24,776 bases of DNA from a virus: positions 1-24,776 of IMG/VR virus record IMGVR_UViG_3300010233_000262; one strand, written 5' to 3'. The position numbers and the translations under genes were made by a program. Below, piece by piece: positions 1 through 24,776 of the stretch (position 1 is its first letter; each line of letters opens with the position of its first letter). The notes below the pieces were generated by a model, which saw only the letters and a list, made by a program, of their open reading frames with translations, made no database searches and was not told the origin of the DNA.

Positions 1-78
1 AATGTGGCTGAGAGTGTGGCTGGGAGTGCGGCTGAGAGTGCGGCTATTGAAATCTTATTCAAGCGTTGTGTGAAGTAG
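1..78 (+). CDS. C-terminal end of an unidentified protein (5' truncated by window edge)
   Basis: Frame 1 is open from the window edge to a TAG at 76-78, giving 25 residues. The first part is a short Ala/Glu/Ser repeat of four-residue units (VAES, VAGS, AAES) written in near-identical 12-base repeats. The tail is hydrophobic then basic (EILFKRCVK). The stop codon overlaps the first base of the near-palindrome at 78-92. The strand and tight distance to the next gene suggest it is the upstream member of the rightward small-gene block. Function unknown. Confidence 0.5.
   Translation, partial: NVAESVAGSAAESAAIEILFKRCVK
2..48 (+). repeat. Four tandem 12-bp units, degenerate
   Basis: Four consecutive 12-base units of the form GYGGCTGRGAGT; the last unit has diverged to end in ATTGAA. 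They are in frame with the partial ORF and translate to an (V/A)A(E/G)S repeat. The array may continue to the left beyond the window. Confidence 0.6.
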
Positions 79-92
79 CCGATATTCTCGGC
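78..92. promoter_or_regulatory. CCGA-N5-TCGG near-palindrome, copy 1 (operator candidate)
   Basis: GCCGATATTCTCGGC has 5-bp inverted arms around TATTC. It sits 17 bp before the ATG at 109, directly before the ribosome binding site of the first complete plus-strand gene. Fourteen of its bases recur exactly, on the opposite strand, at 1321-1334 and 3338-3351. Confidence 0.5.
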
Positions 93-108
93 GGAAAAGG
101 AATAACAC

Positions 109-321
109 ATGATGAGCAATGATGAAGAAAACGATGAGGGAATTGAGTATTTAGGCGATGGGCTTTATGCTAGTTTTGACGGGTATCAGATTTGTCTAAT
201 GGCTAACAGCCACACCGCACCCACAGATACTGTATATTTAGATCCATCAGTTTACGCCAATCTAGTTAAATTTATGCGTAGATTTTCCGAGCCGAAAACG
301 GACGCGGAGATTGAGTCATGA
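109..321 (+). CDS. Small phage protein of unknown function (70 aa)
   Basis: A 70-residue acidic protein. The core, with GDGLYASFDGYQI near residues 16-28 and TVYLDPSVYANLVKFM near 41-56, resembles a small protein I recall as common among tailed phages with no known function. The start is the first of two adjacent ATGs, with AAAAGGA about 8 bases upstream. Its stop overlaps the next ATG (ATGA), so translation is probably coupled. It is the first complete gene of the rightward block. Confidence 0.75.
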   Translation: MMSNDEENDEGIEYLGDGLYASFDGYQICLMANSHTAPTDTVYLDPSVYANLVKFMRRFSEPKTDAEIES

Positions 322-518
322 ACACCTCCACCCGTACAGCCCGTGAGAAGTATGAACACGCGAAGGCCATGCTCACCATAGCAGAAGCAGCGTGGGATGG
401 CGGCAACGGCGACCTGCCATACAGTATCGTGCAGAAGTGGCAGCTTGAAGAAGCCTTGTGGCGCAAAGTGATCGAACATGCAGAGGAGAAACCTAATGGC
501 AAGAACATTGAACGGTAA
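318..518 (+). CDS. Small hypothetical protein (66 aa), ATGA-coupled
   Basis: A 66-residue charged, mostly helical protein with no cysteines and no recognisable domain. The start ATG shares bases with the previous stop (ATGA at 318-321). The end overlaps the next gene by 23 bases. The second half (residues about 36-66) is rich in Glu, Lys, Trp and Ala and looks like one long helix. The coding call rests on the overlap architecture and strand continuity. No function can be assigned. Confidence 0.65.
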   Translation: MNTSTRTAREKYEHAKAMLTIAEAAWDGGNGDLPYSIVQKWQLEEALWRKVIEHAEEKPNGKNIER

Positions 519-864
519 TCTGACGGGACGTGCGGCATCGCAGGAATTGCGTGATGTACGCAACCAGCTATTCGAGGATAGTATCCGGGATAGCAAGCGA
601 TATGGCGTTGAATTTGACCACGCGCTGCAAACCTTGGACTATCTCATGGAAGAAAGCGAATTTATCAGTTGGTGGGATACCTTTTCGCCTACCATGACAA
701 AGCGCGATTTCCTGCCAATTATGGAGGCCAAAATTTCCGATATTATCGGGAGCGGCGGCTTCTACGCACATGGCGACATTACCGCCACCGAGCGCGCTGA
801 CGAGTTCACCGAAGCTGATGAGCGTGAAAGGCAAGATATGCACACGCTGGGGCTGGGAGGGTAG
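496..864 (+). CDS. Hypothetical protein (122 aa)
   Basis: I prefer the ATG at 496 over the in-frame ATG at 478, because GAGGAG lies 7 bases before 496 while 478 has no binding site. The 122-residue protein is acidic, with two tryptophans in SWWDTF near residue 57 and a glycine-rich SGGFYAHGD segment near residue 90. No catalytic motif is recognised. A near-palindrome (737-749) of the dispersed CCGA-N5-TCGG family lies within the gene. The C-terminus is glycine-rich. Confidence 0.7.
   Translation: MARTLNGNLTGRAASQELRDVRNQLFEDSIRDSKRYGVEFDHALQTLDYLMEESEFISWWDTFSPTMTKRDFLPIMEAKISDIIGSGGFYAHGDITATERADEFTEADERERQDMHTLGLGG
737..749. promoter_or_regulatory. CCGA-N5-TCGG near-palindrome, copy 2 (perfect 6-bp arms)
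   Basis: CCGATATTATCGG is symmetric apart from its central base and lies inside the 122-aa gene, where it encodes part of SDIIGS. The identical 13-mer recurs at 4929-4941. The flank GGAGCGG is shared with the copy at 5969. Confidence 0.4.
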
Positions 865-867
865 TCA

Positions 868-1053
868 ATGGATATAACAATTGACACGCCAGACAATAAG
901 ATAATTGTGCGCTTTCAGAAAAATAACTCTAACGCTGTCATAATCCCAAAAATTGGCAATCCGATGAAAACAACAATCCCCGAATTAATAGAAGCTTTAG
1001 AGATGGTTGCCAAACAAAAAACACAGGAATCGAGGCCGCGAAAAGAGATATAA
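868..1053 (+). CDS. Small hypothetical protein (61 aa)
   Basis: Starts 3 bases after the previous stop, with a strong GGGAGGG site about 7 bases before the ATG. The 61-residue protein is predicted to be beta strands (MDITIDTPDNKIIVRF) followed by a helix (IPELIEALEMVAKQK) and a basic tail. No family recognised. Base composition is more AT-rich than its neighbours. It belongs to the same rightward block. Confidence 0.7.
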   Translation: MDITIDTPDNKIIVRFQKNNSNAVIIPKIGNPMKTTIPELIEALEMVAKQKTQESRPRKEI

Positions 1054-1074
1054 TCACACAGTCTACCAACGGAA

Positions 1075-1095
1075 GCCTCGCCCGTTTTGTGAGGC
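1075..1095 (+). promoter_or_regulatory. Leader hairpin before the 211-aa gene
   Basis: GCCTCGC pairs with GTGAGGC (7 bp with one G-U pair) around a CCGTTTT loop. It lies 27 bases before the ATG at 1123 in the only gap of this stretch. There is no U tract after it, so a processing or translational role is more likely than termination. Confidence 0.35.
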
Positions 1096-1122
1096 AAATC
1101 AAACAGAAAAGGAAAAATCGAA

Positions 1123-1758
1123 ATGGCTAATCCAACTACGGAACAGCAAAACACTTATGCACTGGAACAGGCAGTATCCATTAACTCATACTTTGACGTA
1201 AACATCGAAGGTGAGAACGTCCGTTTGCAAGTCACAACCCGTCACGGTGTTGCGGTCGAACGGATCGTAAAAGATGTGGAAAACCACATCGAGGCGTATA
1301 CACAACTTCGCCAAGCTCATCCGAGAATATCGGCGGCAGAACCAGCCACGGTAACCGAGTCGGGCGACAAGAAGTTCAAGTACAACCAGCCCATACCCAT
1401 GTCGGAACTCCCGCCAGAACTTCCAACTAACGCCGCAGAGGGTGGTGAGAGCGAATATTACCGTGAGGAATTTGACTCGTTTGAAATCACACCCCAGCCA
1501 GACGGTAAGGCCACTGTGAAATTCTATAAGGACAAACTAGAGTTCCCTATCGGCGCTTCTATCAACAAGTGGAAACACATGGATATTCGTGCCATGCTTC
1601 AATCCCTGGGCGACTTCGATCCGAGCGTCCCCAGCAAGAACCGAAAAGCTGGCGTGCAGTTTTGGGTAAAAGGCAGTGAGTATGTAATCTCGCAAGGCGC
1701 ACACAAAGGCGAGAAATCGCACTACAAGAACCTGAAACTCATTCAGGCGATTCTCTAA
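1123..1758 (+). CDS. Hypothetical phage protein (211 aa)
   Basis: Start ATG at 1123 with AAGGAAAAATCGAA upstream. An N-terminal region (residues about 12-65) of beta strands and a helix (SINSYFDVNIEGENVRL, then IVKDVENHIEAYTQLRQ) is joined by a proline/acid-rich linker (about 85-115) to a C-terminal domain (about 120-211) with a Trp-Val-Lys-Gly core and basic patches (YKNLKLIQAIL). No cysteines, no membrane segment. The two-domain layout with an acidic linker would suit a nucleic-acid-binding protein, but that is only a guess. The 14-mer near-palindrome at 1321 lies within it. Confidence 0.7.
   Translation: MANPTTEQQNTYALEQAVSINSYFDVNIEGENVRLQVTTRHGVAVERIVKDVENHIEAYTQLRQAHPRISAAEPATVTESGDKKFKYNQPIPMSELPPELPTNAAEGGESEYYREEFDSFEITPQPDGKATVKFYKDKLEFPIGASINKWKHMDIRAMLQSLGDFDPSVPSKNRKAGVQFWVKGSEYVISQGAHKGEKSHYKNLKLIQAIL
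1321..1334. promoter_or_regulatory. CCGA-N5-TCGG near-palindrome, copy 3
   Basis: CCGAGAATATCGGC, an exact 14-base match to 3338-3351 and, on the other strand, to positions 79-92 and flank. It is intragenic, encoding PRIS in the 211-aa protein. Confidence 0.4.
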
Positions 1759-1767
1759 CCCATTCGT

Positions 1768-1790
1768 GGGGCAGGGTGCGATCCTGCCCC
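1768..1790 (+). promoter_or_regulatory. G-rich intergenic hairpin
   Basis: GGGGCAGG and CCTGCCCC form an 8-bp GC-rich stem, extendable by a G-U and a T-A pair, between the 211-aa stop and the AAGAAAGGAACG ribosome site of the next gene. There is no U tract. It could mark mRNA processing or stability, a weak attenuator, or a REP-like repeat. Confidence 0.45.
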
Positions 1791-1811
1791 TACACAAGAA
1801 AGGAACGTAAC

Positions 1812-2069
1812 ATGCCCGTCTCTCAAATCTCCCCTCGCTTATCCTACAAAACTGAAGCACGCATGGACTGGCTGAAGCAGATGAACGATGATGTGATCTT
1901 AGCCAAAGCCGCAGGCGACACAGCCCGTATGCTGGACATTGCCGCAGAGTACGAGAGGCGCGGGATGCACCAGACGGCGAGTAGGATACGGCTGGAAGTA
2001 AACATATTGCCTAAATGGTCATATGATGATTCGGAAGATATACCCCCGAATAATGAAGGCGATAAGTAA
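1812..2069 (+). CDS. Small hypothetical protein (85 aa)
   Basis: The ATG at 1812 is preferred over one at 1776, because AAAGGAACGTAAC precedes it and 1776 falls inside the hairpin. Residues about 13-62 form long amphipathic helices (MDWLKQMNDDVILAKAAGD, then a TPR-like stretch with AAEYERRGMHQTASRIR). The tail is acidic. No enzyme motif is visible. Function unknown. Confidence 0.65.
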   Translation: MPVSQISPRLSYKTEARMDWLKQMNDDVILAKAAGDTARMLDIAAEYERRGMHQTASRIRLEVNILPKWSYDDSEDIPPNNEGDK

Positions 2070-2125
2070 CATCAAGGGTTATTTATACCCACAGAATCGT
2101 TTAAAACATAGTTAGAAGGCTTCTT

Positions 2126-2371
2126 ATGAAAAAAAACAAATTTGTGTTTTATGAAGGTTCGCCAATTCACTACCCTAATGGATGGCTTGCATTGTGTGGC
2201 TCTGGTTGGTTGCAAGCGTCGGGTATCGAAAGTGACGTAACCTGTCCTGAATGTTTACGCCTTCTAACACAGCGTGCACCCGACTTGGCTAATGCGCCTG
2301 AAATTCAAAGGCTCTGCGCCAATTGTCATCAATATCATTCTGTTGCCGTTGCCTGCACGCCAAGCGGGTAA
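2126..2371 (+). CDS. Small putative zinc-binding protein (81 aa)
   Basis: An 81-residue protein with two cysteine pairs, TCPEC near residues 38-42 and LCANC near 63-67, plus a single Cys in ALCGSG near 24. The pattern HYPNGWLALCG followed by VTCPECL is of a kind I recall in small phage zinc-finger proteins. The arrangement suggests one structural zinc site formed by the two CxxC knuckles. RBS AGAAGG precedes the ATG. No DNA-binding specificity can be read from it. Confidence 0.65.
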   Translation: MKKNKFVFYEGSPIHYPNGWLALCGSGWLQASGIESDVTCPECLRLLTQRAPDLANAPEIQRLCANCHQYHSVAVACTPSG

Positions 2372-2516
2372 CGCAAACCGTTAGCCCCACCCGTAACAAT
2401 GCCCCTGATGCGCGAATAAGGGGTGACGACCTGAAAAGCAGGTCATATAGCCTGTTTTACAGTTTGACCCGCCCGACTTACGTGGCTTGGTAACGTAGAG
2501 AAAAGAAGAGGAACAA
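2372..2516 (+). other. 145-bp structured leader between the 81-aa and 112-aa genes
   Basis: No ORF with a start signal is visible. Three potential hairpins follow one another: CCCCT (2402-2406) with AGGGG (2419-2423), GACCTG (2428-2433) with CAGGTC (2439-2444), and CT(T)ACGT (2477-2483) with ACGTAG (2493-2498). The last ends about 9 bases before the GAGGA ribosome site of the next gene. I recognise no known riboswitch or tRNA. Confidence 0.4.
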
Positions 2517-2855
2517 ATGTCAACTTTATATTTTAAGAATCCCGTATTCAAAACAGGTCGCAATATTACCTGTCGTCGTGGAATCAAATGGGACACCCTC
2601 TCGAAAGAAAATGTCCTTGTCGTTGACACCGCCGATCCCATCAGAGAAGATGGGCAAACGAAGGTTTTGCATGTGGTCGATATTGAAACCAGGGTATTCA
2701 AATTCTCCGATTTGGTGGACGCAGATGTGACAGACGAACATGACCCCATCTGTCAGACCGTCTCTGGTTTATTCAAAGTTATGCAAGCCACTTACGATAA
2801 CTTCGATGAGCGCGAATTGGTAACTCTCTGCGCTTTCGATGTCGAAGCGGGCTAA
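2517..2855 (+). CDS. Phage protein, possibly ASCH/PUA-like (112 aa)
   Basis: The 112-residue protein starts MSTLYFKNPVFKTGRNITCRRG, a pattern I recall from conserved phage proteins. The early basic RRGIKW segment and beta-rich layout are reminiscent of ASCH/PUA-like RNA-binding folds, but this is weak. Residues about 60-112 include FSDLVDADVTDEHDP and a helix before DERELVTLCAFDVEAG. RBS GAGGAACAA precedes the ATG. It is the last gene of the rightward block and is followed by a terminator. Confidence 0.7.
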   Translation: MSTLYFKNPVFKTGRNITCRRGIKWDTLSKENVLVVDTADPIREDGQTKVLHVVDIETRVFKFSDLVDADVTDEHDPICQTVSGLFKVMQATYDNFDERELVTLCAFDVEAG

Positions 2856-2880
2856 CTCAAACCATTAGTTCCCCAAAACG

Positions 2881-2906
2881 AAACCACCCCGCAAGAGGTG
2901 GTTTTT
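2881..2906 (+). terminator. Rho-independent terminator of the plus-strand block
   Basis: AAACCACC (2881-2888) pairs with GGTGGTTT (2897-2904). The loop can close further with a C-G pair over a GCAA tetraloop, and a run of five T (2902-2906) follows. It lies 25 bases after the 112-aa stop. Confidence 0.85.
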
Positions 2907-2972
2907 GGTATATACTTGTGGTATCCGTCACGCGGCGAGACGATAAGCAGTAACTGCGTGCGGTGTAAATGG
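2907..2972. other. Short non-coding spacer between the two terminators
   Basis: No ORF. It holds CCGTCACGC (2925-2933), which can pair with GCGTGCGG (2956-2963) with one bulge, and the sequence TATACT at 2911. See the findings for the possibility of a small RNA. Confidence 0.3.
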
Positions 2973-3009
2973 AAACTGAGAGACTTTATGCGAGTCTCTC
3001 AGTTTTGTT
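2973..3009. terminator. Strong terminator hairpin at the convergent junction
   Basis: AAACTGAGAGACT (2973-2985) and AGTCTCTCAGTTT (2993-3005) form a perfect 13-bp stem with a 7-base loop, followed on the plus strand by TTTTGTTT. It lies 13 bases beyond the holin stop (3019), so it can also terminate the minus-strand lysis transcript, where the stem is followed by TTTCCATTT. Probably bidirectional. Confidence 0.85.
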
Positions 3010-3018
3010 TATACATAT

Positions 3019-3297
3019 TTATTTAGCAGGCGCATCTTTCATGGCATCGTACAGGCCGAACGAAGTAACACCCAGCGCGAGGCCGAACACTACGACAGTA
3101 AACCAGCCTTGGAAATCAGAGGGGAGGCCGATCTTGCTGAGTTCATAGCCACCGCCCAATAACAGGCCGGTGATTACAGCAAGCAACTTGCCCTTGATCC
3201 CGACGATAAAGCCCTTGATAACCTGTACAAGTCCCAGGATAAGGGCGAGCAGGGGAACACCTGCCACAACTGCATCTCGAAAAATTTGATCGAACAT
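3019..3297 (-). CDS. Putative holin (92 aa, three TM segments)
   Basis: The 92-residue protein has three hydrophobic segments, near residues 10-33 (GVPLLALILGLVQVIKGFIV), 38-52 (AVITGLLLGGG) and 64-82 (WFTVVVFGLALGVTSFG). A short charged C-terminus (KDAPAK) follows. Size, topology and position in a lysis region with an endolysin fit a phage holin, which permeabilises the inner membrane so that the endolysin reaches the wall. RBS AAAGGAGTAAC precedes the ATG. It seems to have its own promoter region (3331-3351). A different small membrane protein cannot be excluded. Confidence 0.7.
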   Translation of the reverse strand: MFDQIFRDAVVAGVPLLALILGLVQVIKGFIVGIKGKLLAVITGLLLGGGYELSKIGLPSDFQGWFTVVVFGLALGVTSFGLYDAMKDAPAK

Positions 3298-3330
3298 TGT
3301 TACTCCTTTTGGTTTGGTTGAAGTGGTAAC

Positions 3331-3336
3331 ATTATA
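3331..3336 (-). promoter_or_regulatory. Perfect -10 (TATAAT) upstream of the holin
   Basis: On the minus strand TATAAT lies about 34 bases before the holin ATG. No good -35 hexamer is seen 17 bp upstream (TAACAG at 3354-3359). The space in front of the -10 is filled by the CCGA-N5-TCGG near-palindrome, so this would be a regulated promoter. Confidence 0.4.
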
Positions 3337-3337
3337 A

Positions 3338-3351
3338 CCGAGAATATCGGC
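3338..3351. promoter_or_regulatory. CCGA-N5-TCGG near-palindrome, copy 4 (operator candidate at the holin promoter)
   Basis: CCGAGAATATCGGC lies 1 bp from the putative holin -10, within the -10/-35 spacer. It is identical to 1321-1334. This placement is typical of a repressor or activator binding site. Confidence 0.5.
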
Positions 3352-3356
3352 AACTG

Positions 3357-3929
3357 TTAGATATTTTTCAACACCTCCTTGTATCCTTTTACACGAATTA
3401 GGCCACCGATAGTTACTCCTCTATTCCAAGGGCTATCGAATAGTAGTTTTTTGCCCGTGAAATCAAGAAAGTTCTTATCGTAATCGTCAATCAAAATATC
3501 GGCCTTGATTAATCCTTTATCACCACACTCTACATAATCCTTGATAGAAGGGGAGAAGTGATTGTCTTTCAGCCATTGATATTTTACCCCTAACGTTTCT
3601 GGCGTAGGAGTGGTAACGAATATCACACGTCCACGAATCCTTGCCCACGTCACACAATCTACCGCGCCTTCAAAAACGGGAGTGTTTTGATAGAGATTCG
3701 GAGTGAGGTATTTATAAATATCTTTTCCACAATCCGATACTACGAATTGAGTCATGTCCCAATTCTTAATATCCTCTACCTGTAAATTATCTTTATAATC
3801 TCGGTTATATCGGCGCAACCATTCTAAATGTATATTTGCCAATACGCCATCAATGTCGAAAGCTATTACTAACTCTCTGGCTTGCTTCACTTCCTCAATC
3901 TTCATCAGTTTCAAATCTGGTAGAACCAT
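3357..3929 (-). CDS. HAD-superfamily 5'(3')-deoxyribonucleotidase-like protein (190 aa)
   Basis: HAD motif I is FDIDGVLA at about residues 24-31 (nucleophile and acid Asp). Motif II is FVTTPTP at about 104-110, with a Thr. Motif IV is ADILIDDYDKN at about 144-154 (metal-binding Asp pair), with basic residues between them. This order and the 190-residue size match the NT5C-type 5'-nucleotidases that phages use to remove phosphate from (deoxy)nucleoside monophosphates. It starts 6 bases after the stop of the wHTH gene, with GGAAAG upstream; a second Met at residue 9 is a less likely start. Cytosolic. A general small-molecule phosphatase is the alternative. Confidence 0.75.
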   Translation of the reverse strand: MVLPDLKLMKIEEVKQARELVIAFDIDGVLANIHLEWLRRYNRDYKDNLQVEDIKNWDMTQFVVSDCGKDIYKYLTPNLYQNTPVFEGAVDCVTWARIRGRVIFVTTPTPETLGVKYQWLKDNHFSPSIKDYVECGDKGLIKADILIDDYDKNFLDFTGKKLLFDSPWNRGVTIGGLIRVKGYKEVLKNI

Positions 3930-3935
3930 ACTAAC

Positions 3936-4196
3936 TCACTTTCCGGGCTTTGAGAATACGAACCCAACTGTTCTTCTTCCGTCGCGCATCAACTCGCATT
4001 TCAGCTTCTTTTCTTCCACCATCCTTTCCAATGTTGCACGCGCTATCCGTGCCGAGCAGTTATGAAACTTGCGGTATTCCTTTACTGTAATCCCATAGCC
4101 CTTCGGACGAATGGGGCTGGGGACGGGCATGGACTTCATCAGCTCGCTATCAAACTCCGCGGTTGTGATATTCATTACCTTTACTGTCTGTTTCAT
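3936..4196 (-). CDS. Putative winged-helix DNA-binding protein (86 aa)
   Basis: The ATG at 4196 overlaps the upstream stop (ATGA), with AAGGA 9 bases before it; a TTG two codons upstream is possible but less likely. Residues about 35-80 (GITVKEYRKF, then ARIARATLERMVEEKKLK, then a short basic beta hairpin with RDGRRTVGFVF) read as helix-turn-helix plus wing, like small phage transcription regulators. No enzymatic motif. It sits in the lysis-side operon and is the only visible candidate regulator in the window. Confidence 0.6.
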   Translation of the reverse strand: MKQTVKVMNITTAEFDSELMKSMPVPSPIRPKGYGITVKEYRKFHNCSARIARATLERMVEEKKLKCELMRDGRRTVGFVFSKPGK

Positions 4197-5029
4197 TCCC
4201 AATCCTTTCTCTTAGTGGCGTAGCGTATCCACTCAGGCTCGGCACAAACGCCATCGCGTATCTTGAAAAGTAGTGAGCCGATATGCGGAATATTGTTTCC
4301 TTTGCCGATTCTGTGAGAATAGCTATTGGCCCCTGTCCAGCACGGGGCGGTAAGTGCGCGTATGGCATAGTTCATGCCGCTATCGGATACCCGGTGTACA
4401 TGGCCGCGTATGGCATAGTCTGGTAGTTTCTGTCCCCATTCCGCGTATTCGAATATTAGGGTGGAGGCGAGTTTATTTGCCGCGTTCTTTTCCGACCATG
4501 GCAGATTGCCCATGGAAACATGATGGGCGAGGTCAAAGCGTAAGCCGCCAAACACTTTTCGTATGTATTGGCTGGTATTGTGTCCGTCTATCTTTTCTGT
4601 GTTGTCGTAATTATCTGCGAGTATTCGTTCGTATTCACCCCCCGAACCTGTGTGTGCTTCCGTGCCTGCCACCCAAAAAACCTTGTCCGCTATATCAACT
4701 AATGGATCCAGTGTTTCTATGGCATTGTTGATAATCAATTCCTTATCCCGTGTTACTGTTTGGATACTATGGTCTTTGAAATCAACCTCAACCATGTCGC
4801 CTAACATCACCACATAGAGGGGCGTTCTATGTCTTAAAATAGTTAATGCGTTTCCGTATTCCTTTACTTTGCCTATCATGTCCCGCCAGGCTTCCCATAA
4901 CTCGCCCTGCCATTTGGAGAGCGCCACGCCGATATTATCGGGAAGTTCGGCCTTTGGGGATAAAAGTGCTACTGTACTGTTAATGTGTGTATCTGCAACA
5001 ACCAACAAATTGAGGTCGTTCAATATCAT
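4193..5029 (-). CDS. Calcineurin-like metallophosphoesterase (278 aa)
   Basis: The metallophosphoesterase motifs are in order: VVADTH (residues 10-15, D-x-H), MLGDMVEVD (75-83, GD), AGTEAHTG (about 120-127, where GNHE is usual), DLAHHVS (about 165-171, His) and IRGHVHR (about 208-214, GHxH). These residues bind two metal ions for phosphoester hydrolysis. The substrate cannot be read off. The Asn of GNHD/E is replaced by Thr (GTEAH), a variant in the catalytic loop. AAGGAG directly abuts the ATG at 5029, so a TTG two codons later (5023), at a normal 6-base spacing, may be the actual start. Stop overlaps the next ATG. Confidence 0.85.
   Translation of the reverse strand: MILNDLNLLVVADTHINSTVALLSPKAELPDNIGVALSKWQGELWEAWRDMIGKVKEYGNALTILRHRTPLYVVMLGDMVEVDFKDHSIQTVTRDKELIINNAIETLDPLVDIADKVFWVAGTEAHTGSGGEYERILADNYDNTEKIDGHNTSQYIRKVFGGLRFDLAHHVSMGNLPWSEKNAANKLASTLIFEYAEWGQKLPDYAIRGHVHRVSDSGMNYAIRALTAPCWTGANSYSHRIGKGNNIPHIGSLLFKIRDGVCAEPEWIRYATKRKDWE
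4929..4941. promoter_or_regulatory. CCGA-N5-TCGG near-palindrome, copy 5
   Basis: CCGATATTATCGG, identical to copy 2, inside the metallophosphoesterase gene (encoding part of LPDNIG on the minus strand). Confidence 0.35.
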
Positions 5030-5033
5030 CTCC

Positions 5034-5111
5034 TTACTTTTTCCGCTTCATCTGCACGCGCCAGTCATCCAGTAACAGAAATATGGCGAGCAGGATAATA
5101 GAAGCGGTCAT
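5034..5111 (-). CDS. Tiny membrane peptide (25 aa)
   Basis: A 25-residue ORF fills the gap between the 88-aa gene and the phosphoesterase. Its ATG is 3 bases after the previous stop and its TAA comes 4 bases before the next ATG, so the spacing is operon-like. The N-terminal half is one hydrophobic stretch (ASIILLAIFLLL, residues 3-14). The C-terminus is strongly basic (VQMKRKK). No clear own ribosome site is visible, so it would depend on coupling. The topology recalls small lysis peptides, but the function is unknown. Confidence 0.45.
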   Translation of the reverse strand: MTASIILLAIFLLLDDWRVQMKRKK

Positions 5112-5114
5112 TAT

Positions 5115-5381
5115 TTACCGGGCAATCCCCGGATGCTGTTCAAGAATTGGATAAATGTGAGTAGTAAAATACCAAATAGCGGCGGCGGTTTGGCTGACAA
5201 AAGCAATACCAATAGCTGTCATCCAGAATTGAAGAGAGGCCATGAAGCGCTTTATAGTTCGTACGTCCTCCTGCAATGATGGGTCGCCGTTCCCGCGCAC
5301 GAGGATCTTATCGTGTTCGTCCACCATGCCTTTGACGATCCTTAGTGCTTCAGATGTTGCCATGAGCGTTACTCGCGCCAT
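5115..5381 (-). CDS. One-TM protein, holin-accessory (XhlA-like) candidate (88 aa)
   Basis: An N-terminal charged helix (residues about 10-50) is followed by one membrane segment near 52-75 (FWMTAIGIAFVSQTAAAIWYF) and a short tail. This soluble-helix-then-TM pattern, next to an endolysin and a holin, resembles the XhlA/haemolysin-type accessory proteins that help holins. GGAG precedes the ATG at a normal distance. The match is by topology only, so a different small membrane protein is possible. Confidence 0.6.
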   Translation of the reverse strand: MARVTLMATSEALRIVKGMVDEHDKILVRGNGDPSLQEDVRTIKRFMASLQFWMTAIGIAFVSQTAAAIWYFTTHIYPILEQHPGIAR

Positions 5382-5394
5382 AATGTCTCCGATT

Positions 5395-5883
5395 TTAACC
5401 TATTTCCTGCACTTTGTGTTTTTCCATATACAGAAATCCGTTTTTGCTAACCAGATAGAAGTAGGCCGGGAATAGCCAGTTTTTGCCGGGTGTTAACCTG
5501 CCATCGGCGTGAATATTCGTCCACTTCTGCTTGGTGTAGTCGCGGATGATCTGCGAGCCGAGTATGTTCGTCTCCACCATTACCCAATCGTTGTTTACCT
5601 GTTCGCCCTGCACGATATTACCTTGAAAGGTGAGTAGCTGCGTGGTGGGCCAATATTGCTGATTTACCAATCCGCCCTCGTGTGCGGTGAGGTAGTTGAA
5701 GGATGTGCGCGAGTTGATTTGCCTATCCTTTGTTTGCCAGTATGAATTGAGCTTGATTGCGTCGGCTGTGCCAGCTTTCATAACAGGATACAGGCGCGTC
5801 GAGGCTGGCAGCATGGCGTGGCCGTATAGATTGCGTACCTTGCCATCGAATTCTAGGTCGGTGAGTAGGCGGTATAGGGTCAT
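5395..5883 (-). CDS. Hypothetical protein following the endolysin (162 aa)
   Basis: Its ATG overlaps the endolysin stop (ATGA), which implies co-translation. The 162-residue protein is beta-rich and aromatic, with NNDWVMVETNILGSQIIRDY near residues 97-116 and GKNWLFPAYFYLVSKNGF near 133-150. These SH3-like strand patterns would suit a cell-wall-binding domain supplied as a separate polypeptide, but that is inference. No signal peptide or membrane segment. Confidence 0.6.
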   Translation of the reverse strand: MTLYRLLTDLEFDGKVRNLYGHAMLPASTRLYPVMKAGTADAIKLNSYWQTKDRQINSRTSFNYLTAHEGGLVNQQYWPTTQLLTFQGNIVQGEQVNNDWVMVETNILGSQIIRDYTKQKWTNIHADGRLTPGKNWLFPAYFYLVSKNGFLYMEKHKVQEIG

Positions 5884-6641
5884 TTGTGGGCAGCCTCCCA
5901 GCCGCGTAAATACGAAAAGTACGATAGCTGCACCTTGTCCGGCTCCACCTCGAACGCCGCGTCCGCCGCCGATACTATCGGGAGCGGGTTGTCAGACAAT
6001 GGCTTGAAAAACGCTTTGTATTCCGCGTCCGTTCCCTGCCACACATTCACGTCGGGGCCCTCGGAAACTTGCCATATTTTTGCCTCAGTCCATGCGCCGT
6101 ACATCGTGGGCTTGCTGATAAACCGGTTGTACTGAGCTGTCCAAAGCGGGGCCTGTGCGAACCAGCGGGCAGAAGCGGCAGGCACGTTCAGCATCTTCCA
6201 GAAGCCTGGAGCGGTATATATGCCCGGCAAATTCTGATTGAAGAAACTGGCTTTGGTATCCTGAATTCGCACCATCAAATCATAAATATCATCATAGCCT
6301 GAGTAGGGAAGCGTCCAGTAAATGCGATCCTTCATGGTTGTAATGGGCTTCTCACAATCCACCCACATTCCCAATTCACCGAAGTCAAGATTTGTCCACT
6401 TCTTCAGCGCTTCAAATTCAAGGCTTGACTTATGCCGGGCATCTTTCAGCCAGTACCAGCCGCGTTGCAAGCCAGCTTTCTTCGCATCCGCCCACCATGT
6501 AGGCTTGACGCGTGGCACGTCCGGCCATTCGCCTTGCCCGGCCTTGAAGATAACCCCGGAATATCCCTCGAGGGCTATTTTGTCAAAACTGAAATGTATC
6601 TCGTCGTTGCCTGAATACAGGTCAATTAGTTTGATTGTCAT
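5880..6641 (-). CDS. Endolysin, glycoside hydrolase family 25 lysozyme (253 aa)
   Basis: It begins with LIDLYSGN (catalytic-barrel Asp near residue 7), then VIFKAGQG (about 30-37), GWYWL (about 61-65) and LGMWVDCEKP (about 90-99), whose D-x-E holds the expected catalytic acid. PGIYTAPGFW (about 139-148), QAPLWTAQY and KIWQVSEGPDVNVWQG (about 189-204) follow. This order fits the GH25 TIM barrel, which cleaves the MurNAc-GlcNAc bond of peptidoglycan. The C-terminus (about 215-253) adds a short Ala/Glu-rich tail with no clear binding domain. No signal peptide, so export would need the holin. The ribosome site is weak (GGGGC). Confidence 0.88.
   Translation of the reverse strand: MTIKLIDLYSGNDEIHFSFDKIALEGYSGVIFKAGQGEWPDVPRVKPTWWADAKKAGLQRGWYWLKDARHKSSLEFEALKKWTNLDFGELGMWVDCEKPITTMKDRIYWTLPYSGYDDIYDLMVRIQDTKASFFNQNLPGIYTAPGFWKMLNVPAASARWFAQAPLWTAQYNRFISKPTMYGAWTEAKIWQVSEGPDVNVWQGTDAEYKAFFKPLSDNPLPIVSAADAAFEVEPDKVQLSYFSYLRGWEAAHK
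5969..5981. promoter_or_regulatory. CCGA-N5-TCGG near-palindrome, copy 6 (perfect 6-bp arms)
   Basis: CCGATACTATCGG lies inside the endolysin gene. With its flank GGAGCGG it matches copy 2 at 18 of 19 positions. Confidence 0.35.
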
Positions 6642-6711
6642 GCCCCAATTATACTACCTGCAACCCTTTTATAGTTTTGGCGTATACTAATCAAGTAGAA
6701 AGAAGGTTGTC
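6642..6711. promoter_or_regulatory. Divergent intergenic region between endolysin and the plus-strand gene
   Basis: This 70-bp gap separates divergent genes. On the minus strand TATAAT lies close (about 9 bases) to the endolysin ATG. On the plus strand TATACT at 6682-6687 lies about 25 bases before the ATG at 6712. Neither has a convincing -35, so both are tentative. Confidence 0.35.
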
Positions 6712-7248
6712 ATGTGTAAAAGGCTTTTTGTGTACATTGTTCTGGTTACAGTTATTTTTGCCCATCTGGACTTCGATAAAATCCATCAAAGTTATTTACA
6801 ATATGGACATTTCCCAGACAAGAGCGTTGATTTGTGGTGGCCCAAGTGGTCGGCCATGCGCTACAATCTGGCTTTGTTTTTATGCCCTCCGTGTGGGGCA
6901 CTGGCTGAACATTATTACTTCGTGCTATTTGAAATCGAAGCAGGCACAGACGAACAAAACGATTTGCTTCTCAGTCATATCCCACCCAATTCTTATGAGG
7001 GTGTTTTATCGCCTCATGGTTTCTGGTGGGGACAAGGCGGAGAGAATAATTCTAATCCATGGAAACGAGTTAGTTTACTCTCATGGTATTTATATTGGTT
7101 GCCGTATACAATCATCTGGTGGATCATAATAGGCGACTTATTTTACCTTCGCGTCCCTTGGTGGGTTAGTATGATGATGGAACAAAGTAAAGTTGTGACC
7201 AGCGGAAAATATAGTCGGCAGATGAGGCGTTTTTTCCATTTACCTTGA
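6712..7248 (+). CDS. Putative membrane protein on the opposite strand (178 aa, moron-like)
   Basis: This gene runs against all neighbours. AGAAGG precedes the ATG at a suitable distance. Hydrophobic segments lie near residues 4-19 (LFVYIVLVTVIFAHL), 52-75 (around LFLCPPCGALAEHYYFVLF) and 118-142 (WYLYWLPYTIIWWIIIGDLF), and the C-terminus is basic. A CPPC pair lies near residues 58-61. The last 83 bases overlap the 3' end of the fibre gene on the other strand. Single-gene, inverted, membrane-protein units between phage structural and lysis genes are often morons (superinfection exclusion or host alteration). That role is inference. Confidence 0.6.
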   Translation: MCKRLFVYIVLVTVIFAHLDFDKIHQSYLQYGHFPDKSVDLWWPKWSAMRYNLALFLCPPCGALAEHYYFVLFEIEAGTDEQNDLLLSHIPPNSYEGVLSPHGFWWGQGGENNSNPWKRVSLLSWYLYWLPYTIIWWIIIGDLFYLRVPWWVSMMMEQSKVVTSGKYSRQMRRFFHLP

Positions 7249-8923
7249 TAAGCAGAAAATGATAACCACTCGTTAAAGCTGTGACAGTAAGGCTTTTCTG
7301 GGTATAAGCGTTCGCGGCCGCGTACCAATCCTGTGCTGTAGTTTGCACCACACCGTCAAAGTAATAATCCAATTTTCCGAAGTTGGCCCCTACACCACCG
7401 TCTACATATAGTGTGTATGTCCCGGCCTCCAACACAACGCCAGCATAATACTCATCCCCATCTGCCGCCTGTGCGGCTGTTAAGTTATATATCATCGCCG
7501 TAGCATAGGACGAGTTATTGGCTACTGTTGGGGTATTGCCGGTGTTATTGAGAAGTTGCAAACCTTGTATCAAGTCTGTTCGCGGCCAAATTGGTCGGGT
7601 TCCAGTACCGTTAGAAGTCGGAATTAATGCTCCTGATGCTATTGTGGCATCACTAGAGTTATAAGTGGCGGTAGTTGTGGAATTGTCAGCAATTGTTGTA
7701 AGCAAATGATAAGCAGTGGCATCTGATTGGGTTGCCCCAGCAGCAGTAACATATACCTTTCTAGATGTTGTACCCCATTTTCCTAAAGGTATTGCAGATA
7801 GGGCAACCGTCTTGGCTGATGATGCTATCACCACTGCTGTAGATTGTGTAACGTCCGCATCTGTTTCGCCGATAGGATCGACAAAAGTAACAATTGCATA
7901 ATGCGTACCCACATCTACATTACCTGCGCCGCCTGGCGTGGAAGTCAATTTATCTTTTGCTTCTTCCACCCGTAAAACATGGGATTCACCGACGAGAACT
8001 TGACCCTCTAAAAGAGAGCCTGCTTTAATGGAACCCAATAATGGAATTGCATCCTCAGATCCATTAGTTACATCTGTCATCTTCCAACCGAAAAACCCAA
8101 TATTATCATTATTGCCAGAACCATCTTGTGAATAAGCCCCCATAAATGGCCCTGAGCCGGTAGCGGCGGTTCCGGTTATTTTATTGACTAAATTAAAGAA
8201 AGTATTTCCAACATTGGTTGCTGTTGTATTGGTATCTATTTCAAACTTTTGGGCACCCGCCGTTGTTAAACTCCCAGCCGTTAAATCTAGTTGAGCTACT
8301 CCTTTTGTATCTAGATGGAAAATTGCCCTTGTTGTTGCCGTGCTATCATTTGCGAGTAAAAGAACTTCTCCTTGTTTCCCGGATTCTTTTGCCTGTCCAG
8401 TTATCTCTATACCAGCCAAAGAACCTGCTATATAAAACGAATCAATGGAACCAACTAACGTACTGTCGTCGTCTGTTTTCCAAAGTAGATAAGCAGTAGC
8501 AGGATAACTCCCTGCCGTCAACGTAATACCTAATACATCGAGTATTCCTTTTCCTGCTGCCCAAATAAACTTACCCGCTGTATTAAACCCAGCTTGTAGC
8601 ACTCCTAACGCCACTGCGCCAACATTGAACGTACCAACAGAACCGAAATTCTCTCCTAAAGCAGACATAAATGAACCGGTAAAACCTGTGTCTGTAGGCT
8701 CTATGGTTGTGGTTTGCGGAGCAATGAATCGTCCTGCAATTTGATCCCCCAGATTGTTGGTGATTTGATCTACTGCGGCAATTTTCGATATACCGGCAGG
8801 AAATAAGCCGTTGACGAGTTCAGGGGTATTCTCGGAACGCGAAAAGTAACCCACCAACTCCTGCATTTCGTTGGTGGATAAGTCCTCTTTTCTTGCAATC
8901 TTTAATATAATGTCAGCTATCAT
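7166..8923 (-). CDS. Putative tail fibre / receptor-binding protein (585 aa)
   Basis: Residues 1-70 are a charged helical N-terminus (IARKEDLSTNEMQELVGYF) and may attach to the virion. Residues about 70-330 are low-complexity, Gly/Thr/Ser/Ala-rich beta repeats typical of fibres. Residues about 338-440 look like a fibronectin-III/Ig-like domain (HYAIVTFVDPIGETDADV, then TTSRKVYVTAAGAT). Residues about 490-585 look like a jelly-roll or carbohydrate-binding domain (AGTYTLYVDGG, then GYHFLLIKVNGKNASSADY). It follows the nuclease-like gene with an ATGA overlap and precedes the lysis genes, so it may define host range. No lyase motif was identified. Confidence 0.65.
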   Translation of the reverse strand: MIADIILKIARKEDLSTNEMQELVGYFSRSENTPELVNGLFPAGISKIAAVDQITNNLGDQIAGRFIAPQTTTIEPTDTGFTGSFMSALGENFGSVGTFNVGAVALGVLQAGFNTAGKFIWAAGKGILDVLGITLTAGSYPATAYLLWKTDDDSTLVGSIDSFYIAGSLAGIEITGQAKESGKQGEVLLLANDSTATTRAIFHLDTKGVAQLDLTAGSLTTAGAQKFEIDTNTTATNVGNTFFNLVNKITGTAATGSGPFMGAYSQDGSGNNDNIGFFGWKMTDVTNGSEDAIPLLGSIKAGSLLEGQVLVGESHVLRVEEAKDKLTSTPGGAGNVDVGTHYAIVTFVDPIGETDADVTQSTAVVIASSAKTVALSAIPLGKWGTTSRKVYVTAAGATQSDATAYHLLTTIADNSTTTATYNSSDATIASGALIPTSNGTGTRPIWPRTDLIQGLQLLNNTGNTPTVANNSSYATAMIYNLTAAQAADGDEYYAGVVLEAGTYTLYVDGGVGANFGKLDYYFDGVVQTTAQDWYAAANAYTQKSLTVTALTSGYHFLLIKVNGKNASSADYIFRWSQLYFVPSSY

Positions 8924-9402
8924 CTTAGATTATTCCTGGCGTGCAGGTCTGATTGTTCCTGTGTGCTTATTTCCCAAAAGTTAACATCAATGGCTTCGTG
9001 CCATCCGAATTGTTTACCGAACTCGTTTATCTTGAATTTCTTTTCGGCATCTATATCGGCCTGCCATTTGGTGCGGAAGTGGGATATTTGCCCTTGAATA
9101 AGAATAGGGTAAATAGGCGTTCCCAATACCAACATGTCTATTTCCAACACACCCGGCAGGTTTACCAACGCGCTGGTTAACCTCTGATTTGCTTTCAGGT
9201 TGGTTTGTGGGGCAACTATCCTTTCACGGAACAAGAAATCCTTGCCTGCCCTTTGAATTGATTTGGAGTATCTAACCTCCAGGTCGCTGGCCTTTTTCCC
9301 CTGGATAATGCCCGCGGTTGATTCTTCTGCGCCACGTTTATACTTTTCACCCATCCTCACTTCGGGCAGTGGCAGTTTCTTAAATTGATAGTGGAAAGGC
9401 AT
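8920..9402 (-). CDS. PD-(D/E)XK nuclease-like phage protein (160 aa)
   Basis: The ATG at 9402 forms a TAATG with the tail-protein stop and has GGGAGG before it; a longer reading from 9441 is less likely. The layout resembles small phage proteins of the PD-(D/E)XK type: SDLEVRYSKSIQRAG (helix, about residue 40), VLEIDMLVLG (about 84-93, possible Asp), YPILIQGQISHFR (about 98-110, Gln where Glu is usual) and a C-terminal AIDVNFWEIST. The Glu-to-Gln change and lack of a clear second acid/Lys pair suggest an inactive or structural version. Its place among tail genes supports a virion role. Confidence 0.45.
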   Translation of the reverse strand: MPFHYQFKKLPLPEVRMGEKYKRGAEESTAGIIQGKKASDLEVRYSKSIQRAGKDFLFRERIVAPQTNLKANQRLTSALVNLPGVLEIDMLVLGTPIYPILIQGQISHFRTKWQADIDAEKKFKINEFGKQFGWHEAIDVNFWEISTQEQSDLHARNNLR

Positions 9403-11942
9403 TACGCCTCCCGGAATACCATGGAGATTTGTCCACCCCATGTGTTCTCGTCAGTGTTGATCCAGTTACGTGATATTTGCGGAGCAGACACAGTAACCAC
9501 CTTGCTGTCCAACGTACTTACCACACTGGCTATTGTTATCTTTTTCATCTGCGTAGCTTGTGTGAGAAGCCATGTAACAAGAGTGTTAGGATCGTGGTCA
9601 TTCTCGCCGGTATAAGTATCAGCGTTTGAGTCCATCCTGAACGTGCCTGTCCACTGATATTTCAGTGGAGGCAGGAACCATCCGTTGCACTGCCATGACG
9701 TGACTATCGTCGGGCTTTTACTAACCTTTGTTTGCAATCTTAGCCTGAAACGAATGGAGAGAACGTTTCCTAAATTCGCCGTAATCGCCTGAAATGGGGA
9801 GTCGCTTGCTGTCCCCAAAGAAGTCCACGTACTTGTTCCTACAAACTCGTTGGTTTGATAGTCCACTTCCACCGAGCCAAAGGAGCCGAGTTCGTCTGTA
9901 ATGATCTTCAACTCATGGATTAGTTTATAGAATTGCGGCTCATCCTGATCTATTGTGGACGTAACCATTACAGCTTCGTGCATATAATTCATGCCCGTAT
10001 CTCTTAATGGGTTGGCGGCATAAAGAGGTAAGTCCATGTAAACCATTTCGCCGTTCACGTCCATCCACAGGCGAGGCCTGGCCCCCACATTGGCTTGCCA
10101 GAATATATTCCTAATTCTTACGCCAGTCGCCCATCCCTTGAATAGTACCGACCAGCCCATACCGTTCCAATATCTCACGGTGGAATAATTAGATGAGCCT
10201 CCATCAATAACCATGAACACCCAACCGATACCGGAAATCATGCATGATACTGCGCCGCGTTGGTCGGTAGGTACACCCTCGTATCCAGAGCGCCAGTTCA
10301 GCATGTCCACAGCACTGGAACTGAGCATCCGTTCTACGCTATGATTCCATCCGAACCACAGGTAATTCTCCTGCACACAAGCGCCCAATCCTGTTTGAGA
10401 ATCAGGAGCATCATCAAAGCCCGTACCCAATTTTCTTACAGATGATTCCAGAGAATACGGGCCGTCCTCTTTCAGAATATGAAGAACTGAGTTGTAGCCG
10501 ATCATATTGTTAATTCGGAAGTCAGTCGTACCTATTACTTTTGATCCGCCAAAAACAAGAGGATTAGTTCCGGTGGGAGCTGAGTTGATTGTGGACGTAC
10601 TGGACAATGCCTTGTACATCAACACGCCACCCGCGGTATTTGTAAACGCGTACATAACATCCGCCCGATTTGTACCATCGGCTGCGAATGTGTGTGATGT
10701 TGCTGCCACAACCATACGTCGAATATTCACAGCAGAGCCTTGAGGAAAGTAGGCGACCTTCCCGGCCACAGAGGGACGACCGGTTATCGCTCCAAGTCCC
10801 GATGTTCCAGTCGTAGTATTCCAAAATGGAGTGGAATACACATGATAACGCGAAGTGGTATCTGGAGTGATATTCCACGCCGCTACTGTAAATTGCGTGG
10901 TTGTATTTGAAATTATTTGCCTGACTTGACCATCTCCCAGTCCATCAATAATGCGTATATAAGCTGCCAGTGTGCCAGTGGATGCAGCGTATTGGTTGGT
11001 GGTCATTGCAAGGTTTGAATCCGTCAGGGTTGTGCCCGTGGCTGATGTTGCAGTGCCACGAACCCCATTTGTCTTAAGTAGTGATGTGGAACCATCATCG
11101 TTTTGTGAACAGGCATATACAACACCGTCAAGCAAGAAGTATCGCCATTGCCTTGAAATATCAGCAGGAGTTATCCTGAAAAACGTGTCCACGCCCGATG
11201 AAGTCCACACTGAACCAGCAGTGGACATTAATCCTGCTGAACCGTCGGTATCCACAAGCACCTCCCAATGATTAGCCGCGGTATCACCCGATCCACCATA
11301 TATCTTGACGTGGTAAACCGTGGCACCCGTCAATGCCTGTGTGCCAGTCCAATCGAATAATTGGTAAATGCTGAGTGTGTCTGTAATATCTGAAACTGTT
11401 TTTGTGACTGTTTGCAACACGGTATTTGGGTTGCCTGCGCTATCGCTGCACAACTCAAGTGTAAGCAGGTTGCTTACAGGAGTTCCACGTCGGCGTACCC
11501 ACATATACCCCTTATCTGCTGTCTGCCCATTGGATGTAAATGGAACGTCGAGATAGCGGCCAACTAAATTAACTGCATCTGCTGTTCCATATAGTTTCCA
11601 CCAGTCCATGTTGCTTGCATCATCTGGTAGGTTTTCATCAAGAGTAATGGCCCCTTTCCAAAATCTCCACTGCGGGCCTTGGAATAACTTGGTATCTTGT
11701 GACGACCAAAGAAAGGCTCCATCTGAAAATCCTGTAGGATCATCAGTAAACCTTGTACGTCCATGCCCGCCTACGAATGTCTTTTGCTGCGCCTCGAAAT
11801 TCTGAGCCGGTGGAGACAATGGTATCTCGTCCAAAGCACGCACACCGGACATGAATATCAGACCATAGGTATCAGTACCATCGGTTAGTGATATGTCATG
11901 CGTAACATCCGGGATGTTCGGCCCTACGTTTACAGTCGTCAT
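9402..11942 (-). CDS. Large tail protein, nozzle/beta-propeller-like (846 aa)
   Basis: An 846-residue beta-rich protein. Residues about 140-250 look like a beta-sandwich insertion (LLTLELCSDSAGNPNTVLQ, then ATVYHVKIYGGSGD). Residues about 295-375 contain a conserved-looking DSNLAMTTNQYA ... GLGDGQVRQIISNT ... TSRYHVY module of phage tail proteins. Residues about 380-650 show repeated strand blades with Trp/Tyr (VRYWNGMGWSVLFKGW), as in propeller nozzle proteins. The end (DENTWGGQISMVFREA) is aromatic. Together with the preceding adaptor-like gene this fits the tubular tail (nozzle) of podoviruses. No tail peptidase motif was identified. Confidence 0.6.
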   Translation of the reverse strand: MTTVNVGPNIPDVTHDISLTDGTDTYGLIFMSGVRALDEIPLSPPAQNFEAQQKTFVGGHGRTRFTDDPTGFSDGAFLWSSQDTKLFQGPQWRFWKGAITLDENLPDDASNMDWWKLYGTADAVNLVGRYLDVPFTSNGQTADKGYMWVRRRGTPVSNLLTLELCSDSAGNPNTVLQTVTKTVSDITDTLSIYQLFDWTGTQALTGATVYHVKIYGGSGDTAANHWEVLVDTDGSAGLMSTAGSVWTSSGVDTFFRITPADISRQWRYFLLDGVVYACSQNDDGSTSLLKTNGVRGTATSATGTTLTDSNLAMTTNQYAASTGTLAAYIRIIDGLGDGQVRQIISNTTTQFTVAAWNITPDTTSRYHVYSTPFWNTTTGTSGLGAITGRPSVAGKVAYFPQGSAVNIRRMVVAATSHTFAADGTNRADVMYAFTNTAGGVLMYKALSSTSTINSAPTGTNPLVFGGSKVIGTTDFRINNMIGYNSVLHILKEDGPYSLESSVRKLGTGFDDAPDSQTGLGACVQENYLWFGWNHSVERMLSSSAVDMLNWRSGYEGVPTDQRGAVSCMISGIGWVFMVIDGGSSNYSTVRYWNGMGWSVLFKGWATGVRIRNIFWQANVGARPRLWMDVNGEMVYMDLPLYAANPLRDTGMNYMHEAVMVTSTIDQDEPQFYKLIHELKIITDELGSFGSVEVDYQTNEFVGTSTWTSLGTASDSPFQAITANLGNVLSIRFRLRLQTKVSKSPTIVTSWQCNGWFLPPLKYQWTGTFRMDSNADTYTGENDHDPNTLVTWLLTQATQMKKITIASVVSTLDSKVVTVSAPQISRNWINTDENTWGGQISMVFREA

Positions 11943-12832
11943 TAGGTTATGATGAACGGTGTGGGTGGGCGGTCTTTGTGATCGAGGCCGCGTACAGAAA
12001 AGAACTTGGGTTTCTTGCGTTCCTTTTGTATAGGAACATCAATCTTGGCAGCGGATAATTGGTCTTTCGCATCGTTCCAACGCTGTAACAGGATCGAGTT
12101 TATGGCCGATTCGCCTCGCTTTGAAACAAGCCAGGTTAATGCCTTGTCAATTGCTGCTGCTACTGCAACTTTCTCTGAGATAGTCTCTGAGATAACTGAG
12201 CTAAATGCGGTAATGGCTGGATGCACGCCCTTGTATACGATCTTCAATTTGCGTCCAGTGGGCATACCGCGTACTTCAAGCATCCCAGCACTACCAGGAG
12301 AGGCAGGAAAAATGGTGCAAAATGGAAGGATGGAGAAGTATTGATTAGCCGTTGCTAATGTAGTATTACCTTGCAGCAAAATATCGAACGGTTCGTCATA
12401 CTTCAGTCCTACGGGCAAGTCATATTCGTACTGGCTGGCGACAATTGTTATCGAGGTATCAACCAGTGCGATATAACCCAAGTCCTGAATACCATCATTT
12501 ACCGCTTGCAGCATTTGGGTGGCGGGGATAACTGAGCGCACTAATCCAATAGAATCGCCTGATGCTACAGCGGTTGTGAGCGCAGCCATTGTGAATGTTT
12601 TTGTACCTGAAACGAAAGCTGAAATCAATCCGAACTCACCCTCAGGAGCGGCACCTGCCCCGCCAGCATCACGCGTAACGATAACCGTACCGTTCAGTAG
12701 TGCATTGGTGGTTGTATAGCGCGAATTTGCATCCACAACCGTGGTTGTAGATCCACCTGTGGCGGTTATGTCGATCATGTTGCCTGTTTCACGCCAGGCG
12801 CGTTGCATTACACGGGACGCGATAAGTGCCAT
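11942..12832 (-). CDS. Putative head-tail adaptor / tail tube-like protein (296 aa)
   Basis: Starts with a basic helix (SRVMQRAWRETGN), then a Gly/Thr-rich beta region (about 20-95), then VIPATQMLQAVNDGIQDLGYIALVD (about 102-126), DLPVGLKYDEPFDILLQG and a C-terminal helical region with AVAAAIDKALTWLVSKRGESAINSILLQRW (about 225-255). The tail is basic and proline-rich. Its order before the large tail protein matches gatekeeper/adaptor proteins of short-tailed phages. The ATG shares a TAATG with the stop of the basic 54-aa gene; the stop likewise abuts the next start. Confidence 0.55.
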   Translation of the reverse strand: MALIASRVMQRAWRETGNMIDITATGGSTTTVVDANSRYTTTNALLNGTVIVTRDAGGAGAAPEGEFGLISAFVSGTKTFTMAALTTAVASGDSIGLVRSVIPATQMLQAVNDGIQDLGYIALVDTSITIVASQYEYDLPVGLKYDEPFDILLQGNTTLATANQYFSILPFCTIFPASPGSAGMLEVRGMPTGRKLKIVYKGVHPAITAFSSVISETISEKVAVAAAIDKALTWLVSKRGESAINSILLQRWNDAKDQLSAAKIDVPIQKERKKPKFFSVRGLDHKDRPPTPFIIT

Positions 12833-12996
12833 TATTTAACCCGTTTGAGGCGTGGATTTTTCTTCTTGGCTTTTTTACTTGCAGCGCGTGTCTTGGCCGC
12901 CAGTTCCGCGTTGGCGCGCTCAATGGAAATTCCTTGAGACTTAGCCATGCCCTGAGCGACCTTCTTGAAACCGGGATGTTTCTTTTTCTTAGCCAT
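12832..12996 (-). CDS. Tiny lysine/arginine-rich basic protein (54 aa)
   Basis: A 54-residue ORF starts MAKKKKHPGFKKVAQG and ends KKKNPRLKRVK. Nearly a third of its residues are Lys or Arg, with a central helix (ISIERANAELAAKTRAAS). AAGGAG sits 8 bases before the ATG, and the stop forms TAATG with the adaptor ATG. The composition fits a nucleic-acid-binding or capsid-lining protein. It resembles no enzyme. Confidence 0.7.
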   Translation of the reverse strand: MAKKKKHPGFKKVAQGMAKSQGISIERANAELAAKTRAASKKAKKKNPRLKRVK

Positions 12997-13005
12997 TTTC
13001 ACTCC

Positions 13006-13104
13006 TTATTTTTTCAGTTTCAGTTTCAACTTGTTTACAACTTTCTTCAAGACTTTGGGAGCCTTGATAATACGTTGAATTGGTACAGGTTTTTTGTCTT
13101 TCAT
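13006..13104 (-). CDS. Tiny lysine-rich peptide (32 aa)
   Basis: A 32-residue ORF with GGAGGAAC about 7-8 bases before its ATG; it ends 9 bases before the next small basic gene. Twelve of 32 residues are Lys, and the C-terminal half (LKKVVNKLKLKLKK) is an amphipathic, cationic helix. The strong ribosome site and spacing support translation. Possible roles are nucleic-acid binding or membrane-active peptide; neither is shown. Confidence 0.6.
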   Translation of the reverse strand: MKDKKPVPIQRIIKAPKVLKKVVNKLKLKLKK

Positions 13105-13146
13105 TGTTTTGTTCCTCCGCGCATTGCGCCACTTTTAGTGTTTCTG

Positions 13147-13725
13147 TTAGTATGCAAAGTCGCCAATGTGCTTTAATTCTACAGTTGGATCGCACCACAC
13201 ACTATATCCTGCTTTTTGTGCCTGCTCGCAAAACCACATATCCTCGCCAGTAATGTTCGCACCATCTTCGTCGTGTTCGTAAAAGAACCATGGTTTGTCT
13301 ATCTTATCGAACACCTGCATGTCAATTAGCAAACAACCAGTTGCCACTGCGTGACACTTGAAAATATGTTTTGGCAACGCTCCCTCAAAACGTTCGCCCT
13401 TCTTTATCTTGACGGTGGATACCACCGGAACAGTACGTTCATTGTAGTGCGCTCCGACGATATGTTTCCCATGACTAGCCAACTTTTCAAGCGGGTTGCC
13501 TCGCCACATCATGTCTGCATCCACAAACCAGATATGGGACGATCCTGCTTTTTGTGCTTCCAACACACAATCCCTGCGGGCCACATGAACGTAAGTATGG
13601 ATTGGGTAGCTTACGTTCACCGGAATGGTTGTCTGGGCCAAAACATCAAGGAGTGAAACCATCGTAAAAGTCTTAATCGAACCCATGTTAGGAATTGCAA
13701 TTGTCACAGATTTTAGGCTACTCAT
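13147..13725 (-). CDS. Glycosyltransferase, GT-A / family 2-like (192 aa)
   Basis: The start is set at 13725, an ATG overlapping the end of the preceding gene. A GT-A fold is indicated by VTIAIPNMG (about residues 7-15), HVARRDCVLEAQKAG (about 48-62), SHIWFVDADMMW (about 63-74, with the DxD-type metal site VDAD), GCLLIDMQVF (about 130-139) and GEDMWFCEQAQKAGYSVWCDPTVELKHIG (about 159-187, with the catalytic ED). It would transfer a sugar from a nucleotide-sugar, with metal. It lies amid structural genes, so virion or host-surface glycosylation is likely. Substrate unknown. Confidence 0.82.
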   Translation of the reverse strand: MSSLKSVTIAIPNMGSIKTFTMVSLLDVLAQTTIPVNVSYPIHTYVHVARRDCVLEAQKAGSSHIWFVDADMMWRGNPLEKLASHGKHIVGAHYNERTVPVVSTVKIKKGERFEGALPKHIFKCHAVATGCLLIDMQVFDKIDKPWFFYEHDEDGANITGEDMWFCEQAQKAGYSVWCDPTVELKHIGDFAY

Positions 13726-14215
13726 CGAATTCTTTCTTGAACTCAAATCCAAGTAAACGAATACCGATTTCGCGCTTGTATCTTGGGTTGATCGTATCCC
13801 AATACCACAGTACCCAACTCAGTCGCCAGGATAAAAGGAAGTTCTTAACTTTATCTATCTTGGGAAGCGCAATCGGATTATTCAGCGGTTTGTCCGTTCT
13901 GCGCTTCTCGAAATCATCCCAGGCACTTGAAAACGAACTGGATGCGCCGAACTTGTAGTTGTGTAGGGTTTTCAAAACTACTCCTTTGTCGGTATCGAGT
14001 ACGTCCCAACTTTGGCTGTCATACGCCTTGGTGAGTTGCTCATCCTGAAAAGAAAACGCATCATGTTTGTGTGACTCGATGGCCTTGACGATCTTTTCGT
14101 CAGAGGTATTGAATACTCCATTGCCGCCAAAATTGACATGGCCTTCCTCGGTATCAATCCCGAACTGCTGCGCTTCCTTGGTTCGCGCATGGATCGACCA
14201 CCACTTCTTAGGCAT
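13718..14215 (-). CDS. Hypothetical protein (165 aa)
   Basis: Begins MPKKWWSIHARTKEAQQFGI and has HVNFGGNGVFNTSDEKIVKAIESH near residues 26-49. It is followed by an acidic helical region and an aromatic, basic C-terminus (WRLSWVLWYWDTINPRYKREI, about 129-149). The C-terminal WWYW-rich segment may be membrane-associated or an aromatic packing face. Its start overlaps the 68-aa stop and its end overlaps the glycosyltransferase start, so it is part of the tightly packed operon. The GGNGVFNTSDE motif reads like a small phage structural protein. Function unassigned. Confidence 0.6.
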   Translation of the reverse strand: MPKKWWSIHARTKEAQQFGIDTEEGHVNFGGNGVFNTSDEKIVKAIESHKHDAFSFQDEQLTKAYDSQSWDVLDTDKGVVLKTLHNYKFGASSSFSSAWDDFEKRRTDKPLNNPIALPKIDKVKNFLLSWRLSWVLWYWDTINPRYKREIGIRLLGFEFKKEFDE

Positions 14216-14414
14216 CGTCTATGTCCGTATATCCGTAGTCCTTCACTGTATGCAGGGAAACTACTCTAACGATCTTGAATTCCTTTGCGTCGCTGAGTTC
14301 GCTGATCTTCACCTGCTTGCTAAGAACCACTGCGCCGCCTGGATGTAAGCTATCTTGCTCGGCCTCAAAAACCTTTTCTGAACCGTCAGAAAATACGAAA
14401 GTGTACTTTCTCAT
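14208..14414 (-). CDS. Small hypothetical protein (68 aa)
   Basis: A 68-residue beta-rich protein with an initial KYTFVFSDGSEKVFEAEQ hairpin, VVLSKQVKISEL near residues 29-40 and an acidic tail. The ATG overlaps the previous stop (ATGA). No known family recognised. It sits between two unknown genes in the same transcript. Confidence 0.6.
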   Translation of the reverse strand: MRKYTFVFSDGSEKVFEAEQDSLHPGGAVVLSKQVKISELSDAKEFKIVRVVSLHTVKDYGYTDIDDA

Positions 14415-14830
14415 AATGCGTTCGGGTTTCTGAGGATCTGTGCCTCGTCCAGCATATCACCCTTGCTAGCCTTGAGCCTTTTTAATTGTTCAAGGTCAGG
14501 TTTTATGTCAGCAGCTGGTACAGACGCACCATCTGACCAATATGACTTTTCCACTGTTTCGATAAGCTCCTTGCCGCTTACGAAAATAGTGATGGCGCGC
14601 CCCTCGACCTGCGCCTGCGCGATCTGCTTGGCCTGTTTCACTGATCCGTTGGTTGCCCGGAAACAGAGATAATCGGCTTGGTGATCGCCTTGGTGCCCAG
14701 CGGGTAACTCACACTTCAAATCTTCCAGTTCCCCATCAACATTGTTATGGTGCTTGTTAATGTGGCCGCAAATAACAATATTTGGTTCTTTTTGTTCAAC
14801 TTCTTGTTCTAACAAAGTTTCTTCTGACAT
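14411..14830 (-). CDS. Hypothetical protein with putative zinc-binding motif (139 aa)
   Basis: The N-terminus (about residues 19-58) contains ICGH, KCELPAGHQGDH and YLCFR. A C-x-L-P-x-GH-x-G-x-H pattern is a zinc-binding style I recall in small phage proteins. The remainder is a helical, Glu/Lys-rich segment with LEQLKRLKASKGDMLDEAQILRN at the end. GAAAGG lies before the ATG, which is formed as TAATG with the upstream DUF115-like gene. No catalytic motif. Confidence 0.6.
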   Translation of the reverse strand: MSEETLLEQEVEQKEPNIVICGHINKHHNNVDGELEDLKCELPAGHQGDHQADYLCFRATNGSVKQAKQIAQAQVEGRAITIFVSGKELIETVEKSYWSDGASVPAADIKPDLEQLKRLKASKGDMLDEAQILRNPNAL

Positions 14831-15435
14831 TATAAAATCCTTTCTATATCAACGCGAGGATAAGTCTCCAACTGCCCACCTACCGTCGCGTTGAAAATCG
14901 GTACCGGACAACTCATTCGTGATACTTCGTGCAGGTATATCTCTGTCTCGTTTCTCACTCTCCAATCTGCATAATGCGGATAATTGCTATCGTAATGATC
15001 GTCTTGCCCCTTGAATAAATCGCACCCAACGAGATAAATCTCTGTGGCTCCATTCATAACTGCCAATTGTAGGACTGGGTACATACTCCCGAAAGCTGTA
15101 CAAATTGTTGGTAGGTGCCAGCTCTGTACCCGTTTGTCGAGGTGATCTGCGGGATACGAATGGTGTCTTTCCTTTCGGTTGTCGCAATGTGCTATCCAAG
15201 TAATGTTATCTCCACTAAAATATTCTTTGAAGCCATCCCACAAAAACACCTTCTCACAATCCAGGTTCTTTTTTATCGCCTCTTTCCAATCGGTGTCGTT
15301 CTCGTTTACATCTTGACAGAAGTAATTGGTAGGCTTGATTGGTGGGCGGTTTATTCCCCAAGTAATCTCATCTTTCAAAAGATGAAGCGGGGTGTTTCTT
15401 ATTGATGCGCCAGTACCAAGTATCCAAACTCTCAT
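14830..15435 (-). CDS. DUF115/MptE-like Rossmann-type protein, paralogue A (201 aa)
   Basis: The start is placed at the ATG at 15435 (MRVWILGTGASI), which overlaps the stop of the 42-aa gene (ATGA). This matches the N-terminus of its paralogue. The G-x-G-A-S loop near residues 7-11 is the nucleotide-binding-like element. Further shared blocks are LPTICTAFGS (about 106-115), IYLVGCDL (about 130-137) and FNATVGGQLETYPRV (about 180-194). The family is often linked to glycan or pterin chemistry, and members near glycosyltransferases are common. Activity is not shown here. Confidence 0.65.
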   Translation of the reverse strand: MRVWILGTGASIRNTPLHLLKDEITWGINRPPIKPTNYFCQDVNENDTDWKEAIKKNLDCEKVFLWDGFKEYFSGDNITWIAHCDNRKERHHSYPADHLDKRVQSWHLPTICTAFGSMYPVLQLAVMNGATEIYLVGCDLFKGQDDHYDSNYPHYADWRVRNETEIYLHEVSRMSCPVPIFNATVGGQLETYPRVDIERIL

Positions 15436-15560
15436 ATCATCAGGATTGCCACAATAATCCCACAAACGCCTCCAATGATATTAACCCATCGGGGAAGCCC
15501 TGCCCCACAAAGCGAAAGACCTGTAATGATGTAGAAGATAATTAGTAACCATTTTTCCAT
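15432..15560 (-). CDS. Small membrane protein (42 aa)
   Basis: A 42-residue ORF with excellent GGAGG six bases before the ATG; the stop overlaps the next ATG (ATGA). It has two hydrophobic segments separated by a short LPRW turn: about residues 4-20 (WLLIIFYIITGLSL) and 27-42 (NIIGGVCGIIVAILMI). It is a two-TM hairpin protein; its role is unknown. The spacing argues that it is part of the DUF115 operon rather than a chance ORF. Confidence 0.65.
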   Translation of the reverse strand: MEKWLLIIFYIITGLSLCGAGLPRWVNIIGGVCGIIVAILMI

Positions 15561-15593
15561 ATCAGCCTCCGAATAACCTATTGTAATCTATTA

Positions 15594-15881
15594 TCATGCT
15601 GTCCGTTTCCAAACATATACCGTGAAATATGGCGGAAGGATGGAGTGGTCAGAGTGAGCGCCTGGTTGAGTAACCTGATGAGCATTCACCGCTCCACCTG
15701 TGTGCGATTGCGCGGCGTGTTGGTCGGGTTGTGTAACTGCTCCAGCCGCGTGAGTATGTTGGGGGTTGGCAAGGTCTATCTTACTTTCGGCAATAGCGGC
15801 AGTAGCCGATATGTCCTCGTCAGAAATATAATTGACGTGTTTGCTGCTCCACCAATGTTGAGACACATGGAAAATGGGCAT
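15594..15881 (-). CDS. Histidine-rich fibre/collar-like protein (95 aa)
   Basis: The start at 15881 is TAATG-coupled to the DUF115-like paralogue. Residues about 18-35 (YISDEDISATAAIAESKIDL) match a linker often found in phage structural proteins. Residues about 38-78 are His/Gln/Ala/Thr-rich with QHTH and SDHS and repeated V-T-Q-P-x-x-H units. The end is hydrophobic-aromatic (PYFTVYVWKR). The H-x-H pattern recalls metal-binding trimeric tail fibre tips. It could be a small decoration or tail protein; the length is short for a fibre. Confidence 0.55.
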   Translation of the reverse strand: MPIFHVSQHWWSSKHVNYISDEDISATAAIAESKIDLANPQHTHAAGAVTQPDQHAAQSHTGGAVNAHQVTQPGAHSDHSILPPYFTVYVWKRTA

Positions 15882-16480
15882 TATAGACTTTCGTACTCCA
15901 CTCTTTCGTATACTTCGAGGTTTCCACCAATGGTAGCGTTGTAAATGGGCCATCCAGACCTTGCCGCAATGATATGAGCTTCTAGTGCGTCCATTTGGGC
16001 GTATCTGTTTTCCTGTTCTTTACCGTGTCTATAACTTTCCGAGAAGTGACTCATATCACCATCCATATCGCAGCCCACAAGATATATCGGACTGTATTCT
16101 TTCAACATGGCTATTTGTATTGCTACGTTCACACTCGACCCAAATGTACAAAGGATAGGAAGGTGGAGTAAGTGAGGGCAATCCTTGTCGTTATAGTGTC
16201 TTTTGTAGTGAGCGCATGACCTAATTCTTCCTTCTTTTATTCCGAAATGGTCATTCACCCACATCTCACAACCAAGCTCCTTATGAACATCCATGCTCTC
16301 CTGCCAATCTTCGGGGCCGAGAGTTCCTGCTTCCTCAGCCCTGACGTATATCTTTGTGCGCCAGTCTGTGTATGGGTATATCAGGTGGATATTGTTACAA
16401 GACAGTGTTACTTCATTATTCAGTTTTGAAAGTTCTGTATGTTTTAGGCTTGCGCCGCTTCCAATCACAAAGGCTCGCAA
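15881..16480 (-). CDS. DUF115/MptE-like Rossmann-type protein, paralogue B (199 aa)
   Basis: A TTG at 16480 is used as start with AGAGGG before it; the N-terminus is then MRAFVIGSGASL, aligned with paralogue A. Shared blocks: the glycine loop GSGASL (about 7-12), LPILCTFGSSVN (about 108-119), IYLVGCDMDGDMSHF (about 131-145) and YNATIGGNLEVYERVEYES (about 179-197). An aspartate-bearing GCD and conserved His suggest metal or substrate binding. Its start lies 16 bases inside the end of the HNH gene. Glycan-related role inferred from neighbours. Confidence 0.65.
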   Translation of the reverse strand: MRAFVIGSGASLKHTELSKLNNEVTLSCNNIHLIYPYTDWRTKIYVRAEEAGTLGPEDWQESMDVHKELGCEMWVNDHFGIKEGRIRSCAHYKRHYNDKDCPHLLHLPILCTFGSSVNVAIQIAMLKEYSPIYLVGCDMDGDMSHFSESYRHGKEQENRYAQMDALEAHIIAARSGWPIYNATIGGNLEVYERVEYESL

Positions 16481-16971
16481 GATGCCCTCTTCAAATATTC
16501 ATATGCCGAAAACAACAACTCATCTTTATCTTGGAAATTTCCAATTCCTATATTGCAATTGGAACACAAAAGACCTCGGATTTTTCCTGTTGCGTGATCG
16601 TGATCTACAGACATCGCCTTAGATTGTTCATCTTGATCTATTTTACAAATAGCGCACTTGCCTTCCTGTTTTTCTAGTAAATCAAAATACTCCGACGGTT
16701 CCATCCCGTATCTAATTTTCAGCCACATCTTTCTGCCTTTATTAGCCTCCAAGCGTCGCTGTCCATTTTTCTTCCAATCTCTATCGTGATATTCCCTTAC
16801 AATTTCTGGGTGTTCTTTTCTCCGAACTGCGCTATTTTTTCTGCCAAGTTCGTTTTCGCACAGTTTACACCATGCTTTTAACCCATTCTTGCTTCTTCCT
16901 CGGTAGAACTCTGAAAACGACTTTGTTTTGTTGCAGCGAGGACATTTCTTTTCTGTTACAATGTTTTGCAT
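16465..16971 (-). CDS. HNH / recombination endonuclease VII-type endonuclease (168 aa)
   Basis: Two zinc knuckles lie N-terminally: KCPRCNK (about 9-15) and WCKLCEN (about 34-40). The C-terminal half has GKCAICKID (about 104-112), the catalytic VDHDHATGKIRGLLCSNCN (about 122-140) and a helical tail. This is the endonuclease VII-type HNH (beta-beta-alpha-metal) layout, known in homing endonucleases and resolvases. GGAGG precedes the ATG in a hairpin (see below). It overlaps the next gene's start by 16 bases. It is low in GC and sits between structural genes, consistent with a free-standing homing endonuclease. Confidence 0.85.
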   Translation of the reverse strand: MQNIVTEKKCPRCNKTKSFSEFYRGRSKNGLKAWCKLCENELGRKNSAVRRKEHPEIVREYHDRDWKKNGQRRLEANKGRKMWLKIRYGMEPSEYFDLLEKQEGKCAICKIDQDEQSKAMSVDHDHATGKIRGLLCSNCNIGIGNFQDKDELLFSAYEYLKRASCEPL

Positions 16972-16988
16972 TGGACACCTCCATGTGT
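16972..16988 (-). promoter_or_regulatory. Hairpin masking the HNH ribosome binding site
   Basis: On the minus strand GACAC and GTGTC pair (5 bp) around ATGGAG, burying part of the GGAGG ribosome site just before the HNH ATG. Sequestered translation starts are known for several homing-endonuclease genes. Confidence 0.35.
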
Positions 16989-16997
16989 CTAATCATT

Positions 16998-17024
16998 CCC
17001 ACGAACGTTTATGCGTTGCGTGGG
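16998..17024. other. Inverted repeat upstream of the HNH gene
   Basis: CCCACG, then AACG, pair with CGTT and CGTGGG (10 bp with one bulge, loop TTTATG). No U tract on the minus strand, so it is not a typical terminator for the upstream 92-aa gene. Confidence 0.4.
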
Positions 17025-17037
17025 TTTGTTATATCAC

Positions 17038-17316
17038 CTAGGCATTGAACCATTTCACAATCTTTTGAAACACCTTCTGTTTCCAGTTGAAATCTCTGGT
17101 GAGAACTTCGCTTTCCTGTTTCATGCCAATAAAGCGCATGGTCAGTGGTTCTTCGTATTTATATCGCTCTTGATTCTTTAGGGTGATAACCACCCCGTCC
17201 ATCTTGGCGGATATGGTGGCCGATTTCACTTTGCCATCCATACTTCCGCCTACGAACGACACAAGTTCCTTGCGGGGTTCCTGTGTTTCTGGTGTCAATG
17301 AAATTATTTGTTCCAT
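17038..17316 (-). CDS. Small hypothetical protein (92 aa)
   Basis: The ATG at 17316 (MEQIISLTPETQE) is chosen over one at 17355, because AAAGG precedes it and the longer version would run through a 9-bp hairpin. The protein is beta-rich with LVSFVGGSMDGKVKS (about residues 18-32) and a basic, aromatic C-terminus (NWKQKVFQKIVKWFNA). No known family recognised. It directly precedes the HNH gene. Confidence 0.65.
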   Translation of the reverse strand: MEQIISLTPETQEPRKELVSFVGGSMDGKVKSATISAKMDGVVITLKNQERYKYEEPLTMRFIGMKQESEVLTRDFNWKQKVFQKIVKWFNA

Positions 17317-17326
17317 AATGCCTTTC

Positions 17327-17356
17327 TGTGGGGGCCAGATTTCTCCAGCCCCCACA
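17327..17356 (-). promoter_or_regulatory. GC-rich hairpin before the 92-aa gene
   Basis: TGTGGGGGC and GCCCCCACA form a perfect 9-bp stem with a 12-base loop, directly before the AGAAAGG ribosome site. No U tract. It is similar in placement to the hairpin at 1768-1790 (also right before AGAAAGG). Confidence 0.5.
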
Positions 17357-17372
17357 ATGTCAACTTACAAGT

Positions 17373-17819
17373 CTAGTCATTGGTAACGATAGCTTGATAG
17401 GTTGAAGCTAAGATGTTCAACACGATCAAGTTCGTCCCATCACAATGAACCTGATAATGCGCGCCAATCTCCGAGCCAGAGGCCGTGATGGATACACTAT
17501 CCAAATCCACGTCATTGAAACCAATGATCGTATCGGTAACAACCGAAGCGATAATGGAATCAAATGCGACCAGAGAGATTATCTCAAAGTCGAATGGCCC
17601 TGTCGCAATTGAGGGCAGGGTTATTGTGGTATTCGCAGTAGCTTGAAGTAAAACTACCGCACCACTCATGGCAGCGGTCAATGTAGCAGTCGCTGTGGTA
17701 ACGAGCTTGTAATACCGCGTCCATGCAATGTTTGAAATTTGACCATTGGCATTTAAGCCAGGGGCCTGCCCTTTGAAGGTGGGCATACCGTTTACAGAAT
17801 ATCCAGCAGGTGTAGGCAT
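17373..17819 (-). CDS. Putative capsid decoration / minor head protein (148 aa)
   Basis: A 148-residue protein, poor in charged residues. After a Pro/Gly N-terminus it has an Ala/Thr-rich beta domain: LTAAMSGAVVLLQATANTTITLPS (about 47-70), TDTIIGFNDVDLDSVSITASGS (about 94-115) and HCDGTNLIVLNI at the end. This sequence pattern is typical of small phage head decoration or neck proteins. AAGGAAAAATATACG precedes the ATG. It sits directly after the capsid gene, in keeping with that role. Confidence 0.55.
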   Translation of the reverse strand: MPTPAGYSVNGMPTFKGQAPGLNANGQISNIAWTRYYKLVTTATATLTAAMSGAVVLLQATANTTITLPSIATGPFDFEIISLVAFDSIIASVVTDTIIGFNDVDLDSVSITASGSEIGAHYQVHCDGTNLIVLNILASTYQAIVTND

Positions 17820-17850
17820 CGTATATTTTTCCTTTTATAATCTATCCCGG

Positions 17851-19062
17851 TCACGCGTCGAGGCTGCTCGAATATTCCCCACGGATCAATCGGTTTTCAC
17901 TGACCCTTCCGTAGCCGCCGAAAAATTTCCAGCCGAGTGATTGCCACTGTTGCAGCAAGCCGTCCGTCAGAGGCCCGACCATTTCACCGAACTCACCCAC
18001 ATCCTGAGCATATACCTTGACGAGGGAGTTGGGAGAACCATAGAGAACAGGATAAACATTATCCGAGTTGTCCACAGCCTCGCCATTAGCGTGATCGAAG
18101 CGGAAACCACCGTTGGCACCAGCACCCACAAAGGTTACTGTGGTTGTGCCTGAAATCCATTTAACGGTTTCGTTGGTGGGATAGAACGTAGCTGCGGTTT
18201 CCTCGGTTCCAACACCCAGATGGCGACCCACAGAATCGTTGGTACTTGTCGTAACAACCATCGTGGTATCAAGAGCCAGGGCTGAAGTATCGTTCAGAGT
18301 GGTGGCGGCGGATGAAGCATTGGTAATGCCTGCGAAATAGAACACTTTCGCAAAAGGTGTTTCGATGGCTCGGAACTTTCCGATCTTGCCAACCTCGCCG
18401 TTCAAGAGCAATTGCTTGTCCTGATAAAGCGCGGCATTGACCAGGTTTCCACCGTGAACCAGATCGTATCCGGCATCGGTGTGATAGAGCATCATCCAGT
18501 TTTGGGCACCCGTTTCGTCCACGTACATTGGGGCTTTAAGATCGGCAAGATGAGCGCCAGCCTGCCAAACGGCAGCTTCGGTAAAGTTGTGGGTAGTCGT
18601 GCCAGCATCGAGAGATGCGCGGGCAGCCGTACGAACCACCAAAGATCCACCCAACGAGGCGGTGATCGCAAGGTTTTCGATGGATTCCATTGCGTTGATA
18701 CCAACGACTTCGGCGCGCTGTGCCCACTCGTCCATATAGGATTCAACGGTCAATAACTGTGACCATTTTACGGCTTCACCGAGAGAGGTCGTGGATACAG
18801 TGCTTGTGGCATCACGGATGATCTGAGGCACAACATCAGCAGTTTCACTGATAGCCGTTGATCCCGGTGTCAGGCGTGAGGCGAATTGAAAGGTATAGGT
18901 CGTGCCCATACCTCGACGGGTTTCGAGGTTGTACTGCGAATCCCGCATGATATTTCCAGCGAACTGATCGTAGTAACGATATTGTTCAGCACCGCGCTGA
19001 TAGCGGGTGGTGTATCGGGTTCCTACGGCATTAGACTGGACTGAAGTAGTTTGAATTCCCAT
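17851..19062 (-). CDS. Major capsid protein, HK97 fold, N4-gp56-like (403 aa)
   Basis: At 403 residues it has the expected size. Features include RDSQYNLETRRGMGTTYTFQFASRL (about 40-64), a helical segment with KWSQLLTVESYMDEWAQRAEVVGINAMESIENLAI (about 99-133, the spine-helix region), a P-domain-like segment (about 170-230) and the end VSENRLIRGEYSSS. The order matches N4-gp56-type major capsid proteins, which share the HK97 fold and form the icosahedral shell. Directly downstream of the scaffold gene (11 bases). AGGAAACTTAGAA precedes the ATG. Confidence 0.8.
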   Translation of the reverse strand: MGIQTTSVQSNAVGTRYTTRYQRGAEQYRYYDQFAGNIMRDSQYNLETRRGMGTTYTFQFASRLTPGSTAISETADVVPQIIRDATSTVSTTSLGEAVKWSQLLTVESYMDEWAQRAEVVGINAMESIENLAITASLGGSLVVRTAARASLDAGTTTHNFTEAAVWQAGAHLADLKAPMYVDETGAQNWMMLYHTDAGYDLVHGGNLVNAALYQDKQLLLNGEVGKIGKFRAIETPFAKVFYFAGITNASSAATTLNDTSALALDTTMVVTTSTNDSVGRHLGVGTEETAATFYPTNETVKWISGTTTVTFVGAGANGGFRFDHANGEAVDNSDNVYPVLYGSPNSLVKVYAQDVGEFGEMVGPLTDGLLQQWQSLGWKFFGGYGRVSENRLIRGEYSSSLDA

Positions 19063-19073
19063 TTCTAAGTTTC

Positions 19074-19787
19074 CTAGGATTCATAACCGCTGTCAGAAAG
19101 CTCCTTCCGTAATGTCTTGATCTTGGATGCGTTGATCGTGGGGTCACGGTACAACGTCTTAAGTTCTGAATATTTGGAGTTTGCTTCGGCATCGGTCATC
19201 TTCCCACCAGCTGCGCCTTTTCCTTGCAGGGAACTGGCCTCAGATGAATCGGCGGGGGTATGTTTTGTTTTTCGGAAGGCGTAATCCGCTACTGCCGCTT
19301 TCAACTCAGAACCCTTCAACGAAAGGAACTTTGTTGTTTCTGGAGTATTTGGATCGACCTCGTAGTCCGCAAAGACTTTAGCCACATCATCCGCCAAACC
19401 TTCGTCTTTACCAGAGACTTGTGTTTGAACCGAACCGAGTTTTGAAAGTTGATCTTTGATGGAACGCACATCCTCTCGGAAACTATGTTCTTCGATTGCG
19501 CCATCCTCATCAAGACCTGTTTTTTTCAACTTCTCGATTTCGGCAATCTTACGTTTAAGGTCGGAAACCTCTTCTTTGGTTTTAGTGATACCCCTATCCT
19601 TATCCCCTTGCAGGGCTTTAGATCGAGCATCTACCTCATCCAGTTTCTTTGTTAACGCCTCAATTGTAGATTGCAACTTCTGGGCATCGAAAGAACCACC
19701 GCTGTCACCTTGTCCATTGGAACCTCCAGAACTGGTATTCTGGGTAGTCCCACCGGACTGGCCGCCGTCCACTTCGTTTTCAGCCAT
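19074..19787 (-). CDS. Capsid scaffolding protein (237 aa)
   Basis: The N-terminus is a Gly/Ser/Asp/Gln-rich disordered stretch (residues 1-34). Residues about 37-90 are an acidic-basic coiled coil (LQSTIEALTKKLDEVDARSKAL and on). Residues about 105-160 are charged and helical, and the C-terminus (about 200-237) is a basic helix with SKIKTLRKELSDSGYES that would bind capsid subunits. This composition and place immediately before the capsid gene are typical of phage scaffolds, which shape the procapsid and then leave. AAAGGAATAAAC precedes the ATG. Confidence 0.75.
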   Translation of the reverse strand: MAENEVDGGQSGGTTQNTSSGGSNGQGDSGGSFDAQKLQSTIEALTKKLDEVDARSKALQGDKDRGITKTKEEVSDLKRKIAEIEKLKKTGLDEDGAIEEHSFREDVRSIKDQLSKLGSVQTQVSGKDEGLADDVAKVFADYEVDPNTPETTKFLSLKGSELKAAVADYAFRKTKHTPADSSEASSLQGKGAAGGKMTDAEANSKYSELKTLYRDPTINASKIKTLRKELSDSGYES

Positions 19788-19819
19788 TGTTTATTCCTTT
19801 CTTATTACAATTTTCCAAC

Positions 19820-19863
19820 AAAAAACGGGTTACGACTAAACCTTTCGGCTCAGTCACAACCCG
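19820..19863 (-). terminator. Terminator/attenuator-like hairpin before scaffold and capsid
   Basis: On the minus strand an uninterrupted 17-bp stem (with four G-U pairs) closes on a GAAA tetraloop and is followed by six T. It lies 32 bases before the scaffold ATG, within what should be a continuous late transcript. It may end the upstream transcript in part, or regulate capsid expression. Confidence 0.75.
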
Positions 19864-19870
19864 CGTTGTG
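19855..19870 (-). promoter_or_regulatory. Alternative (antiterminator-like) stem competing with the terminator
   Basis: On the minus strand CACAAC pairs with GTTGTG (loop GCGG). The second arm belongs to the 5' arm of the terminator, so the two stems exclude one another. Confidence 0.35.
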
Positions 19871-19878
19871 GCTCTAAT

Positions 19879-19904
19879 CCTTGTCTACACTGCTGTAAAC
19901 AAGG
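19879..19904 (-). other. Second hairpin upstream of the terminator
   Basis: On the minus strand CCTTGTTTACA pairs with TGTAGACAAGG (11 bp with one G-U) around GCAG. No U tract. It forms the 5' part of the leader between the 62-aa gene and scaffold. Confidence 0.5.
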
Positions 19905-19920
19905 TGTATTAAATTATGGC

Positions 19921-19930
19921 TAGTATACTA
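19921..19930. promoter_or_regulatory. TAGTATACTA palindrome, possible -10 (weak)
   Basis: A perfect 10-bp palindrome containing TATACT on either strand, just after the 62-aa gene. On the minus strand it could be the -10 of a scaffold/capsid promoter, but there is no -35 at 17 bp (TCCCCC). Confidence 0.25.
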
Positions 19931-19933
19931 CAA

Positions 19934-20122
19934 TTATTTATTTTGGGGGACGACCTCCAAATCTCTAAATTCACCGAACCCCTCAGATTTGGCAATAGCC
20001 TTAGAGCCTACTTGATACGCCTTCCAAACCTGCTCCCATAATTCTTTCCAGTGTTCGTTCTGGGCTTCAAGTACAGCCACTCGGTTTTTCAACTGCTCTA
20101 TTTCCACGGCTGGTATTTCCAT
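19934..20122 (-). CDS. Small coiled-coil protein (62 aa)
   Basis: A 62-residue protein, largely one coiled coil (VEIEQLKNRVAVLEAQNEHWKELWEQVWKAY, residues 6-36) followed by a charged tail. The ATG is formed by TAATG with the stop of the giant protein. Its role is unknown; a helper of the large virion protein or scaffold is possible. It ends before the attenuator-like region. Confidence 0.6.
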   Translation of the reverse strand: MEIPAVEIEQLKNRVAVLEAQNEHWKELWEQVWKAYQVGSKAIAKSEGFGEFRDLEVVPQNK

Positions 20123-23100
20123 TATTGAATACTCATCAGCACATCACGGATAAGATCATCGCGCCCATTATAGCCTAAACGCTGGGCATCGTAATCCAGC
20201 TTCTTGTTTGCGGAATATGGCAATTCCTTGCCATTCCCAAAGTCGTAGATCAATTGTGTCATGGAATCTCCCAGCACACCTTTCCATTGGTCGGCAGTAA
20301 GTTGTGGTTTGGGTTGTGCAAAATTAGCAAGCCCTGTCTGTGCAGGATTTTCAGGTTTGTTTCCAGTGAGGCTTAATGGAACATCTTGGAGCAGTGAGCC
20401 AAAGCGGGCGGTCTGCCTGAGGTTATCTGCTTGCAGTTCATCCTTTTTATTCCAATATGCACTTAGATTGTACTGACTTCTCAACTCATGTTTGCGCTCA
20501 TCAGTTGTAGAAAGGTCGGAATATTCACGGGCGGCGTTTACAATATCTGCGCCAAATTGCTTTTCCAACGTATCGTACATCTGCGCGTTGTAATATCGTT
20601 CCAATGTGTTCAGGCCACCGTAATATTTCAACAAATCAGGCGTATTCCTGATAATGGAAGTTTGCAGGTCAAGAGCATCGGCCACATCTGGATTTGCCTC
20701 GATATATAACTTGGCTTTAGCTCTATCGTCAAATCCATAGTATTGCGAGATTTTATCGGTAATATCAGCGCCGTATTGTTTCTTTATTTCATCCTGCATG
20801 GATGAATATAACCGACGAGCATTAGCCCATTCGGTACGCGTAGTATTGGCTGGAATGGCAACCATGGCTCCCAAATCAACCATGGCATTATTAAACTTTA
20901 GCTTTTCAGTTGCGCTCATGTTCCCGTATTTTCCACCAGAATCATAGAACTTCTGTGCGGTTGCAGGGTCGATCCCTACAATGCCAAATAATTCTTTTGT
21001 CATGCCTGGGGGGATACGCGAGATAACATTATAGGCATAGGCGCTGTCTCGATCATCGCCTGCCCTGCGTGACAATAATACGGTATCCATGAACGGGTAA
21101 CGCTCACGCAGCTGGTCAAATCCCTGTTTGTACTGTTCGTCAGATAATTGCCCGCCGGTGTGAAGTTGCTGCATCCTGAAATAGTCGGCGTAGAAATTAT
21201 CTATTTGAACATCGGAGGCTGTACGTGCCTTAAATCCAACGCCTAAAAAGAACGATGCGATCTGTCCGGGCGCGCGTAAGGCGGTTGCGTTCCTGTACGC
21301 CTCGTCCCATATTGGGCCGTTTTGCGTATGCCCGGCTTCGATAACCTGTTGTTCGGTGTATTTCCCGTCGGTAACAAGTTGCGCCAACGCACGCCCCACG
21401 CGGCCCCTTTCGTACTTGTCCATCGCGTTAAATGCACTATTTTGTCCATCTGATGCAATTAAAGGGTTTCCGCTAAACGCCATCACAGCCGGGTCAAGCT
21501 CAATGGGGGTTTTGCCAGCCAATGCCATGAGTGATTTTAGGGTGGCAGTTTGTGGAATTATCCTACCAGCCCAACTGGACGCGGCCTGCTCCTCACCCTT
21601 CAAGGCGAAGCCCGTCGCCATTGCAATTTGAAAAGGTGCCCAAACAGATGGGCCGAATTTGCCAAGGTCATCAATGGTGGACGAAAACCATCCAGCGCGT
21701 TTGTCGGGATCATTAAAGTCTGTGCCTGTCAATCCGTAGAGAGGCCATACAGCCGCTTCCAGATTGATATACATTGGATTACCCTGATTCAATCCCCACA
21801 TGAATTGAGGCAGTTCAACATTGTATTTCCACCATTCAGGCGCATCCTTGTGAAGGCTAGCCATCTGGTCTTTGAATTTTGCATACGCTGAAATAAGCTG
21901 TGGGTCACTAGCCAGTCTTTGCATCCACGTATTATAAGAGCGCGAGTACCAGAATTGGTACGGGTACACGTATGACATGGCATGATCTAAATGCGTCGTT
22001 TCGCCATAGGGGAGCAATGCAAAATCGCGCCAATACTCTGCGTACTTCTGCGCTATTAGTCTGCCCTCGGCCATCCTGTCACCGGCGGTTTTTGAGAAGT
22101 CGGCCATCTTTGCGGCCATCTCAGGATTGAAAGTTTCAGATGCTTTCACGCCCCAATTGCCCAGCATGTTCTTTTCCATATTGGCAAGGCTATCCAAAGT
22201 GCCTGCCGCTGTCTCAGCGTGAAAACGAGATGGCACAGGCATGGCCCCATCAACGTACGGGGGAGGTAGTTGCTGCTTTTGAACCTTGGGCGTAATTCCT
22301 TTTTCTGCTGCCCGCTTTTCAAGTACAGAACGCAGTTGTTCCGGTGTTAATTGTCCATTGCCTATTGTCTTGTTCAATTCCGGGTCGTATTTTTCAACAG
22401 CGTTATATATTGCGTTCCCGTCTGTGGAAAAACCATATTCTTTTGCCACTGAAGCTAAAGTCTCTTTCGGAGTAATAAACGCGTGCCCACCTTCCCATTC
22501 AGCGGTGCGATACTTTTGTAGTTCCTCCATTTTGGCGCGAGCTTCCTGCATCAAGTCTGTAACCCCATACTTGGATGCGGCCTTTTCACTCAATTCAAAA
22601 GTGCGGTCAAAGTAGGTTGTCCACATCTGCGGCAGTTTCTCGTTCTTGACGTACTGCCACAACGCGTTCTTAAATTCCTTGGCAGTGGTGCCGGTAAACT
22701 TTGCATCAGAACCGATCTTAGCCCATAGCTTTTGAAAGTCTGCCCCGGCCTTATCTGCCTCGCGCGTCAATTGCCACGCTGTCTCAGTAACACCGCGTGT
22801 TTGCGAACGGATGATATTGTCCGGTGTGCGCTTGGCTAAATCACCAAGCAGGGCCGTAACATCCTGGTCACCAGTCCTTTTGGCAATATCAGTCAAAGCC
22901 TCAATGTACTTATCGTGCGTTTGATACGAGGCCTCGATGATCTGGTCAAGTTGTGACAAGTCGCCTGACGACAAGTTGCTACCTGCGCGTTCTGCGATCT
23001 GGGAAAGCTCCTCGGCCATGGGGCTGTTTTTACTGACACCGGCAGTATCATCCACGATACTTTCCGCACGCGTCTTTAGTTCGTCACGTAATTTTTTGAA

Positions 23101-24776
23101 AAGATTCGATACATCCTGTTGGGTAGCATCTGGATTTTTGGTTAATGCCTTTATCTCGTCCATCACCCCGGATTTTTCGAGCGTCGTAAGTTGTTCGGGA
23201 GGTACATAGCTTTCGTACATCCTCCACAAGTCCGGGCCACCTGAGTTGTATTGTTTCGAGAATTCAGTAGCAGCCTTTTGCACGTTCCCTAAATTCTCCT
23301 TCACCAATGCCTTGAATCTATTGGCCTGCTGGTTTGAAAAGCCAGCGGCCTTGAATTCATCCAAAGTCGGCAAAGCCTTACCAAAGCTATTTTGCATATC
23401 AAGCGCGTCAAGATAAGACGAGAGATATACGCGTTTAGCCGCTGATCTTTCTGTATTACTCATGATCGTGGAACCATTCGGGAGGCCGAATATCTTCCCC
23501 TCGTTCGCATTGGCCGAGCCGGTTAACGTCTTGAATCCCTCCACCGATGGAGGCAACTGCCCATTAAATAATTCTGTCAGCTTATTAGTAACTGCCTCGT
23601 CTGACCAAAACTTCCCATCCCGATACCAAGCGCGCGGGCCAATATCTATCAAGGTAATTAGATTGTTTTGTAATACGTTGCGTGCTGCTACTCCGTACTG
23701 ATACGAAAAGTAGAAGTTACCCAACGCTTTGTTTATCCAGTTTTTAGGTTTGCTGGCAACATCGTTCAATTCAGATATACGGACAAGTCCGGGACTGGTC
23801 TTTTTCAGTTGGCTATACTGGGCGGCTAATCCTTGTGTCTTTGTAGATACCTTTTTGCCGTTAGTTTCCGCGTCCGTTACAGCCGTGGCCGCGTCCTTCA
23901 TTTCCGATAGTGTCGGGAACTGGTTCTTGGCAGCCTCGTCCATCAAGCCCTTCAGCTTGTTTCCCAACACCTTCCAGTCGCCCTCAGCGCTTTTGATGGT
24001 ATTGAGAAGTTTATCTACGTTTAGTGTGCCATCCTCTGTTTTGAGCAGGTTCCTGAGCGTCGCAGATGTTTCTAAGAACGACTCTCCAAAGTTCGTTTTA
24101 GGTGACGGGAAGTGAGTAAGGGCCGTAACCCCGTCCTTCACTTCTTCTGGATTACTTGATGATAGTTTTATCAAAGCTGTCATCCAGTCATTCACATCGT
24201 CTATTGGTCGTTTAGCTCCGGCGATATTGCCAACGCCCCATGTCAGAACATCACCCATCTCACGGACGACGCGCATCTTATTGCCCTCTGCGTTAAGGGC
24301 AGTGACGTTGTATTGCTGCGGCCTGAATTCCTTGGCTACCCCGTTCGGATGGGTGTATTCCACAACATGATTTACCAAGTCGTCAAGTGCCTTTACTCCT
24401 TGAGCATCCGTGGTTGCACTGGAAAGATTTTGAGCTTTATTCAAAAATTCAGCATCAGCCACAAGCCCGCTGTCACGGATAACGGTTGAGGCTTCATCCA
24501 GTTTACCGATCATCTTTACTGATTTGGAGATATACCCAACAATATTCAACGGGTCAAATATCAATTGCCCGACAAGCTCTGCCCATGGGTTCTGCAATTC
24601 CATGGCGAGTAGTTGTGGATCTTCACCTGCCTGCGCGCGTCTTTTGTATTCCTCCGCAATGGCCGGGGATACAAATTCCGAATAAAGCAGCTTACCTTCG
24701 TTCCAGCCCTGCTTGATAGCATCAGTTTTCTGCTTTAGTGTGCCGGGCGCGTTGAAGAAACGAACGGCATTAATGG
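20122..24776 (-). CDS. Giant helical virion-associated protein, 5' end beyond the window
   Basis: The frame stays open to the window edge (first full codon at 24774), so the first visible Met at 24603 is not shown to be the start; 1550 residues are visible. It is alpha-helical with many Gln/Asn/Lys/Glu segments. A Trp/Tyr-rich segment lies near the codon for PYQFWYSRSYNTWMQRL (about residue 880 counting from 24603), with hydrophobic patches nearby (MYINLEAAVWPLYGLTG). No protease, polymerase or transglycosylase motif is seen. Length and position before the scaffold and capsid genes suggest an internal virion/ejection or large polyvalent phage protein. Not the portal by any visible feature. 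Confidence 0.6.
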   Translation of the reverse strand, partial: INAVRFFNAPGTLKQKTDAIKQGWNEGKLLYSEFVSPAIAEEYKRRAQAGEDPQLLAMELQNPWAELVGQLIFDPLNIVGYISKSVKMIGKLDEASTVIRDSGLVADAEFLNKAQNLSSATTDAQGVKALDDLVNHVVEYTHPNGVAKEFRPQQYNVTALNAEGNKMRVVREMGDVLTWGVGNIAGAKRPIDDVNDWMTALIKLSSSNPEEVKDGVTALTHFPSPKTNFGESFLETSATLRNLLKTEDGTLNVDKLLNTIKSAEGDWKVLGNKLKGLMDEAAKNQFPTLSEMKDAATAVTDAETNGKKVSTKTQGLAAQYSQLKKTSPGLVRISELNDVASKPKNWINKALGNFYFSYQYGVAARNVLQNNLITLIDIGPRAWYRDGKFWSDEAVTNKLTELFNGQLPPSVEGFKTLTGSANANEGKIFGLPNGSTIMSNTERSAAKRVYLSSYLDALDMQNSFGKALPTLDEFKAAGFSNQQANRFKALVKENLGNVQKAATEFSKQYNSGGPDLWRMYESYVPPEQLTTLEKSGVMDEIKALTKNPDATQQDVSNLFKKLRDELKTRAESIVDDTAGVSKNSPMAEELSQIAERAGSNLSSGDLSQLDQIIEASYQTHDKYIEALTDIAKRTGDQDVTALLGDLAKRTPDNIIRSQTRGVTETAWQLTREADKAGADFQKLWAKIGSDAKFTGTTAKEFKNALWQYVKNEKLPQMWTTYFDRTFELSEKAASKYGVTDLMQEARAKMEELQKYRTAEWEGGHAFITPKETLASVAKEYGFSTDGNAIYNAVEKYDPELNKTIGNGQLTPEQLRSVLEKRAAEKGITPKVQKQQLPPPYVDGAMPVPSRFHAETAAGTLDSLANMEKNMLGNWGVKASETFNPEMAAKMADFSKTAGDRMAEGRLIAQKYAEYWRDFALLPYGETTHLDHAMSYVYPYQFWYSRSYNTWMQRLASDPQLISAYAKFKDQMASLHKDAPEWWKYNVELPQFMWGLNQGNPMYINLEAAVWPLYGLTGTDFNDPDKRAGWFSSTIDDLGKFGPSVWAPFQIAMATGFALKGEEQAASSWAGRIIPQTATLKSLMALAGKTPIELDPAVMAFSGNPLIASDGQNSAFNAMDKYERGRVGRALAQLVTDGKYTEQQVIEAGHTQNGPIWDEAYRNATALRAPGQIASFFLGVGFKARTASDVQIDNFYADYFRMQQLHTGGQLSDEQYKQGFDQLRERYPFMDTVLLSRRAGDDRDSAYAYNVISRIPPGMTKELFGIVGIDPATAQKFYDSGGKYGNMSATEKLKFNNAMVDLGAMVAIPANTTRTEWANARRLYSSMQDEIKKQYGADITDKISQYYGFDDRAKAKLYIEANPDVADALDLQTSIIRNTPDLLKYYGGLNTLERYYNAQMYDTLEKQFGADIVNAAREYSDLSTTDERKHELRSQYNLSAYWNKKDELQADNLRQTARFGSLLQDVPLSLTGNKPENPAQTGLANFAQPKPQLTADQWKGVLGDSMTQLIYDFGNGKELPYSANKKLDYDAQRLGYNGRDDLIRDVLMSIQ
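23904..23916. promoter_or_regulatory. CCGA-N5-TCGG near-palindrome, copy 7 (weaker)
   Basis: CCGATAGTGTCGG inside the giant gene. It shares the CCGA/TCGG arms but its inner symmetry is weaker than copies 2, 5 and 6. It may be chance. Confidence 0.2.

What the first reader, a model, noticed from the sequence alone, without database searches (positions are those of the whole stretch)
6712..7248. Inverted membrane-protein gene between fibre and endolysin (moron candidate)
A lone plus-strand gene sits in a long run of minus-strand genes. It has its own ribosome site, three hydrophobic segments and a CPPC pair. It overlaps the fibre's 3' end by 83 bases tail-to-tail, and no terminator is seen. Accessory genes placed so often alter the host surface or exclude other phages.
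Basis: partly seen in the sequence, partly recalled or inferred. Interest (0 to 1): 0.6.

Follow-up and report, generated by a model that had tools for sequence, protein, structure and literature searches.

The report
Backwards membrane-protein gene in a phage
A short-tailed phage known only from an environmental sequence carries one extra gene, read backwards between its fibre and cell-wall-cutting genes; the gene encodes a small membrane protein that no relative has, which fits an optional add-on gene such as one that keeps rival phages out, although that role is not shown.

Summary
An ATG ORF of 178 codons lies at 6712-7248 on the plus strand. It is the only credible plus-strand gene in a run of minus-strand structural and lysis genes from 3019 to 24776, and it overlaps the fibre's 3' end by exactly 83 bases. 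It is unlikely to be chance: 0 of 2000 dinucleotide shuffles give an ORF that long, it has a good ribosome site, and the gap is closed in all minus frames. The membrane call is softer than stated: one strong and two weaker hydrophobic segments. The protein is an orphan; searches of viral, phage, plasmid and bacterial DNA, Pfam, PHROGs, NCBIfam, PADLOC and PDB found nothing. The 33 related records searched lack it. In ten records with a GH25 endolysin, the upstream neighbour is co-directional; one (L014) has fibre, 74-aa gene and endolysin with no inverted gene. So it looks like a lineage-specific insertion at a conserved junction. The closest working analogue is P22 sieA: a lone inverted 164-aa inner-membrane gene tail-to-tail with a late gene. 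SieA's motif and sequence similarity are absent, so it is not a member. Superinfection exclusion is the leading guess (about 0.3), not a demonstrated function.

The parts
6712..7248 (+). ORF178, inverted orphan gene for a small membrane protein (one strong, two weaker hydrophobic segments; CPPC at residues 58-61)
   Evidence: (0 of 2000 shuffles); no homologue
6695..6711 (+). Shine-Dalgarno-like site (AGAAAGAAGG) of ORF178
   Evidence: -7.7 kcal/mol, best 8% of ATGs in the window
6642..6711 (.). 70-base divergent region between endolysin start and ORF178 start; would have to hold the ORF178 promoter. TATACT occurs at 6650 and 6683 (+) and TATAAT at 6653-6648 (-), without convincing -35 boxes
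   Evidence: sequence; one search finds promoter-like sites no more often than in shuffles
7166..7248 (.). 83-base tail-to-tail overlap of ORF178 with the fibre gene, no terminator hairpin detected
7166..8923 (-). Fibre-like tail protein gene (585 aa), last gene of the tail module
   Evidence: position after the adaptor and tail genes shared with relatives; no family match
5880..6641 (-). GH25 endolysin
   Evidence: PF01183 E 2e-8; 60% identical relative

Best explanation
ORF178 is a real, lineage-specific accessory gene inserted, in reverse orientation, at the fibre/endolysin junction of the late operon of a short-tailed phage. It has its own ribosome site and, by its orientation, must have its own promoter. 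Its product is a small inner-membrane protein. The most likely job is to be made early in infection or in a lysogen and to interfere at the cytoplasmic membrane with DNA entry of a second, related phage (superinfection exclusion), working like P22 SieA without being its relative. Shown: the ORF, its non-random length, its ribosome site, its orphan status and its absence from relatives. Inferred: membrane location (hydropathy only), independent promoter, acquisition by insertion. Guess: the exclusion function, about 0.3 on its own. The confidence given is for the accessory membrane-gene reading as a whole.
For: Length far beyond chance, and all minus frames closed in the gap. Good ribosome site. 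Hydrophobic segments at residues 1-19, 55-73 and 122-140. Absent from all 33 related records searched and from the loci, while capsid, adaptor and tail genes are shared (about 23-57% identity). Ten of ten GH25 endolysins in the searched records have a co-directional upstream neighbour; L014 has fibre, 74-aa gene, GH25, same order, no inverted gene. P22 sieA is laid out alike: lone inverted gene 36811-37305, 22 bases from the 3' end of gene 16, 164 aa; it is an inner-membrane protein with three predicted spans, expressed from a putative promoter of its own, that blocks DNA delivery (PMC10883804).
Against: Codon score is at the low end for this genome, and the synonymous-codon test does not discriminate here. 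Only one hydrophobic segment is strong. No promoter stands out. No homologue exists, so selection on the frame cannot be tested. No integrase or repressor was identified in the fragment. No similarity to SieA (E 0.21, 175 of 500 shuffles score as well), and SieA's FxRYPxEAxxFNK motif is missing.
Confidence: 0.65

Rival explanations
1. Accessory membrane protein with another job: host-envelope or metabolic modification (lysogenic conversion), or host takeover, not phage exclusion.
For: Same anatomy evidence. A relative carries a different inverted cargo after its fibre, a block with a D12 adenine methyltransferase (L005 39173-40048), so this end of the tail module can hold varied cargo.
Against: No enzyme domain found in any library.
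Confidence: 0.35
2. Lysis-related membrane protein (second holin, antiholin or spanin-like) that happens to be inverted next to the endolysin.
For: Adjacent to GH25 endolysin; hydrophobic segments.
Against: Opposite strand to the late operon, so not co-expressed with the lysis genes; the window has a holin-family match elsewhere on the minus strand (3019-3297, phrog_1299 holin, E 2.9e-6); related records have nothing alike there.
Confidence: 0.1
3. Not a gene: a chance open frame in a non-coding gap (for example a promoter/leader region of the endolysin operon).
For: Low codon score (0.071 bits/codon), an overlapping 164-aa TTG frame in the same gap, no homologues.
Against: 0 of 2000 shuffles reach 178 aa; good ribosome site exactly at the ATG; a 524-base non-coding gap would be unusual in this tightly packed late region; the rival 164-aa frame has a negative codon score and no clear ribosome site.
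Confidence: 0.12
4. Membrane disulphide or redox protein using the CPPC pair (DsbB- or VKOR-like).
For: CPPC near the start of a hydrophobic segment.
Against: Only three Cys in all, one pair; DsbB needs two pairs (established knowledge); no Pfam match even at E up to 10.
Confidence: 0.04

Closest known systems
Salmonella phage P22 sieA
   Same: Lone gene inverted in the late region, tail-to-tail with a late DNA-ejection gene, similar size (164 vs 178 aa), hydrophobic segments (PMC10883804)
   Different: No sequence similarity beyond shuffles, no FxRYPxEAxxFNK motif, weaker hydrophobicity, and hydrophobic segments spaced differently; different phage lineage
Phage moron elements (e.g. HK97 gp15, DLP4 morons)
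   Same: Extra gene between genes that adjoin, or lie close together, in relatives; absent from relatives; orientation demands separate transcription (definition as in PMC6469090)
   Different: Own promoter and terminator not shown; lysogenic expression unknown; phage not shown to be temperate
Inverted cargo after the fibre of Podoviridae sp. ctptF532 (MW202608.1)
   Same: Same lineage (capsid protein 46% identical), inverted genes directly after the fibre-like gene
   Different: Different genes (adenine methyltransferase and hypotheticals); a longer block

Membership tests
Phage moron | Extra gene at a junction that relatives keep without it | tested here: met
   Absent in 33 related records; upstream neighbour of GH25 co-directional in 10 of 10; L014 gives the direct comparison. 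All are distant relatives; no close one was available
Phage moron | Own promoter and terminator | tested here: inconclusive
   TATACT boxes but no convincing -35; no terminator-like site near either 3' end
Phage moron | Composition unlike neighbours | tested here: inconclusive
   GC 42% against 47% for the window, but the neighbouring fibre is 44%
Phage moron | Expressed in the lysogen | not testable with these tools
   No host, no lysogen, no RNA data; no integrase in the fragment
P22 SieA family | Sequence similarity to SieA | tested here: not met
   BLASTP E 0.21 over 27 residues; local score 32 against shuffle mean 30.4
P22 SieA family | Cytoplasmic motif FxRYPxEAxxFNK | tested here: not met
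   Present in SieA, absent in ORF178 (motif from PMC10883804)
P22 SieA family | Blocks DNA delivery at the inner membrane | not testable with these tools
   Needs a plating and DNA-entry assay
DsbB/VKOR redox membrane proteins | Two cysteine pairs and family profile | tested here: not met
   Three Cys in total; no Pfam match at E up to 10

The most novel reading that the evidence does not exclude
ORF178 is the first seen member of an unrelated family of inner-membrane superinfection-exclusion proteins that occupies, in reverse orientation, an accessory slot after the tail-fibre gene in a large uncultured lineage of short-tailed phages, in parallel with P22 sieA.
Probability: 0.2. Interest if true: 0.5.

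Novelty: new member of a known kind. Interest (0 to 1): 0.27.

Why it matters
If it does exclude other phages, it would show that unrelated phages place membrane exclusion genes in the same kind of slot (inverted, tail-to-tail with a late tail gene), which gives a simple way to find more of them. If not, it is one more orphan accessory gene, and the finding is ordinary.

Tried and rejected
Homology searches for ORF178 in IMG/VR (6), GTDB contigs (21), GenBank phages, PLSDB plasmids, Pfam, PHROGs, NCBIfam, PADLOC, PDB sequences, 33 related records (57) and 398 genomes of one candidate phylum (85): all empty or chance level. The two contig scans used short exact peptide patterns and find close relatives only. 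AlphaFold2 on the single sequence: mean pLDDT 51, pTM 0.28, too poor for a fold search, which was therefore not run. Synonymous-codon test: no power in this genome, since spurious frames score like genes. Sigma-70 promoter and terminator scan: no more hits than in shuffles. SieA homology: tested, not met (77, 78). The endolysin's 60% relative (L002) lies in a phage with different neighbours, so it does not help to date the insertion. The capsid scan of bacterial contigs found a single one (L009, a Pseudomonadota MAG); it may be a phage contig put in the wrong bin, so the host remains unknown.

Full report
What was checked. The window is a 24,776-base virus record. A plus-strand ATG ORF of 178 codons runs from 6712 to 7248; the fibre-like ORF 7166-8923 and the GH25 endolysin 5880-6641 (Pfam PF01183, E 2e-8) are on the minus strand. 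From 3019 to 24776 this is the only credible plus-strand gene; the plus-strand genes at 109-2855 belong to another block, whose end converges with the minus-strand block.

Is it a gene? In 2000 dinucleotide-preserving shuffles of 6642-7300 the longest ORF in any frame averaged 67 aa (sd 19), with a maximum of 174, so none reached 178. The three minus-strand frames hold 7 to 9 stops, so nothing is encoded opposite. Of the six frames this one has the best codon score (0.071 bits per codon), but most genes of the window score about 0.1-0.3, so composition alone would not prove it. A synonymous-codon test had no power in this genome. The ribosome site AGAAAGAAGG gives -7.7 kcal/mol with the anti-Shine-Dalgarno sequence, within the best 8% of all ATGs in the window. 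A competing 164-aa TTG frame in the same gap has no clear ribosome site and a negative codon score. I judge it a real gene with about 0.87 probability.

What does it encode? Hydropathy shows one strong N-terminal segment (1.86 from residue 1), and weaker ones from residue 122 (1.43) and residue 55 (1.24, containing CPPC, Glu and His). So 'three hydrophobic segments' is fair, but three membrane spans are not certain. The protein has 12 Trp in 178 residues. AlphaFold2 on the single sequence was poor (pLDDT 51); its helices (2-18, 37-57, 59-77, 122-163) agree with the segments but carry little weight.

Relatives. No homologue was found in any collection or library. To learn whether the site is conserved I collected the phage's own family. 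The capsid protein (phrog_1357 major head protein, E 3e-17) matches a Manatee Spring podovirus, MW202608.1, at 46%. A four-sequence capsid alignment then brought in 33 IMG/VR loci and one bacterial contig. Many of them share capsid, adaptor and tail genes with the window in the same order. None carries ORF178: 0 of 33 records even at E 10, and only chance-level hits in the loci. Ten searched records, nine of them in this capsid family plus the endolysin's 60% relative G001, have a GH25 endolysin; in all ten the gene before it is co-directional. In L014 the order is fibre, a 74-aa gene, GH25, and a 102-aa membrane-anchored protein, all on one strand: the same junction as in the window, without the inverted gene. 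So ORF178 looks like a lineage-specific insertion at a conserved junction. The ten records are distant, and the exact empty site in a close relative is not available.

How it would work. Its orientation means that late transcription of the fibre/endolysin block cannot express it; it needs a promoter in or near the 70 bases 6642-6711. TATACT occurs twice on the plus strand and TATAAT once on the minus strand, none with a convincing -35. No terminator is visible at the convergent 3' ends. The closest anatomical parallel is P22 sieA: an inverted 164-aa gene 22 bases from the 3' end of gene 16 in the late operon, expressed in lysogens from a putative promoter of its own, an inner-membrane protein with three predicted spans that stops DNA delivery of superinfecting phages (PMC10883804). 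ORF178 shares the layout and size but not the sequence (BLASTP E 0.21; 175 of 500 shuffles score as well) nor the SieA motif. 'Works like SieA' is therefore possible; 'is a SieA' was tested and not met. Three of the fourteen other capsid-family records searched carry an integrase (G014, G032, and G035, the last a weak capsid match); the window does not, but it is a fragment, so a lysogenic role can be neither claimed nor excluded.

Is the slot a hot spot? Two other members carry inverted DNA near the same place: MW202608.1 has a block with a D12 adenine methyltransferase after its fibre, and L024 has an inverted 61-aa ORF with two hydrophobic segments, 17 bases tail-to-tail with a tail gene. 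The second was picked after the fact and its length alone occurs in 77 of 1000 shuffles, so it is suggestive only.

Verdict. Observation confirmed; accessory-gene reading supported; exclusion function an analogy. The kind is known, the protein is new. Interest is moderate to low until a function or a close relative is found.

Noticed in passing
L024:19390-19575 (-): A related phage record has an inverted 61-aa ORF with two hydrophobic segments, overlapping a tail gene's 3' end by 17 bases: a possible second inverted membrane gene in the same lineage.
   Followed up: partly
5880-6660 (-): The endolysin start has no clear ribosome site, and a TATAAT box sits only 6 bases before its ATG, as in leaderless messages.
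   Followed up: no
14830-15465 and 15881-16480 (-): Two proteins between capsid and adaptor genes match phrog_4603 (labelled sialyltransferase) and recur as tandem pairs in several relatives; with a glycosyltransferase-like protein at 13147-13752 they form a sugar-related cassette inside the structural operon.
   Followed up: partly
16465-16971 (-): A recombination endonuclease VII-type gene sits inside the structural block (PF02945, E 8e-25).
   Followed up: no
20122-24774 (-): A protein of at least 1550 aa, cut by the window's end, is shared by many relatives next to the capsid genes, yet matches no Pfam or PHROG family convincingly.
   Followed up: partly
3357-3929 (-): A 5'(3')-deoxyribonucleotidase-like gene (PF06941, E 2.1e-29) lies in the lysis-side block.
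   Followed up: no
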